IMG/VR virus record: IMGVR_UViG_3300008117_000062
Span: 1-61,907 of that record
Reading direction: 5' to 3' (one strand)
DNA length: 61,907 nucleotides
Source of the DNA: a virus
Part shown: piece after piece, positions 1 through 61,907 of the stretch
How positions within the stretch are numbered: the stretch's first letter is position 1
Layout of the letters: each line of letters opens with the position of its first letter
The notes under the pieces: model-generated
What the model saw: the letters and a program-made list of their open reading frames with translations, nothing else
What the model was told of the DNA's origin: nothing
The model's database searches: none
Made by a program: the position numbers and the translations under genes

Positions 1-32
1 TCGTAGGTTGGTTCGTATTGCTTTCCGCTCAC
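1..32 (-). CDS. 5' end of a small gene running off the window
   Basis: A GTG start at 32 overlaps the TGA of the preceding gene as GTGA. A GGAGG sits about 10 nt upstream inside that gene's last codons. Only ten codons (MSGKQYEPTY) are visible before the window edge. The junction is identical to the one between the two genes upstream, which is the main reason to call it. Confidence 0.4.
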   Translation of the reverse strand, partial: MSGKQYEPTY

Positions 33-322
33 TTGCCGTCCTCCATCCAATCCGCTGCCGCAAGCAAAGCCTGTGCAAGGATTCGCAAGTTGTGCGGATT
101 GTCCATGTAGACGGTCGGTGACGCAGGTTCAGAGGTATCAAAATAGTCAGCACGAACTCCTCCCATGCGCTTGTGCATCGTGGAGTTGTAAAGCGTGGTG
201 ATCTCCACCTCGCATCGTCCTTCCGACACAACCCTCACACCCACGGGACGATTCTTCTCTGCTTCAATACGCAGACGCTCCATCTTGGTGGTGCGGGTGG
301 TCTTAGCCTTCTTTTTGATCAC
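29..322 (-). CDS. Hypothetical protein, 97 aa
   Basis: I recognise no family. The N-terminus is very basic (Lys/Arg/Thr-rich, about residues 1-18), followed by a mixed, probably globular domain. The start is the GTG at 322, which overlaps the upstream gene's stop as GTGA, with GGAGG embedded in that gene's final codons. The protein ends MEDGK, the same last five residues as the gene upstream, because the two genes share an 18-nt 3' sequence carrying the ribosome site for the next gene. It belongs to the minus-strand accessory block with the tRNAs. Confidence 0.6.
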   Translation of the reverse strand: MIKKKAKTTRTTKMERLRIEAEKNRPVGVRVVSEGRCEVEITTLYNSTMHKRMGGVRADYFDTSEPASPTVYMDNPHNLRILAQALLAAADWMEDGK

Positions 323-336
323 TTGCCGTCCTCCAT
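319..336. repeat. 18-nt direct repeat (second copy at 29-46)
   Basis: The sequence tcacttgccgtcctccat occurs identically at 29-46 and 319-336. Read on the minus strand it encodes MEDGK-stop, contains GGAGG, and provides the TGA that overlaps the next GTG start. It is therefore a reused gene-junction module, not a random repeat. Confidence 0.8.
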
Positions 337-582
337 CAAGAAGTTTTTCTCGGTGAGTTTTTCGAATCGCTCGTCAAGTTTCTTCTGCAACTTCTTGCCC
401 TCTTCCGATTCCTTCCATGCTTCGATGGCAGGATGGCTGCAAGAACAGACAAGTGCTTCATCGGTGTTGGGACCGACAAGCATTCCATCCCATTCGTTGC
501 ACCAATGCCAACCCTGCTCCCACTCTTCCTTGGTGAGTCCTGTTCCTGATCGGTCGAGTTCGATGTAGCGTTCTTTGTTCAT
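319..582 (-). CDS. Hypothetical protein, 87 aa
   Basis: No family is recognised. It is rich in charged residues and Trp (EEWEQGWHWCNEW near residues 19-31), with a Cys pair (CSC, about 46-48) and a Lys/Glu-rich helical C-terminus ending MEDGK. The ATG at 582 lies only two bases after the 3' end of the tRNA-Leu gene, with no Shine-Dalgarno sequence, so processing of the tRNA would leave an almost leaderless message. Its 3' end carries GGAGG, which serves the next gene. Confidence 0.6.
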   Translation of the reverse strand: MNKERYIELDRSGTGLTKEEWEQGWHWCNEWDGMLVGPNTDEALVCSCSHPAIEAWKESEEGKKLQKKLDERFEKLTEKNFLMEDGK

Positions 583-584
583 AA

Positions 585-667
585 TACCAGCGACAGGATT
601 CGAACCTGCACGATCTATCGATCAGTTCATTTTGAGTGAACCGTGTATGCCATTCCACCACGCTGGC
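585..667 (-). tRNA. tRNA-Leu (anticodon CAA)
   Basis: This is an 83-nt class II tRNA. The acceptor strands are GCCAGCG and CGCTGGT, with a G-T first pair. The anticodon stem GTTCA/TGAAC encloses loop CTCAAAA, giving anticodon CAA (codon UUG). It has a long variable arm and a canonical GGTTCGAATCC T-arm. CCA is not encoded. The HNH gene ends 9 nt upstream and a protein start codon lies 2 nt downstream. Confidence 0.93.
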
Positions 668-675
668 GAGGTTTT

Positions 676-1038
676 CTACGATCTATTGGCGTAATGCTCT
701 TCTCTATGACAAGTGGCACAAAGCAAAATACATTTCGACATCTCCCCCAAAAGACTTTCTATCGAAAGGCATGATTTTGCCATCCTTGCTACATTCTCTT
801 TCTTCTTTTCCGTGTGATGAAAGTCTATGCCACAAGCATGGGTTTTGTATCCGCATTTACTACACCCGTGTTTTACTTTGTATTCATTGACAAATTCGGT
901 ATTTCTTCTTCTAGCCACACGATTTCTATCACGAAACTTGAGTTTGTTTTCTAGGTAGTATTCGTGTGCTTGCGCCTTTGTCCGTTCATAGTATGCTTTT
1001 CGATGTTTCTTCTTTTGTTCTGGATCTTTATATGGCAT
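676..1038 (-). CDS. HNH endonuclease, free-standing, in the tRNA array
   Basis: The 120-residue protein has a basic N-terminal half rich in Lys, Arg and Tyr, suited to DNA contact. A zinc-binding HNH fold follows: CSKCG near residue 59, DFHH near 72-75 as the catalytic His region, and CATCHREEH near 107-115 as the second Cys pair and final His. This is the short phage HNH type, usually a site-specific or homing nuclease. The start at 1038 has GGAGGT 7 nt upstream, and a CATAAATA late-type box lies just before that, so the gene can be expressed apart from its neighbours. It ends 9 nt before the tRNA-Leu gene. The target is unknown; insertion between tRNA genes fits a mobile nuclease gene. Confidence 0.85.
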   Translation of the reverse strand: MPYKDPEQKKKHRKAYYERTKAQAHEYYLENKLKFRDRNRVARRRNTEFVNEYKVKHGCSKCGYKTHACGIDFHHTEKKKENVARMAKSCLSIESLLGEMSKCILLCATCHREEHYANRS

Positions 1039-1057
1039 GGATTCAAACCTCCATGCT

Positions 1058-1065
1058 TATTTATG
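1058..1065 (-). promoter_or_regulatory. Late-type promoter box CATAAATA for the HNH gene
   Basis: On the minus strand the octamer CATAAATA matches the T4-family late promoter (NATAAATA). Its expected start point near 1051 leaves a short leader containing GGAGGT before the HNH start at 1038. It is the only such box I found on this strand of the accessory block. Confidence 0.5.
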
Positions 1066-1094
1066 AATCCGAGAAAGTCTACCGCGCCGTTGTT

Positions 1095-1268
1095 TCACTT
1101 CTTCTCCAAAGACTCTATGTGTTTCCATAGAAGTTCATTGATGGCTTCGTTGATTGTGATATCTCGCGAGTGTGCGTATCTTGCAATGATAAGCATAGTC
1201 TCGTCTGAGATGTTCACCTCAACTTCGACCTTCTCTGTCTCTGCCTTCTTCTGCTTCATCTTACGCAT
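1095..1268 (-). CDS. Small ribbon-helix-helix-like protein, 57 aa
   Basis: The N-terminus is basic (MRKMKQKK). A short strand VEVEVNIS is followed by two predicted helices (DETMLIIARYAHSR and TINEAINELLWKHIESLEKK), the pattern of small Arc/MetJ-type DNA-binding proteins; this is inferred from pattern only. The frame stays open further upstream through the tRNA-Lys gene, but that part is not coding. The ATG at 1268 is two bases after the tRNA 3' end and has no Shine-Dalgarno sequence, the same arrangement as at 582. Confidence 0.6.
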   Translation of the reverse strand: MRKMKQKKAETEKVEVEVNISDETMLIIARYAHSRDITINEAINELLWKHIESLEKK

Positions 1269-1270
1269 AA

Positions 1271-1343
1271 TGCCCCCCGTGGGACTTGAACCCACAACCG
1301 ACGAATTAAAAGTTCGATACTCTGCCAATTGAGTTAGAGGGGC
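1271..1343 (-). tRNA. tRNA-Lys (anticodon TTT)
   Basis: The gene is 73 nt. Acceptor GCCCCTC pairs with GGGGGGC, and the discriminator is A. The anticodon loop CTTTTAA gives TTT. The T-arm is GTGGG/CCCAC with loop TTCAAGT. The anticodon stem has one T-T mismatch at its base. CCA is not encoded. It lies between two small genes on the same strand. Confidence 0.92.
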
Positions 1344-1349
1344 AGTAAA

Positions 1350-1721
1350 TCATCCGTTCAGCAGTGAGCCGACACGATTGAAGGACTTCACGCGGTCGAT
1401 GGCGAAAGACCTCCAACCATTGGCTTCAGTATCCCAAACATTCACGATGTTTGGATTCCTTGGTCCATCCTCAGTAAGAACTTGTCGAGTGTCGGGTGGA
1501 AGGTATGACTTTGAAAGTGTGCATTTCATCACACGCTCGGTGCCATCGGCCTTGGTGAAGGCAACTTCGCAGATTCCGCTATGAAGTGATTCAACGATCT
1601 GTGTACGGTCTAGCATCTTTGTTCTCCCAATTGTTCCGTTCCATGCCTTGGTCTTCACGCCCCGATTCTCTTCGGATGCATGAGTCGGCTTCTTGTTCCA
1701 AGCGTAGAGTGTTCTTTGCAT
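1350..1721 (-). CDS. DUF2693-like small phage protein, 123 aa
   Basis: The C-terminal 80 residues resemble the small beta-rich DUF2693-type proteins common in T4-like phages: GICEVAFTKADGTERVMKCTL, then a conserved stretch ending in FAIDRVKSF. The function of that family is not known to me. I chose the ATG at 1721 because AAGGG lies six bases upstream, inside the end of the preceding gene. An ATG at 1748 in the same frame would add nine residues and overlap the upstream gene by 26 nt. The gene ends a few bases before tRNA-Lys. Confidence 0.6.
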   Translation of the reverse strand: MQRTLYAWNKKPTHASEENRGVKTKAWNGTIGRTKMLDRTQIVESLHSGICEVAFTKADGTERVMKCTLSKSYLPPDTRQVLTEDGPRNPNIVNVWDTEANGWRSFAIDRVKSFNRVGSLLNG

Positions 1722-1722
1722 T

Positions 1723-1995
1723 TCAGCCCTTGTTGGCTCTGAGTTCATCGAATGTCATCATCGATGCGGTGCGGCGTGGAGTCCTCTCTGTCGGGTTAGA
1801 TACGGCAGACGGGGATGCCCCCGACAGAGAGGATATTTCCATTGCTGCCTTTGCGCGTTCAAAGACAGAAACCTTCTTCTTCGGCTTCGGAGTCTTGTCC
1901 TTGGCGAGAGCAAGACCCTCGCGGTGCTTGGCCTTCCAACGATTGCGAGACTTGCGGTGCTTTCGTGCGGCGTTCTTTGCTTTGCTGTTTGGCAT
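1723..1995 (-). CDS. Basic hypothetical protein, 90 aa
   Basis: The first 60 residues are extremely basic (many KR, HRK and KPKKK runs), suggesting nucleic-acid binding; the C-terminal third is Ser/Thr/Ala-rich. I recognise no family. The start at 1995 has AAGGAG 7 nt upstream, within the end of the preceding gene, whose stop is one base away. It is part of a coupled run of minus-strand small genes. Confidence 0.6.
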   Translation of the reverse strand: MPNSKAKNAARKHRKSRNRWKAKHREGLALAKDKTPKPKKKVSVFERAKAAMEISSLSGASPSAVSNPTERTPRRTASMMTFDELRANKG

Positions 1996-1996
1996 C

Positions 1997-2320
1997 TCAA
2001 CTCCTTGCTGTGTTCTTGATCGTTTCGATGATGCCGTTGCCGACATCATTCACTCGCTTGTTCACTATGGTAAGTTCTCCACGGATGGAGTCAAGACCCT
2101 TCATACACTCATTGAGAAGAATGTTTGGATCTCGTCCCATCAGAGAGTGCATCTTTTCCAACTCATTGATTTCGTATTCAGAAGGGAAGTGCTTGAGTCG
2201 ATCCCTTGCTCTTTGTCTTACTGCCTTTGGAACCTTTGGTGTCTGTGTCGGATCCATCAGAGCCACCATGAAGTGCCGCGCGTTTCGTATAGCCTGAAAC
2301 ATTTCCTGCGGAAGTGTCAT
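1997..2320 (-). CDS. BPSL0761-like small protein, 107 aa
   Basis: The N-terminal half (MTLPQEMFQAIRNARHF, then MDPTQTPKVPKAVRQRA and LKHFPSEYEI) strongly resembles a family of small uncharacterised bacterial proteins annotated BPSL0761, here recognised from memory of the pattern. The C-terminal part is helical and differs. The start at 2320 has GGAG eight bases upstream. The function is unknown. Its resemblance to bacterial chromosomal proteins suggests acquisition from a host. Confidence 0.6.
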   Translation of the reverse strand: MTLPQEMFQAIRNARHFMVALMDPTQTPKVPKAVRQRARDRLKHFPSEYEINELEKMHSLMGRDPNILLNECMKGLDSIRGELTIVNKRVNDVGNGIIETIKNTARS

Positions 2321-2540
2321 TTTCGTACTCCTGATCGTAGATTATTGGAAGACCTTTCCAATCTTTTTCATCAACCTTGCAGACGGAATATACTTGGTCA
2401 AGTTTCATGCTTTTTCTGAGCATGTTCATCGATTCACACACTCCGTCTGCAAGGCTTTTCTTCCTGAAAAACAAAAAACCTCCATTGTCCTTCAATAGGT
2501 GCTGTTTGTCTTCACGGATTGAGATAGCATAACATGGCAT
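2178..2540 (-). CDS. Hypothetical protein, 120 aa, with an unusually long overlap
   Basis: The first 75 or so residues look like ordinary protein (MPCYAISIREDKQHLL, then a mixed domain to PIIYDQEY). The last 40 are low-complexity Gly/Ser/Thr/Lys and lie over the first half of the next gene in another frame, a 143-nt overlap. The true protein may be shorter, with a frameshift near 2320, or the overlap may be real. The start at 2540 lies 8 nt after the tRNA-Glu 3' end and has no clear Shine-Dalgarno sequence. Confidence 0.45.
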   Translation of the reverse strand: MPCYAISIREDKQHLLKDNGGFLFFRKKSLADGVCESMNMLRKSMKLDQVYSVCKVDEKDWKGLPIIYDQEYENDTSAGNVSGYTKRAALHGGSDGSDTDTKGSKGSKTKSKGSTQALPF

Positions 2541-2547
2541 GGAAGAA

Positions 2548-2619
2548 TGATCCTACGGGGATTCGAACCCCGATTGGGACATTGAAAGTGTCCTGTCCTG
2601 ACCCTTAGACGATAGGACC
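2548..2619 (-). tRNA. tRNA-Glu (anticodon TTC)
   Basis: The gene is 72 nt with acceptor GGTCCTA/TAGGATC and discriminator A. The anticodon stem GGACA/TGTCC has loop CTTTCAA, giving TTC. The T-arm is CGGGG TTCGAAT CCCCG. It is the last tRNA of the cluster of six clear tRNAs (plus one degenerate) at 2548-3102 and follows tRNA-Thr by four bases. Confidence 0.95.
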
Positions 2620-2623
2620 GTGA

Positions 2624-2697
2624 AAGCCACTTGTGAGATTCGAACTCACGACATTCACATTACAAATATGACGCACTACCTCTGTGCTAAAGTGGCT
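2624..2697 (-). tRNA. tRNA-Thr (anticodon TGT)
   Basis: The gene is 74 nt. Acceptor AGCCACT pairs perfectly with AGTGGCT, and the discriminator is T. The anticodon stem TCATA/TGTGA (one G-T pair) has loop TTTGTAA, giving TGT. The T-arm is GTGAG TTCGAAT CTCAC. It starts two bases after tRNA-Tyr. Confidence 0.93.
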
Positions 2698-2699
2698 AG

Positions 2700-2781
2700 T
2701 GGTTGCGAAGGGACTCGAACCCCTGAAGCCGAATGGCATTTGATTTACAGTCAAACCTCGTTGCCGCTTGAGTACACAACC
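2700..2781 (-). tRNA. tRNA-Tyr (anticodon GTA)
   Basis: This is an 82-nt class II tRNA with acceptor GGTTGTG/CGCAACC and discriminator A. The anticodon stem TTTGA/TCAAA has loop CTGTAAA, giving GTA. It has a long variable arm and T-loop TTCGAGT. CCA is not encoded. Confidence 0.93.
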
Positions 2782-2784
2782 AAA

Positions 2785-2856
2785 CTGGTCTGATAGGATT
2801 CGAACCTATAACCGATCCGTTAACAGCGGATTGCACAACCGTTGTGCTACAGACCA
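2785..2856 (-). tRNA. tRNA-Asn (anticodon GTT)
   Basis: The gene is 72 nt with acceptor TGGTCTG/CAGACCA and discriminator G. The anticodon stem ATCCG/CGGAT has loop CTGTTAA, giving GTT. The T-arm has loop TTCGAAT. It lies three bases before tRNA-Tyr and seven after tRNA-Ser. Confidence 0.95.
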
Positions 2857-2863
2857 ATGTAAA

Positions 2864-2950
2864 CGGAAGATGTGGGATTCGAACCCACGGTACACTAACG
2901 CGCACACAGCATTTCCAATGCTGCTCCTTCAACCACTCGGACAACCTTCC
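2864..2950 (-). tRNA. tRNA-Ser (anticodon GGA)
   Basis: This is an 87-nt class II tRNA with acceptor GGAAGGT/ATCTTCC and discriminator G. The anticodon stem CAGCA/TGCTG has loop TTGGAAA, giving GGA. It has a long variable arm and a T-arm GTGGG TTCGAAT CCCAC. Confidence 0.94.
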
Positions 2951-2955
2951 AATAA

Positions 2956-3028
2956 AGCGTGTCGTGGGGCTTGCACCCATGCTCAATCACAACAGTAATC
3001 CTAGTCAGCATCACACACTGAAACACGC
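2956..3028 (-). tRNA. Degenerate tRNA-like element
   Basis: The element is exactly 73 nt and spaced 5 and 3 nt from the flanking tRNA-Ser and tRNA-Gly, as expected for a member of the array. Acceptor strands GCGTGTT and GACACGC pair over seven positions (last pair T-G). A T-arm is visible (ATGGG, loop TGCAAGC, CCCAC) but its first pair is A-C and the loop has TG instead of TT. The centre has the length of a normal D plus anticodon region, but no good 5-bp anticodon stem can be drawn; CT-GTT-G is the best anticodon-loop candidate. It is probably a decaying tRNA, perhaps Asn-like, or a highly divergent one. Confidence 0.4.
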
Positions 3029-3031
3029 AGA

Positions 3032-3102
3032 AGCGGGTAACGGGATTCGAACCCGTGAGGAAAGTTTGGAAAACTCACATGTTGCCGCTACATCATACCC
3101 GC
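3032..3102 (-). tRNA. tRNA-Gly (anticodon TCC)
   Basis: The gene is 71 nt. Acceptor GCGGGTA pairs perfectly with TACCCGC, and the discriminator is T. The anticodon loop TTTCCAA gives TCC, on a stem with weak outer pairs. The T-arm is ACGGG TTCGAAT CCCGT. It is the first tRNA of the six-gene cluster in the direction of transcription. Confidence 0.9.
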
Positions 3103-3139
3103 ATGAACGAGCGTTATTTGCAGAATGCGCTCACCCTCT

Positions 3140-3178
3140 GCTGACGCTAGGGGGTCAGACCCCACCCGACATGTCAGC
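3140..3178 (-). other. Nested hairpin between a gene end and the tRNA cluster
   Basis: GCTGAC (3140-3145) pairs with GTCAGC (3173-3178). Inside, GGGGT (3151-3155) pairs with ACCCC (3159-3163) around a 3-nt loop. No U-run follows on either strand, so it is not a simple terminator. It overlaps the stop codon of the membrane-protein gene and precedes tRNA-Gly, so RNA processing or 3'-end protection is possible. Confidence 0.4.
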
Positions 3179-3503
3179 GACCACGCTTGCTTGGGCAAGC
3201 ACCACCATCACACTGCGACTCAAGATTGTTGATCTTGTCCCAAAGGCGACCGATCTCTTGACTCTGTTCCCGCTCAATGTCATCACAACGCCGCCACATT
3301 CCGTCCTGTTCGATGTGCTTGCACTCCTGCGAGAAACGCGAGTAGTAATACACAGCGAGTGACGCGAAGAATGCGATCAGGCAGTAGTTTGCCTTCTGCT
3401 CTGCATTGACAGTTTCGGGAGAAAGGAAGGTGAACCAGAGGAAACCCGCTGCGCTTGCCGCTCCCACGAACTTGAACACGCTATTGCTATTGAAACCAAA
3501 CAT
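3174..3503 (-). CDS. Small membrane protein with a C-terminal coiled coil, 109 aa
   Basis: Two hydrophobic segments (about residues 11-28 and 40-57) are followed by a polar, probably coiled-coil region (CDDIEREQSQEIGRLW and DKINNLESQ) and a basic tail. Several Cys lie in the soluble part. The start at 3503 has AGGAG nearby. I recognise no family. Size and topology would allow an inner-membrane accessory such as a holin-like or superinfection-exclusion protein, but nothing specific supports either. Confidence 0.6.
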   Translation of the reverse strand: MFGFNSNSVFKFVGAASAAGFLWFTFLSPETVNAEQKANYCLIAFFASLAVYYYSRFSQECKHIEQDGMWRRCDDIEREQSQEIGRLWDKINNLESQCDGGACPSKRGR

Positions 3504-3573
3504 CTACATGCTCCTTTGAATCGCAAAGTTTGAAACACCTGAGTGGCGATTCGTTTCACTCATGATGTTGAGT

Positions 3574-3646
3574 ACGCCGTGTTGGATTCGAACCAACTCT
3601 TATTCGGTTATAAATCGAACTGAGGATGCCAAGACCTCCCACGGCG
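3574..3646 (-). tRNA. tRNA-Ile (anticodon TAT)
   Basis: The gene is 73 nt. Acceptor CGCCGTG pairs perfectly with CACGGCG, with an unusual 5' C and discriminator T. The anticodon stem TTCGA/CCGAA (one mismatch) has loop TTTATAA, giving TAT, which reads AUA, often a rare host codon. The T-arm is GTTGG TTCGAAT CCAAC. It is separate from the main cluster. Confidence 0.92.
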
Positions 3647-3662
3647 CGTTTCTTTGACCCCA

Positions 3663-3935
3663 CTACTTTATCTCGGCTTCGTCCGCTGTCAATGGTCTTG
3701 TCAAAACAATCTTTGACTTCTTGTTGCTGACATGTCCATTATCATTCTTGTCGAGATAGTTTGACTTCTGACGATCTTCATCGTGACCAAGACGATAGTT
3801 GATCTGTTCGATGTCAAAGTTTCCGAAAGACTTGGAACGAATCATGTAATGGAAAAGTTCCATGATCCTCTTGCTGCTGTCGATTGCCTCTTCTTCAGAA
3901 GCGGGAATGGGAATATCAATATGAAGGCGAAACAT
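3663..3935 (-). CDS. Hypothetical protein, 90 aa
   Basis: The protein starts MFRLHIDIPIPASEEEAI, continues with a helix, and has a polar Asp/Asn/Lys-rich C-terminal half. I recognise no family. The ATG at 3935 is preceded by GGAGGTT and overlaps the previous gene's stop by one base (TAATG). A longer in-frame reading back to 4028 exists but lacks a ribosome site. Confidence 0.6.
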   Translation of the reverse strand: MFRLHIDIPIPASEEEAIDSSKRIMELFHYMIRSKSFGNFDIEQINYRLGHDEDRQKSNYLDKNDNGHVSNKKSKIVLTRPLTADEAEIK

Positions 3936-4324
3936 TAGACAACCTCCGTTGCGGGGCCAGTCGTTACAACCACGGTTTCGTCCTTCTCCTTCCCGTTGAT
4001 CTCCCATATGTACGCAGGACCAGTCCAATGGCAGTGCTTGAGGCCATTGCTCTCGTCATAAAGATTCCCGCGAATGTGGTTCAGGCAGGGTGCCTTCCAA
4101 CTTGCAGCGCGGAAGATGTCTCCCGAACGCTTGTCGATGAATCCCCATGCAGTCTTGGACGGGGATCCGTTGTTGTCGGATGCAACGACGATCCGCACAT
4201 ACTTGTAGCCCTCCTCATAGGTGGCTGTGCTTCTCTGTTGCGTTGCATTGCCTACGATTTCGTTCAGACTGCCCATGAATGTCTTGAATGCAGCCACGAA
4301 CCTGTGGTCGAGTTCCATCTTCAT
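3935..4324 (-). CDS. Conserved phage-type hypothetical protein, 129 aa
   Basis: The central segment KYVRIVV, then FIDKRSGDIFRAASWKAP, followed by RGN and a Tyr/Trp-rich end, matches the look of small proteins widespread in tailed phages, in which a short beta domain carries a 'DK-x-G-D-I-F-K/R-x-A-S-W-x-A-P' signature. Their function is not known to me. The start at 4324 has AAGGAG at good spacing. It is followed directly by the 90-aa gene with a 1-nt overlap. Confidence 0.65.
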   Translation of the reverse strand: MKMELDHRFVAAFKTFMGSLNEIVGNATQQRSTATYEEGYKYVRIVVASDNNGSPSKTAWGFIDKRSGDIFRAASWKAPCLNHIRGNLYDESNGLKHCHWTGPAYIWEINGKEKDETVVVTTGPATEVV

Positions 4325-4336
4325 TACGAATCTCCT

Positions 4337-4606
4337 TCACTTGATCGCTTGATCCACCACGCGGCGGATGTCCTTCTCGGTCTTATTGATGATGTCGCAC
4401 CAAAGTTGATCCCGCGAACTGACCTTTGTCATTGCAGACTTGACCACAAGGATCAGGTCATGCACAAGAGCATCTTTCCTCTCATTGGAAACACGCCCAA
4501 CATAGTCATCCTTCTCTTCCATGACAGTACTATCCTTTCCTTTGACGATGGGGGCATCGTCATCTGGGTTGGAATCAGTATCTATCGTCATGCGAAACAA
4601 CTTCAC
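4337..4606 (-). CDS. Hypothetical protein, 89 aa
   Basis: The N-terminal third is acidic and disordered-looking (Asp-rich, DSNPDDDAP), followed by a helical domain with many Lys, Asp and Arg residues. No family is recognised. The GTG at 4606 overlaps the preceding stop as GTGA, the same coupling style seen at 29-32 and 319-322. An ATG at 4591 in frame is the alternative start. Confidence 0.55.
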   Translation of the reverse strand: MKLFRMTIDTDSNPDDDAPIVKGKDSTVMEEKDDYVGRVSNERKDALVHDLILVVKSAMTKVSSRDQLWCDIINKTEKDIRRVVDQAIK

Positions 4607-4761
4607 AAAACCACCAATCTTCCTATTATGTATGCGTCGAGGACTCCCTCCCTCAACAAGTTCTCTTCGAAGGCCACCATGACCTTCATCGACACAAGAG
4701 TATCGTCTACTTTAGGGAAGTCAAGGAAGTCGATGAAAAAATGTTTTGAGGGTGAACGCAT
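4603..4761 (-). CDS. Hypothetical protein, 52 aa
   Basis: This short protein (MRSPSKHFFIDFLDF, then an amphipathic stretch) is the first gene of the minus-strand accessory block, just across the divergent junction from the plus-strand gene at 4837. No Shine-Dalgarno sequence is obvious for the ATG at 4761. The call rests on the open frame and on the GTGA coupling to the next gene. Confidence 0.4.
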   Translation of the reverse strand: MRSPSKHFFIDFLDFPKVDDTLVSMKVMVAFEENLLREGVLDAYIIGRLVVL

Positions 4762-4836
4762 ATGATTCTGAAACAAACGATCAAAAGATTTGTTTTGGTG
4801 ACTTGCTTGACTCCTATATCTTACGGAGGTATTCTC

Positions 4837-4986
4837 ATGGGAATGAACGAAGACTACGATAGATGGCTTGAGGAACGAAAGCGTAAGGAAGATGAGACAC
4901 AAATAGTTGCGTTAGGTATTGCGCGGGTGATTGCCATTGCTGCCTTTACGCTACTATTGATCGGACTCATGGCAAGGTGGCTCTAA
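4837..4986 (+). CDS. Small single-pass membrane protein, 49 aa
   Basis: A charged N-terminal half (NEDYDRWLEERKRKEDE) is followed by one hydrophobic helix at about residues 27-47 and the end MARWL. The frame opens further upstream at 4762, but GGAGGT lies six bases before the ATG at 4837, which decides the start. No family is recognised. It is the first plus-strand gene after the accessory block. Confidence 0.6.
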   Translation: MGMNEDYDRWLEERKRKEDETQIVALGIARVIAIAAFTLLLIGLMARWL

Positions 4987-5037
4987 ACATTCTTTTGAAA
5001 TCGAAAAGAATCTTTCGATGAGTCTGTAATCGACCCC

Positions 5038-5045
5038 GATAAATA
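5038..5045 (+). promoter_or_regulatory. Late-type promoter box GATAAATA
   Basis: This NATAAATA match lies 15-22 nt before the first possible start of the deaminase gene. Its expected transcription start (about 5052) would leave only 9 nt before the ATG at 5061, or 24 nt before the in-frame ATG at 5076. Confidence 0.5.
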
Positions 5046-5060
5046 GAGTGTCGGGATTGA

Positions 5061-5468
5061 ATGAAGATCTTTATTATGATAGATCCCGAAAAACACCGCA
5101 AGTTGATCGACTTTGCTCAGGCCAAGTGTCTTGAGATCCCGCGTCGGAAGCGGCATTGCAGCGTCATCCTGCACAAGAACAAGATCCTCGCAGTAGGCAT
5201 CAATAGATTCAAGACGCACCCGCTGGCTGTCAAGCACGGCTATCTCTTTGGAGAGGTTCACTCCGAACTTGATGCTTTCCTGAAATGCGACAGGAAGGAA
5301 GGTCTTGAACTATGGAACTTCAGGTTCAATAGTTTTGGGCAGATGCGAATCTCGCGTCCCTGTCCAAAGTGTCTCCCATGGTGTGCAAAGGTCTTTGACA
5401 AGATCTACTACACGATGGATGATGGCATCCATGAGTTTGACATGAGCATGGTTGAACTTTATTCTTAA
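5061..5468 (+). CDS. Zinc-dependent nucleotide deaminase (CMP/dCMP family), 135 aa
   Basis: The catalytic signature of the cytidine/deoxycytidylate deaminase fold is present: H67-S-E69 (zinc ligand plus catalytic Glu) and P100-C-P-K-C104 (the two zinc Cys). The family deaminates cytosine in free nucleosides or nucleotides, or in nucleic acid; the substrate cannot be read here. It is shorter than the second deaminase at 57651 and differs from it, so the phage carries two. The ATG at 5061 or 5076 is possible, and the latter suits the late promoter better. It ends convergently with the tape-measure gene, the two stops overlapping. Confidence 0.75.
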   Translation: MKIFIMIDPEKHRKLIDFAQAKCLEIPRRKRHCSVILHKNKILAVGINRFKTHPLAVKHGYLFGEVHSELDAFLKCDRKEGLELWNFRFNSFGQMRISRPCPKCLPWCAKVFDKIYYTMDDGIHEFDMSMVELYS

Positions 5469-7387
5469 CCTAATGCATATGCTGATTGATTTCTGAAAAT
5501 CAGTCCCTGTAAATCTGCTCCCGTTCTTTCTACGCTTGGGTTCGTAGATATTGCCGCATTAGATGTTGCATTGGTGTTGTTTACGGTAGTTGGAGCAATT
5601 ATGTTTACTCCACCACCAACTCCCTGACTTTGTCTACGCATGAAGTCCATTGCTATCATCTGTTGACTTGATGGCATCTGTGATGTAAAGGATGCAGCCA
5701 TCATTGGTTTGTTTCCAAATGAGGCATTTGATCCTAATGTTTGGGGTGCAGATGCATCTGGAACAAATCCGTTTCCAATAAACCAATTGCCGAGAGACTT
5801 GAAGAAGTCTTTCTGTGCATCAAGTGATTGAAGAACTTCATCGTAAATGTACTTAATACCACCACCGCCACCAGGAGTACCGACAGTATCTAAAAGTAGT
5901 TTTTGTCTTCTTTGTAGTTGTTCTTGTGTCAACTCTGATGCATCTGGTCCAAATAATGAATCATATACATCTGCAAAATAATTTCCGCCTGCAAGACCAA
6001 GTTCAGCACCAATATATGAACCAAGTATTGCTCCAGGTATTGCGCCGACCCCTCCAAATGGCGCACCAACCAATCCACCTAGTACAGCACCTATTTCACC
6101 CCCTACGATTCCACTACCCGTTGATATTCCTATTCTCTTATATTCAATTGCTTTTTGAGCATCAGTCATATCGCTCTGACTTACTTGATACGCTTGATAA
6201 GCACCAACACCACCCATCAGTAGAGGACCAACAAATGGAACTGCTTTGCCGAGAAATTTCAGCATCTTTGCTGCTTTTCCCGCTTGTTCAAATGATTCTG
6301 CCGCTCCTTGTAGCGGTATATTTCCTTCTGGTGTGACTATCTTTTGTCTTACCTTTAGACTTGCCTCTGTTGCACTCACACCAGCGTTTTTTGCTGCATT
6401 CTCCGCAGCAATCAACTCATTTTTAGCAAAACCAAGTCTTTCTTCAATGTTTTTGATTCTTATTTGATCTTGAACATCTGGACCTGTAGGTTTAGCGTTT
6501 GCCGTGTTGGTTGCAGTCTCCAATTCTTTAGAAATTGTGGTTACTTTGTTCTGAGCATCAATCTGATTTCTTAGCAATGTTCTTGCTTCATCATCTGTTA
6601 TTATTGGTGCTGTTTTTGTTCTTGTTGCCTCTGGCTCTGTCGTTGTTAACTTTGGTTTTGCTTCAATAGGTTCTGTTTTAGGAGTCTTTCCTATTTTTGC
6701 TCCTACTGTCCTATCACTTATAGATTTTGGAACTTTTATACCCAGCCTACGAAGAACCGCTGCTGCCGCACTGGCAGTAAGAGCAACTATGCCAGCGACT
6801 ATGCCAGCACCGAAGAGATTTGAAAGTAATCCACCACCGCCACCACCGCCACCAGCCTCTATACCAGACCTCAGACTTACGAAACCGCTTCCGCCAATAG
6901 AGAAGTATTTGTCAAATAACTCCTCCCAGAACTTTCTTTCTGATTTCCTGATTAATTCATTCTGTGTGGCAAGTTCACTGGCTTGTTCTTCCGCTGCAAG
7001 TATGCTTTTGTCTTTTTCTTTTGGTCCTTCATTTTCAAGAATATCATAGATTGCTATCACAGAATCTCGTATTTCACCCATCACACCATATGATTTTCTT
7101 CTGTTGTTTATTTCATCTACTTCTGCTCTTGTAAGTTTTCTACCAGTGTTTGGATCGCGTCCTTGGCTTGCGAATAGTTCTCGCTTCTTTATATCGGCTC
7201 TTTCAGCCAGTATTCCACCACCAAGCATTCTCAGCAATGGAGACTTTGCTGGAATGGACTGTAGAGATAGCATCGTTGACTTCAATGAAGTAGATACAGA
7301 CTCTTTGAGACTATACTTCACATACTTCATGAGTTCTATGTCATCAGTTTCCTGCATTTTTTGCTGTGTAAGTGATGGTAGTGCCAT
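5465..7387 (-). CDS. Putative tape-measure / hub protein (gp29-like), 640 aa
   Basis: Several hydrophobic Gly/Ala-rich segments (about residues 175-215, 375-400 and 420-470) are separated by long helical, probably coiled-coil regions, with a poly-Gly run near 175-184. That is the composition of tail tape-measure proteins, and the length is close to T4 gp29 (about 590). Its position right after the gp26-like gene and the small gp51-position frame is where tape-measure genes sit in other tailed phages. The protein begins MALPSL, like gp26 (MALPTL). I cannot align it to gp29 from sequence alone. Another hub-associated structural protein is the alternative. Confidence 0.55.
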   Translation of the reverse strand: MALPSLTQQKMQETDDIELMKYVKYSLKESVSTSLKSTMLSLQSIPAKSPLLRMLGGGILAERADIKKRELFASQGRDPNTGRKLTRAEVDEINNRRKSYGVMGEIRDSVIAIYDILENEGPKEKDKSILAAEEQASELATQNELIRKSERKFWEELFDKYFSIGGSGFVSLRSGIEAGGGGGGGGLLSNLFGAGIVAGIVALTASAAAAVLRRLGIKVPKSISDRTVGAKIGKTPKTEPIEAKPKLTTTEPEATRTKTAPIITDDEARTLLRNQIDAQNKVTTISKELETATNTANAKPTGPDVQDQIRIKNIEERLGFAKNELIAAENAAKNAGVSATEASLKVRQKIVTPEGNIPLQGAAESFEQAGKAAKMLKFLGKAVPFVGPLLMGGVGAYQAYQVSQSDMTDAQKAIEYKRIGISTGSGIVGGEIGAVLGGLVGAPFGGVGAIPGAILGSYIGAELGLAGGNYFADVYDSLFGPDASELTQEQLQRRQKLLLDTVGTPGGGGGIKYIYDEVLQSLDAQKDFFKSLGNWFIGNGFVPDASAPQTLGSNASFGNKPMMAASFTSQMPSSQQMIAMDFMRRQSQGVGGGVNIIAPTTVNNTNATSNAAISTNPSVERTGADLQGLIFRNQSAYALG

Positions 7388-7391
7388 TGAT

Positions 7392-7559
7392 TTACCTTGC
7401 TCTCATTTTTTCCTGCTGTTGCTTGAGTCTGTCATTCTCTTCCTTTATGTGTTGAATGAGAAGACTCATGTATACTTCCCTCTCCCACGGAATCATGTTT
7501 TCCAACTCTGTCAGCGAGTAGTGGTGATTTTGCATCATGGTGAAGTTGCACCGATACAT
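7392..7559 (-). CDS. Small tail-assembly frame in the gp51 position (55 aa if read alone)
   Basis: The open frame reads YSLTELENMIPWEREVYM followed by a Lys/Glu/Gln-rich helix, a pattern seen in small tail-chaperone extensions of myoviruses. The first ATG (7559) has only a weak GGGA upstream. The frame is open back to the T7 run at the end of gp26 and has protein-like codons before its first ATG, so it is probably made mainly as a -1 frameshift extension of gp26. T4 gp51 is much longer (about 249 aa) and I do not claim homology to it. Confidence 0.6.
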   Translation of the reverse strand: MYRCNFTMMQNHHYSLTELENMIPWEREVYMSLLIQHIKEENDRLKQQQEKMRAR

Positions 7560-7585
7560 GTTTCCCACATTGTCATGACAGAGTA

Positions 7586-8287
7586 TTAGATAAAAAAATC
7601 GCGAAGACCCTTATAGACTATTTTGAACTCATGGCTGCAACTCTTGCATTTGCATTCTATTTCCTTCTTCAGGTTTGGCATGTTCAAATAGAAACCCGAT
7701 ATCTTCTCAAACTGTGCCGCATTCATTGAATCTACAAACTGCTTTATCTCATCATCAGTAAAGTCTTTTCTGGTGTATGTCGTTTCCTTATCAAATACGA
7801 CATCTATAGAATCACAGATGAAGTTGACTATATTTTCAGAATTCATCTCCTTCATCTCTGGCTTTACATCACCCAAGGCTGGATATTTCAGAATCAGACC
7901 AACATCATCAGACAACATTATCTTATTGTTGTGTTCTGACGGGAATTCCACCTCCACATTTTCTAGATTTATCTCCACATCCTGCTTTGCATCACACTCT
8001 GGACATGTTGCCTTGAGAGTGACTGTCTCGCCCACTGATTTCGATCTTATCTTTGCGAACAGATATTCAAGATCGAATATAGGCATTTTCTTTGGGTCAT
8101 CGACTCCATCGACACAGATAGAGACGATATCGCACATGGCATCTATCATGTGTGTTTCATCTCCACTTTCAAGTGCCATGAACAGCAATTTCTGTTCCTT
8201 GACTAGGAACGGTCTGAATCTAGTCTTCTTCTTTGTTGATGGTATTATGATTGGGTATTTCGGTACGCTAAGTGTTGGCAGTGCCAT
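7586..8287 (-). CDS. 26: Baseplate hub assembly protein gp26
   Basis: The 233-residue protein, about T4 gp26 size (about 208), shows the gp26 pattern: MALPTL start, an early KKKTRFRPFLVKEQKLL segment, then FDLEYLFAKIRSKSVGE, and two Cys pairs (CPECDAK near residue 108 and CKCKSC near the end) that may bind zinc. In T4, gp26 helps assemble the hub around which the baseplate wedges close. The start at 8287 has TGGAG upstream; a longer in-frame reading to 8305 lacks support. Its last codons contain the slippery T7 run. Confidence 0.8.
   Translation of the reverse strand: MALPTLSVPKYPIIIPSTKKKTRFRPFLVKEQKLLFMALESGDETHMIDAMCDIVSICVDGVDDPKKMPIFDLEYLFAKIRSKSVGETVTLKATCPECDAKQDVEINLENVEVEFPSEHNNKIMLSDDVGLILKYPALGDVKPEMKEMNSENIVNFICDSIDVVFDKETTYTRKDFTDDEIKQFVDSMNAAQFEKISGFYLNMPNLKKEIECKCKSCSHEFKIVYKGLRDFFI
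7592..7598 (-). promoter_or_regulatory. Candidate -1 ribosomal frameshift site, T TTT TTT
   Basis: On the minus strand gp26 ends GAT TTT TTT ATC TAA. The heptamer T TTT TTT is a slippery site. A -1 shift there avoids the stop and continues as YLILCHDNVGNMYRC into the downstream frame to 7392. A direct search for a downstream stimulatory RNA structure was not possible. Confidence 0.6.
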
Positions 8288-8305
8288 AATGTAACTCCAT
8301 TTCAA

Positions 8306-9199
8306 TTATATTCCATTAAGTGCATTCTTCAATATATCCATTACTTCTTCTTGCTCTCCCGTGAGTGTCGGATCTGTTTTTCCAAGTTGTGGTAGTATCT
8401 GTGGCATCGATCCTGGGTAAATGGGTTTGCGTATCGATTGTTCTGGTGGTGCTATTCCCTTTGGAGCAACGCGCATTTTTCCTATTATCTGATACTGAGT
8501 GTATCCCATAGTTACTGTAACTGTTTCAATCTGATCAGATGCATCTGTGCTTAGTTCTATGTCTCCAACAGACTTGCAGAAAACATCATCAAGCCTCATA
8601 CACAGAACTTTTTTATCAAGCATGTCTAGTTGATATAGTTTAAGGCTTCTTCTGTAGACATCTGGATATTCGACATCAGCCGTTATGTTCGAATAGGCTG
8701 TGTTCATCCAATCCTCGAAAAATACTCGTTCAAACATGTCAGAACCAACTCTAAAGGTCATTTGAAGTTCATTTTGGTAGTTGGTTTCGTAGACATATTC
8801 CATAGGAGGACCATATATCTTCAGTGGCTGAGATTGAAGTCCTCTACCTGGCAGATTAGTTGACATGCAGTTCCTAGACAATCTCTCATTTACATACGGA
8901 TTGAACTCGGTGAACTCAAGATGAAATCTTGTGGGTCTTGCATAACCGCCCATATTTACGATATGGGCCATTTGTTGTTCTATATTACTACGCACCGCTG
9001 TCTTGTATTTTGTGTAACCAACAGATTGCTCAAGTTGTTCTTCTGCTCTCTTTAAGTATATGTTGGTCAAGGTCAATTGATTTTGATAGACATCAGTTGC
9101 CTGTGCTGAAACATCTCTATTCGCACCACCCTGCAATAGACCAATACTATCTTGAGGTGAGTTTGAGTTTCTACTTACAAATGGTAGTGGATCTGGCAT
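8306..9199 (-). CDS. 54: Baseplate-tail tube junction protein (gp54-like), 297 aa
   Basis: The protein has the tail-tube fold seen in gp19 and gp54: an N-terminal helical part, then FHLEFTEFNPYVNERLS, LPGRGLQSQPLKIYGPP, a strand-rich core with MTFRVGSDMFERVFFEDWMN, and VTVTMGYTQYQIIG. gp54 (about 320 aa in T4) caps the hub and starts tube polymerisation. AAAGGA precedes the start at 9199. It lies between gp26 and the gp2-position gene. A second tube initiator such as gp48 is the alternative, but a gp48 candidate lies at 10454. Confidence 0.7.
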   Translation of the reverse strand: MPDPLPFVSRNSNSPQDSIGLLQGGANRDVSAQATDVYQNQLTLTNIYLKRAEEQLEQSVGYTKYKTAVRSNIEQQMAHIVNMGGYARPTRFHLEFTEFNPYVNERLSRNCMSTNLPGRGLQSQPLKIYGPPMEYVYETNYQNELQMTFRVGSDMFERVFFEDWMNTAYSNITADVEYPDVYRRSLKLYQLDMLDKKVLCMRLDDVFCKSVGDIELSTDASDQIETVTVTMGYTQYQIIGKMRVAPKGIAPPEQSIRKPIYPGSMPQILPQLGKTDPTLTGEQEEVMDILKNALNGI

Positions 9200-9203
9200 T
9201 TTA

Positions 9204-9995
9204 TTATTCCTTTGGTGCTTCTGGCATACCGTTTCTCTTCATCATTCTGTACACCTTGTTCCACACCTTGTTTGGCCTTGCCCCTACAAATTGATATGTT
9301 GGGAGATATATCGCTTTCATCCAATGCTCTGGTGGTATTCTTAACATCTTTCCAAGTATGTTTTTATACTTGTATCTTCTTATGCAAACCCTACCATATC
9401 TATTTGGAAACTTTCTGAGTTTATTGAGGTTCATCAACATTATTCTACTCTCGGTGTTCGATAGATCCCCGTTCATATAGCCAAGAAGACTCATCAGAAC
9501 TAATCTTCTGTACCTTGGATAGAGATAGTGGAGGTTCATCCCAAGAAAAGATGTTGGATCGTCTTTTTCGCTGATAAGCATTATGATAAGTGGAAATCTA
9601 TCCCAATAATCTAACTCATTTCTTGTTTCTGGATTGTAAGCGAAAGTCCACATAGTTCCGCTTCTTATCTTGGATGTGTAGTAATCAGACACACTGTTTC
9701 GGAGTATTTTCTGTTTTGTTCTCCTATCATACTGACTAGAGTTGGTTATATCCTCATATGCATCTACTGCAAACTCTTCAAACCACTTCAACGAGTCTAG
9801 AGACAAATCATCTGGATCATCAGTTTTATCAAGACTCTCGTCCTTCATTTCCTTTATGGATTTGAATATGGACTTTAAAGTTAGGGAATCATCAACCTCT
9901 TCATCCTTTTCTTTTCGATCACCGACAATCCTTTTTAGGTTGCCAATGGCTCTACCAAAGATTCCGTCCATTTCCTTGTCGTTGTATTCGGCCAT
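9204..9995 (-). CDS. Conserved structural protein in the gp2 position, 263 aa
   Basis: The N-terminal third is helical and charged. A conserved-looking core follows: WTFAYNPETRNELDYWDRFPL, then FLGMNLHYLYPRYRR, and a basic region ending EHWMKAIYLPTYQFVGA. I have a weak memory of this core in T4-like phages, where its annotation varies. In T4 the gene beside gp4 encodes gp2, the DNA-end protector, of similar length, so that role is possible by position. The ATG at 9995 overlaps the gp4 stop by one base (TGATG), which chooses this start over the frame opening at 10043. Confidence 0.5.
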   Translation of the reverse strand: MAEYNDKEMDGIFGRAIGNLKRIVGDRKEKDEEVDDSLTLKSIFKSIKEMKDESLDKTDDPDDLSLDSLKWFEEFAVDAYEDITNSSQYDRRTKQKILRNSVSDYYTSKIRSGTMWTFAYNPETRNELDYWDRFPLIIMLISEKDDPTSFLGMNLHYLYPRYRRLVLMSLLGYMNGDLSNTESRIMLMNLNKLRKFPNRYGRVCIRRYKYKNILGKMLRIPPEHWMKAIYLPTYQFVGARPNKVWNKVYRMMKRNGMPEAPKE

Positions 9996-10453
9996 CAGTT
10001 TTTTATTCCTAGATCGGTTTCTGTCAGGATGATAAACTTCCATCCTCTTGCTTCAGCATATTTTTTGGCAGCATCCCACTTGTTTTGGTTCTTGATATAC
10101 TGCATAGATTCATACAAATAGGTCTTAGTCTTTCTTTTTGGTTGTTTTGGTGGTTTGGTTTGCTTCTTTGGCTTGATCTCGACCAAGTAGGTCTGAGTGG
10201 ATCCTTTGCTTTCCTTGACCACTATTTTGAAGTCTATGAAATACCTATGAGGTTTTCCGTCCATTTCGTATCTGTATGGAACAACAGTTGACTCGCTAGA
10301 CCATTCGATGATGGAATCTTTTAAATCACAGTAATCCATAAACTTTCTTTCCCAAGAACTTCTATAAATAATCTTGGTTGGGTCGCCCTTGTATTTTTTT
10401 GGATTCTTTGGGCTAAATGTACCCTGAAGGAATTTTTTCTCTAGGTTAGACAT
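9995..10453 (-). CDS. 4: Head completion protein gp4 (nuclease-like fold)
   Basis: The 152-residue protein matches T4 gp4/gp50 (about 150 aa) well: a GTFSPKNPKKYKGDP start, YRSSWERKFMDYCD, IIEWSSE, YFIDFKIVV, YLVEIKPKKQTKPP and a C-terminal WKFIILTE. The E-D-EIK arrangement is that of PD-(D/E)XK nucleases. gp4 acts after DNA packaging to complete the head before tail joining. The ATG at 10453 abuts the divergent gp48 start at 10454; a reading from 10465 would cross it. A late promoter for the opposite strand lies inside the gene. Confidence 0.88.
   Translation of the reverse strand: MSNLEKKFLQGTFSPKNPKKYKGDPTKIIYRSSWERKFMDYCDLKDSIIEWSSESTVVPYRYEMDGKPHRYFIDFKIVVKESKGSTQTYLVEIKPKKQTKPPKQPKRKTKTYLYESMQYIKNQNKWDAAKKYAEARGWKFIILTETDLGIKN
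10363..10370 (+). promoter_or_regulatory. Late promoter TATAAATA for the baseplate operon
   Basis: This is a perfect match to the T4 late promoter box, on the plus strand inside the oppositely oriented gp4 gene, 84 nt before the gp48 start. It is well placed to start the long plus-strand baseplate operon. Confidence 0.75.
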
Positions 10454-11977
10454 ATGGCGATGCACGATAATACAACAAAGTTTAGATACAAAGAAGATGA
10501 GACTATAGGGGACGCAACCTATTCAGAATTGAAATTTACTGCGTCCGCTGGCTCCAATAAGAGATACTATGAAAGATTTTTTGCTGCCGATTCACTTGAG
10601 GACATGATCGTTGAGTCCAATCAGTCGGATGCAACACGATCACCAGAGTTTAAGGATTTCATAAAAAAATCCACTTATTCATTGGGCGAAGATTTGCCAA
10701 GACTTCTTTACTATCCACATGATCTTGGTAATAATGCGAGATACAAACATTTCATAGTACTCAATATTTATCAAGGAGATTCCGAGCAAGTAAATCTTAG
10801 TACCAGAGAGAAACGAAACAGGGATCAGGCTGTTAGTGCTGTACTTGCCAGAGGTGGCAATCAGTGGAGACTTTCTGATGAAGAAATAAATGGGGCATTA
10901 ATACAAGGTGGTTATGATCCTTTTTCCAAGGATTTTGAAGAAGCAAAACGGATATATGAAAATTCAGTTGATGGTATTACACTCTCTCAACCTGGGTTCA
11001 TTGACTCCAATGGTATAGATTTTGGACTAGCAAATTTCGAAGGTGGGGAAAATTCGGGATGGCTACAATTTGGGGGACAAGTTTTAGACAAAGCCAAAGA
11101 AGAAGGAGCAGAATTTTTGCAGAGTTTAGTGCAGACAACAGATTTTCTTGATCCAAAAAATCAAACTGCAAAGAACTACGATCAGAAGGGAATATCTGGT
11201 CGAAAAGTAAATAGGCCAAAAAATGAGCAGAACATACTGCTCGCAAACAGAAGATTCAATAATGCCAATGTAAAGACCAAGGATACCATCTGTTTATACA
11301 TGCCTCAAAAGATAACATTTGGTGATCAACTTGTGTATTCTGAAGAAGAAATGGGTCCGATTAAGTCATTGTCTGATGCTATAACTGGAAAACGAGGTGG
11401 ACTGGCTGGTTTGGTTGAACGAGGCAGTGTAAAAGCAGTAACAGATGTTATTCTAGGTGGTCTTGGTGGTCTTAGTAAAATTACACTTGGCCTTGATGCA
11501 GTTTCACCTGTTGTAAATCTTGCTGGTGATTTGAATTTTCAAGGAGCAAGAAATGCAAACACCCGTTCAAGTGCAAATCCTAGAAGAGAACTTTTGTTTA
11601 GAGATCCAGCAATACGGACACATCAGTTTTCATTTGAGTTTGCTCCGAAGAATCCAACAGAGGCAGAAACAGCATTAGACATAATACGACTTTTGAGATA
11701 TCATGCTTATCCTGGACTTAGAACTGGTGGTGCATTTTTTACATTTCCAGCAGAGTTTGAGATGTCATTTTATACAATAGATGGGGTTGGGAATCTATTT
11801 GTCAATGATAATCTACCAAAGATGCCCAGGCTTGCTCTGCAATCTATAAATGTAGATTACTCACCAACAGAGTCGTTCAAGACATTTCCAGACTCAAAAC
11901 CAGCGTTTATTCGTCTTGAACTTGGTTTCATGGAAATGGAACAACTAACAAACGAACACATCATCCACGGATTCTAA
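10454..11977 (+). CDS. 48: Baseplate tail-tube cap protein gp48-like, 507 aa
   Basis: The C-terminal third has the gp48 signature: a FRDPAIRTHQFSFEFAPKNP strand region, then INVDYSPTESFKTFPD and an end resembling 'x-LELGFMEMEQLT-x-E' with final HGF. The middle contains a Gly-rich, hydrophobic insertion (GGLGGLSKITLGLD), which makes it longer than T4 gp48 (about 364). gp48 sits between the hub and gp54 at the tube base. AGGT lies 7 nt before the ATG at 10454; an ATG at 10460 is the alternative. It is the first gene of the plus-strand baseplate operon. Confidence 0.78.
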   Translation: MAMHDNTTKFRYKEDETIGDATYSELKFTASAGSNKRYYERFFAADSLEDMIVESNQSDATRSPEFKDFIKKSTYSLGEDLPRLLYYPHDLGNNARYKHFIVLNIYQGDSEQVNLSTREKRNRDQAVSAVLARGGNQWRLSDEEINGALIQGGYDPFSKDFEEAKRIYENSVDGITLSQPGFIDSNGIDFGLANFEGGENSGWLQFGGQVLDKAKEEGAEFLQSLVQTTDFLDPKNQTAKNYDQKGISGRKVNRPKNEQNILLANRRFNNANVKTKDTICLYMPQKITFGDQLVYSEEEMGPIKSLSDAITGKRGGLAGLVERGSVKAVTDVILGGLGGLSKITLGLDAVSPVVNLAGDLNFQGARNANTRSSANPRRELLFRDPAIRTHQFSFEFAPKNPTEAETALDIIRLLRYHAYPGLRTGGAFFTFPAEFEMSFYTIDGVGNLFVNDNLPKMPRLALQSINVDYSPTESFKTFPDSKPAFIRLELGFMEMEQLTNEHIIHGF

Positions 11978-11979
11978 AG

Positions 11980-12843
11980 ATGTACGATAAATTTCCAAGG
12001 GTAACATACATAACCCCCCAAGGGTTCAAGGATATGACGGACATCATCGTAAGGTTTGATGTTGATCAATATCTGATAGAAGAAAGGTCATTTCCATTAA
12101 ACTCCACCATCCGTGATGGTGAACGACCTGAGATGTTTGCTCATAGAACATATGGAGATGTCAATCTTCATTGGGTTTCATTGACTATAAACAAATTAAT
12201 CAATCCCTATTACGATTGGATGCTAAGTAGTCAATCACTCGAAAACTACATCAGTGAAAAGTATCCTGGATACACCATGTTCCTTACTGATATCAATGGT
12301 ATTGATGCTTTCGGAGGTTCTTTCCGAATCAATGACATCGTCTATGCCACTGGAGTTACAAGTGCTAGTCTACAGCCAGCAATACAGGATTCTCTGAAGA
12401 ACGGTAGGGTTGCTTCGTATGATCCAGCGTATTGTAAACTTGTCGTGGAGTTTACCCAAAAAACAGCATGGGTTCCCCAAGAGGGAGACTACATTGCTGG
12501 AGCAAGTAAGAACAGATTGGGTGTACCTGTGTACTATGTCGCAAAGATTGGAAAAGTCATAGAATCACCGTATGCAGCCCACCATTTTGAAAACTCTGAT
12601 GGTGAAGAATTGAACCCAAGAATACCATCATCTCTTCATAATGAGTACTTGACTTCTACTGACATGGGATTTACTTTTGGTGCCACGCCTATTGGACGAT
12701 ACATCTTTGAAGATTATACAGTTGGTATGGTAACTAATAGGGAATACGAAATAGAGAAAAACGACGAGAAGAGAAATATACTGATAGTCAATAAGTCGAG
12801 TCTGGGGAACCTTGAAAAAGACATTGAGAATAAACTTAGATGA
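11980..12843 (+). CDS. 53: Baseplate wedge protein gp53
   Basis: The family signature RPEMFAHRTYGDVNLHW at about residues 49-65, followed by NPYYDWMLSSQSLENY and KYPGYT, identifies gp53. That protein clamps the inner wedge to the hub in T4. At 287 residues it is longer than T4 gp53 (about 196), the extra part being C-terminal to the signature. It starts two bases after gp48 and overlaps the next gene by four bases (ATGA). Confidence 0.88.
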   Translation: MYDKFPRVTYITPQGFKDMTDIIVRFDVDQYLIEERSFPLNSTIRDGERPEMFAHRTYGDVNLHWVSLTINKLINPYYDWMLSSQSLENYISEKYPGYTMFLTDINGIDAFGGSFRINDIVYATGVTSASLQPAIQDSLKNGRVASYDPAYCKLVVEFTQKTAWVPQEGDYIAGASKNRLGVPVYYVAKIGKVIESPYAAHHFENSDGEELNPRIPSSLHNEYLTSTDMGFTFGATPIGRYIFEDYTVGMVTNREYEIEKNDEKRNILIVNKSSLGNLEKDIENKLR

Positions 12844-14147
12844 AAAGTAACCCAAAGTCTTACGATAAGCCAAACGATTTCGATCTGCTCACCCTCACGG
12901 TAGTTTCAAATAGAGGTGGAGATCCCGTAAGTTTGATAAGTCAGTTTGTTGAGTTGGATATCTACGAAAACATATTTGATAACAAGTTGTTCGGTGAGGT
13001 TGTTATTGCTGATTCGTTGAACTACTCTGGTACAATACCGTTGGTTGGGAATGAGACTATACAGGTGTCTTATAGAACAAGAGGAACTACCGACATAGTA
13101 ACACTAACTGGAAAAGTGTTTGCTGTCCGTGGACTTGGCAGATCAACTAATGAAAAAGGCCAAGTATACAAGTTGCAGTTCGTAAGCGATATACAGTATA
13201 AGAATGGAATGATGCGCGTAGCATGTTCGAAAAAGGGAACCATCGGAAAGATGGTTAGAGATTTGTTCATAGAAAATTTCACATCGGATGCGGATATCAA
13301 GAAACTGCATGAGATAGGTGATACAGGCTCAAAGACATTCAAGTTTATATTTCCATATTGGAGTCCACTGGATTGTATGAACTGGTTGGCATACAGAGCA
13401 TTTTCTCCAGGAACAACTCCATCAAACCCATCATGTTTTGTATTCTATGAAGATGTTGATGGATTTCATTTTACAGACATAATGTCCAAGGTTGAAAATA
13501 GACCAAAAATGAAATTTAGATATGAGCCAAATAATGCAGCAAATCAAACCGATGTAAATAGATTTCTTGAGAAGACGCAGGAATATACAGTTAGATCTTA
13601 CTTCGACAGACTAAAAGAATACAAGATGGGTATGTACTCAAGTGTTCTTTATACTCACGATATAACGACTAAGAAATTCAAGTCTAATGAAGTAAACTAC
13701 GATGATATATTTGGATCATCTAAGCATTTGAACAAATATCCTCTGCTTCCCGCAACAGAGAAATCCATGAAGCAAACAAATATTGGCAACATGGCTCTTC
13801 TGCCAGTTCAAAACAAAAAGTTTGATGATGTTGCAGAGAATGAAACACCAGAGAAGTTCTTTCAATATAGGAATAGTCTTCTTGAGCAGTTCAATACCAT
13901 TAGACTTACCAAAATGGTTGCAGGAAATTCATCTTTGCGATTGCTTGATGTAATTGAGTTTGACATACCAAAGGCTGGATATCTTTCCGAAAATGAACAG
14001 GATTGGGTTGATCCATATCTCAGTGGCAGATATCTCATATTTGGAATAAAACATACAATAAGCAATGACCCTGAAATAGGATACAGAACCATCATAGATA
14101 TTGCCAAGGATTCATTGATAAAGGGTATCCCCGACAAGTTTGAGTAA
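12840..14147 (+). CDS. 27: Baseplate hub protein gp27-like, 435 aa
   Basis: The N-terminus (LLTLTVVSNRGGDPVSL, then FVELDIYENIFDNKLFGEV and LIGNETI-type text) and the KFIFPYWSPLDCMNWLAYRAFSPG segment near residues 168-191 are typical of gp27, the trimeric hub cylinder that holds the gp5 spike. Length is near T4 gp27 (about 391). Its place directly before the spike gene agrees. Confidence 0.82.
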   Translation: MKSNPKSYDKPNDFDLLTLTVVSNRGGDPVSLISQFVELDIYENIFDNKLFGEVVIADSLNYSGTIPLVGNETIQVSYRTRGTTDIVTLTGKVFAVRGLGRSTNEKGQVYKLQFVSDIQYKNGMMRVACSKKGTIGKMVRDLFIENFTSDADIKKLHEIGDTGSKTFKFIFPYWSPLDCMNWLAYRAFSPGTTPSNPSCFVFYEDVDGFHFTDIMSKVENRPKMKFRYEPNNAANQTDVNRFLEKTQEYTVRSYFDRLKEYKMGMYSSVLYTHDITTKKFKSNEVNYDDIFGSSKHLNKYPLLPATEKSMKQTNIGNMALLPVQNKKFDDVAENETPEKFFQYRNSLLEQFNTIRLTKMVAGNSSLRLLDVIEFDIPKAGYLSENEQDWVDPYLSGRYLIFGIKHTISNDPEIGYRTIIDIAKDSLIKGIPDKFE

Positions 14148-14170
14148 CCTTATACAGAATGGAGAATACT

Positions 14171-14314
14171 ATGGAAGAGAAGAACGAACGCAAGGTAATA
14201 ACTCCCCGCGAAACTCAAGACAAGTTGAACAAGTTGCCGTATACAAAGGAAGAGTTGCTCGACTGGGAACGGTGGGGAAACGAAAACTTCGGCACTCCCG
14301 AAAGGAACCGATGA
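14171..14314 (+). CDS. Hypothetical protein, 47 aa
   Basis: A short frame fills the 170-nt space between the hub and spike genes. The start has GGAG seven bases upstream. The peptide is charged and includes KLPYTKEELLDWERWGNENF. No function is recognised. It uses a frame distinct from its neighbours and ends three bases before the spike start. Confidence 0.6.
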   Translation: MEEKNERKVITPRETQDKLNKLPYTKEELLDWERWGNENFGTPERNR

Positions 14315-14317
14315 TAA

Positions 14318-15445
14318 ATGGACATAATGGGTCAGGCTGGATTCGTCTGGTGGTTTGGTGTCGTTGAAGACACAGATGACCCATTGAAATTGGGTAGGGT
14401 GCGAGTTCGTATTTTTGGATACCACCCACCCAACAAAAAGATGCTTCCTACGGATGATTTGCCGTGGGCGCACCCATTGCAAGACATAACAAGTGCATCC
14501 ATAAGCGGGGTTGGTAAATCGCCAACTGGACTTGTGGCTGGTTCTCATGTCTTTGGTTTTTTCAGAGATGGTTCAAATGCACAGCAGCCAGTTGTTATGT
14601 TTTCTGTTGGCGGTATTCCTGATGAAGTTGCAAACAAGAAGTTTGGCTTCAATGATCCATCGGAAACTTATCCCACAAAGGAATATGTTGACAAGAAACA
14701 CTCTGATGTTAACTTTCTAGCCACTGGTGAAAACACAGATAAGACTGTGATAGAGGATAGAAAGAAAGACAAGAAGAAAGATGTTCCAGTAGCACTCGAC
14801 AGTAATGATGTCGAAAAGTGGACTGAGCCAGAGTCACCATACAAACCGAAATATCCCAAGAACAAGGTCTTTGCGACAGAGAGTGGGATGGTCGAGGAGT
14901 GGGATGATACCAAAGACAAGGAGCGTCACCACACCTATCATCCAGGTGGAAGTTTTGAGGAAGTTGCAAATGGTTGGGAAAAAGACCCAAAAGGAACTCG
15001 GGTTCACAAGGTCAAAGGAAACAACTATGAGATATTGGCTGGTGATGACTTTGTCCATATCAAGGGTAGTGCCAAGATCACAGTAGACGGCTCGGCAAAG
15101 ATATACATTGGGGCTGGAGAAGATAGTGGAGATCTAAACATACAAGTGGATAGAGATGTCAATCTGTATGTAACGGGAAATGTCCGTGGCACAGTTGAGA
15201 AGAATGTAGATCTTACGGTAAAGAAGAAGTATAGAGAAACAGTTGAAGACAGCCGCTATTTCAAAGTCAATGGCGACTTTGTAGTTGAGGCAGAAGGAAA
15301 CATCGTTCTTAAATCTGGTAAGAATGCAGTTGTCAAGACGGCCAAGAACTCGGATGTCTTCCTATCGGGAGAAGCCCCATCGATCAAACTAAACTCTCCG
15401 CGAGGGGGGTCTGATCCAACCGTTCCAGTCGGAGACTTGACATGA
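14318..15445 (+). CDS. 5: Central spike protein gp5-like, without a lysozyme domain
   Basis: The N-terminal OB-fold domain (about residues 8-115) includes GVVEDTDDPLKLGRVRVRIF, DLPWAHPLQ and GPVVM-like text. A Lys/Asp-rich linker (130-180) follows, then the DDTKDKERHHTYHPGGSFEE segment and a C-terminal beta-helix with repeated strands (DRDVNLYVTGNVRGTVEKN, VNGDFVVEAEGNIVLKSG). T4 gp5 (about 575 aa) has a T4-lysozyme domain between these parts; none is present here. The spike must therefore puncture without hydrolysing peptidoglycan itself. The next two genes follow with overlaps. Confidence 0.88.
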   Translation: MDIMGQAGFVWWFGVVEDTDDPLKLGRVRVRIFGYHPPNKKMLPTDDLPWAHPLQDITSASISGVGKSPTGLVAGSHVFGFFRDGSNAQQPVVMFSVGGIPDEVANKKFGFNDPSETYPTKEYVDKKHSDVNFLATGENTDKTVIEDRKKDKKKDVPVALDSNDVEKWTEPESPYKPKYPKNKVFATESGMVEEWDDTKDKERHHTYHPGGSFEEVANGWEKDPKGTRVHKVKGNNYEILAGDDFVHIKGSAKITVDGSAKIYIGAGEDSGDLNIQVDRDVNLYVTGNVRGTVEKNVDLTVKKKYRETVEDSRYFKVNGDFVVEAEGNIVLKSGKNAVVKTAKNSDVFLSGEAPSIKLNSPRGGSDPTVPVGDLT

Positions 15446-15639
15446 TCCCACTAAACTGGCGTGGGGTTTTTAGCCTATCAGTAAGGTATAAAGTTGGTGA
15501 TGTTGTGTATTTTAGCGATGATGGTTTCACCTATGTCTGCAAGCGCGAAACATACGGCATACCGCCTTACATTTATGACTCTGGATTTGAGTTGTTGGCT
15601 GGATTCAACATAACCGAAATTGACGGGGGTTCTTTCTAA
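15442..15639 (+). CDS. Small protein with a carbohydrate-binding-like module, 65 aa
   Basis: The protein contains YKVGDVVYFSDDGFTYVC followed by a short aromatic-rich stretch, similar to small chitin/carbohydrate-binding (CBM5/12-like) repeats in which a 'Y-x-x-GD-x-V-x-Y-x-x-x-x-Y-x-C' pattern occurs. It is encoded between spike and spike tip with 4-nt and 1-nt overlaps, so a place in the spike or hub is likely. The binding activity is inferred only from pattern. Confidence 0.6.
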   Translation: MIPLNWRGVFSLSVRYKVGDVVYFSDDGFTYVCKRETYGIPPYIYDSGFELLAGFNITEIDGGSF

Positions 15640-15899
15640 TGCCTAGCGTTGGTCGAGTTGGCGCAGATAGTGCTGGCGGATTGATTACCTCTGGAAATTT
15701 ATCAGTTGAGATAAATGGTCTTCCCGTTGCCATAATTGGCAGCAAGGTCAAGGGACACGGGGATTCACCCCATAGTTCCCCCACTATGACTGTGGGATCT
15801 CAGAGCGTGGTTGTTGGAGGCATAGGTATCTGTAGGATGGGAGATTCCGCCAGTTGCGGAGATACTCTTATATCAAGTAGTAATGTGGAGGCTGGCTAA
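15639..15899 (+). CDS. 5.4: PAAR-type spike tip protein (gp5.4-like), 86 aa
   Basis: The PAAR pattern is visible: LVINGLPVAIIG-type strands, KVKGHGDSPHSSPTM with His residues near 47 and 52 (possible metal ligands), QSVVVGGIGICRMGDSASCGD with two Cys, and a Ser/Asn-rich end. PAAR proteins form the pointed, metal-stabilised cone on contractile spikes. It overlaps both neighbours by one base. Confidence 0.85.
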   Translation: MPSVGRVGADSAGGLITSGNLSVEINGLPVAIIGSKVKGHGDSPHSSPTMTVGSQSVVVGGIGICRMGDSASCGDTLISSSNVEAG

Positions 15900-16783
15900 T
15901 GGTGTGGCCGCAGAATCAACCTGGTTATCCAAATATCTTTGATGCTGCAAATTGCAGCCTCATATCTCAACTTTTACCAGCAAATGCAAAGAAGTTTCTT
16001 GCAGATTTCATGGATGGAAACGCATTCAGAAATCCAGTTCAGCAAGTAACGGAAGCACTTGGCAAAAAACTTGGGGGCAACCAAAACAAGTTGAATGAAC
16101 TTCTTGGCGCAGATAGTCCATTTAACAATTCTTTGGAAGAACTCAATGGTGCTTTGAGTGGACTAAACACAGAACTAAGTGCTTTCAATGCCCATACAGC
16201 GCGGCTGAGTGGTGTTCAACTCGGAGGAGACAACGGAGTTCTTCCTAGATTGGATCAAATCATAGGAGTAATGTCTGCCTACAACAGTATAAAGGATCTA
16301 CTGAAGGATCCTGGTGAGTTGCTTGAGGACAACTTCTCCAATGCATTCTCGTCTCTAAATCCACAGATATCTGGTCCATTCTTTGAGAACTTTGGGCAGA
16401 ATATGAATCAGATAGGAACCGTACTGTCCAACATCGAAACTCAGTTGGCACTTGGTGGAGCCTCTGGTTTAGCCGATACGGTGGGTCAGTTGAGGCAGTT
16501 GACGCAGAATGCTCTATCGCTACAGAGTAATATTCAGACGCTCATAAACAATGACAACAACACATTTGCCTTGGCGTTAGCCTTTGTGGAGCGTTATGCC
16601 TTGGGAAATACAATCATATCATCTGCTCTGACCGACCCATGCTTCGGCGCAAAGTTGGCTAAGAATCTAATTCTACAGCCTGACTTTAGCAAGGGGCTTG
16701 ATGATATAGCAGCAGAAACGGGTACTAAGATAGAAGGTGCGCCCGTAAACTTTCTGGATTTTGTTCCAAGTCTGAAGAGTTAA
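15899..16783 (+). CDS. Helical structural protein after the spike tip, 294 aa
   Basis: The protein is Asn/Gln/Leu-rich and predicted to be largely helical, with long amphipathic stretches (NSLEELNGALSGLNTEL; FGQNMNQIGTVLSNIETQL). No catalytic motif is seen. It is the last gene of the gp48-to-PAAR set, with a 1-nt overlap to the tip gene. T4-like marine phages often have an unnamed structural gene in this place; a baseplate or hub role is inferred from location. Confidence 0.6.
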   Translation: MVWPQNQPGYPNIFDAANCSLISQLLPANAKKFLADFMDGNAFRNPVQQVTEALGKKLGGNQNKLNELLGADSPFNNSLEELNGALSGLNTELSAFNAHTARLSGVQLGGDNGVLPRLDQIIGVMSAYNSIKDLLKDPGELLEDNFSNAFSSLNPQISGPFFENFGQNMNQIGTVLSNIETQLALGGASGLADTVGQLRQLTQNALSLQSNIQTLINNDNNTFALALAFVERYALGNTIISSALTDPCFGAKLAKNLILQPDFSKGLDDIAAETGTKIEGAPVNFLDFVPSLKS

Positions 16784-16803
16784 TATTCGTCATATTTGTA
16801 TCT

Positions 16804-16811
16804 GATAAATA
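16804..16811 (+). promoter_or_regulatory. Late-type promoter box GATAAATA
   Basis: This box lies in the short intergenic gap before the membrane-anchored gene at 16833 and the gp25-gp6 wedge genes. Expected transcription starts near 16818 would leave a 15-nt leader containing GGAG. Confidence 0.6.
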
Positions 16812-16832
16812 TTTGCTACTTTGGAGAAACTA

Positions 16833-17471
16833 ATGATTACGGATTCATTGCAGGGTTGGTTAGAGGTTGTTGGTGCCGCTCTGGGTGCTATTACTGCGGC
16901 TATAGGTGCTTTCATTGCGTCTAAACCAATAATAAGGTATTTCAAAAAGCGTGGAGCAGTAAAACGCGAGGAAACTTTTAATACAGTCAATATGCGTATA
17001 TCTGATCTTCTTGGAGAACTTCGAATGAAGTCCAAGGGTTCTCGCGTTTCACTTACTCAGTTTCATAATGGTGGAAAGTTTGCTGATGGGTCTTCGATGC
17101 GAAGGATGAGCATATCGCATCAATCTTGTGATCCAAAAATATCATCTACCATGCAGTTTAGGCAAGATGTTCTTGTTAGTAGATTCGTGGAAATCATACA
17201 GCAGTTGCGAGAAAACAATCCGCATATAAGAAATGTCTCTTCTTTGTTTGAGTCAAACACCAAGAAGTTCTATGAACTCCATGATACCACAGGCTTCTCG
17301 ATTTTGCCGCTGTTTTGCAGCGATAGCCTCGTAGTTTATGGATACATAACAATTGAATGGTGTGATTTGCAAACTATAGACAATGTTGATGAAACGGATG
17401 TCAAGTCCCACATGGAATACACCCGAGATCAGGTGTCATTCCTTCTCAATTCAGCGAAAGACTATAGATGA
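16833..17471 (+). CDS. Membrane-anchored protein with a GAF-like soluble domain, 212 aa
   Basis: One hydrophobic helix (about residues 9-29) is followed by a basic stop-transfer segment (RYFKKRGAVKR) and a soluble domain of about 170 residues containing VSLTQFHNGGKFADGS. The 'QFHNGG' motif is typical of GAF/PAS-like small-molecule domains in phage and bacterial membrane proteins. The ATG at 16833 is preceded by GGAG at 16823; a TTG twelve bases upstream is unlikely. It has its own late-type promoter and overlaps gp25 by four bases. A non-structural membrane protein in the baseplate operon is unexpected. Function unknown. Confidence 0.6.
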   Translation: MITDSLQGWLEVVGAALGAITAAIGAFIASKPIIRYFKKRGAVKREETFNTVNMRISDLLGELRMKSKGSRVSLTQFHNGGKFADGSSMRRMSISHQSCDPKISSTMQFRQDVLVSRFVEIIQQLRENNPHIRNVSSLFESNTKKFYELHDTTGFSILPLFCSDSLVVYGYITIEWCDLQTIDNVDETDVKSHMEYTRDQVSFLLNSAKDYR

Positions 17472-17863
17472 GCATCATAAGGAAAAACTTTTTCAAAGAT
17501 TTGGATTTGGATTTTACTCCTCATCCAGTTACTGCTGATGTCTCTCAAAAGACGGATGCGGAGGCTGTTAAAAGAGCCATAAGAAATTTGGTTTTGATGA
17601 ATCGTCATGACAAGCCTTTTCAACCATACATCGATGCACGGATAACAAGACTCCTATTTGAGCCAGCAACCCCGATCATAGCCATGCAACTAAGGTCAAA
17701 TTTGATAGACATGATCAATCGACATGAGCCAAGGGCAAAGGTTAATGATGTGATTGTTTCCTTCAACGAAAAGAAAAACTCGTTCGAAACACAGATTTCG
17801 TTCATGCTATTGAACAACAGACAGGTGTCTAGTGTGTTTGTTAGCATAGAGAGGCTAAGATAA
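17468..17863 (+). CDS. 25: Baseplate wedge protein gp25
   Basis: At 131 residues it has the length of T4 gp25 (132). The N-terminus DLDLDFTPHPVTADVS, the AVKRAIRNLVLMNRHDKPFQ segment and the conserved EPR core (about residues 85-87, in a HEPRAKVNDV context) are diagnostic. gp25 sits at the wedge core and starts sheath contraction in contractile injection systems. It is followed by gp6 after one base. Confidence 0.93.
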   Translation: MSIIRKNFFKDLDLDFTPHPVTADVSQKTDAEAVKRAIRNLVLMNRHDKPFQPYIDARITRLLFEPATPIIAMQLRSNLIDMINRHEPRAKVNDVIVSFNEKKNSFETQISFMLLNNRQVSSVFVSIERLR

Positions 17864-17864
17864 A

Positions 17865-19709
17865 ATGCCAAATCGTGTAGTAACAACACCAGTGACAGAA
17901 TTAGACTTTTTTGCAATAAAGGAAAATCTAAAGACTTATCTCTCTGGTACATCTGAATTTTCAGATTTTGACTATGAGGGATCGGGAATAAATATTCTTC
18001 TTGATCTACTTGCCTATAATACACACTACACGGCTGTGTATGCAAATATGTTGGCAGCAGAGTCTTTCATTGACTCAGCAGTAATGAGGCGATCACTTGT
18101 CTCACTTGGTAAAAATCTAGGATATGTCCCAAATTCAAGCACTGCTGCAACGGCTGTACTGAATCTTACAATGGGAACTACCTCTGGAGTTCCAAATTAC
18201 ATCCCGATTGGAACAAAGTTTTTTTCTTCTAAGGATGGAGATAATTACACCTTTAGCACTGTTGATTCATTCAAGGTCAACAAAGATGCTGTCCCATACA
18301 AAGTTTCCAATCTTGAGGTGAGGCAAGGTATCTATAAGACTGCATCGTATATTTACGATTCAACAATAAACGCAATACGATTTGAGATCCCCTCTGCCAA
18401 GATAGACAAAAGTCTGATCAAGATATATGTCATGAATAGTCCAACCGATCTATCCAATATGGATGAATCGTGGAAAGTTAATGACGACTATCTTCAGTTG
18501 GACTCGACCTCTAAGGTATTTTTCATCAATGAAAACTTTAGAGGAAACTATGAGATTTCTTTCGGAGATGGAATACTTGGTAGCAAGCCAGCGGATAAGA
18601 GTTACATAATGATAGTCTACTTTCAGACAGAGGGATCTGCTGGAAATGCAATAGGAAATTCTGATACCGATGCTGCTTCATCATTTACTTTCAATGGTAT
18701 TGGTGGAAATGATTTTGATGCAAGTGTGGACACGGTAACAGCATCATATGGTGGTGCCGAAAGAGATACGGAAGAACAAATAAGATACACCGCTCCAAAG
18801 TACTATCAGTCTCAAGATAGGGCAGTCACCATTTCAGATTATGAAAGCATAATACTAAAGGAATACTCTGCTGCCAGTGCGGTTAGAGTTTGGGGTGGCG
18901 AGGAAAATGATCCTCCAGTTTACGGTAAGGTATTCGTATCAATACTTCCCAAGAGTGGGGAAATATTGAGCGATGCTGCCAAGGAATCAATAAAGACCAA
19001 TATTCTGTCAAAGAAGAAGGTAATAGCCGTAACTCCAGAGTTGGTTGACCCAGACTACACATACATCAAAGTGAATTGTTTTGTAACATATGATTCATCC
19101 AGAACAACTCAAAGCGATATCAGAGTTGGTAGTTCTGCATCAGCAGCTATAGTCAACTATTCAAATACTAGTCTTGAAAAATTCAATGGATCATTCAGAT
19201 ATTCTGTTCTCACAAGATTGGTTGACCTTTCTAATACGGCAATGGTGAGTAACAGGATATCAACAAAACTTGCCAAAAAACTAATACCGCGCGAGACTCC
19301 AACATCTTTCATATTAGATTTTGGAGCAAAACTGAACCATCCATTTGATGGCAATAACACCATACTGAACTCATCCGTGTTCAAATATAAAGACACATCA
19401 ACAAATCTCTTGGTCGATTGCTTCTTAGAGGACGATGGATATGGATCTATTTCAATATACACCATAAAGGACGGATCTAAAGTAGTTTTGAAGAGTGGTA
19501 TCGGATCGGTGGATTATCAAACAGGAAAAGTGAATTTGGTTAATTTCAATCCCTACAGCAGCAACAAACTATCTTATATCGAAATATCTGTCGAGCCAGA
19601 TCAAAGATTTGACATTGTACCAAAGAGAAATCAGATACTAAAAATAGACGAAAATATTTCTGGATCTATTGTTGTTGACACGGTCGATGTGTCTCGCGGT
19701 AATATCTAA
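17865..19709 (+). CDS. 6: Baseplate wedge protein gp6
   Basis: The protein has 614 residues (T4 gp6 about 660). N-terminal text SGINILLDLLAYNTHYTAVY, then AVMRRSLVSLGKNLGYVP, and the central GGAERDTEEQIRYTAPKYY and SQDRAVTISDYESI segments (about residues 294-327) are the hallmark of the gp6/baseplate-J family. These proteins form the inner-baseplate ring with gp25 and gp53. It overlaps the next gene by one base. Confidence 0.92.
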   Translation: MPNRVVTTPVTELDFFAIKENLKTYLSGTSEFSDFDYEGSGINILLDLLAYNTHYTAVYANMLAAESFIDSAVMRRSLVSLGKNLGYVPNSSTAATAVLNLTMGTTSGVPNYIPIGTKFFSSKDGDNYTFSTVDSFKVNKDAVPYKVSNLEVRQGIYKTASYIYDSTINAIRFEIPSAKIDKSLIKIYVMNSPTDLSNMDESWKVNDDYLQLDSTSKVFFINENFRGNYEISFGDGILGSKPADKSYIMIVYFQTEGSAGNAIGNSDTDAASSFTFNGIGGNDFDASVDTVTASYGGAERDTEEQIRYTAPKYYQSQDRAVTISDYESIILKEYSAASAVRVWGGEENDPPVYGKVFVSILPKSGEILSDAAKESIKTNILSKKKVIAVTPELVDPDYTYIKVNCFVTYDSSRTTQSDIRVGSSASAAIVNYSNTSLEKFNGSFRYSVLTRLVDLSNTAMVSNRISTKLAKKLIPRETPTSFILDFGAKLNHPFDGNNTILNSSVFKYKDTSTNLLVDCFLEDDGYGSISIYTIKDGSKVVLKSGIGSVDYQTGKVNLVNFNPYSSNKLSYIEISVEPDQRFDIVPKRNQILKIDENISGSIVVDTVDVSRGNI

Positions 19710-21721
19710 TGGCAAATATACCCCTACTTCTCAATACTGGAACAGGAGCAGCCGCACCAGCGGCAACTCTTGCTCTTTCAGAGGAGTCTCCCCGAACTAT
19801 AAAAAGATTTGGACCGAGCAATCTGATTGTTGATCAGGTTCCAGACTTTATAAACAGAGATCATGAGGGTTTCAGAAGTTTTGTTGAAGCATATTACGAG
19901 TGGATGGAAAGGAATCTAAATCCATTTGGTATCATCGATAGTTTTATGGATATGACCGATGTAGACACAACCATCGGTTTATTTGTCCTTGATTTCAGAG
20001 AAATGTATCTAAAGAACTTTCCATTGCAGTTGGCTACAGATTCAACTGGAAATATCGTTAGTGAGGCCAATTTTCTCAAGAATGCAAGAAACTTTTATGG
20101 AGCAAAAGGAACAGAAAAGTCTTTCAAGTTTCTTTTCAGACTGATCTACAACGCGGCATCCGAGGTTTATTATCCTGGTAATGATGTTCTGAAGGCATCT
20201 GATGGAAGATGGATAGAAAAGTTTTCTCTGAAGACAACCAACACTGGAGGAACTGCCAATTTTCAGATGGCTGGTCATCAAGTTGTTCAGATCAATCCAT
20301 TGAATGGTGATGTCATTGCATACGCAGAAGTTGCCGATGTCATTCAGTATCGCAAAGAATACTATGATATCAACGAAATATTCATCAAGAATAAGTTTGG
20401 CACATTCTTACCGAATCTGGATGTCTATGTTGATACATCAAGTGGAAGGCTGCTGGAGCGTGTCTATCCTGTAATAAGTGGATATGAAATAGTTGATGGT
20501 GGCCTTAGATATTCCAGAAGCGATGTTGTTACAAGTTCTACATCTTACAATGGATTTGGGCTTGAGTTGGCAATAGACTCGGTGAAGGAAAACGGTAAGA
20601 TCACGGGAGTACAGATAATCGATTCTGGAATTGGTTACGATCAGACACCAACAATATCAATAGCATCGAATACAGGAAACGGACTTGCTAGAGTAAATGT
20701 CACGATTGGAGCCGTGACATCCTATCCAGGATACTTCGCCACCAACAGCGGAAAACTTAGTTCAAACAAGAAACTGTATGATGCCGACTACTATCAGGAG
20801 TTTGCATATGCTCTACGCAGCGAAGTACCATTTCTTACCTATAAAGAAATATACAAGAAGTTGGTGCATCCTGCGGGATTCAAGATGTTCGGTGATGTTC
20901 TCATCAAGCGTGACATAGTAGATTCTCTTCCATTTCATTCCGAGATGCAGAGATATGAACTTCCTTTCATTGGTCACTATACACCATATAGAATTGGCAC
21001 AACCGCCGATCTATACAACAAGTATGTCAATGGATTCAACCCCCGAGGAAATTCATTCAGTTCATACCAAGCATACGGCCAAAGTGGTGGAAAACTACTC
21101 GTCACTCCAGTTGGTTTTACATTCAATGGCGGCGTAACATGGTCAACTATTGCGGCAAGTGGATCTAATGGAAATCTGATATCAGCCAGTGTCTTTGAGT
21201 TTCAGCGAGTCGGTGCTACACAAGGTGCTTTCTATCTAAAGCAGATAGATTTTGACACTACATCAGCAAGCATAACTGGCGGTGGATTTGTTGAGGGTAT
21301 AACATTCACCCTCATAGACAGCAATGCCACTGGTTACACGGCAACGATACAAAGAGTTCTATATGGCATTGGCATTGTCCCCGAAACATCAGCGGGACAA
21401 ACCCATGACCCGCAAGGACTTCCTCTTGGATCAAGCGGTAGTATAGAGGGATACATACAAGCACAGGGATTCAGTTATGCTTATTGGAGAGTTTATCACC
21501 ACCCGAATATCAGAGGAATAAAGGGTCTAACAGGACCATTGGGTGGTGGTACTGGACTAGGAGCATCATTTGGATCCGTTGCATTGAACCCATTCTTCAG
21601 AATGCCGATAGGATACCACTTCCATTCAAATCCAAACAGTGGTCCATACGAAGGAACCACTGGCGATGACAATCAGTATGGTCTGATCGAAAGCACAACT
21701 CTAACCTCACCGAACTTCTAA
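19709..21721 (+). CDS. Baseplate wedge-associated protein in the gp7 position, 670 aa
   Basis: The first 200 residues carry a wedge-type region: FVEAYYEWMERNLNPFG near 56-72, then LKNFPLQL, and YGAKGTEKSFKFLFRLIYNA near 130-149. The C-terminal half is Gly/Ser-rich and beta-like. The gene lies between gp6 and gp8, where T4 has gp7 (about 1032 aa), and proteins with this N-terminus are regular in marine T4-like phages. I name it by position only. Confidence 0.65.
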   Translation: MANIPLLLNTGTGAAAPAATLALSEESPRTIKRFGPSNLIVDQVPDFINRDHEGFRSFVEAYYEWMERNLNPFGIIDSFMDMTDVDTTIGLFVLDFREMYLKNFPLQLATDSTGNIVSEANFLKNARNFYGAKGTEKSFKFLFRLIYNAASEVYYPGNDVLKASDGRWIEKFSLKTTNTGGTANFQMAGHQVVQINPLNGDVIAYAEVADVIQYRKEYYDINEIFIKNKFGTFLPNLDVYVDTSSGRLLERVYPVISGYEIVDGGLRYSRSDVVTSSTSYNGFGLELAIDSVKENGKITGVQIIDSGIGYDQTPTISIASNTGNGLARVNVTIGAVTSYPGYFATNSGKLSSNKKLYDADYYQEFAYALRSEVPFLTYKEIYKKLVHPAGFKMFGDVLIKRDIVDSLPFHSEMQRYELPFIGHYTPYRIGTTADLYNKYVNGFNPRGNSFSSYQAYGQSGGKLLVTPVGFTFNGGVTWSTIAASGSNGNLISASVFEFQRVGATQGAFYLKQIDFDTTSASITGGGFVEGITFTLIDSNATGYTATIQRVLYGIGIVPETSAGQTHDPQGLPLGSSGSIEGYIQAQGFSYAYWRVYHHPNIRGIKGLTGPLGGGTGLGASFGSVALNPFFRMPIGYHFHSNPNSGPYEGTTGDDNQYGLIESTTLTSPNF

Positions 21722-21722
21722 T

Positions 21723-24083
21723 ATGGCAAACAACGCTCTCAAAACCCTACTGAAGACAGATCTTGTTCAGATGATCAAGAGTGGTCTTACAACACAAGAA
21801 AACTATTATCTTTTTGTAAGCAGAGCCACTCCATATACGGACAATGCAGAAACCACGACTGTTGTAGAGAGTGATACAGTTCCGCCATCAGTGGGTGAAT
21901 CATCAAGAAATGTATACGACACATTCAGGAACATTTTGTTCATCAAGAGGATTCAACCAGACAACATGCGGATAGTGATTCCGCGTGTCAATTGGACTGC
22001 TGGTGAAGTATATGATGCGTATACCGAAACAAAAGACATGGCTGGAAAAACATACTATGTGATGACCAGTGAATACAATGTCTACAAGTGCATGTATGCC
22101 GATGGGACATCGGATATAATGCCAACGGGTAAATCGTCCGACATCATAACAACTGGTGACGGATATAAGTGGAAGTACATCTATTCTGTACCCGAAGATT
22201 ATTTGGGTTTTATAACAGAAGAGTATATTCCCGTGTATCTTGCATCGGTTACAGATAAAGATCGGGTGGAGCAAAAGTTAGTTCAACAGAGGGCAAGACC
22301 AGGTTCAATAGATTCCGTTTCGATTACCGCTTCTCTAAGCCCCACATTTTCAAAGATATCTTCAGCAAAAAGATATGTGACGGAAGCATACAACTCATTC
22401 TTATCAACACAGGGAATAACTCCGAATGTGGCGGGATCGTCTTATATCGCATTTGATGCTTCACAAGAGAGCGCAACAATCGGTAGTTCTTATTGGGATG
22501 GATATGGTCTTTATGTCTCCGAAGGTGCTGGAGTGGGTCAATATTTCAGAATATTGAATTTTTATAAGAATGGGAATGCTGGTGCGAGTTACTACTATGC
22601 GAATGTCTATCCATCTCTAACCCGCAGTCTTGAAATAGCAGAATCAGAAAACAAGTCACAATTCAAGATAGTTCCATATGTTGTAGTCGATGGTGATGGT
22701 CAGGATGCAGTTGTTGTTCCCAATACCACCAATGCAAAGAAAGTGGTCACTATGTCTGTGATTAATCCAGGCAAGAACTACACATATGCAAGACCAAGAA
22801 TAACCACAGAAAGTTCAAGTGTAACTATTGGATCTGGTGTTCAGGCTCTCAATAATTCCATTTCAACGGAACTATCAACCCCCCAAGGCCATGGTGCTGA
22901 TGCCATAAAGGAATTTGGTGGATCCGATCTCATGATCATCATGGAAGTTGATGGGACAGAGGGCGGCAAGATATCAACAAGAAATGACTATAGGCAGTTT
23001 GGAATAATCAAGAATCCGTATCTTTATGGCGGTCTTACCCTTGCTGGCGTAGAAGAAGATGTGGTACTCAAGTTGCTGATAAAGAAAGAGCCTAACAAGA
23101 CTTCAATATACAGAACCAGAGATGAATACAATGCTGGTACTTTTGTAGTTGGTAATTACCTTATCGGCAAAGAATCATTGGCAAATGGTCGTATTGTTGG
23201 ATCAGAGAGGATTCCAGGTTCAGAATTCCATCAGGTAAATCTTGTTGATGTTGTTGGTAACTTCAGATTCTCAGATGAAGCATCGTTGAGAAGTCGCGTT
23301 TATTTTGGTCTAACATTCTCTGGGTCTTTTGTCACGGGAGACAGTGCATTCCAATATTCGGGAATCACTGGGTTGACCTTGTCTGCTTCTGGAACGGTGG
23401 TTTCGTTTGACATGAGTGAAGGAAGTGTATTGTTGAACTGTACCAATGGAGCCTTTGTAGAGGGCAAGTCAATATTCTTCACAACAGGTTCTACTCTTCC
23501 AAGTTCGTACATAATTGATGTTGATGAGGAGTTTGGAGAAAAGGTTGGGCAATTCTCGCTCGGACTGACAAGTGGAAGTGCGTTCCTTGTGTTTGGGTCT
23601 ACGGGAGGATTGAGAGATGAAAACTACGGAAGAATAGCATCTACTCAGTTGGACAGAGTGGAAATAACAGATGTAGGAGAATACAACCTGACCACACGAT
23701 TGACACTCGTTACTACATCTTCGCCATTTACAGATAAAATACTTGTTTCTGGTGACGCTATAGATGGCATTGTTTCACAGACCAATTCCACAACTTTGAA
23801 AAAGGTGACGGGAACGGTTGTTGATTTTGCCGTAACTGGTGGACTTGGCAACACTGGAACATTAAGCCTTACTGATGTAAAAGGTTCTTTCAACAGTAGT
23901 GATCCATTGTTCTATTCGGCCTACGGATCGACCGCAGAAGCCAGCATAGCCGCCAATATAAACTCTATTACCAATTCGGATATCGAAATAGGTTCTGGAG
24001 ATTTGTTATACATAGAAAATGTAAGACCAATCGTTAGAAATTACGAACAAGCCGAAGAGTTCAAGATCGTGATTGGTTTCTAG
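21723..24083 (+). CDS. 8: Baseplate wedge protein gp8, extended
   Basis: The first 200 residues match gp8: LFVSRATPYTD, RNVYDTFRNILFIKRI, RVNWTAGEVYDAYTET near residue 88, YNVYKCMYADGTSDIMPTG, and DGYKWKYIYSVPEDYLGF near 145. T4 gp8 is about 334 aa; this one is 786 aa, the extra 400 or more residues being Gly/Ser/Thr-rich beta-type sequence after residue about 340. gp8 joins the wedge arms in T4. The extension may add surface domains. Confidence 0.82.
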   Translation: MANNALKTLLKTDLVQMIKSGLTTQENYYLFVSRATPYTDNAETTTVVESDTVPPSVGESSRNVYDTFRNILFIKRIQPDNMRIVIPRVNWTAGEVYDAYTETKDMAGKTYYVMTSEYNVYKCMYADGTSDIMPTGKSSDIITTGDGYKWKYIYSVPEDYLGFITEEYIPVYLASVTDKDRVEQKLVQQRARPGSIDSVSITASLSPTFSKISSAKRYVTEAYNSFLSTQGITPNVAGSSYIAFDASQESATIGSSYWDGYGLYVSEGAGVGQYFRILNFYKNGNAGASYYYANVYPSLTRSLEIAESENKSQFKIVPYVVVDGDGQDAVVVPNTTNAKKVVTMSVINPGKNYTYARPRITTESSSVTIGSGVQALNNSISTELSTPQGHGADAIKEFGGSDLMIIMEVDGTEGGKISTRNDYRQFGIIKNPYLYGGLTLAGVEEDVVLKLLIKKEPNKTSIYRTRDEYNAGTFVVGNYLIGKESLANGRIVGSERIPGSEFHQVNLVDVVGNFRFSDEASLRSRVYFGLTFSGSFVTGDSAFQYSGITGLTLSASGTVVSFDMSEGSVLLNCTNGAFVEGKSIFFTTGSTLPSSYIIDVDEEFGEKVGQFSLGLTSGSAFLVFGSTGGLRDENYGRIASTQLDRVEITDVGEYNLTTRLTLVTTSSPFTDKILVSGDAIDGIVSQTNSTTLKKVTGTVVDFAVTGGLGNTGTLSLTDVKGSFNSSDPLFYSAYGSTAEASIAANINSITNSDIEIGSGDLLYIENVRPIVRNYEQAEEFKIVIGF

Positions 24084-24095
24084 GAGCAAGAGTAG

Positions 24096-27000
24096 ATGCC
24101 TTCTTACGACCCCTCGCTGTTCAATATCAATCCATATTACGATGACTTTAATGAGGACAAAAAGTTCCTCAGAATGCTGTTTAGACCTGGCTACTCCGTT
24201 CAGTCCAGAGAACTGACGCAGTTGCAGACCATCCTACAGAATCAGATTGAGCGATTTGGAAATCATATTTTCAAGGATGGAAGCAAAATACTTGGGGGTG
24301 AAATATCCACTCAGACCTTGAACTTTGTCCGAATCAAACCATCTACTTATTCGGCACCAATATTTACCATTTCCCCGTCTGATATTGTTGGTTATAGTCT
24401 AATACAAAGGAATGGAAATGGTGATATTCAGGTAAAGGCAAAGGTAATTGACTACAAGGAGTCTTATGGAGAAACAGATCCATATGGAATTGCTGTAGTA
24501 AGTTACCTTTCTGGCTCACAGTTTGCGGCTGGAGTAACCCTTGAATGCACCAACCCAGACAAGACTGTTGCCATAAGCATACCAACAAATACCGAAACAG
24601 AAGCCTCTGCAACACATACGGGAGTCTGCAAGGTTGTTGGAGTTAACGATGGTATCTACTATATCAATGGATTCTTTGTCAAGTCTACTGCACAGTTTGA
24701 GGCAGCATACACCGTAAGCAACGGTATAAGACAATTCACAAACCCGACAGGTTTTATGGGTTTTGATGTTGTTTCAACAATAGTCACTGACAAAGAAGAC
24801 TATACCATAAAGGATCCAGCAAGTGGAAGTTACAACTACAACGCTCCTGGAGCGCATCGCTATAAGATAGATCTTGTATTGAAATTCATTGAGACTCTGT
24901 CTGGTGAGGACTTTATAGATCTTGTTAGATATCAGAATGGATTGATTGTCGGAAAAAATGAAGAAACACAGTACTCCGAACTAGTTAAATTGTTTGCAGA
25001 AAGAACATATGATGAAAGTGGCAATTATGTCGTAAGACCATTCGATATAACATTTAGAGATGCAGGCGGAAATACCCTTTATGCAGATGTTGGGACGGGA
25101 AAAGCCTATGTGTTTGGTTACGAATATGAAAGCAAGTCCAAGGATTTTATTGAAATACCCAAGGCAAGATCAACCTTCGATTATGATGATCAAAGCATAG
25201 CGAACTACTTTGGAAACTATGTTAAGTTCCGATACACCCCATCTACTAGTTCGTCTCTTGTGCCTTTGTTTACTACGCTTAACTCAAATATAAATCAGTC
25301 AAGTAGGGGTCATAGGGTCTATTTGTACAAGGAAGCCATTACTGGCACTACCCTCAATCCACCAGATCTAACCAAGGCTTATTTCACTGGCTATGTTGGC
25401 AAAGTAGAACCAGAGCAGTCAAATACTCAGATAAGCACACAATCAAATGGAACAATAGACTTCAAGGTTCATTTCTTAGAAATAGACAACTTGAGTTCAT
25501 CGATAACGGGAGATAGCAATAATGCTGTTCTTGCCGCCATTGCACAATCAAGTTTATATCTGTATAACGAAGATACGAGAGTTTCCACCCCACTATTTAC
25601 GGTCACGCCAGATACACTTGCAGTAGGAATCACTTTTAACACCAATACTCTAGTTGCTACTATTAACAAAGTCAATAGTTTTGATTCTGATAGCAGATCA
25701 TTGATTTACAGAGCAAATGGGTCAGCAGCATCTACCGTAATAAAGAACATAGATGAACTAGCATATACACATCCTGTGTTTGTTGGATTTCAGGTAAACG
25801 CAAATACAACGGCGCAGCCTGAAGTTCTTTTGAACAAGGGCGTGGATTTCAACTGGTGTCTTGCTAATGGCACGACTCCAAATGGAGTCAATATTCCACT
25901 AGACATAACTGATGGATATTACATTGTTGCTTCTTCGGGAAATCAAAGTCTTCCCGCAAATAGTATGGTTAAGATTGTTGGAGATAATACAGCGGTACCT
26001 GTGGGTGCATTGAAAGTCACGGCAATATTGAGTGCAGACGGCGACAAGGTAAAATTCACATCAAATCTACCAAATGGTGGATACTACCTTGTAGGAAAGG
26101 CAAAGCATCGTAGCATTGGCATCATAACAACCCAAGACCAAGAGATGATTGGAAAGATGCGTGTAAAGACTTCCACCGATACATCTGAAGTCATAAACAA
26201 CAATACTGCAAATCTAAGCACATTTAGGCGAGTGATAAAGACAAATTCTGCTGGAACTCCATATGAGATTTACTTCAACTTGAATAAATCTGATGTGTGG
26301 AAGATAAACAGCATAACAGATGGTTCGGGAGTAGACATTTCCGATAGATTCATATTCGATAATGGTCAGACTGATCAGAAGTATGAACTATCAAAACTTT
26401 ATATTAAGCCAGAGTATCTGTCAACATACAAAGCCAATACGACATTTACAATAAATGTAAACTACAGTTACTTTGAACACACTGGATATGGTCCACTCAC
26501 AGTCGAATCGTATCGTGGAATATCGTATGAAAATATTCCAGTATACACAAGTCCGACATCGGGACAATCAATACAACTATCATCTGCCATCGATTTTAGG
26601 TTTGTGGCATCTGTTGCAGGAACTAATTCTCCTTATGTGACCTATTCAAACGGAATAATTCCCGACAAGTTTACTGTATCTTCTTCATATACAGCATATG
26701 TGCCGAGAATAGACAAGTTGGTTATTGGAAGAAATCTTTCTGCTGATGATGAAACACCTATTCCTTCTATATTGCGCGGGGTTCCTAGCGAAATCCCTAT
26801 TGTACCAGAAGACATTTCAGATTCGATGACATTGTTTGTTCTAAGTGTTCCTGCATACACATTTAGCCCAACAGATGTTAAGGCCGAGCGTATAGGAAAC
26901 TCACGATTTACTATGAAGGATATTGGAGAAATATCCAACAGAGTTAATGATCTTGAGCAATATGCGGTTCTCAATGAACTTGAATTGGGAATAATCTCTG

Positions 27001-29351
27001 CAAATCTAAAGTTAAATACGGGCGAAGATGCTATAGTGAAGGCTATTATCACTGATACATTTGATGGACATTCAATTGCCGATGTATCTGATCGAAATCA
27101 CCAATGTTCTATTGACATTGAACGAGGAGAACTAAGATCTTCTTTCCGCTCTGAAGCATACGAGTATAGGCATAATACAGCAGAGGCTGGTCTTACTTTA
27201 ACCACAGATAACATACTATGTCATAATTTCTCCAAGTTTGCAACACCTGTTATATCCCAAACGAAAGTCAGCACGACTCTAAAAGCAAATCCTTTTGATC
27301 TTCCAAATTGGGTAGGAAATATCAAAATAACTCCACATGGAGACTACTGGTATGACAATACTACACGCCCATTCGTCAAAAATAATGATGATAATGCAAA
27401 TGATGCTTGGCTGTCTGGAAACATTCTTGGATCTTATGGACACGGTTCACAGTGGAATGATTGGGAGAGTATTTGGTCTGGAATTTCAGTTGAACTTGAT
27501 GATGCAGAGAATAGAAAGAACTCATCCTTCTTTTCCAAACCAAGAGGTGTGAATTCTGGACTTAATATTGATAAAAAGAATATTATTGTTGATGGATATG
27601 ATAGGTTCATAACAGCACTCGAAACACAGAAATATGATTACATAACTCGTCTTAGAAAGAAGAAGTTCTACGAGCAAGTAGCCACAAACACAATACTCAA
27701 CAAGAGTGTTGTTCCTCTGATGCGAGGGGAAAAAACACTCACATTCAATGTCTACAACATGAAGCCAAACACAACGGTTCATGTATTCTTCGACAACATC
27801 AATGTGAATCAGTATTGCACTGTAAACGGTTCTTCTGGACCATTTATCACAGATTCTTCAAACGGATCTCTACTCAATGTGGTATTTGATATTCCAGCAA
27901 ATATGTTTGAAGTTGGAAATAAGATACTTCGTGTAATTGACAATGCTAACAATGTTGTTGAGAATGCAACCACAATTGCTGAAACCACATATAGAGCGTC
28001 TGGCCTCAAGGAAGATGAATATTATGGCGTTTCATCGATCAGACAACCAGATATTAGGAAACAGACTCCAAACAGCAACAAAGTTGTCAGTAATCCCCTC
28101 TATCGCGATAAGAGCATAAACACAGCCAAATACAATCAGTGGATCGATCCTCTTGCACAGACATTTGAGATCAGTCAGAATTTCTATCCAAATGGTCTTT
28201 ACCTTGAGAGTGTTGATCTGTTCTTTGCAACCAAGGATTCTTCTCTACCCGTTACAGTTGAGATACATCCAGTTGTGAATGGATTGCCTCATCCGTCTGT
28301 GGTTCTTCCATTTAGTACTGTTGTTAAGAATCCTTCGTCTGTTACTGCAAACAGTAGCACTCCGACAGCAACAAACTTCAAATTTTCAACTCCAGTTTAT
28401 CTTGCACCTGGTAGGTATGCAATACTTGTTCGATGCAATACATCAGACTACTCCTTGTTTGCTGCAAATATTGGAGACTTTGACATACTTACCAATGAAA
28501 GAATAGCATCCACTTTCATTGGAGGGGTATTGTTCAAACCACAGAATAACACTGAGCCAACTGGAGACAACAATATTGACTTGATGTTTAACTTGAACAG
28601 ATGTGAATTCTCATCACCATCTGGCGACATAGTGCTTCAAAACTACTATGGTGGTGCTGAAGATAATGCCACTGTCAATCTGATACAACCAAATCCAGTT
28701 GTGTTTGCTCCATCGGGAGTATCAGTTACAACAAAGATAATGGCTCCAACCGAGATGTCGGTGGTTCCAAATAGAAATATGACTCTGTCCACGCCATATC
28801 AGGTTTACTCAACGGGATCGCTAAACATAAAGTTGGCAACCAGCATTGTCACACCAACTCTTCTATCTCCGATGATAGACATGGATATGACAAATACTGT
28901 GGTTGTTGAGAATGTGATTGACAGTAGCAACAGCACTACAGAGGAATTGACACCGACATCTGGTGCCGCTAATTCTTCTGTAGCAAGATATATCTCCAAG
29001 AAAGTGACATTGCCTATTGGGGAATCTGCAACAGAACTTAAGGTAATACTTGATCTCAATAAGCCAGCAGGAACATTCATTGCTGTCTATGGAAAGGTTT
29101 CAGACTCACGAATAAACGCTGGATTCAACTCCACAGACAAGTATGTACTTATGAGCGTTGATGGAACAGATGCTTTCCAAACAGGAAATCAAAGCACGAA
29201 TTCACAATCCGAGTTCGACTTCAGAGAAATAATGTACAAGATGGCCTCAACCAAGGAATTTGATACATTCTCAGTCAAGATTTGCATGTACTCAACATCA
29301 AGCGGTTCAATCCCCAAGGTTAAGAATCTTCGGGTGGTGGCTGTTGAATGA
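24096..29351 (+). CDS. Giant DUF4815-type virion structural protein, 1751 aa
   Basis: The N-terminus (YYDDFNEDKKFLRMLFRPGY, then QSRELTQLQTILQNQIERFG and FKDGSKILGG) is the DUF4815 start found in large structural proteins of marine T4-like phages. The C-terminus (YKMASTKEFDTFSVKICMYS, then PKVKNLRVVAVE) is also typical. In between lie many beta-rich modules and a conserved-looking helical segment near 1180-1230. It probably forms the outer baseplate periphery or fibre attachment, where T4 has gp9-gp12, but that is an inference from position and size. AGGAG precedes the start. Confidence 0.75.
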   Translation: MPSYDPSLFNINPYYDDFNEDKKFLRMLFRPGYSVQSRELTQLQTILQNQIERFGNHIFKDGSKILGGEISTQTLNFVRIKPSTYSAPIFTISPSDIVGYSLIQRNGNGDIQVKAKVIDYKESYGETDPYGIAVVSYLSGSQFAAGVTLECTNPDKTVAISIPTNTETEASATHTGVCKVVGVNDGIYYINGFFVKSTAQFEAAYTVSNGIRQFTNPTGFMGFDVVSTIVTDKEDYTIKDPASGSYNYNAPGAHRYKIDLVLKFIETLSGEDFIDLVRYQNGLIVGKNEETQYSELVKLFAERTYDESGNYVVRPFDITFRDAGGNTLYADVGTGKAYVFGYEYESKSKDFIEIPKARSTFDYDDQSIANYFGNYVKFRYTPSTSSSLVPLFTTLNSNINQSSRGHRVYLYKEAITGTTLNPPDLTKAYFTGYVGKVEPEQSNTQISTQSNGTIDFKVHFLEIDNLSSSITGDSNNAVLAAIAQSSLYLYNEDTRVSTPLFTVTPDTLAVGITFNTNTLVATINKVNSFDSDSRSLIYRANGSAASTVIKNIDELAYTHPVFVGFQVNANTTAQPEVLLNKGVDFNWCLANGTTPNGVNIPLDITDGYYIVASSGNQSLPANSMVKIVGDNTAVPVGALKVTAILSADGDKVKFTSNLPNGGYYLVGKAKHRSIGIITTQDQEMIGKMRVKTSTDTSEVINNNTANLSTFRRVIKTNSAGTPYEIYFNLNKSDVWKINSITDGSGVDISDRFIFDNGQTDQKYELSKLYIKPEYLSTYKANTTFTINVNYSYFEHTGYGPLTVESYRGISYENIPVYTSPTSGQSIQLSSAIDFRFVASVAGTNSPYVTYSNGIIPDKFTVSSSYTAYVPRIDKLVIGRNLSADDETPIPSILRGVPSEIPIVPEDISDSMTLFVLSVPAYTFSPTDVKAERIGNSRFTMKDIGEISNRVNDLEQYAVLNELELGIISANLKLNTGEDAIVKAIITDTFDGHSIADVSDRNHQCSIDIERGELRSSFRSEAYEYRHNTAEAGLTLTTDNILCHNFSKFATPVISQTKVSTTLKANPFDLPNWVGNIKITPHGDYWYDNTTRPFVKNNDDNANDAWLSGNILGSYGHGSQWNDWESIWSGISVELDDAENRKNSSFFSKPRGVNSGLNIDKKNIIVDGYDRFITALETQKYDYITRLRKKKFYEQVATNTILNKSVVPLMRGEKTLTFNVYNMKPNTTVHVFFDNINVNQYCTVNGSSGPFITDSSNGSLLNVVFDIPANMFEVGNKILRVIDNANNVVENATTIAETTYRASGLKEDEYYGVSSIRQPDIRKQTPNSNKVVSNPLYRDKSINTAKYNQWIDPLAQTFEISQNFYPNGLYLESVDLFFATKDSSLPVTVEIHPVVNGLPHPSVVLPFSTVVKNPSSVTANSSTPTATNFKFSTPVYLAPGRYAILVRCNTSDYSLFAANIGDFDILTNERIASTFIGGVLFKPQNNTEPTGDNNIDLMFNLNRCEFSSPSGDIVLQNYYGGAEDNATVNLIQPNPVVFAPSGVSVTTKIMAPTEMSVVPNRNMTLSTPYQVYSTGSLNIKLATSIVTPTLLSPMIDMDMTNTVVVENVIDSSNSTTEELTPTSGAANSSVARYISKKVTLPIGESATELKVILDLNKPAGTFIAVYGKVSDSRINAGFNSTDKYVLMSVDGTDAFQTGNQSTNSQSEFDFREIMYKMASTKEFDTFSVKICMYSTSSGSIPKVKNLRVVAVE

Positions 29352-29518
29352 AAGACTATATCCGAGATGATCGAACAAAAGCAGTGTTTCTTTGCAATAA
29401 AGCAAAGGCACATGATCTTTTGGAAAAAAGAATGATGAGACGAGAAATAGAGGCTCTCAAAGAAGAGATAAATAGACTAAAGAGCCTAGTAGAAGAAATC
29501 ATAGCAAAGAGAACTTGA
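29348..29518 (+). CDS. Short coiled-coil protein, 56 aa
   Basis: The ATG overlaps the stop of the giant structural gene (ATGA). The protein is almost entirely helical and charged, with heptad-like hydrophobic spacing in EIEALKEEINRLKSLVEEII. A role in fibre trimerisation or as a fibre chaperone is possible but unproven. A late promoter box for the next gene lies inside it. Confidence 0.6.
   Translation: MKDYIRDDRTKAVFLCNKAKAHDLLEKRMMRREIEALKEEINRLKSLVEEIIAKRT
29467..29474 (+). promoter_or_regulatory. Late-type promoter box GATAAATA for the fibre cassette
   Basis: The box lies within the 56-aa gene, 46 nt before the first fibre gene start at 29520. Its position allows separate late expression of the adhesin genes. 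Confidence 0.5.
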
Positions 29519-29519
29519 A

Positions 29520-32129
29520 ATGCCGACAGGTCCATCAAGCATCAGTTACATAATCCCTCCCCTGACTTTGTCGGATACATTCTATGAATGGTATAATCTG
29601 ACAAACACAGATATCATTGACAAGTTAAATCGTGTCAAGGTTTATGAACTAGACGGAGACACTGGTATCGCAGTAAGTGTCGATGACTCTGGTATTGGGA
29701 CGATATACATCGATACAGTCATTCCTGGTGATCATACTTTTACGGGTAATATCACATTCAATGGGGCTGTTACCACAGTTAACACAAACCTCATCACCAT
29801 TGATGATTACAATCTTGTTCTTGGTGCTGTAGGTTCTGATGGAGGAACAGGCGGAACATCAGATGCCATAATCACCAATGCTGGTGGTGGCGGTATTGTC
29901 ATTGCTGGTGCATGTGGCGACAAATATTTCTTATGGAAAGCATTTGATGGCGGAAAGACCTATACAGCATGGCGCATCAGCGACAGTCTTGCTTTTGCTG
30001 GTGATGCAAAACTTTATTCGGGAAACAACAAGTTCATACTCAGCGAGGGTGATGACAATACACCCGCATCTCGCGTTACGATAACCACTCACAGCGGTGG
30101 AGTAACTGTAGATACTGAAACATATTTTGACTCTGTAGGAACCACATATGGAAACTTTGCTTTCCTAAGTGATGGTTCAACTCGCGTCATCAACGGATCG
30201 CTACTAAAAAGATTTACAATGCCAGTTGGTGGAATAACTGGCATTGGCCTCACCTTTGGTATGGTTGTTCGTCACGATACAACCACAAATGGAGTAACTC
30301 TTGCTCTAGCGAATACACCAGCAAATGCTGAATCTTTTGGTGTAGCAGTCAATCTAAATACGACATCAAATTTTGTCGATGTGAATCTTCTTGGATATGT
30401 CTCTGGCAACTTTGCAGATTGCATTGCAAGCCAAGATTCAATGACATCTCTTGGAACTGGTGAGTTCTACTTCTTGTCCGATACAGAGGCAGGAAAGATA
30501 ACCAAGACTCCACCATATATCACAGGTAGAGTCAGGAAGCCGATACTTTACGCACTAGGTAGCACTGCTGCTATGGTGATGAACTATGTTGGTGCAAAGA
30601 ATGTTGACTACGATGCACTCTACTCAAAGTTGAATGCATCCACAATCGTAATCAGTCATGATCCCAATGAGTTCAGCATTGGTGATGTTGTTAGATTTGA
30701 AGAAGGAATCACCTCTGGTACTCGACTCTATGGTTCATATGTCAAGGCTCAATGCACAAGTCCAGAGGAAGCAGAAGCCATTGGAATAATCTCAAAGGTA
30801 AATTACGGTGGGTCATCGGCATCATCTTTGATCACCATTTCTGGATTTATTGACCTTTCAGCAACTGGATTGACATATTCACCTGGTCAGGTCTACTTCC
30901 TCGGTGAGGAACCAGGCGAGTTGACGCTTGAAAGCCCAAGCACAGTCAACACAGTACGCAAGCCAATGATGGTTGCAGTCTCGCCAACTACAGCAGTTGT
31001 GCAGAACTATGTTGGTCTTGTGATAGACAGCAATTCAAGCACGGGTACGAGCATAGGACTATCAAGTTCATCTGGTCAGCGAAATAAGTTGATAAATGGA
31101 AACTTTGATATCTGGCAAAGAGGAACAACATTCTCCTACAGAAATCCAAGCACAGAACCAGACAGGTATTCTGCTGATAGATGGAAACTTGTCAACACTG
31201 GTGGTTCGACCGCGGATAGATTAGGCATCAGTGTAAACAGAACTCCACTTGGTCTTGGTGATCTTCCAAGTTCAACTGCATATTCCAACTATGGATTGCA
31301 GTTCTCAATAGGTACAGGAGGATATACAGCGGGATCAAGCACCTATCTTTATCAGCGTATTGAGGGTATTGAGAATCTGCCAAAGGGATATGCGACCGTT
31401 TCTTTCTACGCAAGATCTACAGTAACAAACTCAAGACTTGGTGTGTCATTTAGAAGAGACTTTGGTGGTGGTACTGCACCAGACTTTGCATCAACTGGCA
31501 TTGAGCAGAACTCGCAAAAAGTTGCAGGATTCGTCACCATTGTTCCAACTGAGTGGACTAAGTTTACACATACATTCAGCCTACCAGATTGCTCTAATGG
31601 ATTAATAGGCGCATCTGGTACAGATGGTCCCGAACTACGATTCTTCTTGAGGGCTGGCTCGGATCTTGTCACTGGCAAGGATGTATCTGAAGCAATCAAT
31701 CCAAATCTTATCAATTCTAACAGTTATAGCATTGAGATTGCACAGGTTCAACTTGAATCTGGTAGAGAGGCAACTGAGTTTGATCTAAGGGATCAGACTT
31801 CTGAAATGCAGAAGTGCATGAGATACTATCAGACGAATGCAAATGGAACTACTTATGAGCGACCATATAGATTCTTCACTGATGGCTCAATAAGTTATAG
31901 CACAACTACAAACATGGATGCTATCTATGTTGCGACTGGCATTTATCCTCAGATAACATTCCCAGTTAAGATGAGAACTCCAACTTATACACTGAACACA
32001 AAGGCAAGTTCACCTGGTGGAGCATCAAGTGTAATAACGGGATATTATAAACACAATGGGGGATTCCTTGCCCCCCATAATTCAACATCATGGTTTGTAA
32101 TGTATTACGAAGCAGAGGCAGAACTCTAA
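29520..32129 (+). CDS. Tail fibre/adhesin protein with repeated beta modules, 869 aa
   Basis: The N-terminus (about 1-120) contains a fibre-type TFTGNITFNGAVTTVNTN beta segment. Two copies of a roughly 110-residue module follow (about 245-360 and 390-503), each with a 'VVR-x-D/E' start, a 'FYLSDTEAGK / YFLGEEPGEL' turn and a 'VRKPILYA / VRKPMMVA ... NYVG' end. The C-terminal part has RNKLINGNFDIWQRGTTFSY, then YSADRWKL, and a carbohydrate-binding-like beta-sandwich widespread in phage fibres. It is the first gene of the adhesin cassette. Confidence 0.72.
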   Translation: MPTGPSSISYIIPPLTLSDTFYEWYNLTNTDIIDKLNRVKVYELDGDTGIAVSVDDSGIGTIYIDTVIPGDHTFTGNITFNGAVTTVNTNLITIDDYNLVLGAVGSDGGTGGTSDAIITNAGGGGIVIAGACGDKYFLWKAFDGGKTYTAWRISDSLAFAGDAKLYSGNNKFILSEGDDNTPASRVTITTHSGGVTVDTETYFDSVGTTYGNFAFLSDGSTRVINGSLLKRFTMPVGGITGIGLTFGMVVRHDTTTNGVTLALANTPANAESFGVAVNLNTTSNFVDVNLLGYVSGNFADCIASQDSMTSLGTGEFYFLSDTEAGKITKTPPYITGRVRKPILYALGSTAAMVMNYVGAKNVDYDALYSKLNASTIVISHDPNEFSIGDVVRFEEGITSGTRLYGSYVKAQCTSPEEAEAIGIISKVNYGGSSASSLITISGFIDLSATGLTYSPGQVYFLGEEPGELTLESPSTVNTVRKPMMVAVSPTTAVVQNYVGLVIDSNSSTGTSIGLSSSSGQRNKLINGNFDIWQRGTTFSYRNPSTEPDRYSADRWKLVNTGGSTADRLGISVNRTPLGLGDLPSSTAYSNYGLQFSIGTGGYTAGSSTYLYQRIEGIENLPKGYATVSFYARSTVTNSRLGVSFRRDFGGGTAPDFASTGIEQNSQKVAGFVTIVPTEWTKFTHTFSLPDCSNGLIGASGTDGPELRFFLRAGSDLVTGKDVSEAINPNLINSNSYSIEIAQVQLESGREATEFDLRDQTSEMQKCMRYYQTNANGTTYERPYRFFTDGSISYSTTTNMDAIYVATGIYPQITFPVKMRTPTYTLNTKASSPGGASSVITGYYKHNGGFLAPHNSTSWFVMYYEAEAEL

Positions 32130-32141
32130 AAGAGGATTACG

Positions 32142-34022
32142 ATGGGAACAAGTGCATTTGATCCAGTTATATTAGCAGATGTCCGCTCGGTGCGGCACAA
32201 GATAGACATTTCTGGTGCCTGTGGTGGCGTTCTAACTGTTGGTGATGTTGTCAGATATGATCCAACAAACGACTACTACATCCCTGCAAGGGCAAACAAC
32301 ACGACAAATGCAAACTTTGTTGGAGTTGTCGAGAGCATAAGCGGAACAGAAATAGTTCTTGTCTACTCAGGTGAAATCAATCTACCAAGCGCATTGTTCT
32401 CTGCAATAGGTGCTGGATATACAGCAGCACAAGTATTCTATCTTTCAGACACAAATGCTGGAAAGATGTCAATCACTCCACCATCAACTCCTGGTAGCGT
32501 TATCAAGCCAGTGATGATGGTAAATAGCGATTTGATGGGGACAGACTTTGACGGAATCATCATCAATACGGCTGGAGATGTCATCCAAGGTGATTCAAGT
32601 GTAGATATCAGCGAGATACAACCAGTTGGATCTGTTTTGGCTTTTGCTGGACAGACAGCAGATATTCCAGCGGGTTGGGAACTTTGTGATGGTGGACTTC
32701 TCTCTATCGCCACATATCCAGATCTATATGCTGCACTTGATGACGGCAAAATCTATGGATTCAGCCAAGTCGCATCATTTTCTAAACTGGCGGGTGCTGG
32801 TCTTGTCAATATTTCAAGTTCGGAACTCATAGGAAAAAAGTTCTCGTATTCTCCGACGATTGGTGGAGCAGCAACCATTGAAGCAACCTTTCTAAGTGGC
32901 ACCATATCATCTAGCAGCGGTCTTGGAATAATAACAAATGCAGAGATACTAGTATCACCCACCTATGTGAGCGGAACTCAGATAGGACAGTACCATGGAA
33001 TAACTCTTGGTGCTGGTGGATTCATCAGGATAACACTAAACGATGGAACCGTCGAAGAATTTTTGATAACATCGGTTGCATCACCAGCAAAATTCAAGAA
33101 ACCAGATCTGAGATCGCGGTTTATCGTCGGTGAATCTAGAGGAATAACTGGTGCTGAAGACAGTGCATTTGGCACCTATTTCATAGGAAGAAATGGTGGA
33201 GAAGAGTATCACACTCTTCTTTCTAGTGAAATGCCAATCCACACGCACTTGCATGGATTGACTGGATCACTTTCTGGAACTGTTGCTGCATCACACAATC
33301 TAGCAACAAGCACAGACGGAGCGCACACCCATCTTGGAAGGCCATTCAGTACTGGTAGAAATGGTGACGATAATTCAAATGCTAAAGGAATAATCGCAAA
33401 TCTTGCTCCAGGCACTCCAAATCCTTCAAATACTGTCCCACAGCAAAACATAACCACTGTTTCTGGAGCGCACAGTCACACAATAACTGGATCTATTAAT
33501 GTATCTGCCGCAGGTTTGACTCCAATAATATCGGGTCAAATCAACAATGCTGGTGGGGGACTTGAACACAACAATGTTCCACAGCATGTCGTGATGTATT
33601 GGATCATTAAGACTCGCAAGGATTCTGTGGCGAAACTATATCGACTTGGTCCAAATGGTGGCGGGGCAATCATTGCCAAGAACACGGCAAAGAGATGGGC
33701 AAGAGCATCATCTGGTGCTGGCTGCACAGTGGATATTTCTTATGGAAGCGGAACATGGACAGTAGCAAGACTCGGAACTGGCGACTATCGGTTTACGCAT
33801 GATATGATCACGGAATTGGGAACAGCCGATCAGGACAAATACATAGTCGAGGCAACTGTTGTAAAGAATGGATCTGGTGCTACACAGATGTTCATTGCCA
33901 ATCCATACACACTAGAAGGGCTTACTTTTGGTGTTAAGGTCTACGATATAATGGGTTCTACATTCAGTGATAACTTTCAGTATCTAAATCTTACTATTTA
34001 CGGCGGCGGAACCGCACTTTGA
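32142..34022 (+). CDS. Short tail fibre-like protein with a collar domain (gp12-like), 626 aa
   Basis: Residues 35-145 hold a third copy of the beta module found in the previous protein. A phage tail collar domain begins at about residue 158 (QPVGSVLAFAGQTADIPAGW, ELCDGG). FKKPDLRSRFIVGESRG leads to a His-rich region (EMPIHTHLHG, DGAHTHLG, SGAHSHTITGS) like the metal-binding receptor domain of T4 gp12. The end is NNVPQHVVMYWIIKTRKD plus a 130-residue C-terminal extension. It is a likely receptor-binding fibre. Confidence 0.82.
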   Translation: MGTSAFDPVILADVRSVRHKIDISGACGGVLTVGDVVRYDPTNDYYIPARANNTTNANFVGVVESISGTEIVLVYSGEINLPSALFSAIGAGYTAAQVFYLSDTNAGKMSITPPSTPGSVIKPVMMVNSDLMGTDFDGIIINTAGDVIQGDSSVDISEIQPVGSVLAFAGQTADIPAGWELCDGGLLSIATYPDLYAALDDGKIYGFSQVASFSKLAGAGLVNISSSELIGKKFSYSPTIGGAATIEATFLSGTISSSSGLGIITNAEILVSPTYVSGTQIGQYHGITLGAGGFIRITLNDGTVEEFLITSVASPAKFKKPDLRSRFIVGESRGITGAEDSAFGTYFIGRNGGEEYHTLLSSEMPIHTHLHGLTGSLSGTVAASHNLATSTDGAHTHLGRPFSTGRNGDDNSNAKGIIANLAPGTPNPSNTVPQQNITTVSGAHSHTITGSINVSAAGLTPIISGQINNAGGGLEHNNVPQHVVMYWIIKTRKDSVAKLYRLGPNGGGAIIAKNTAKRWARASSGAGCTVDISYGSGTWTVARLGTGDYRFTHDMITELGTADQDKYIVEATVVKNGSGATQMFIANPYTLEGLTFGVKVYDIMGSTFSDNFQYLNLTIYGGGTAL

Positions 34023-34032
34023 GGTCAACTAA

Positions 34033-35859
34033 ATGAGCGAATTTTCAGCACATAGAGTAAATCTTCCCGAAGGAGAGAAGGTAGTCATTGCGACAAATCT
34101 CAATGTCTATGTTTCTCCATATGGCGATGATGTATTGAATACGGGTGTTGATCAAGATTCTCCATTTAGAACTCCCCATAGAGCAATACAGTATCTCTCA
34201 GACAAGATCATTTCAGAGTCTGGATTTGTAACCATAAACTTTGCCAGTGGAATCTATGACATAGAAGACACAATTCTGTTCGACCACCCTCAAGGCGAGA
34301 GAGTCGCGATGATTGGTGCTGATCCAGAGATTCTTGTATTGCAATATGTTCAATACTATCGATCATATGGACTAACAGCAGCGGGTTATTCAGGATACTA
34401 CAGCGGAGTCACACACGAAATTCAGATGTCTTGTGTGCGACCAAACGACAGCACTGGATTCACAGTACTAGATGATTCTGCTGGAACTGGTGTTTCAGAA
34501 AGAATCTCTGGATATGGTGTGATCATAGAGGACTATGGATTGGTCTTTGATACAGATTACAATCCAATCTACTATTACGGTGCTTATCCAAAGAATCCAC
34601 GAAATAACATATCCCGACAATCATCAATATTAGGTTGTCATAAGTTAACTGGTGTTACGAATGGTATATTGACTGTTCAGTCTTCTATCCGAGATGATTG
34701 GTTTGCTGTTCCTATCCCACCAGGCAATACCGCATGGGCAAGAATGTATGGCAATGCCTACTATGGTGCCCAGTTTGGTGGAACAACCGCTGACTCAAGC
34801 GAGGCAACATCAAATGCATGGCTTCTTACTGCATCTCAAAACGGTAGAGGACACTACATCAGTAGTGTTCCCGTTGGATACTACGGAACTACAGCAAGCA
34901 GTGGAATACCCATTGGGGCAACTAGCAACTTCGCTGGACTTACATTTCCGATAGGAGCATTGAGTGCTTCTGGTCCAAACAATCAGGGACACACTGCTTC
35001 GTTTCAGTATACAAATATTTTGGGTGGTCTGAGCGGAAGCAACTATAGTTGGACTGGTCCCGCTGGCTCCATGATGAATGACTTCATTCGCTTTGGTCCA
35101 AACTATCACGAACACAGAGTTAATATTGCTGGTACTGGTGGCATTGGACTTTCTGCCAACTGGAAATCGATTAATACAAACATAGTCACTGTAAAGTTGT
35201 TGCCGACTGTTTTCCGAAAACAAGGCACAATACTTTCCATTCGCTCTGGTGGACTCAGGAAAGTACAAAACATTTTCTTTGATGGCATGGCAATGCCCAT
35301 GTACTACTCATTGCTTGGTGGTTCAAGTAGAATAACAAGTGGCTATAGCAATAAGACTGCAATACATGCAGTTGGATCCAAGTTAGGAGAGCCTGTAGAC
35401 AACGAGCCTTCTGATCTTGGAGCGGGACTGTTATACAACATCGGTATAAAAGATTTCCATGTTGGTGTTTATTGTGATAGAAGCACTGCGGGTAATCTTG
35501 GCCGCGTAACCGTCAGCAATTGCTCATATGGAGTGTTGGCTAACAATGGTTCTGCGGTAAAGACCTACGGAAGCATTTGCACTGGCTCTGTATATGGATT
35601 CTGTGCATTCAACTCATCAGCACTTGAAACAAATAGATGTTTCTCAGCATTCAGCGGTCAATCGACTATTGAAATACGAATGAAAGATGCTGTCGGTTCG
35701 ACACTCGATTTTTCTGAAAATTCATTTATTCCTGGTCAAACATATGAAACTAGAGACGGAAAAGTCAAAGGTACTGTGTTTGCATGGGATGCTGTAGATA
35801 AGTTACTTACTGTTGCCGTGAGAACAGGTGTCCTTGAAGGAAAGAGAAGAATACTCTGA
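34033..35859 (+). CDS. Beta-helix tailspike-like protein, 608 aa
   Basis: The N-terminal segment VYVSPYGDDVLNTGVDQDSPF, then RTPHRAIQYLSDKI and VTINFASGIYDIEDTI, is the entry to a right-handed parallel beta-helix of the pectate-lyase type. The C-terminal half has helix-like turns (NCSYGVLANNGSAVKTYGS, then YGFCAFNSSALETNRCF). Such proteins bind or cleave surface polysaccharide. No catalytic residues can be assigned. GAGGT precedes the start. Confidence 0.7.
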   Translation: MSEFSAHRVNLPEGEKVVIATNLNVYVSPYGDDVLNTGVDQDSPFRTPHRAIQYLSDKIISESGFVTINFASGIYDIEDTILFDHPQGERVAMIGADPEILVLQYVQYYRSYGLTAAGYSGYYSGVTHEIQMSCVRPNDSTGFTVLDDSAGTGVSERISGYGVIIEDYGLVFDTDYNPIYYYGAYPKNPRNNISRQSSILGCHKLTGVTNGILTVQSSIRDDWFAVPIPPGNTAWARMYGNAYYGAQFGGTTADSSEATSNAWLLTASQNGRGHYISSVPVGYYGTTASSGIPIGATSNFAGLTFPIGALSASGPNNQGHTASFQYTNILGGLSGSNYSWTGPAGSMMNDFIRFGPNYHEHRVNIAGTGGIGLSANWKSINTNIVTVKLLPTVFRKQGTILSIRSGGLRKVQNIFFDGMAMPMYYSLLGGSSRITSGYSNKTAIHAVGSKLGEPVDNEPSDLGAGLLYNIGIKDFHVGVYCDRSTAGNLGRVTVSNCSYGVLANNGSAVKTYGSICTGSVYGFCAFNSSALETNRCFSAFSGQSTIEIRMKDAVGSTLDFSENSFIPGQTYETRDGKVKGTVFAWDAVDKLLTVAVRTGVLEGKRRIL

Positions 35860-35868
35860 GGTAAACAC

Positions 35869-36888
35869 ATGCCAGGACGAGAAATATTTCAGGGTAGCGG
35901 CGGGGGTTCTAGTAGCGGAGGAGGATCAGATGATCCTGGTCAAAGCACTGGTGATCCAGGTTCAGAAGGAAACTTCGGCGGAAACAACGATGGAGTTGTT
36001 TCGTCTGGTGTTGCGCCAACCACATACGACTACGATATAGTTTCAGAAGCAAGCGGAATAGGCTCGTCTTACATCTGTTCGGATAGTTCATCCATGCAGA
36101 ATACGGCAAGCGTTGCTGTATATTCAAGACTTTGTGCTTTTACATGCCAGAAGACATCGAGTTCTGATCTCAATTCATGCGTCTCGTATGTTGGAAACTT
36201 TGGATTCTGTTCTTACAGAACATCATCAATGCAACTACAGAGTTGTATATCATCCATACACAAATACAACTACACCGCATCTTCATCTTCTAGCATCAAC
36301 ACACAATATTGCTGCTCGGTGTTCCCAGTTGACTATGGAATCTATATTACTGGTACCTCAACCTATCAGGGCGTGGAGTTTGAATCCATGACTGTGTTCT
36401 GGGCATCTGGAGATCCAGCATTCTCAACAACACCAGTACACTTTGGAAGTTGGGGCAATTCTAATATGAACAATAGTTCAACTTCATTGTCCTCAAGAAC
36501 AGCACCAAGTCCATCTGGTTTGTCTGGTGGATTGATTTCCCTAAACTCTCTTAGATTCATGTGGTCTGAAAAAAGCACATCAATACCATCCACAGCAGCC
36601 AATGCAACTACAATTGGAAATGCAAATGTACTGGCAAGTTATAGATATGTACCACTTCAACACTCGGTTGATTATGGAAATATTGTTAGTGGTGATTCTG
36701 TTTCTAATTCAACCAATTTTTCCAACGATTTGCCAGCACTATTTGCTGTGATTGCATATCGGGACAACTATGTTTCCGTTAAACCTCCCACAATCTTCTC
36801 AAGACCAGAAGACAATACAGGTGCATATACAACCGCAGGACTCACGGGCGGATACAGCCTATCGGCACTATTGGTAAGCGGAGCATAA
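35869..36888 (+). CDS. Ser/Cys-rich virion-surface protein, 339 aa
   Basis: A Gly/Ser/Asp-rich N-terminal 45 residues (GSGGGSSSGGGSDDPG) leads to a Ser-rich region with at least eight Cys (about 68-150), spaced as CSDSSS, LCAFTC, NSCVSY, GFCSY, QSCISS and QYCCS. The remainder is beta-type and Ser/Thr-rich. No family is recognised. Position inside the adhesin cassette suggests a fibre or decoration component. Confidence 0.55.
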   Translation: MPGREIFQGSGGGSSSGGGSDDPGQSTGDPGSEGNFGGNNDGVVSSGVAPTTYDYDIVSEASGIGSSYICSDSSSMQNTASVAVYSRLCAFTCQKTSSSDLNSCVSYVGNFGFCSYRTSSMQLQSCISSIHKYNYTASSSSSINTQYCCSVFPVDYGIYITGTSTYQGVEFESMTVFWASGDPAFSTTPVHFGSWGNSNMNNSSTSLSSRTAPSPSGLSGGLISLNSLRFMWSEKSTSIPSTAANATTIGNANVLASYRYVPLQHSVDYGNIVSGDSVSNSTNFSNDLPALFAVIAYRDNYVSVKPPTIFSRPEDNTGAYTTAGLTGGYSLSALLVSGA

Positions 36889-36901
36889 AAAGGAAGAGTA
36901 A

Positions 36902-38842
36902 ATGCCATATAGACTAGTAACATTTGATTCGCTAGGTAAAATGATTGCGGTGAACCCAAAGTCCTTTCAGGACAATGAGGTTCCGACTTTTACTTATGTT
37001 GCCAACAACCCAGCCGTTTATTCTTTCATTTCTGAAGATTTGTTGCCAAAGGGAGAATACCTTGCCAATCTTGAATTGGGTGTGAATGCCTTCAGTGATT
37101 TTGAGTTGAATGGCTCATATATCAGGCCGCTCAACAGGGGCAGTGATCAAAACGCATTGTATGATCCTCGTTCAGAAATAATACTGAAGACTGACAATCC
37201 ATCTCCATATGTCAGTTTTGCCACCGCAGTTAAGCAAGACATCACCAAGACACAGGTGACATACAATCAACTTGACGAAACAACCAAGCCCGTGCATTCG
37301 TCAATACAAAAGAAGTTTGGTCCAACATCAGGTAAGTTTACACGAAGTCTTTCTGGACTTACAGGTGGCAGCATTTATGTGACCAACATCGTCAAGCGTT
37401 CCGATCTGATAAACACTGCTCCGCACAACAGGATAGGAAAAGGAAACACGGGAACCGCATACTCAAGTTATGGGTTTGAAATGTTCTTCTATCCAACATC
37501 CCTATCAAACAATTTTACATTGATGCAGAAAGGGCTTACTGGTGCATCTGCAAGTTGGAAACTGGGATATGACAGCGGTGCTGGATTCCTACAGTTTGCA
37601 TGGATGGGAAAAAGCACAACTGGTGGATATAATCTATCACAGAATATCGTAAATACTGCTGGTATAAGCCTGAACAACTGGAACCATGTTGCAGTTTCCT
37701 TGATTAGAGAAGGAACAACTGGTATAACTTATACTATAAAGGGATATTTCAACTCAACTCAGAGGTTCAGCACGACAGGAACCGCAAGCACAATACCAGA
37801 AGACACGGATACTGGCGGAATTTACATCGGAAATAATCATCTAGGTTCAGACTCATATACGGGATACATCGACTCGTTAAGAGTATTTGACACCGATGTT
37901 ACTGGTGGACTACTAACTGCATATGGATTCTATGGAAATACTCTAGGTGTTCCGACTCTTACTGGATTCACCACAAGTTCAGAAATATGTTTTGTGATGA
38001 ACTTCAATGGTCTTGAAGATGTTGATTCGTTCTATGCAGAGAGTCAGGACAGAATGATCGGGGTGGTCACTAGAATATCTGATCTAGTGCTTGGGCCTTC
38101 TGGTGCGCCAGTCACAGCAACAGTTGCTGATGTCGGCATTCGCGACATCTACAGGTATCAATATGGAATAAGCGGTGCTACTGGATATACAGATGACACT
38201 GGTTTCTCTATGGGATATGGTCCTCTTGTTTTCCCTTATGCAACAACACCAGGATCAACTGTACATGGTTATGATTATGTGTTTGATATTTACTCAGTTA
38301 CTGATCTCGGTGTTACTCTAGAAACATTCAGATCCAACTACCGCTACAATGCCATGTATGAAGCAATGATCGAATCATTCTACTTCATTGAAGGAGCATC
38401 TGGAAACAAAGGATCCTCTGGTAATGTGTCCAAGTCATCACTAGGAACCAATCCATTTGGACGCTTGTTTGGTTCATGCGGTGGAAACTACTATGGAATA
38501 TCGTTCAATCATAGTGCATTGTTCTTGAATCCTCTCGACACCGAAACTTTGTCTTTCATTTTGAGGAATGGTGAACTTGCTGGACTTGGTATATGCCGTT
38601 CATCATATTCTTTTACTGATGGTCTTAACTTCAATAGAACATTGAATGCACAACAGATATACAATCTTAGACTTGATCTGTTGGATTACTTCAACAAACT
38701 TGTTCAGAGTAAACTTGATTCTGTTTCTTCTATAAATTCAGCAACAACCAAGAAGAGTGTTTCTACAGGCAAGGGAGCCAAGGCAACAGGCAGTCCATAT
38801 GAATCGCTTGGAAATGAGGATGCCATTCTTTCGGAAATATAA
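36902..38842 (+). CDS. LamG/concanavalin-like adhesin protein, 646 aa
   Basis: A LamG-type jelly-roll domain is visible at about residues 186-334: YGFEMFFYPTSLSNNFTLM, a Trp/Tyr-rich core, LNNWNHVAVSLIREGTTG, and GYIDSLRVFDTDVTGG. Such domains bind glycans. The N-terminal 150 residues and C-terminal 300 are unassigned beta-rich sequence. AGGAAGAG precedes the start. It ends the adhesin cassette, just before the neck genes. Confidence 0.72.
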   Translation: MPYRLVTFDSLGKMIAVNPKSFQDNEVPTFTYVANNPAVYSFISEDLLPKGEYLANLELGVNAFSDFELNGSYIRPLNRGSDQNALYDPRSEIILKTDNPSPYVSFATAVKQDITKTQVTYNQLDETTKPVHSSIQKKFGPTSGKFTRSLSGLTGGSIYVTNIVKRSDLINTAPHNRIGKGNTGTAYSSYGFEMFFYPTSLSNNFTLMQKGLTGASASWKLGYDSGAGFLQFAWMGKSTTGGYNLSQNIVNTAGISLNNWNHVAVSLIREGTTGITYTIKGYFNSTQRFSTTGTASTIPEDTDTGGIYIGNNHLGSDSYTGYIDSLRVFDTDVTGGLLTAYGFYGNTLGVPTLTGFTTSSEICFVMNFNGLEDVDSFYAESQDRMIGVVTRISDLVLGPSGAPVTATVADVGIRDIYRYQYGISGATGYTDDTGFSMGYGPLVFPYATTPGSTVHGYDYVFDIYSVTDLGVTLETFRSNYRYNAMYEAMIESFYFIEGASGNKGSSGNVSKSSLGTNPFGRLFGSCGGNYYGISFNHSALFLNPLDTETLSFILRNGELAGLGICRSSYSFTDGLNFNRTLNAQQIYNLRLDLLDYFNKLVQSKLDSVSSINSATTKKSVSTGKGAKATGSPYESLGNEDAILSEI

Positions 38843-38851
38843 GTTTAAACT

Positions 38852-39136
38852 ATGACTACATTTAGACGATGTGAAAATACAGCAACTATAGACGGTGAAG
38901 TTTTCTTGATTCAAGACATACGATCCGTGGTACCAGAGTATGTCCCCGACAGTCTGATTCATTATTATGATGGCAGAAGACATTTCAAATCCGATGGACG
39001 AAATCAGTGGGCAGTTGAATCACTAGATCAAACCATGAAAAAGATAGTATCCAATGTTGTTGGAATTAGAATGGCTAAGGCACAAAGAGAAATAGACGAA
39101 AGACACCTTGAGAATCTTCGTAACAAAGGGAGATAG
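38852..39136 (+). CDS. Hypothetical protein before the neck genes, 94 aa
   Basis: The protein has a compact N-terminal part (CENTATIDGEVFLIQDIRSV, VPEYVPDSLIHYYDGRRHF) and a basic helical C-terminus. No family is recognised and no Shine-Dalgarno sequence is evident. It sits between the LamG-type gene and gp13, with three bases to gp13, so co-expression with the neck genes is likely. Confidence 0.6.
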   Translation: MTTFRRCENTATIDGEVFLIQDIRSVVPEYVPDSLIHYYDGRRHFKSDGRNQWAVESLDQTMKKIVSNVVGIRMAKAQREIDERHLENLRNKGR

Positions 39137-39138
39137 AC

Positions 39139-39909
39139 ATGGCAGTAACCACAAGAGAAGAACTCAAGGACTATGCTCTAAGAAGGCTCGGATTTCCCGT
39201 TATTGAGATCAATGTCGATGATGCTCAAGTAGAGGATCGTATAGACGATGCATTGCAGTTTTTCTCTGAGTACCATTTTGATGGTGTCGAAGAGGCATAT
39301 CTCCCATATGTCATAACACAAACAGATATTGATAACAAGTACATCAACACCAACAATATCTCGGCTGGTTCATCTGGTGGAAACATCATAAGCATCACTA
39401 AAGTATTCATCGTAGATCAAGCCGTACAAAGCGGCATGTTCAGTGTTCAGTATCAACTGATGTTGAATGACTATTTCAACGGCTTTCTAACGGGTACATC
39501 CAATCTATCTTATTACGATACAACCAAGCAATATCTTTCTCTTTTACAGCAGTTCCTAAGTCCAGAGAAGAGTGTTGGATTCAGCCGTGTTACCAACAAG
39601 TTGAAGATCAATACAGATTGGTCAGAGACTTTTGGAGTTGGTGATAAGTTGATGGTGCAAGCCTATGTGGCATTGAATCCAGAGACTTATCCAGAGATAT
39701 ACAACGACATACTCCTCAAGAAGTATGTCACGGCACTCATCAAGAGACAATGGGCTTCCAACCTAAGCAAATTCTCCAACATCGCTCTACCAGGCGGAAT
39801 GCAGTTTGATTCTCGTAGCATGTACAATGATTCCATGACAGAGTTGACTCAGATTGAAGACACGGTCCAAAGCAAGTACGAACTTCCAACAGATTTCATG
39901 GTGGGATAA
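39139..39909 (+). CDS. 13: Neck protein gp13
   Basis: The N-terminus (TREELKDYALRRLGFPVIEI, NVDDAQVEDRIDDALQFF, then EYHFDGVEEAYLPYVIT) is the gp13 signature. gp13 forms the head-neck collar that seals the portal after packaging. At 256 residues it is somewhat shorter than T4 gp13 (about 309). GGGAG lies before the start and gp14 begins at the next base after its stop. Confidence 0.92.
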   Translation: MAVTTREELKDYALRRLGFPVIEINVDDAQVEDRIDDALQFFSEYHFDGVEEAYLPYVITQTDIDNKYINTNNISAGSSGGNIISITKVFIVDQAVQSGMFSVQYQLMLNDYFNGFLTGTSNLSYYDTTKQYLSLLQQFLSPEKSVGFSRVTNKLKINTDWSETFGVGDKLMVQAYVALNPETYPEIYNDILLKKYVTALIKRQWASNLSKFSNIALPGGMQFDSRSMYNDSMTELTQIEDTVQSKYELPTDFMVG

Positions 39910-40764
39910 ATGGCTCGCAACAACTACTTTAAGGTATCATCACGCGAGTCAGATTTGTTCGAACAACTTGTGGTCGAGCAGATAAAGATCTATGGCTTCG
40001 ATGTCCATTATATCTTTCGCAAGTTTCAGAATCTAGACAATCTGTTTGGTGAAGATACCATATCAAAGTTTGATCGTAGTTTTCAGATAGAGATGTTTGT
40101 TTCAAACTACGAGTTCTTTGAAACGCAGAATAAGATCATGGATAAATTCGGAATCAATCTTCAGGATTCCGTGACTCTAATGGTTTCCAAAAAGAGATTT
40201 AGCGAAGAAGCCGCCAAGTATGGCACCGATACCAAGCCACAGGAAGGCGATCTAATCTACTTTCCTGAGTATGGCGGAATCTATGAAGTTAAGTATGTTG
40301 GATCAAGAAATTCATTCTTTGCCTACGAGATTTCCTGCGAACTCTTCCGCTACTCTGGTGAGCAGATTGATACTGAGATCAAGGAAGTTGATGACATTGA
40401 ACAGAACATTCTCACAGATGTCAGAGAATTCACAATCAGTGGAGTGTGTGGTGCCTTCTTTGAGGGTGAGAAGATATATCAAGGAATCTGTCTCGGAAGT
40501 TCTTCTTGGTCTGCAACGATATTGAACTTCAACGCTCTCACTAATGCAATTCAAGTTCACACGGAAACAGGAACTCCATCTTCTCTTGTATTCATACGCG
40601 GAGAAAAATCAAACGCATTTGCTTCATATGATTCTCTTGTTACTACTGAAAAGAAGTTTGTGAATGCTAACAATGATGATGGGGATGAACTAGAGAAAGA
40701 AAGAGCAACTCTAGACATCATTGATTTCACCGATAAGGATCCATTCTCAGAGGGCAACTACTGA
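39910..40764 (+). CDS. 14: Neck protein gp14
   Basis: The 284-residue protein (T4 gp14 about 256) has the gp14 order: EQLVVEQIKIYGFDVHYIFR, then FGEDTISKFDRSFQIEMFV, QDSVTLMVSKKRF, and PQEGDLIYFPEYGGIYEVKY. The end DIIDFTDKDPFSEGNY is also family-like. gp14 forms the neck gatekeeper layer with gp13. It overlaps gp15 by one base (TGATG). Confidence 0.92.
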   Translation: MARNNYFKVSSRESDLFEQLVVEQIKIYGFDVHYIFRKFQNLDNLFGEDTISKFDRSFQIEMFVSNYEFFETQNKIMDKFGINLQDSVTLMVSKKRFSEEAAKYGTDTKPQEGDLIYFPEYGGIYEVKYVGSRNSFFAYEISCELFRYSGEQIDTEIKEVDDIEQNILTDVREFTISGVCGAFFEGEKIYQGICLGSSSWSATILNFNALTNAIQVHTETGTPSSLVFIRGEKSNAFASYDSLVTTEKKFVNANNDDGDELEKERATLDIIDFTDKDPFSEGNY

Positions 40765-41426
40765 TGTTTCGATACTTCTACCATGGTAGTATAAGAAAAC
40801 TTGTAGTGGCTTTTGGCTCGCTATTCAACGAGATATACATCTCCCGCAAAGACTCTGCTGGAACTGAACTGAAGAAAATCAAAGTCCCGATATCATATGG
40901 ACCAAAAGAAAAGTTTGTCCGAAAGATTAAGGAACTTGATGAGGCTGATCCAGCCAGAAGCAGTTTTGAAAATATATTGCCACGAATGTCGTTTGAGATA
41001 TCATCGATGGTATACGACACAAATAGAAAATTGAATAGTCTTAACAAGGTTTATTCTGCCAGAGACGAAACAGACGGAACAATCTCATATGCTTATAGCG
41101 AGGTTCCATACAACATTGAGTTTACTCTCAATATAATGAATCGTAACATAGATGATGGATATCAGATCATAGAACAGATACTGCCATACTTCACACCAGA
41201 CTTCACTATCAGCATGAATTTCACAGAACTAGATAGAAGAGTTGATGTGCCAGTTATACTGTCATCAGTCAATACAGTTGAGGATTATGAGGGTGATCTA
41301 AATGATAGAAGACTCATAACGCATTCTTTGATTTTTCAAACCAAGTCATACATCTTCGGACCAATCAGACAGTCTGGACTCATTAGAGAAATCGACCTTA
41401 CATTCAGAGAACTAACGGACGAATAA
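40764..41426 (+). CDS. 15: Tail sheath stabiliser / tail terminator gp15
   Basis: The opening FRYFYHGSIRKLVVAFGSLF, then KIKVPISYGPKEKFVRKI, LPRMSFEISSMVYDTNRKLN and PYFTPDFTISMNF is the gp15 pattern. The hexameric gp15 caps the sheath and joins tail to neck. It has 220 residues against about 272 in T4. It overlaps the next gene by one base, within the neck operon. Confidence 0.92.
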   Translation: MFRYFYHGSIRKLVVAFGSLFNEIYISRKDSAGTELKKIKVPISYGPKEKFVRKIKELDEADPARSSFENILPRMSFEISSMVYDTNRKLNSLNKVYSARDETDGTISYAYSEVPYNIEFTLNIMNRNIDDGYQIIEQILPYFTPDFTISMNFTELDRRVDVPVILSSVNTVEDYEGDLNDRRLITHSLIFQTKSYIFGPIRQSGLIREIDLTFRELTDE

Positions 41427-43885
41427 TGCCATCAACAGCAGAGAGAAACCTAGACGGATTCCTTGATCAGTACCGCATCATAACTGTGGCTACTGAGTCT
41501 GCTGATTTGACAACGGCTAATACAATCAAAAAAATTCGCATCACGGTCGAGCAGAAAGAAATAACTCCAGTAATATTCTTTAGTAGAGATGTTATTCCAT
41601 ATCTTGCACCAACTGAAGATGTAACAATCTTTGCTCAAGGAATATCGGCAGCGGATGACGGATTGACATATGAGTACGCCAGATTTACCGCTGGTGTAAC
41701 GCAGATGCTATCATTGAAACACAAGATGGTCTATGACATGGATCAACTTGAGAGTTCGGAGTATGGAATTATCACAGGAACCAACTCCTATGGCGCATTC
41801 AACTCTCTGCAAGATAACACGAACATACTTCTACAATATCCTCAGTTCTATAGCATAACTGGTGCAAATCAGCCCTATGGTGTCACAGCATTTACTGGAG
41901 TTACTCTTAAAGGTGCATCGGCAGGAACCTATACACTTGTGAACTTCGGCGGTGTAATAACACCATTTCAGTTAATGTTCAGTCCCTCTATTCTTGGATT
42001 GACCCACACAAATAACCTACCAACAGGAACATTAGACTCACCTCTATATTTTGGATTGTCTGCAAGCAATGGTATAACACAATCAGTGAAATCCATGTAT
42101 TTCACGCCTGATATTTTCTTCTCAACAAGAAGAAATCTTGCAATACTGTTGGATAGAGGAATTACATTCTCTGGCATATTGACTTCATTTGAGCCTCACT
42201 ATCAGTTCATCAAATATTCTGACAATGACTATACGGATACAGCAACTAATATTATTTCTCAGTATGCAGGAAACTCTGCAAATCCTGGGTGGAATGTTGA
42301 ATTAGTTCGTTCCTCTGGTAAAACTGGTTCGTACATCAATCTTGATGGCTTCAATCTTGCCAAGAGTTTCAATGAAAGATTCTTCTCTGAAGTGAAGACT
42401 TATCCGAGAAGATATAGAACAACGGCAACTGATCTTAATACTGGTCAGTACAACTATCCATACACTACATCCGTGTTTGGCTGGTCGGCAAAAATACCAA
42501 CGCCAGGAACAGCGACCGATGCCACGGGACCATATGCAAGCGTTGGTGCATCGTTTTATCTCAACAGGATAGCGGGTGTTACTTTCTACCCACCACCATC
42601 AACATACAACTATCTTGGATCAACTGGTGCGACATCATTCGGTGGTTCTGGTGGTTCTTCGGGCTGGAACTCTTACCACAAGTCTCTCACAGGAAACTCA
42701 TCTTTCTATCCCGAATATTTTATGCTTGGTGGTTCTACAACTGCTGCCTCAAACACATATGAAGCATCAAAACTTGTTCCAGCAAATATTCTAAAGTTGT
42801 TTACAGACAACAATGGTCCTAGAGGTCCACTTGGAACAACGATGAATTTCCTTGATTCATACTACTATGACATCTATGCAGAACAGTTGCAATATGGTGG
42901 TTATAAGGATATGAATTTCTTTGCCATGGATTTTAATCCCCGCTTCAATCCATATATTCCAATGCAGTTGAAGGGTTCTTATCAGAATAGCATAACAAGA
43001 AATCACACTTCAAGAAGAGATTGCACCATTCACCAAGACTTTGGTGGTAATACCGCTGAAAGACTGTATAACCTTAAGGAGTCGATGAAGGCAAGTATTC
43101 ATTCAGCATTGAAGATGTGGAAACTCCTCCTTGATGAGCGCGGCAAGTTCAACTACAGAATCATGCCCGTTCTCTCTGGTAGAAATGAAGATTATGATCT
43201 TACTCGCGGCGGGTCAGTCCCCTATAGACCAGAAGATTTTGTTGAATACTTAGTAAAACCACTGTTCAATAGTGTTGTTCCAGCAAATGGATTCATCATG
43301 AAGAACGATGTTGATAATTTACTATATCAAGGTTTCTATCTTGGAAATATTGCAAGAGGGAGCGATGAGTATACAAAAGTTGTGACTAATCGCGGTATAT
43401 CTGGTTCTGATCCGATCACAGCATTCATTCGTGGATTGGAGACATATTTCTTTAATCTACAGCAACTGCAATTTCAGATGACATTTTCAGAACAACTTTT
43501 TGATTTTGGGCTTACTGCTGCTGAAGCAGATCACTCTAACTATCTAAACACATTTAGATCTGGTAGATTTAGTGATTATAGAGTATTTGAATCAAACACT
43601 GGTCTGACGGGTGGTAATACAAAGATACCCTATGGTTTCAATGGTGAATTTCTGTGGTATGCGGTTCCTCTAAATGAAGAATCAATACTTTATAAAAACA
43701 CAAATCTACGAGATAGATGGCAGACAACAACAAACAACAATATAAATGTTGCATATTCAATAATGAGAGATGCATATTTCGAACTAACAAAGGAGCAGTT
43801 AGTCGCTGCGTCTGAATATTTCTCAGATAATAAGATAACTACTCTAGCGGAGTATAGATCTACGGATCAGTTCGTAGGAAGGTGA
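41426..43885 (+). CDS. Large structural protein of unknown function between gp15 and gp16, 819 aa
   Basis: I do not recognise this protein. Residues 1-110 form a compact domain (ITPVIFFSRDVIPYLAPTED; LTYEYARFTAG). The middle is Gly/Ser/Thr/Tyr-rich beta sequence like adhesins. About 510-720 is a better-ordered, partly helical region (RRDCTIHQDFGGNTAERLYN; KASIHSALKMWKLLLDERGK). It ends with a helical LVAASEYFSDNKITTLAEY. T4 has no gene between 15 and 16. Overlap with gp15 and late-operon context imply a virion protein, perhaps neck whiskers or a collar fibre. Confidence 0.55.
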   Translation: MPSTAERNLDGFLDQYRIITVATESADLTTANTIKKIRITVEQKEITPVIFFSRDVIPYLAPTEDVTIFAQGISAADDGLTYEYARFTAGVTQMLSLKHKMVYDMDQLESSEYGIITGTNSYGAFNSLQDNTNILLQYPQFYSITGANQPYGVTAFTGVTLKGASAGTYTLVNFGGVITPFQLMFSPSILGLTHTNNLPTGTLDSPLYFGLSASNGITQSVKSMYFTPDIFFSTRRNLAILLDRGITFSGILTSFEPHYQFIKYSDNDYTDTATNIISQYAGNSANPGWNVELVRSSGKTGSYINLDGFNLAKSFNERFFSEVKTYPRRYRTTATDLNTGQYNYPYTTSVFGWSAKIPTPGTATDATGPYASVGASFYLNRIAGVTFYPPPSTYNYLGSTGATSFGGSGGSSGWNSYHKSLTGNSSFYPEYFMLGGSTTAASNTYEASKLVPANILKLFTDNNGPRGPLGTTMNFLDSYYYDIYAEQLQYGGYKDMNFFAMDFNPRFNPYIPMQLKGSYQNSITRNHTSRRDCTIHQDFGGNTAERLYNLKESMKASIHSALKMWKLLLDERGKFNYRIMPVLSGRNEDYDLTRGGSVPYRPEDFVEYLVKPLFNSVVPANGFIMKNDVDNLLYQGFYLGNIARGSDEYTKVVTNRGISGSDPITAFIRGLETYFFNLQQLQFQMTFSEQLFDFGLTAAEADHSNYLNTFRSGRFSDYRVFESNTGLTGGNTKIPYGFNGEFLWYAVPLNEESILYKNTNLRDRWQTTTNNNINVAYSIMRDAYFELTKEQLVAASEYFSDNKITTLAEYRSTDQFVGR

Positions 43886-43892
43886 TTTTATC

Positions 43893-44378
43893 ATGAGCAA
43901 GATGGATGAAAATCTATCGGAGATCCTCAATATGGATCCCGAACCAAAAGCCATTGTGGCAAAACCACCACAAGCAATAGAAGCAATCGTTGACATGGAC
44001 GATGCTGAAAAAGACTTTCAAAAGGCGCGACAGAACCTCAAGGAACTTGTTGGTCTTGGGTTTCAAGCCATCGATGGTGTGTTGAAGGTGGCAAGCGAGG
44101 GTGATTCTCCCCGCGCTTACGAGGTAGTCGCACAGATGATCAAAGCCGTGGCAGAGACAAACAAGGATCTTGTTGAACTGCATCAGCGCATGAAGACCAT
44201 CAAGGAAGACAAGTACGAGCAGAAGACGGTCAACAATACCACAAATGCCATATTCCTTGGTTCTACGAAAGAACTACAAGAACTCATAAATCCAAAGAGA
44301 AGTTTCGCAAAGGCACTCAAAGAGACAGATGTGATTCTGGATTCTTCAAAGAAAATCATAGAAGATGGCGGAAACTAA
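43893..44378 (+). CDS. 16: Terminase small subunit gp16
   Basis: Length (161) and layout match T4 gp16 (164): an acidic N-terminus, a central helical pair (EKDFQKARQNLKELVGLGFQ; SPRAYEVVAQMIKAVAETNK) and a C-terminal NNTTNAIFLGSTKELQELIN segment. The protein recognises DNA and regulates gp17. Its end overlaps the gp17 start by 14 nt, as the pair overlaps in T4. Confidence 0.93.
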   Translation: MSKMDENLSEILNMDPEPKAIVAKPPQAIEAIVDMDDAEKDFQKARQNLKELVGLGFQAIDGVLKVASEGDSPRAYEVVAQMIKAVAETNKDLVELHQRMKTIKEDKYEQKTVNNTTNAIFLGSTKELQELINPKRSFAKALKETDVILDSSKKIIEDGGN

Positions 44379-46020
44379 GAATACAAAGAACTATCTTGGC
44401 AATCCGAACCTAAAGGCATCGGATGTCAGACACGAATGGACTCAGCAGCAACTTGAGGAGTATGCCAAGTGCGCTAGAGATCCAATCTATTTCATACAGA
44501 ACTATGTCAAGATCATCAGTCTCGACAAGGGTCTTGTTCCATTTGAACTATACGACTTTCAGGAAGAGATGGTAAGAACCGTTCATAGCAATAGGTTCGT
44601 CATTGCCAAACTTCCGAGACAGAGTGGAAAGTCTACCACTGTTACGGCATATATCTTGCACTATGTTCTCTTCAACCAAAGCGTCAATGTGGCGATCCTT
44701 GCCAACAAGTTGAGTACTGCACGGGAACTCCTATCCCGCCTCAAACTGGCGTATGAGTATCTACCGAAGTGGTTGCAGCAGGGTGTATTGGAATGGAATA
44801 AGGGTTCCATACAACTTGAGAATGGCTCAAAGGTTCTAGCATCGGCAACTTCCTCAAGCGCGGTTCGTGGTGGATCGTTCAACATGATCTTCCTTGACGA
44901 GTTTGCATATGTTCCTCAGAATGTGGCGGAAGAGTTCTTCTCGTCGGTATATCCCACCATCTCATCGGGTCAGGAAACCAAAGTATTCATAGTTTCAACT
45001 CCCCACGGAATGAATCTATACTACAAGTTGTGGACGGATGCTACGAACAATAGAAACTCTTACATTCCAATCGATGTTCACTGGTCGGATGTACCTGGCC
45101 GAGACGAGAAGTGGAAGGAAGAGACGATTGCCAATACTTCAGAGGAGCAGTTTAGGACAGAATTTGATTGCGACTTTGTAGGCTCCATCCATACACTTAT
45201 TTCTCCATCCAAGTTGAAGACCCTGGCTTATGTCGATCCAGTATTCAAGAATGGGGAAGGATTTAAGGTTTATAGCAAACCAGAGGAGAAGCACATCTAT
45301 GTCATGTGCGTCGATGTCTCTCGCGGAACAGGAAATGACTACTCAGCATTCACCGTAGTGGACATAACTACAGCACCTTATAAGTTGGTGGCTACCTTCA
45401 GGAACAATACCATGTCACCCATGGTCTTTCCAAATGCCATCCATGTTGCAGCCAAGCAGTACAACAACTGCCATGTGCTTGTGGAGATCAACGACATGGG
45501 TGGTCAAGTGGCAGACATCCTCCATGGCGAGATGGAATATGAGAATCTATTGTCCTCGACCATGCGTGGCCGAAAGGGTCAGGTTCTCGACGGTGGCTTT
45601 GGATCGGGTACAAGTCAGTTTGGAGTCAGGACAACTGAGGTGGTAAAGCGCACGGGGTGTTCCATCCTCAAGTCTCTGATTGAATCTGATAGGCTACAGA
45701 TACAGGATTTCGATGTCATCAAGGAACTATTTGCCTTCATCTCCAAGAAGAACTCTTTTGAGGCAGAGGTTGGTTACAATGACGATCTTGTGATGACCTT
45801 GGTTCTATTTGGGTGGCTATCCACCCAACCATACTTCAAGGATCTTTCCTCCATGGATATCAGGAAAGACATATATCAGGACACGATCACGAAACTTGAG
45901 GAGGAGATGACGCCTTTTGGCTTCATCGATGATGGAGTTGACGATTCTACCCCTGAGCGAAGCGAAGATGGTTCTGTGTGGTTCAAGGACAGAGATTCTC
46001 GAATGAATTCTTGGTACTGA
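44365..46020 (+). CDS. 17: Terminase large subunit gp17 (packaging ATPase and nuclease)
   Basis: The ATPase domain has Walker A PRQSGKST at residues 84-91 and Walker B MIFLDEF with D178-E179, then the coupling motif STPHGMN near 211. The RNase H-like nuclease domain has VDVSRGTGNDYSAF with D317, VEINDMGGQ with E near 374, and a final acidic YNDDLVM. All catalytic groups appear intact. At 551 residues it is a little shorter than T4 gp17 (about 610). It fills the prohead from concatemeric DNA. Confidence 0.96.
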   Translation: MAETKNTKNYLGNPNLKASDVRHEWTQQQLEEYAKCARDPIYFIQNYVKIISLDKGLVPFELYDFQEEMVRTVHSNRFVIAKLPRQSGKSTTVTAYILHYVLFNQSVNVAILANKLSTARELLSRLKLAYEYLPKWLQQGVLEWNKGSIQLENGSKVLASATSSSAVRGGSFNMIFLDEFAYVPQNVAEEFFSSVYPTISSGQETKVFIVSTPHGMNLYYKLWTDATNNRNSYIPIDVHWSDVPGRDEKWKEETIANTSEEQFRTEFDCDFVGSIHTLISPSKLKTLAYVDPVFKNGEGFKVYSKPEEKHIYVMCVDVSRGTGNDYSAFTVVDITTAPYKLVATFRNNTMSPMVFPNAIHVAAKQYNNCHVLVEINDMGGQVADILHGEMEYENLLSSTMRGRKGQVLDGGFGSGTSQFGVRTTEVVKRTGCSILKSLIESDRLQIQDFDVIKELFAFISKKNSFEAEVGYNDDLVMTLVLFGWLSTQPYFKDLSSMDIRKDIYQDTITKLEEEMTPFGFIDDGVDDSTPERSEDGSVWFKDRDSRMNSWY

Positions 46021-46070
46021 TTCAAATACCAAAAATCCTACATACATTGTAGAATCATCGGGAGAACCAA

Positions 46071-47978
46071 ATGAGCAGAATACCTGTACAACTTAGCCCT
46101 GGTGTGAATTATTCGGAAATTGATCTTACGACGATTGTTCCAAATGTGGCAACTGCCACTGGTGCCATCGCGGGAGTCTTTCAATGGGGTCCAGCAGAAA
46201 AAATAGTAACCGTAACTTCAGAAGACGATCTAGTCCGTATCTTTGGAAAGCCCTTAAGGGATGAAAACGGAATAGATTTTCACTGTGCAGCAAACTTCCT
46301 TCAGTATGGTCGTGACCTTCGGATTGTTCGTGCTGTTGGATCTGATGAAACAAATGCAAACTCCTCTGGCTTTACGGGCTTGCAGTATGTAAATGAGGAT
46401 GTTCTTGGTGGTGAGGCCGCATCTGGTCTAACTGCTTCCTTCTATGCTCGTTATCCTGGTGTTTTGGGAAATTCACTCAAAGTCGTGGTTCTAGACGGCA
46501 ATGGTGAGGCTTCTGTTGTGGTTGGAGCAACAGCAACAATCGGAACAAATACCATCAGATTCTCAACAGTTCTTGGCGGAACTCTTGAAGAAAATGACAA
46601 GTTGATCTATCAGACAAATCAGTTCTCTCAGACATTCCTTGTCGATTCGGCAGCGGGAAACACGGTCACAACAAAGACATATGTTGCAAGCGTCATCGGT
46701 CTAAGTGCGGATGTCAAGTTCCGCAGTAAGTATGCCGATCTATTCCAACTCACAGCCGAAACAAGCACACAAGCCTCCGCAAAGGGTGGCTCTAATGACG
46801 AACTCAATGTCGTAGTCATTGACGAAGATGGTCTATTCACGGGAACCAAGGGTACGATTCTTGAGACATTCCAAAATGTCTCCAAGGCATATGATGCTCG
46901 GGACAATGACGGCGCACCAAACTATGTTTCGTCGGTGATCAACTCACAGTCGAACTACATTTGGGCTGGTAATCTTGAGACACTTTGGGGAGCATCTGTT
47001 CCACAAGATCTTACAACCACATTCTCTGATATCAGCGGTGGATATGCTGCTGCCAAGGTTTCTCGCTATAGCCTTAGCGGAGGCACTGGTGCTGCTTCAT
47101 CGACAGCAAATATCTACACTAAGGGATACAGCAAGTTCATCGACCGAGACAATGTTGATATTTCTCTTCTTATCTCTGGTCGATCTGATGCAACCACAGT
47201 AAAGTTGCTATCTGATCTTGTAAATGAACGCAAGGATTGCGTGTTGTTTGTGTCTCCACTTCTTACAGATGTTCTAAACAAGACACAATCAGTCGCAACA
47301 AATAACATTCTTACCACAAGAAACACAACATACGGAATCAATTCCTCCTATGTCGTGATGGATAGCGGTTGGAAATATATCTACGACAAGTACAATGACA
47401 TGTTCCGCTATGTTCCGCTCAATGCTGACATTGCTGGTATTTGCGCCCGTGCAGAGTTTGCAACACAATCTTGGTTTTCTCCAGCGGGTCTAAACAGAGG
47501 AACAGTCAAGAATGTCATCAAGTTGGCATTCAATCCAGACCAAGCAGCAAGAGATCTTCTCTATGTCGCAAATGTAAATCCAGTTGCTACATTCAGCGGA
47601 GAGGGAACCATCCTCTTTGGCGACAAGACCATGTTGAAGAAGCCAAGTGCATTTGACCGCATCAATGTCAGGCGGCTTTTCATCACCCTTGAAAAAGCAA
47701 TCTCCACAGCCGCTAAATACTCATTGTTCGAATTCAATGATGAGTTTACTCGCTCACAGTTCAGGAACCTTACCATTCCATATCTCCGTAATGTTCAGGC
47801 ACAAAGAGGTATCACCGACTTCAGAGTGATTTGTGATGAAACCAATAACACTGGAGAAGTCATCGACCGCAATCAGTTCGTGGCAGACATTTACATTAAG
47901 CCAGCGCGGTCTATCAACTTCATTCAGTTGAACTTCATTGCAACAAGAACAGATAGCACCTTTACTGAGATCATCTAA
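46071..47978 (+). CDS. 18: Tail sheath protein gp18, intact copy
   Basis: The N-terminus (VQLSPGVNYSEIDL, then GVFQWGPAEKIVTVTSEDDL) and the full C-terminal domain (GDKTMLKKPSAFDRINVRRL; FEFNDEFTRSQFRNLTIPYL; GEVIDRNQFVADIYIKPARS) are those of T4 gp18, at 635 residues (T4 about 659). The sheath contracts to drive the tube through the envelope. GGGAG precedes the start. It is followed 12 nt later by a second, altered sheath gene; this copy carries every expected C-terminal element. Confidence 0.93.
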   Translation: MSRIPVQLSPGVNYSEIDLTTIVPNVATATGAIAGVFQWGPAEKIVTVTSEDDLVRIFGKPLRDENGIDFHCAANFLQYGRDLRIVRAVGSDETNANSSGFTGLQYVNEDVLGGEAASGLTASFYARYPGVLGNSLKVVVLDGNGEASVVVGATATIGTNTIRFSTVLGGTLEENDKLIYQTNQFSQTFLVDSAAGNTVTTKTYVASVIGLSADVKFRSKYADLFQLTAETSTQASAKGGSNDELNVVVIDEDGLFTGTKGTILETFQNVSKAYDARDNDGAPNYVSSVINSQSNYIWAGNLETLWGASVPQDLTTTFSDISGGYAAAKVSRYSLSGGTGAASSTANIYTKGYSKFIDRDNVDISLLISGRSDATTVKLLSDLVNERKDCVLFVSPLLTDVLNKTQSVATNNILTTRNTTYGINSSYVVMDSGWKYIYDKYNDMFRYVPLNADIAGICARAEFATQSWFSPAGLNRGTVKNVIKLAFNPDQAARDLLYVANVNPVATFSGEGTILFGDKTMLKKPSAFDRINVRRLFITLEKAISTAAKYSLFEFNDEFTRSQFRNLTIPYLRNVQAQRGITDFRVICDETNNTGEVIDRNQFVADIYIKPARSINFIQLNFIATRTDSTFTEII

Positions 47979-47989
47979 CAGGAGAGAAA

Positions 47990-50521
47990 ATGGCTAGTCC
48001 AATCCCAACACAACTAAGCCCAGGCGTTAAAGTTTCGGAGATCGATCTTTCTCAGTTCATTCAGCCAGAGTCTCTCAACAGTGCTGGTATGGTGGGAACA
48101 TTCAATTGGGGTCCATGTTTGATTGCAAATCGAGTCACATCGGAAAGCAATCTTGCTGCCCTTTATGGAAAGCCAACCCTTGATCCTTCTGATGTTGACA
48201 GTGAGGCAGATTTCTTTGCGGGTGCAAATTTCCTTCGTTATTCAAATAATCTAAAGGCCATTAGAATCCTTCAGAGTGGGGATAAGAACTCTACCTCTAA
48301 GGAAGCGGGAATAACAAGTATTGCAAACTGTACTCATGGTAGCATCAAGAATGAGGCAGAGTTTGCACTATTGGGAGGATTTTCTGGACAAGATGGCATC
48401 GAATCCATTGCACACTTCCGCGGTAGATATCCAGGAAACTTTGGAGACTCACTTAAGGTCATTGTTTGGGATGGTGCTACAAGTGAAAATGGTATAATAA
48501 ACACAACAACCACGGCATACACAGATTATACATTGTTTGGCGGATACGCACTAGCAACAATGGCTGGTATAAGCACGGGTACTATCGGATATACATTTGA
48601 GGTAAAAAGAAATCCTTTTACTATTGGGCTTGATATGCCTGATGTTGATGGTCTTGTTTCTTTGGGATTTACAAGTGGATCGCATCAATACACTCTTGTC
48701 ACGGTTGTCCCGCCAACGAGTCAAACTACAGCACAGTTTATAGATTCTCTATCAAACGCAGAAGGAATCAAGTTCTTCTATGCAACAGGAACAACTTCAA
48801 GCAATCTTTCTTTGACTAGTTCTGGTAGCATTCCCGATGGAAATAATGGAAATTATTATGTTCTTGAGGATGCAACAGCAACCATAGGCAAAGCGTTCAA
48901 TCCATTCAATACATTCAACCCATCAACGAATCCTTCGAAAAATATATTCGCAAAAGTAAATTCTGTAAATAGTGCGGCTGTTGATCTGTTATTCTTGAAT
49001 GCAGATTCAACAAATATGAACTCTGGATTTGCAAATCCATCAGCAACCGCAAAAGCACCAAATCCAGCCGCGTTCAAGAACTTCCAAACATCTGGTATTC
49101 CATCAAACTTTGGTTCTTTGATCTATACAGGAACAGATAGCACAAATCTATTTGTTACCTACAGATCCACATGGTCAACTATAGCCTCCAAGATATTCAA
49201 CACAGTATCGGGGACTCCATCTACTTCTATAAAGGGTTGGAATCTTCTTGTTGGGTTGACTGGTGGAATCACATTTGTTCAGACAGTCAGTGGAACTCAA
49301 CAAGCAATAGGTCTTACCTTTGATACAGTTGGTGGTCTTACTGGTATCCAAAGAGACTTTGCATTCGGTATGAAGCAGTTTGGAAAGACATCAGTTGTAA
49401 ACTCACAGACAACATCAACTGTTGCAGATTTTACATCATCAACCGCGATCTTTGATAAGATACCAAATACATCAGAATTCGCTCTTAGTGTTGGTGGTTC
49501 AAATGATGAAGTAAGTTTTGCAGTTATTGATACGGGTGGAAAGTTTGGTCCAAAGAATGGACTTCTTGAAAGATTCCAACTTCTATCAAAGGCAAAGGAT
49601 GCAAAGAATCTTGATGGTGAGTCAATCTACTATAAAGACTACATCAATAATAACTCTAAATTTGTTTACTGTACCAAGCCGTTTGGTTTGAGTGGTGGTG
49701 GCAATGCATCATCGGATGCAACCACCGCATTCGGTGAAATCTTCTATTCTTATGTTGATGTACCTGGTGGCACAACCTACACAAGGAAGGGATTCTATGA
49801 ATCCCAACTTTATTTTGGTGAATCAAGCGCATCAACTCCAACAATCGCTGAGTATAGCAATGCATATTCAATCTTTGCTGATGATGATTCGGCAGTTGAT
49901 ATTATCTTTGTACCAGAATCATCAGTTGCAACTGATACATCAAGCGCAGCAACAACAGTAGAATCTATCGTCTATGATACGGTGATTGAACCACGCAAGG
50001 ATACCATCCTTGTCATTCCAACACCAAAGCCAGCAAGCACAACTCAACATTCTGCACAAGCAACAGCAAATGCCATTGGATTCAGGAAGACCAATCTAAC
50101 AGTTCCTTCCAACTCGTACACAATGCTTGTTGCTGGTAGAAAGATCTACTTTGATACATTCAATAATCAGTTGCGTAGAATGTCTCTATCATCAGATCTT
50201 GCTGGAATACTCTCCGCACAAGAGATTCCTTGGGAATCGCCAGCGGGATTTGCAAGAGGAATCATCCGCAATGCCATCAAGTTGGAGACAAACTTCTCCA
50301 AGCCTGATCGCGACGAACTTTATAAGAACGGAATTAACTTCTTCGTTCAGTTCAATGATGGATCTGGTACAGCATTGTTCGGTGACAAGACTCTTCTAAC
50401 CAAACCAAGTGCCTTTGATCGCATCAATGTCCGCAGAGTGTTCATTCAAGTGTACAATCACAAAGGGGTATTGCAGATTTCAAGGTTGTTTGCGACAACA
50501 CAAACAATACTGCTGAAGTGA
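47990..50521 (+). CDS. Second tail sheath paralogue, enlarged and with a disrupted C-terminus
   Basis: The start (TQLSPGVKVSEIDLSQF; GTFNWGPCLIANRVTSESNL) and the late segment LFGDKTLLTKPSAFDRINVR parallel gp18. Compared with the neighbour it carries an insertion of some 200 residues in the middle (within about 165-480), Gly/Ser/Thr/Phe-rich. After residue 820 (NVRRVFIQ) about 100 nt present in gp18 are missing. The frame shifts and the protein ends in unrelated YNHKGVLQISRL and a stop. The expected C-terminus continues in another frame to 50637. It is either a recently broken gene, a functional minor sheath with a changed end, or an assembly error. AGGAGAG precedes the start. Confidence 0.85.
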   Translation: MASPIPTQLSPGVKVSEIDLSQFIQPESLNSAGMVGTFNWGPCLIANRVTSESNLAALYGKPTLDPSDVDSEADFFAGANFLRYSNNLKAIRILQSGDKNSTSKEAGITSIANCTHGSIKNEAEFALLGGFSGQDGIESIAHFRGRYPGNFGDSLKVIVWDGATSENGIINTTTTAYTDYTLFGGYALATMAGISTGTIGYTFEVKRNPFTIGLDMPDVDGLVSLGFTSGSHQYTLVTVVPPTSQTTAQFIDSLSNAEGIKFFYATGTTSSNLSLTSSGSIPDGNNGNYYVLEDATATIGKAFNPFNTFNPSTNPSKNIFAKVNSVNSAAVDLLFLNADSTNMNSGFANPSATAKAPNPAAFKNFQTSGIPSNFGSLIYTGTDSTNLFVTYRSTWSTIASKIFNTVSGTPSTSIKGWNLLVGLTGGITFVQTVSGTQQAIGLTFDTVGGLTGIQRDFAFGMKQFGKTSVVNSQTTSTVADFTSSTAIFDKIPNTSEFALSVGGSNDEVSFAVIDTGGKFGPKNGLLERFQLLSKAKDAKNLDGESIYYKDYINNNSKFVYCTKPFGLSGGGNASSDATTAFGEIFYSYVDVPGGTTYTRKGFYESQLYFGESSASTPTIAEYSNAYSIFADDDSAVDIIFVPESSVATDTSSAATTVESIVYDTVIEPRKDTILVIPTPKPASTTQHSAQATANAIGFRKTNLTVPSNSYTMLVAGRKIYFDTFNNQLRRMSLSSDLAGILSAQEIPWESPAGFARGIIRNAIKLETNFSKPDRDELYKNGINFFVQFNDGSGTALFGDKTLLTKPSAFDRINVRRVFIQVYNHKGVLQISRLFATTQTILLK

Positions 50522-50637
50522 TTGATAAGAATCAGTTCGTTGCAGACATCTATATCAAGCCATTGAAGTCCATCAACTTCATTCAGTTGAACTTCATTGC
50601 AGTGAGAAGCGACTTTAACCTCACCACCATCGAATAA
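50452..50637 (+). pseudogene. Out-of-frame C-terminal remnant of the second sheath gene
   Basis: From 50452 the shifted frame reads VQSQRGIADFKVVCDNTNNT and then EVIDKNQFVADIYIKPLKS and INFIQLNFIAVRSD to a stop at 50637. This is the counterpart of the gp18 C-terminus (VQAQRGITDFRVICDETNNT; INFIQLNFIATRTD). Strong amino-acid conservation despite the broken frame indicates that the break is recent or artefactual. Confidence 0.85.
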
Positions 50638-50640
50638 ATA
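50633..50640 (+). promoter_or_regulatory. Late-type promoter box AATAAATA before gp19
   Basis: The box overlaps the end of the sheath remnant, 22 nt before the tube gene start, giving a short leader with AGGGAG. It would allow high tube-protein expression independent of the long upstream genes. Confidence 0.6.
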
Positions 50641-50661
50641 AGCCTATAGGGAGCATCAAGA

Positions 50662-51231
50662 ATGAACATCAAGAACTTTGCCAATGCAATGCAGGGAGCG
50701 GGAGTCAAGCCTTCTCTCTTCGAAGTTCAGGGTAGAATCGGTGGAACGGAAAGCCCACTCACTCCGTTCCTTGTCAAGTCCGCATCATTGCCAGGTACTG
50801 CGTTAGGAACCATCGAAATTCCATTCCGTGGAAGAAGAATCAAGGTACCTGGCGACCGCGTCTTCGGTGATTGGACAATCACACTCATCAATGATAATAA
50901 GTTCCAACTTCGTAATCTTTTTGAACTTTGGGTCAACAGCATTCAGTCGATGCAGACAAATGTTGCTACCAACGAGTTCATCAACTTCGCTGGTCCAGTC
51001 TTCACAGATTGGACTGTAAATCAGTTGGATCGTGCAGGAAAGCCAATCAAGGCATATACTTTGGTTGGATGCTTCCCAACTGACATCTCTCCAATCGATC
51101 TTTCATATGAAGCAACAGATCAGATTGAAGAGTTCAGCGTCACTCTTGCATACTCTTACTTCACATCTAATGTCGGAACGCCAGACGCACAACCGCTACC
51201 TGGCTTGAACAACTTCACCCCAGGTGGTTAA
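50662..51231 (+). CDS. 19: Tail tube protein gp19
   Basis: The 189-residue protein (T4 gp19 about 163) shows the tube fold: NIKNFANAMQGAGVKPSLFE, then LVKSASLPGTALGTIEIPFR, GRRIKVPGDRVFGDWTITLI and FSVTLAYSYFTSN. It polymerises as hexamers to form the inner tail tube. It has its own late-type promoter and lies between sheath and portal as in T4. Confidence 0.93.
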   Translation: MNIKNFANAMQGAGVKPSLFEVQGRIGGTESPLTPFLVKSASLPGTALGTIEIPFRGRRIKVPGDRVFGDWTITLINDNKFQLRNLFELWVNSIQSMQTNVATNEFINFAGPVFTDWTVNQLDRAGKPIKAYTLVGCFPTDISPIDLSYEATDQIEEFSVTLAYSYFTSNVGTPDAQPLPGLNNFTPGG

Positions 51232-51254
51232 TCTTTAGTATTTGGAGATCGTGA

Positions 51255-52931
51255 ATGGCTTTTGAACTTTTTGGATGGAGCCTGGGTAGATCAGGCGATA
51301 GGACAGCCCCGAAACTTGAGCAGGAAGAGATTAAGGCAAATGCATCATTTGCCCCTCCTGATCTTGAGGACGGGGCTATGCCTATTTCGTCTGGTGTATA
51401 CTTTAGTTCCTACATGGATTTCGATGGGGGAATCAAGTCAACAGCCGACATGATTCGCAAGTACAGGGAAATGGCCCTGTATCCTGAAGTTGAAATGGCA
51501 ATCGATGACATCTGCAACGAAGCAATCGTCTACGATGACACAAAGAGGCCAGTCGAGATCGTTGTTGATGACAGGAAACTTTCTCCAAAGATTAAGGCAA
51601 AGATCCAAGAAGAGTTTGATGAGATCCTTCGTCTGCTGAAGTTTCAAGATAAAGGATACGAAATCTTTCGAAAGTGGTACATTGACGGAAGACTCTATTA
51701 TCACAAGATCATAGACAAGGAAAACCCAAAGAAGGGTCTTGTCGAACTTCGTCCAATCGAATCAACCCACATCAGGAAGGTTCGAAATGTTCAGAAGAAG
51801 AAGGACAAGGCAACCAATGCTGATCTTGTCACAAAGGTTGACGAGTTCTTTGTCTACAGCGAGCGCGAGGAAACATCCACAACCACTGCGGCATTCACTC
51901 CCGCCACACCAACCAAGGGTGTGAAGATTGCCACAGATTCGATCTGTTACACACACAGCGGTTTGTTTGATTCAGGTAAGAAGCGCGTCCTATCCTATGT
52001 TCACAAGGCACTCAAGCCACTCAATCAGTTGAAGATGGTCGAGGATGCCGTTGTGATCTATCGGTTGTCTCGCGCTCCAGAGCGAAGAGTTTTCTACATC
52101 GATGTCGGCAATCTTCCAAAGAACAAGGCCGAGCAGTATCTCAAGGACATCATGAACCGCTATCGCAATAAGTTGGTTTATGATGCATCGACTGGAGAAC
52201 TCAAGGACGAGCGTAGGCACATGACAATGCTTGAGGACTTTTGGATGCCTCGCCGCGAAGGTGGCAAGGGAACCGAAGTCTCAACGCTACCAGGTGGACA
52301 GAATCTTGGACAGATGGACGATGTCCTGTACTTTCAGAAGAAACTATACAAGTCATTGAATGTTCCCACATCAAGACTTGAGACTGATCAGAACGGCTTC
52401 AATATGGGCCGTCAGGCAGAAATCACCCGCGACGAACTCAAGTTCTTCAGATTCATCGAAAGACTTCGCAAGAAGTTCGGTGAACTATTCATGGACATCA
52501 TGAAGACTCAGTTGCTTCTCAAAGGAGTCATCACGAAGGAAGATTGGGAATACATTCAGCCCATGATTCGCTTCGACTTCCGCAAGGATTCATACTTCAC
52601 GGAAGCAAAGGAGAACGAGATCCTAACAAACAGACTGAATCTCGTCAATAGTGCAGATCCATATCTCGGCAAGTACTTCTCTAAGGCTTATGTTCAGAAG
52701 CATATTCTGCGTCTTTCTGAGGAAGAAATCGCGGATATCACGCAGGAAGTCGAGCAAGAGAAGCAAGAGAATCCCGATACTGCCATTCCAACGCAGATAG
52801 CGACCCAAGTCACCACTCAGCAGATGACTGGTGATATACAGATGCAGCAGCAGTTGCAACAGCAACAGGCTCAAATGCAGATGCAAGCACAAATGCCACA
52901 GCCCCAAGAACAACCAAACTCCAAGAAATAA
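51255..52931 (+). CDS. 20: Portal protein gp20
   Basis: The 558-residue protein (T4 about 524) has the gp20 order: YPEVEMAIDDICNEAIVYDD near 76-95, FRKWYIDGRLYYHKIID, LRPIESTHIRKVR, RAPERRVFYIDVGNLPK, LEDFWMPRREGGKGTEV-STLPGG and NVPTSRLETDQNGFNMGR. The dodecameric portal is the packaging channel. The C-terminus is a Gln/Met-rich low-complexity tail of about 40 residues, probably disordered. GGAG precedes the start. Confidence 0.95.
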   Translation: MAFELFGWSLGRSGDRTAPKLEQEEIKANASFAPPDLEDGAMPISSGVYFSSYMDFDGGIKSTADMIRKYREMALYPEVEMAIDDICNEAIVYDDTKRPVEIVVDDRKLSPKIKAKIQEEFDEILRLLKFQDKGYEIFRKWYIDGRLYYHKIIDKENPKKGLVELRPIESTHIRKVRNVQKKKDKATNADLVTKVDEFFVYSEREETSTTTAAFTPATPTKGVKIATDSICYTHSGLFDSGKKRVLSYVHKALKPLNQLKMVEDAVVIYRLSRAPERRVFYIDVGNLPKNKAEQYLKDIMNRYRNKLVYDASTGELKDERRHMTMLEDFWMPRREGGKGTEVSTLPGGQNLGQMDDVLYFQKKLYKSLNVPTSRLETDQNGFNMGRQAEITRDELKFFRFIERLRKKFGELFMDIMKTQLLLKGVITKEDWEYIQPMIRFDFRKDSYFTEAKENEILTNRLNLVNSADPYLGKYFSKAYVQKHILRLSEEEIADITQEVEQEKQENPDTAIPTQIATQVTTQQMTGDIQMQQQLQQQQAQMQMQAQMPQPQEQPNSKK

Positions 52932-52958
52932 TAGATAATCAAATCAGGAGATAATAAA

Positions 52959-53255
52959 ATGTCCGATTCAAGAGAACTCATCAGGGCAATCATGGACGAA
53001 GATTTCGTCTCTGCCAAAGAAATCACAAATGGCCTTCTTTTCTCCACCGTTGCCGATCACATTGATGATGTAAAGGCTGAAGTTGGAATGAACCTTTTCG
53101 ATGAACTTGAGGAAGGTAAGGATTATGATAAGGACGGCACGATTGAATCTCCAAAGGATGAAGTCCTTGGTTCACGCATCAATGCCGCAGTCAAGTCTGG
53201 TAAACTCTCACCACAACAGGCAGCAAAGACCAAGAACAAGGGCATGTACCGCTAA
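52959..53255 (+). CDS. Prohead core-position protein with an EF-hand-like loop, 98 aa
   Basis: The gene occupies the T4 gp67/gp68 place between portal and protease. A helical N-terminus (RELIRAIMDEDFVSAKEITN) resembles small prohead core proteins. Residues about 55-66 read DYDKDGTIESPK, with Asp at loop positions 1, 3 and 5 and Gly at 6, the pattern of a calcium-binding EF-hand loop. The tail is basic and Gln/Lys-rich (SPQQAAKTKNKG). It is probably an internal core component removed by the gp21 protease. Confidence 0.62.
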   Translation: MSDSRELIRAIMDEDFVSAKEITNGLLFSTVADHIDDVKAEVGMNLFDELEEGKDYDKDGTIESPKDEVLGSRINAAVKSGKLSPQQAAKTKNKGMYR

Positions 53256-53264
53256 GGATTTTCT

Positions 53265-53912
53265 ATGCTACTAATCACAGAACACAACGAAACAAACATT
53301 CAGACCATTGCTGAAGATGCTGGCAACGGAAAGAAGAACTACTACATTCGTGGTGTGTTCATGGAATCCGAGCAGATTAACAAGAATGGTCGAATCTACC
53401 CACAATCCATCATGGAGCGTGAGGTTGGTAAGTACAACGACAACTACATCAAGAGCAGCCGTTCGCTTGGCGAACTAGGCCACCCACAGGGACCAAGCCT
53501 AAACCTCGACAGAGTTTCCCATATCATCAAGGAGATGAATATGGATGGAACTGTCGTTTATGGAAAGGCAAAGATTCTTGATACACCATTCGGAAACATT
53601 GTTAAGAACCTCATTGATGAGGGTGTGCGCCTTGGCGTTTCATCCCGTGGAATGGGTTCTTTAAAGCAAGTAAACGGCGTGAACGAGGTTCAGGACGATT
53701 TTAGTCTTGCAACAGTAGACATCGTTGCAGATCCATCAGCCCCAAATGCCTTTGTCAATGGCATCATGGAAGGCAAGGAGTGGGTCTGGAACAATGGTAT
53801 TCTTCAGGAGAAGGCTATTGCCTCATACAAGAAGACCATCACAAAAGCCAGTTCACGCGAACTAGAAGAAGCAAAGTTGGAAGTCTTCAAGGACTTCTTA
53901 TCAAAACTCTGA
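53265..53912 (+). CDS. 21: Prohead core protease gp21
   Basis: At 215 residues it matches T4 gp21 (212). The family elements are FMESEQINKNGRIYP, GELGHPQGPSLNLDRVSH with candidate catalytic His73, GVSSRGMGS with Ser126/127, and ATVDIVADPSAPNAF with Asp152. That is the herpes-assemblin-like Ser-His-Asp arrangement. It cleaves scaffold and capsid N-termini at (L/I)XE sites during maturation. Confidence 0.94.
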   Translation: MLLITEHNETNIQTIAEDAGNGKKNYYIRGVFMESEQINKNGRIYPQSIMEREVGKYNDNYIKSSRSLGELGHPQGPSLNLDRVSHIIKEMNMDGTVVYGKAKILDTPFGNIVKNLIDEGVRLGVSSRGMGSLKQVNGVNEVQDDFSLATVDIVADPSAPNAFVNGIMEGKEWVWNNGILQEKAIASYKKTITKASSRELEEAKLEVFKDFLSKL

Positions 53913-53947
53913 TTTTTATACATAAGGGAAGATAAAGGAGATTTCTA

Positions 53948-55072
53948 ATGCCTCAGCCAGAAGAGTTCTACGAAGAAGAAGAGATCCTTGAAGACATTGA
54001 CAACGATGTTGATGAGGACGATACCATCGATGATGAAGAGCCAACCGACGATGAACTCGTTGAAGATGGCGAAGAAGAATTTGATGAAGACGACTTCATC
54101 GATGAAGACGAAGAAGACGAGGACGAGGAAGATGTCTCTGAGGAGTACGAGGTGGTTGCAACAAGCGACACCAATACTGACTTCGGCGGTGGCAAGACCA
54201 AGAGGTTCCCCGAGCCAGAAGACAAGTCTGCTCAGAACAAGGCAACCATTGCCTCCAAGGTTCCATTCAAGGGCAAGGCAAAGATTCCAGATCGTTCGGA
54301 CTTCACCATGCAGGAGCATATCGGTGCAATGTTCGAAGGCGAGGATCTCTCCGAAGACTTCAAGAACAAGGCGATTGCAGTATTTGAGGCAGCAATCAAC
54401 GAGCGTTACGACGCAATCGTTACTCGCCTTGAAGAGGCATATGAGCAGACTATCGCTGAGAACACCGAGAAGATTCTTGATGCACTCTCAAGCCGCGTCA
54501 ATGACTATATCTCCTACATCGCTGAAGAATGGGTCGAAGAAAATCGTCTCGTTCTTGAAAGCGGTATCAAGGTAGAGATCGCAGAGAACTTCCTCAACGG
54601 CATGAAGGGTATCTTCGAAGAGAACTTCATTCAGGTTCCTGAAGAGAAGGTTGATCTCATGGATGAACTCTCCGATGAGAACGAAGAACTCCGCGACGAA
54701 GTAAACAATCAAGTCAACGAGAACATGGAACTCCGTAAGGAAATCCTTGCTCTCCGCTGCGACGATATCTTTGAATCATATTGCGACGGTCTTGCAGACA
54801 CCCAAGTTGAGAAACTCCGCACTCTCGCAGAGGGTATTGAGTTCGACTCAGAGGATATGTTTGAAGACAAGTTGGCAGTCCTCAAGGAATCATACTTCGG
54901 CAATGCTCGTCGCGTAAAGGCACCAGCACCTGTCACCGAGAATCTTATTGAGGAAGTAGTCCTCGACTCAGGCGACGAGGAGCAGGAACTCGCAGAAGAA
55001 ACAGCACCAATCAATCCAATCATGCAGCACTACACATCTGCATTGTCACGCAAAGGTCTAAAGAACAGGTAA
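53948..55072 (+). CDS. 22: Prohead scaffold protein gp22 with an acidic N-terminal extension
   Basis: The C-terminal 270 residues are gp22-like: FTMQEHIGAMFEGEDLSEDF, FKNKAIAVFEAAINER, a long coiled coil (LMDELSDENEELRDEVNNQV) and ESYFGNARRVKAPAP near the end. The first 65 or so residues are almost all Asp and Glu. The total of 374 is about 100 more than T4 gp22. In T4 a separate very acidic core protein, gp67, exists, so this may be a merged function. AAAGGAG precedes the start. Confidence 0.9.
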   Translation: MPQPEEFYEEEEILEDIDNDVDEDDTIDDEEPTDDELVEDGEEEFDEDDFIDEDEEDEDEEDVSEEYEVVATSDTNTDFGGGKTKRFPEPEDKSAQNKATIASKVPFKGKAKIPDRSDFTMQEHIGAMFEGEDLSEDFKNKAIAVFEAAINERYDAIVTRLEEAYEQTIAENTEKILDALSSRVNDYISYIAEEWVEENRLVLESGIKVEIAENFLNGMKGIFEENFIQVPEEKVDLMDELSDENEELRDEVNNQVNENMELRKEILALRCDDIFESYCDGLADTQVEKLRTLAEGIEFDSEDMFEDKLAVLKESYFGNARRVKAPAPVTENLIEEVVLDSGDEEQELAEETAPINPIMQHYTSALSRKGLKNR

Positions 55073-55098
55073 TCCCTGTCAAATCAAGGAGAATAGAA

Positions 55099-56571
55099 AT
55101 GGGTACTTTCACACTAGTCGAACAACTTGAGCGCAAGTGGGAGCCAGTTATGGAACATAACAGCCTCTCGCCAATCAAGGACAACTACCGCCGTGCAGTC
55201 ACGGCAATCCTCTTGGAGAACCAAGAGCAAGCACTTCGCGAAGCAGCAGCACCAGCAAGTGCAATCGGAGCAGCGGGTCTTGATTATGCAACTGGATCTG
55301 GTCTTGCAGGATATGATCCAATCCTCATCTCGCTCGTTCGCCGCGCAATGCCAAACCTCATGGCATACGATGTTGCATCAGTTCAGCCAATGACCTCGCC
55401 AACTGGACTCATCTTCGCAATGAAGTCCACTTATGTCAACCGCAGTGGATCAGAAGCCCTCTTCAATGAAGCATTCACTAAGTTCTCGGGTGTTTCGGGA
55501 TCTGCTTCGTCTGCTGGTGGCGGCACTGCCGAATCAACATTTGTTGGTGATCCACTTTATGGTATTCTCGGAACCACTGGTTCTGCCATTTCGGGTGCCT
55601 CTGGTTGGGAACCATCTAGCGGAATGTCCCGCGAACTCGGTGAAGGTCTTGGTGAAGGTGGAGCAAATGGCGACTTCAACACCATGGCATTCACGATTGA
55701 TCGTGCATCAGTCACTGCAAAGACTCGCGCACTCAAGGCAGAGTATACAATCGAACTCGCTCAAGACCTCAAGGCTATCCATGGCCTCGACGCTGAGACA
55801 GAACTCGCCAACATTCTCAGCACCGAAATCCTTGCTGAAATCAACCGCGAAGTCGTTCGTTCGATCTACACCACAGCCAAACTCGGCGCACAGCACAGCG
55901 ATCTTTTCTACAAGACCTCTGGAAGCACTTACTCGTTCGTTCCAGGCGCATCAAATCCATCTCAAAGCACTGGTCTTGCTGCTCCAGGTGGTGTCTATGA
56001 CCTAATCCGCGACTCAGACGGTCGTTGGTCTGCTGAGAAGTTCCGCGGCCTCATGTTCCAAATTGAGCGCGAAGCCAATGTGATCGCTAAGGATACCCGC
56101 CGTGGTAAGGGCAACTTCATCATCTGCTCTGCGGATGTTGCATCAGCCCTCGCAATGGGTGGATTCCTTAACATCAGCCCAGCACTCAATGTTAACCTTG
56201 ATGTTGATGACACGGGCAACACCTTCGTCGGTGTTCTCAATGGTAAGATCAAGGTCTATGTTGATCCTTACTCCTCAGTTGGTATCAGCGCAAACGCTCG
56301 CGACTTCGTCTGCGTCGGATACAAGGGAACCTCGCCATATGATGCAGGACTCTTCTACTGCCCATACATCCCACTACAGATGGTTCGTGCAATCAACGAT
56401 GCGACCTTCCAGCCAAAGATTGGTTTCAAGACCCGTTACGGCATGGCAGTCAATCCATTCGTCAACACAACCAATGTTGCAGTTTCTAGCAACTATCGCG
56501 CAAATCAGTACTACCGCATCTTCCGCGTGGACAACCTCCATGGCGTTCAGGGTGTAGTTTCACAGTCCTGA
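55099..56571 (+). CDS. 23: Major capsid protein gp23
   Basis: The HK97-fold capsid protein of 490 residues (T4 about 521) shows FEPVMEH-like EQLERKWEPVMEHNSLSPIK, LVRRAMPNLMAYDVASVQPM, FTIDRASVTAKTRALKAEYT, ELAQDLKAIHGLDAETELA and RGKGNFIICSADVASALAMG. A possible gp21 cleavage site LRE lies at residues 46-48, close to the T4 arrangement of an N-terminal delta peptide. AAGGAG precedes the start and a strong terminator follows. Confidence 0.97.
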   Translation: MGTFTLVEQLERKWEPVMEHNSLSPIKDNYRRAVTAILLENQEQALREAAAPASAIGAAGLDYATGSGLAGYDPILISLVRRAMPNLMAYDVASVQPMTSPTGLIFAMKSTYVNRSGSEALFNEAFTKFSGVSGSASSAGGGTAESTFVGDPLYGILGTTGSAISGASGWEPSSGMSRELGEGLGEGGANGDFNTMAFTIDRASVTAKTRALKAEYTIELAQDLKAIHGLDAETELANILSTEILAEINREVVRSIYTTAKLGAQHSDLFYKTSGSTYSFVPGASNPSQSTGLAAPGGVYDLIRDSDGRWSAEKFRGLMFQIEREANVIAKDTRRGKGNFIICSADVASALAMGGFLNISPALNVNLDVDDTGNTFVGVLNGKIKVYVDPYSSVGISANARDFVCVGYKGTSPYDAGLFYCPYIPLQMVRAINDATFQPKIGFKTRYGMAVNPFVNTTNVAVSSNYRANQYYRIFRVDNLHGVQGVVSQS

Positions 56572-56598
56572 TAGTTGACTGAAAATAATCAGTAGAGG

Positions 56599-56630
56599 TC
56601 GGGGGGAGAAATCCCCCCGATTTCTTTTTT
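56599..56630 (+). terminator. Intrinsic terminator after gp23
   Basis: An 8-bp perfect stem TCGGGGGG/CCCCCCGA with a 6-nt loop is followed directly by TTTCTTTTTT. It ends the head-gene operon and is the only strong rho-independent terminator I see in the window. Confidence 0.93.
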
Positions 56631-56646
56631 AAGGATACATATAGGC

Positions 56647-57213
56647 ATGAGCGACGAATACGATTCATCATTGATAAATGCCGCTGCCATAAACGAAGAA
56701 GGCACTAGTTACAATGCACTTCTTCGTCAGCCGACAAATGTAAATGCATATCAGAATACAAACTTTAAGTTGTCTTTCACAAGACTCCCAAATGTCACCT
56801 TCTGGTGTACATCGGTAAATATACCATCAATTTCGGTTGGTGAGATAAGCATACCGAATAGACTGCTAACACATCATGTGCCTGGGTCATCTGTTCAGTT
56901 TGATCAGTTGCGAGTCACATTTGAAGTTGATGAAGATTTTGCGAACTGGTATGAGGTATATCGATGGATGAAAGGCATTGTCCCTTTCGAAGATTTTGAA
57001 TCTATTCTTGCAAATGAGAACAACTATTATTCAGATGCCACAGTACACATGCTGAATAGTGCAAAGAATCCTAATAAGAGATTTGTTTTCAAGCAAGTAT
57101 TTCCTGTCAGTATAGATGGATTTGATCTAAATGTTGCCCTAAACGAACCAGAGCCAGTACAAGTCAGCGCAACATTCACATTCCATTCATTTGAACTTGA
57201 AGATGTGACTTGA
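56647..57213 (+). CDS. Tail-tube-fold protein in the gp3 position, 188 aa
   Basis: The core (TNFKLSFTRLPNVTFWCTSV, then NIPSISVGEISIPNRLLTHH and VPGSSVQFDQLRVTFEVDED, WYEVYRWMKGI) is the tail-tube fold shared by gp19, gp54 and tube terminators. It sits between gp23 and uvsY, where marine T4-like phages have their gp3 tail-completion gene, and its length fits T4 gp3 (about 176). A tube-terminating role is likely but is inferred from place and fold. Confidence 0.68.
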   Translation: MSDEYDSSLINAAAINEEGTSYNALLRQPTNVNAYQNTNFKLSFTRLPNVTFWCTSVNIPSISVGEISIPNRLLTHHVPGSSVQFDQLRVTFEVDEDFANWYEVYRWMKGIVPFEDFESILANENNYYSDATVHMLNSAKNPNKRFVFKQVFPVSIDGFDLNVALNEPEPVQVSATFTFHSFELEDVT

Positions 57214-57237
57214 CTTGATTTGATTTTGTGATATTCT
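57210..57237 (+). promoter_or_regulatory. Candidate sigma70-type promoter at uvsY
   Basis: TTGACT (57210-57215), a 16-nt spacer and TATTCT (57232-57237) with an extended TG at its 5' side. The predicted start coincides with the uvsY ATG at 57244, so any transcript from it would be leaderless or would use a later start. Confidence 0.4.
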
Positions 57238-57243
57238 TTAACC

Positions 57244-57678
57244 ATGGATATAGAAACAATCAAGAAGATGGTCGCAGAGGACATGGAGATTGATGACCTC
57301 AATCTCGACCTTGAATCTCTCAAGACACCACAACTACACAGCAAGTATCTGAACATACTGCACGATGAGTCTCTTGTTCTACACAAGGCCACGATTGAGC
57401 AGAAGGAACTTCGTAGACTCAAGTGGGAATATTACCTTGGCAAGTTGGATCAAGAGACGCTTGATGAAAAGGGATGGCAACCTTTTGGCCTGAAGATCCT
57501 CAGAACAGACATCGATGTTTACCTTGAATCTGACAAGGATCTACTAAGGTTGGAAGCCCGTGTATACTACCTCAAGGAAAAGGTGAAGTACATCGAATCC
57601 GTATTACAATCCATTGGTCGCCGTGGTTGGGACATCAAGTCTGCAATAGAATGGAAGAAGTTCATGAGTGGATCATAA
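57244..57678 (+). CDS. uvsY: UvsY recombination mediator
   Basis: The 144-residue protein (T4 UvsY 137) has the UvsY layout: a helical N-terminus with LDLESLKTPQLHSKYLNIL, RLKWEYYLGKL, the central DIDVYLESDKDLLRLEARVYY and the near-C-terminal RRGWDIKSAIEWKKFMSG. UvsY loads the UvsX recombinase on gp32-covered single-stranded DNA. It overlaps the deaminase gene by 28 nt. Confidence 0.94.
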   Translation: MDIETIKKMVAEDMEIDDLNLDLESLKTPQLHSKYLNILHDESLVLHKATIEQKELRRLKWEYYLGKLDQETLDEKGWQPFGLKILRTDIDVYLESDKDLLRLEARVYYLKEKVKYIESVLQSIGRRGWDIKSAIEWKKFMSGS

Positions 57679-58175
57679 AGATAGTAACCGAAGTCATTCA
57701 CAGAGTCTATCTCAGACAAGCCTACATTCATGCTCAGGCTCGTAGCGAAGACACAAACACACAGGTTGGTGCCTTGATTGTATTTCCTTCATCGGGAATC
57801 ATAGCAGCAGATGTAAACCGCTACCCATCCATACGACAACCAAACGAACAACCGAAATACGATTACATCGAACACGCTGAGAGATCTGTGATATACAGGT
57901 GTGTTTCCAAGGGTCTTACAACCCTCAATACGCACATGTATTGCCCATTCATCAGTTGTCCCGATTGTGCGAGGGCAATCGTTCTATCTGGCATAAAGAG
58001 GGTGGTTGGACACAAGACTCTATGGGACATCATCCCCGACAGGTGGAAAACAAAGTGCGATATCGGAGTGTCAATCCTTGAGTCTGCGGGGGTAGAAGTC
58101 CTGCTCTATGAGGGAAAAGTCCTAAACGAAGGAGAGTTTAAGATTCATTTTGATGGGAGAGATATAGAACCATAA
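57651..58175 (+). CDS. cd: dCMP deaminase-family protein, 174 aa
   Basis: The catalytic set is H75-A-E77 and S102-C-P-D-C106, where most relatives have P before the first Cys. A preceding EDTNTQVGALIVFPSSGII strand region and a VNRYPS loop fit deoxycytidylate deaminase, which makes dUMP for thymidylate synthesis. The start at 57651 lies inside uvsY; a longer frame from 57627 is less likely. The 28-nt overlap and position in the uvsY-uvsW recombination set are unusual for a nucleotide-pool gene. Confidence 0.8.
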   Translation: MEEVHEWIIKIVTEVIHRVYLRQAYIHAQARSEDTNTQVGALIVFPSSGIIAADVNRYPSIRQPNEQPKYDYIEHAERSVIYRCVSKGLTTLNTHMYCPFISCPDCARAIVLSGIKRVVGHKTLWDIIPDRWKTKCDIGVSILESAGVEVLLYEGKVLNEGEFKIHFDGRDIEP

Positions 58176-58178
58176 ATA
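58171..58178 (+). promoter_or_regulatory. Late-type promoter box CATAAATA at uvsW
   Basis: The box overlaps the deaminase stop codon and ends 5 nt before the uvsW ATG. A start 6-8 nt further would fall at the ATG itself, so it would give a leaderless message or is fortuitous. uvsW is a late gene in T4. Confidence 0.35.
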
Positions 58179-58183
58179 TCTGC

Positions 58184-59671
58184 ATGGATACATTGGTTCT
58201 GGAAGATGTTGATTCAGTATTCATCCGTGTGCGTTGTGAACGCGGCACCGCAAAGGAGTTGAGCGATTGCTTCTCCTTCAAGGTTCCAAACCACAAGTAC
58301 ATGTCGCGTTTCCGCAAGTCGCGGTGGAGTGGCGACATCAAACTCTACAACATAGGCAAGGCAACGATCTACAGAGGTCTGAAGAACTATGTCACAAAGT
58401 TCGCCTGTGATCGTGGTTATCATGTGGAGAGCAGTCTTTCACAGAATCAATCCATTCCTCTAGACAACGAGGGCTTGGATGATCTCTTCAACAGATGCGT
58501 AGGCAAGGCATCTGGAATACCTTCATTACACGACCATCAGCGGGAAGCCATCATCAAGGCTACCGAGGCATCAAGGCTTCTGCTCGTCTCTCCGACAGGC
58601 AGTGGCAAATCCATGATCATCTACCTTCTGCTCAGGCATTTACTTGAAAATGTCGATGGCAAGATTCTCATAGTTGTTCCAACCATAGGTCTTGTTACAC
58701 AGATGGCAAGTGATTTCGAAGCCTATGCCAAGGGAACGGATTGGAAAGTTTCAAAGAACTGCCACCCGATTTATGCGGGACAAGACAAAGAAACAAACAA
58801 ACGAGTTGTCATCACCACATGGCAATCAGTGTTCAAGCAACCACGCGCTTACTTCGACCAGTTCAAGGTTGTTTTCGGTGATGAATGCCATATGTTCAAG
58901 GCAAAGTCTCTCACTGGCATCATGGAAAAATTGACTGATTGCAACTATAGGATTGGCACCACGGGAACACTTGATGGAATGCAATGCCACAAGTTGATCA
59001 TCGAAGGTCTGTTCGGACCTTCCTATCATGTCACAACCACGAAGAAACTCATCGACAAGAACATACTTTCGCATCTGAAAATCGACACAATACTACTTCA
59101 ATACGGAGAAGACGAAAGACGCGCTGTCAGCAAGTATAACTATAGTGACGAGATGTTGTGGCTTATCCACAACGACAAGAGAAACAGATTCATAGTAGAT
59201 CTTGCAGACAAACTAAAGGGAAATACTTTGATTCTGTTTCAGTTTGTTGAGAAGCATGGAAAGTATCTCAATCATCTTGCAGAAAAGACGGGAAGAAAGA
59301 CCTTCTTCGTGCATGGCGGAACGGAAGCGGAGGACAGAGAGAAAGTAAGAAAGATACTTGAAGAGAACGATTCCTGCATAGTTGTTGCATCATACGGAAC
59401 ATTCTCAACAGGCATCTCAATCAAGAGGCTACACAACATCATATTTGCATCACCTAGCAAGTCAAGGATTCGGGTGCTGCAATCGATAGGAAGACAACTG
59501 CGAGTATCTGAACACAAGGAATACGCGAAACTATACGATATTGGGGATGATTTATCATGGAAGAGCAAAAAGAATCACACGCTTCGTCACTTTGCGGAAC
59601 GAATAAAGATCTATCGATCAGAAAACTTCGACTTCAGACCAGTGTTACTAAAGATGGAGAATCTACCATGA
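58184..59671 (+). CDS. uvsW: UvsW DNA/RNA helicase
   Basis: The protein has 495 residues (T4 UvsW about 503). The N-terminal domain (RGTAKELSDCFSFKVPNHKY; RKSRWSGDIKLYN) is the UvsW substrate-recognition part. It is followed by LHDHQREAI, Walker A SPTGSGKS at 136-143, DECH box at 233-236, a TTGTLDG motif III, and helicase motifs in the second RecA domain (GTFSTGISI; QSIGRQLR). UvsW unwinds R-loops and branched DNA and switches origin to recombination-dependent replication. Confidence 0.95.
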   Translation: MDTLVLEDVDSVFIRVRCERGTAKELSDCFSFKVPNHKYMSRFRKSRWSGDIKLYNIGKATIYRGLKNYVTKFACDRGYHVESSLSQNQSIPLDNEGLDDLFNRCVGKASGIPSLHDHQREAIIKATEASRLLLVSPTGSGKSMIIYLLLRHLLENVDGKILIVVPTIGLVTQMASDFEAYAKGTDWKVSKNCHPIYAGQDKETNKRVVITTWQSVFKQPRAYFDQFKVVFGDECHMFKAKSLTGIMEKLTDCNYRIGTTGTLDGMQCHKLIIEGLFGPSYHVTTTKKLIDKNILSHLKIDTILLQYGEDERRAVSKYNYSDEMLWLIHNDKRNRFIVDLADKLKGNTLILFQFVEKHGKYLNHLAEKTGRKTFFVHGGTEAEDREKVRKILEENDSCIVVASYGTFSTGISIKRLHNIIFASPSKSRIRVLQSIGRQLRVSEHKEYAKLYDIGDDLSWKSKKNHTLRHFAERIKIYRSENFDFRPVLLKMENLP

Positions 59672-60414
59672 ATCAATACATCTTGATTAAGTTGAGATCG
59701 GGTGAGGAGATAGTAGCCAGCATCCTCTCCAAGAATCGAAATGGCATCAAGGTGTCTAGACCGATGCTTATTCGACAGGTTCCATTCATGGATCCATCAA
59801 GTGGTGCATTGAAGGCAGCGTCTGTCATGGAAAATTGGATTGGTAGGACAAATGAAAACGAAGTCACCATTCCTAATAGTTGGGTTGGAATAAAGATGAC
59901 TCCTGCCCAAGAAATAGTAGATGCTTATGAAAAGTATAAAAACCGCGAGGACAATCCATCCCTACCTCCCATCAAGGAAGAAGCAAAGACCATCAGAGAA
60001 GAAGTCGATGAAGCAAAGAAGAAAGAACTAGCAGAAATGGAAGGAGAGATGAGTCGTTTGTTAAAGGAAATGGCCGCTGATGCTGGTATTTCTCCAATGA
60101 TAAACAGCATGGCCGATTTCGATTCAATGATGCAGTCAAAACTTGACCCAAAAGATCCAGAGAAGGAAATGGTTGTTGTGAACTTTATGATCCCTGCAAA
60201 GATCTTCAAGAACCTAATGGAAGAAGGTCTGATCGAAGATATGATGACTGCTGGTATGCATGACATCGATGATGACGATGATTTGGAAGATGATGTCGAT
60301 CCGAGCCTACCCAAGAAGCCCAAGGATGACCATGAAACCATCAAGGATACTGGAGACGAGAAGTGGGGCAACAGTCTCAAGGACTGGAGTCCAGATCCCA
60401 ATGATTACCTGTAA
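59668..60414 (+). CDS. Sm-like protein with an acidic C-terminal region, 248 aa
   Basis: The first 70 or so residues (MNQYILIKLRSGEEIVASIL, NGIKVSRPMLI) have the strand-turn-strand pattern of Sm/Hfq-like folds and recur in marine T4-like phages, here recognised from pattern only. A charged helical linker follows (EEVDEAKKKELAEMEGEMSR), then VVNFMIPAKIFKNLMEEGLI, and a highly acidic IDDDDDLEDDVD stretch before the end DWSPDPNDYL. The ATG at 59668 overlaps the uvsW stop by four bases (ATGA), which rules out the longer frame from 59557. Role unknown; it sits directly before gp55. Confidence 0.65.
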   Translation: MNQYILIKLRSGEEIVASILSKNRNGIKVSRPMLIRQVPFMDPSSGALKAASVMENWIGRTNENEVTIPNSWVGIKMTPAQEIVDAYEKYKNREDNPSLPPIKEEAKTIREEVDEAKKKELAEMEGEMSRLLKEMAADAGISPMINSMADFDSMMQSKLDPKDPEKEMVVVNFMIPAKIFKNLMEEGLIEDMMTAGMHDIDDDDDLEDDVDPSLPKKPKDDHETIKDTGDEKWGNSLKDWSPDPNDYL

Positions 60415-60515
60415 GTAATCTGTAAGTACATTTCTTGATTAAACACGACACAGTCAAGTTACCATTCTCGTTTTCATCTGTCAAGACCCTTTCAAATAAA
60501 TCTAAATCAAGGCAC

Positions 60516-60543
60516 TTGTCTTTGACGATAACTGGTGTATGAT
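60516..60543 (+). promoter_or_regulatory. Candidate sigma70-type promoter for gp55
   Basis: TTGTCT (60516-60521), a 16-nt spacer and TATGAT (60538-60543) lie in the 154-nt gap before gp55, with a leader of about 19 nt containing AAAGGGA. A host-type promoter fits a gene that must be made before late transcription. Confidence 0.55.
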
Positions 60544-60568
60544 TACTACACTATGAAAGGGATACTAC

Positions 60569-61087
60569 ATGAACGAAGAAGGTCACTATGTTGATAATAA
60601 AGTTTTCTATCAAGAGATGATAAAGTGGAAGCGGGAGTGCAATAAGGCAAAGAGGAAGAAGGAACCTCAGCCTCCTGTGACTGACTATATCGGAAGATGC
60701 TTTCTGGCTATTGCTGAAAGACTCTCATATAGACCAAACTTCATCAACTATCCATATCGCGAGGAAATGGTCGGGGACGGCATTGAGAACTGCCTGATGT
60801 ATGCTGCCAACTTCAATCCAAAGAAGTCAAAGAATCCATTCTCATATTTCACACAGATAATCTACTATGCCTTCGTTCGTAGGATACAGAAAGAAAAGAA
60901 GCAGAACTATATCAAATATAAGAGTATAGAGATAGCACAAGTCAACGGGAAGATTCCGAACTGGCTGAAGAACATGTGCTATGACGAAAACAAGGTCGAA
61001 GAGTTCTTCAAGTCATTGGCATTGTCTGAGACTGATCTCAAGAACTTTGAGGTTACGAAGAAGGAACCCAAGAAGAGCAAGAAATGA
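60569..61087 (+). CDS. 55: Late-transcription sigma factor gp55
   Basis: The 172-residue protein (T4 gp55 185) has the family pattern: KRKKEPQPPVTDYIGRCFLA, then IAERLSYRPNFINYPYREEM, VGDGIENCLMYAANFNPKKS and NPFSYFTQIIYYAFVRRIQK, the last being a region-2-like segment. gp55 directs host RNA polymerase to NATAAATA boxes, several of which occur here. It overlaps gp47 by four bases (ATGA). Confidence 0.95.
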   Translation: MNEEGHYVDNKVFYQEMIKWKRECNKAKRKKEPQPPVTDYIGRCFLAIAERLSYRPNFINYPYREEMVGDGIENCLMYAANFNPKKSKNPFSYFTQIIYYAFVRRIQKEKKQNYIKYKSIEIAQVNGKIPNWLKNMCYDENKVEEFFKSLALSETDLKNFEVTKKEPKKSKK

Positions 61088-61907
61088 AGATTGCAATAAT
61101 CACCGATACACATTTCGGGGTGAAAAACGACTCACCGATTTTCCTTGAGGCATATCTTTCATATTTCGAAGAACAGGTGTTTCCGTATCTACTGAAGCAC
61201 AACATCAAGACAGTCATCCATACGGGAGATGTCCTTGATCGCAGAAAGTACATAAACTTCAATACTCTTTACAATGTCCGCAGAAGATTCACGGAGTGGT
61301 TCAGAAAGAACGACATAGATGTTCATTGTGTCATCGGGAACCATGATTGCTATTGGAAAAACACCAATGAGGTCAACTCTGTTGTCGAGATATTCGGTGA
61401 TGCCTTCCATGTCTATGAGAAGCCAAGCGATGTCATGATTGGCGGAATGATCTGTGGATTTGTTCCGTGGATATCCAAGGACAATGCACAGGTTGTTCAG
61501 GAATATCTTGCAAAGAGCAATGCTGATGTCCTTTTTGGTCACTTTGAACTTACGGGATATGAGGTTGTTCGTGGAGTTAAGCACGAAGGTGGCTTGAATC
61601 CAATCGCCCTATCCCGCTTCAAACAGGTCTATTCGGGTCACTTCCATTGCAAGCAGCAGAATGGAAACATCCACTATCTCGGAACAGCCTATGAGATGTT
61701 CTATTCAGAGGCAACCGAGACAAAGGGATTCCATATCCTAGACACGGAAGATGGGACTCTTGAGTTTGTGGAGAATCCGCGAAAGTTGTATCGCAAGATT
61801 TCCTACGATACCAACCTTGATGAGGTAGGACATGGAAACTTCAACTTCTCAAAGTACAAGGAATGCTTTGTAAAGGTTGTAGTTACCTCCAAGAAGAACA
61901 CTGCCAA
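61084..61907 (+). CDS. 47: Recombination nuclease subunit gp47 (5' part)
   Basis: The frame stays open to the window end, giving 274 codons of a protein that is about 339 aa in T4. The SbcD/Mre11 phosphoesterase motifs are in order: ITDTHFG (D8 and H10), GDVLDRR, GNHD and GHFHC. With gp46 it resects DNA ends for recombination-dependent replication. The ATG overlaps the gp55 stop. Confidence 0.95.
   Translation, partial: MKIAIITDTHFGVKNDSPIFLEAYLSYFEEQVFPYLLKHNIKTVIHTGDVLDRRKYINFNTLYNVRRRFTEWFRKNDIDVHCVIGNHDCYWKNTNEVNSVVEIFGDAFHVYEKPSDVMIGGMICGFVPWISKDNAQVVQEYLAKSNADVLFGHFELTGYEVVRGVKHEGGLNPIALSRFKQVYSGHFHCKQQNGNIHYLGTAYEMFYSEATETKGFHILDTEDGTLEFVENPRKLYRKISYDTNLDEVGHGNFNFSKYKECFVKVVVTSKKNTA

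Follow-up and report, generated by a model that had tools for sequence, protein, structure and literature searches.

A probable -1 frameshift at the end of gp26 in a T4-like phage and its relatives

Does the gp26-type gene of a T4-like phage encode a single protein, or would ribosomes that slip back one base near its end produce a short and a long tail chaperone, as lambda does with G and GT? The question is raised by a locus in the window, that is, the whole stretch of 61,907 nucleotides analysed here (IMG/VR virus record IMGVR_UViG_3300008117_000062). A second contig (L002; 156,618 bases, of which 4018 were read) matches the window at 4018 of 4018 bases, and the window is likely to belong to a phage genome of 156 kb or more.

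The gp26 gene and the open frame behind it

The gp26-type gene (7586–8287, minus strand) encodes the 233-residue short form (TAC-N) and matches PF12322 (E 2.1e-60) and phrog_150 (E 4.9e-62, covering phrog_150 positions 5–232). A preliminary description of this DNA had recognized the gene, and we correct its start to ATG 8287, which gives the 233 residues. Read directly, its 3' end is GAT (7600–7598), TTT (7597–7595), TTT (7594–7592), ATC (7591–7589) and TAA (7588–7586). The slippery heptamer T TTT TTT thus lies in the gp26 phase at 7598–7592 (minus strand), one sense codon ahead of the stop that terminates the short form (7586–7588, minus strand), as the preliminary description had read it. 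Across the whole window, 35 runs of six T were observed against 75 expected from dinucleotide shuffles, about half the expected frequency, as if slippery runs were avoided.

The AlphaFold2 model of gp26 (pLDDT 89.6) has gp26-type proteins as its top viral matches. When the model was compared with the PDB, the best phage-relevant match was the HK97 tail assembly chaperone 2ob9, a weak match (E 1.8) with a probability of 0.54, the highest among the listed solved structures. Searched by sequence, gp26 gave chance hits only among solved structures.

Past the slip site, the -1 frame runs from TAT (7592–7590) to a TAA stop (7394–7392) and holds 66 sense codons, or 67–68 by other ways of counting. 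This extension (TAC-C, 66 residues plus stop; 7392–7592, minus strand), which is mostly annotated as a separate 'gp51' or overlooked, had been described as an open frame containing NMIPWEREVYM, and it does code for protein. It is homologous to extensions in relatives and matches phrog_634, 'baseplate hub assembly catalyst', with an E value of 2.6e-26. It also aligns to phrog_150 positions 232–281, directly continuing the gp26 match, so that known protein families contain the two parts as one continuous stretch. The predicted fused product has 298 residues (232 + 66).

In the proposed mechanism, most ribosomes would terminate at TAA and release the short form, and a minority would move one base backwards at T TTT TTT, bypass the stop and add the 66 residues to give the long form. 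By analogy with lambda gpG and gpGT, the tape measure protein would be coated by short copies in large number and by a few long ones, whose extension would serve to recruit subunits of the tail tube. The likeness to lambda G/GT (Xu, Hendrix & Duda), compared here from sequence alone, lies in a predicted -1 slip close to where the short form ends, an extension without its own start and a place in the tail module directly ahead of a large tail gene; the slip heptamer is a different one and sequence homology between the two systems was not detected. Against the proposed slip, U_UUU_UUU is reported to shift less readily in E. coli than A_AAA_AAG (PMC5009743).

The extension had been placed just before the tape measure gene. 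This is plausible by position: the next gene (5465–7387, minus strand; 640 residues) is a probable tape measure or tail protein, and the next genes of some relatives have weak tape measure matches. Sequence comparison does not bear the assignment out, as the family matches of the next gene are weak and neither profile comparison nor a genome search matched it to T4 gp29.

Conservation of the slip site and frame relation in relatives

Relatives were gathered through the extension (61 viral loci, then 80 further viral and 42 genome-bin loci, plus annotated isolates), and gp26 stops and extension frames were each placed independently by tblastn. The extension stands in the -1 relation to gp26 in 192 of 192 relatives for which both parts were found. 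An in-phase T TTT TTN was present within 90 nt of the gp26 stop in 194 of 196 gp26 genes, as TTTTTTC (97), TTTTTTT (76), TTTTTTA (15) or TTTTTTG (6), and the distance from the first slip codon to the start of the stop is 9 nt in 131 of these 194 and 6 nt in 42. Other F-F or F-L pairs within gp26 are slippery in 12 of 126 cases. Related T4-like phages keep the slippery run as well as the open -1 frame; the preliminary description had suggested this comparison as a check. Homopolymers are error-prone, and the T run and open frame could have been coincidental, or a base could have been missing from a single long gene, but the equal geometry in more than 190 contigs and isolate genomes refutes this explanation, and the identity of contig L002 with the window over 4018 bases also speaks against it. 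We regard its probability as negligible.

The same fusion would arise by standard translation if transcriptional slippage on the T run inserted a base in some mRNAs. The window has a run of seven T, and bacterial slippage is known for runs of nine A or T (PMC5009743). Many relatives, however, have runs of just six or seven T, with T TTT TTC the commonest form. In all 194 genes with the heptamer, the codon ahead of the two slip codons ends in T, as tandem tRNA slippage needs, and the upstream anti-Shine–Dalgarno (anti-SD) pairing and downstream structure described below lie at ribosome-relevant distances that fit translation. Transcriptional slippage is highly improbable on these grounds.

The two parts could also be ordinary genes, with the small frame started at ATG 7559 (or GTG 7568) and translationally coupled to gp26. 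Such an explanation would agree with the annotation of 'gp51' from internal starts in records, and with the Vibrio phages K444 and D493, which have a TAATG overlap start and no homopolymer heptamer. In the window, the first ATG of the -1 frame (7557–7559, minus strand) is the candidate start for a separate gene, and its anti-SD pairing of -2.3 kcal/mol, compared with -5.9 at the gp26 ATG, agrees with the poor ribosome site ascribed to it earlier. Among 151 representatives, the first -1-frame ATG lies a median of 18 codons past the slip, and anti-SD pairing at least as strong as -5 kcal/mol was found for 5% of these ATGs versus 65% of gp26 starts. The homology of the extension in relatives begins at the slip codon, and N17 and F18 are among the conserved residues that precede most first ATGs. 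Conservation of an in-phase heptamer would have no reason if the genes were separate, and T4 gp51 holds both parts as one protein. We consider two separate genes very unlikely. An open, conserved -1 frame that lacks a proper start, as found here, is a mark of the G/GT-type chaperone frameshift.

The frame relation, the heptamer and the T4 fusion described below strongly support the earlier proposal that a -1 frameshift yields a G/GT-type pair in which gp26 is the short form. We infer from this comparison that the T4-like phage very probably makes a short and a long tail chaperone from gp26 by a -1 slip on T TTT TTT.

The arrangement was found in Kyanoviridae (including a Pelagibacter phage), Emmerichvirinae (AP1, VmeM-32), Emdodecavirus (phiM19) and Menderavirus (BUCT608) and, more distantly, in a 469-kb jumbo Sinorhizobium phage. 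In Phosso (jumbo Sinorhizobium phage; L075:3139-3369), TTT TTC GAA TGA is kept alongside an overlap start, ATGA. A phrog_634 match was no longer found for its 77-codon -1 frame; either frameshifting or the overlap start could operate there. K444 and D493 (L071:3190-3410, L074:3270-3480) have a single PF12322 gene, and the TAATG serves as overlap start for the extension. They possibly represent a third route to the chaperone pair, or a weaker slip at the P site only. Forty-two T4-like phage contigs (L158-L199) lie in genome bins of bacteria and archaea, with Flavobacteriales and Euryarchaeota among the labels, which probably reflects binning contamination or infected cells.

Candidate stimulators of the slip

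Nine nucleotides upstream of the heptamer, the window carries a weak Shine–Dalgarno (SD)-like AAGGG (7608–7612, minus strand) at a position that is enriched family-wide. Across the family, anti-SD pairing 7–12 nt upstream of the heptamer is stronger than in protein-preserving synonymous shuffles (z about -14), and there is little or no such signal 25–39 nt upstream. The window's own SD-like site, at -3.8 kcal/mol, is at the null level.

Downstream, folding predicts an RNA stem-loop (7501–7590, minus strand) in which ACUCUGUCAUGA (7584–7573) pairs with 7517–7505, the core helix starting 7 nt past the heptamer. The 90 nt from 7589 to 7500 fold at -31 kcal/mol, with z values of -5.5 against dinucleotide shuffles and -5.6 against protein-preserving shuffles. 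Downstream structure is also in excess family-wide, with a mean z of -1.2 among the 151 representatives, 25% of which lie below -2 and 12% below -3. Relatives do not keep the window's helix: on average 5.67 of its 12 pairs form in them versus 6.09 in the null, so downstream structures appear to be lineage-specific. The strength of the SD-like element and that of the downstream hairpin do not correlate (rho -0.05). These are statistical signals, and the codon-level shuffles behind them leave some factors uncontrolled.

An upstream SD-like element, a slippery heptamer and a downstream stem are also the components of the -1 cassettes of dnaX and IS elements, and the predicted stem-loop of the window lies, as in the dnaX cassette, a few nucleotides past the slip site. 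The locus differs from these cassettes in its U-type heptamer, its variable stems and the weak SD-like element of the window phage. On this statistical support, the upstream element and the downstream RNA structure may set slip efficiency. We stop just short of favouring a broader model, in which the T4-like chaperone frameshift would be a dnaX-like cassette whose SD-like element and fast-changing structures jointly set the ratio of short to long form. Phages would then reach a similar ratio via different stimulators, and in the window phage the downstream structure would do the work. The statistical signs of dnaX-like stimulators, both the upstream anti-SD pairing and the downstream RNA structure, are possibly new.

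T4 genes 26 and 51 and the annotation of 'gp51'

T4 gp26 and gp51 are both members of PF12322. T4 gp51 spans phrog_150 positions 13–280 plus phrog_634, and T4 gp26 stops at phrog_150 position 235. When aligned, T4 gp26 stops directly past the FF position, which is the slip position, and T4 gp51 crosses it unbroken into NYSLNSISKMIPAER, the counterpart of HYSLTELENMIPWER; T4 gp51 consists of a gp26-type domain and the extension in a single frame. The fused protein thus occurs in nature, in one piece, as T4 gp51, and what is called 'gp51' in cyanophages is only its tail. The small frame of the window had been assigned the gp51 position. Its role as a C-terminal extension stands, but its equivalence to T4 gp51 does not, because T4 gp51 is the whole long form.

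The window and T4 share the PF12322 family, T4 gp26 being the short form and T4 gp51 the long form. They differ in that T4 has two divergent genes, with the heptamer absent from both gene 26 and gene 51, whereas the window phage has one gene that is probably frameshifted. Two PF12322 copies are present in T4 and one in each of 14 other records (12 with the slip signal and the two Vibrio phages without it). In the 156,618-base contig (G001), identical with the window along 4018 bases, one PF12322 copy is present and the two-gene arrangement of T4 was not found. A PF12322 short form and a predicted long form with a C-terminal extension, as at this locus, make up a T4-like TAC pair. From these comparisons, a duplicated pair would stand in T4 where the others frameshift, and the duplication may have followed the frameshift or the order may have been the reverse. 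With a duplicated pair in place of a frameshift in T4, a fused product in the other phages is very likely.

The 2022 abstract of Vladimirov, Gautam and Davidson reportedly describes conserved frameshifting in several T4-like groups, with T4 relying on genes 26 and 51. This work (Virology 566:9-15) is cited in PMC10885494 for T4-like phages with one short and one fused long gene, and in PMC12846349 for frameshift signals of the poly-T kind in the TAC-N genes of such phages. The T4-like TAC pair of Vladimirov et al. involves the same genes as the window, and both the poly-T slip signals and the T4-type two-gene solution are attributed to that work. By these citations, the T4-like TAC pair was published in outline in 2022, so that our finding is correct but largely known, and the window a further case. 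Elsewhere, T4 gp26 and gp51 appear as chaperones of hub assembly (PMC3004832), and the G-T frameshift was called widely conserved except in T4 in 2016 (PMC5009743).

Records start 'gp51' internally or leave the extension frame unannotated. The extension is annotated from an internal start in P-SSM2 and Syn1, and is unannotated in S-CAM1, S-WAM1, DSL-LC03 and ACG-2014h (L063, L065, L201 and L202). In the records examined, the 'gp51' of cyanophages and marine relatives would be the end of a frameshifted chaperone and not an independent gene, and these records would therefore be wrong or incomplete at this locus. On the same reading, T4 genes 26 and 51 find a simple explanation as duplicates that stand in place of a frameshift, and the statistical signs of stimulators provide testable targets for how the ratio of short to long chaperone may be set.
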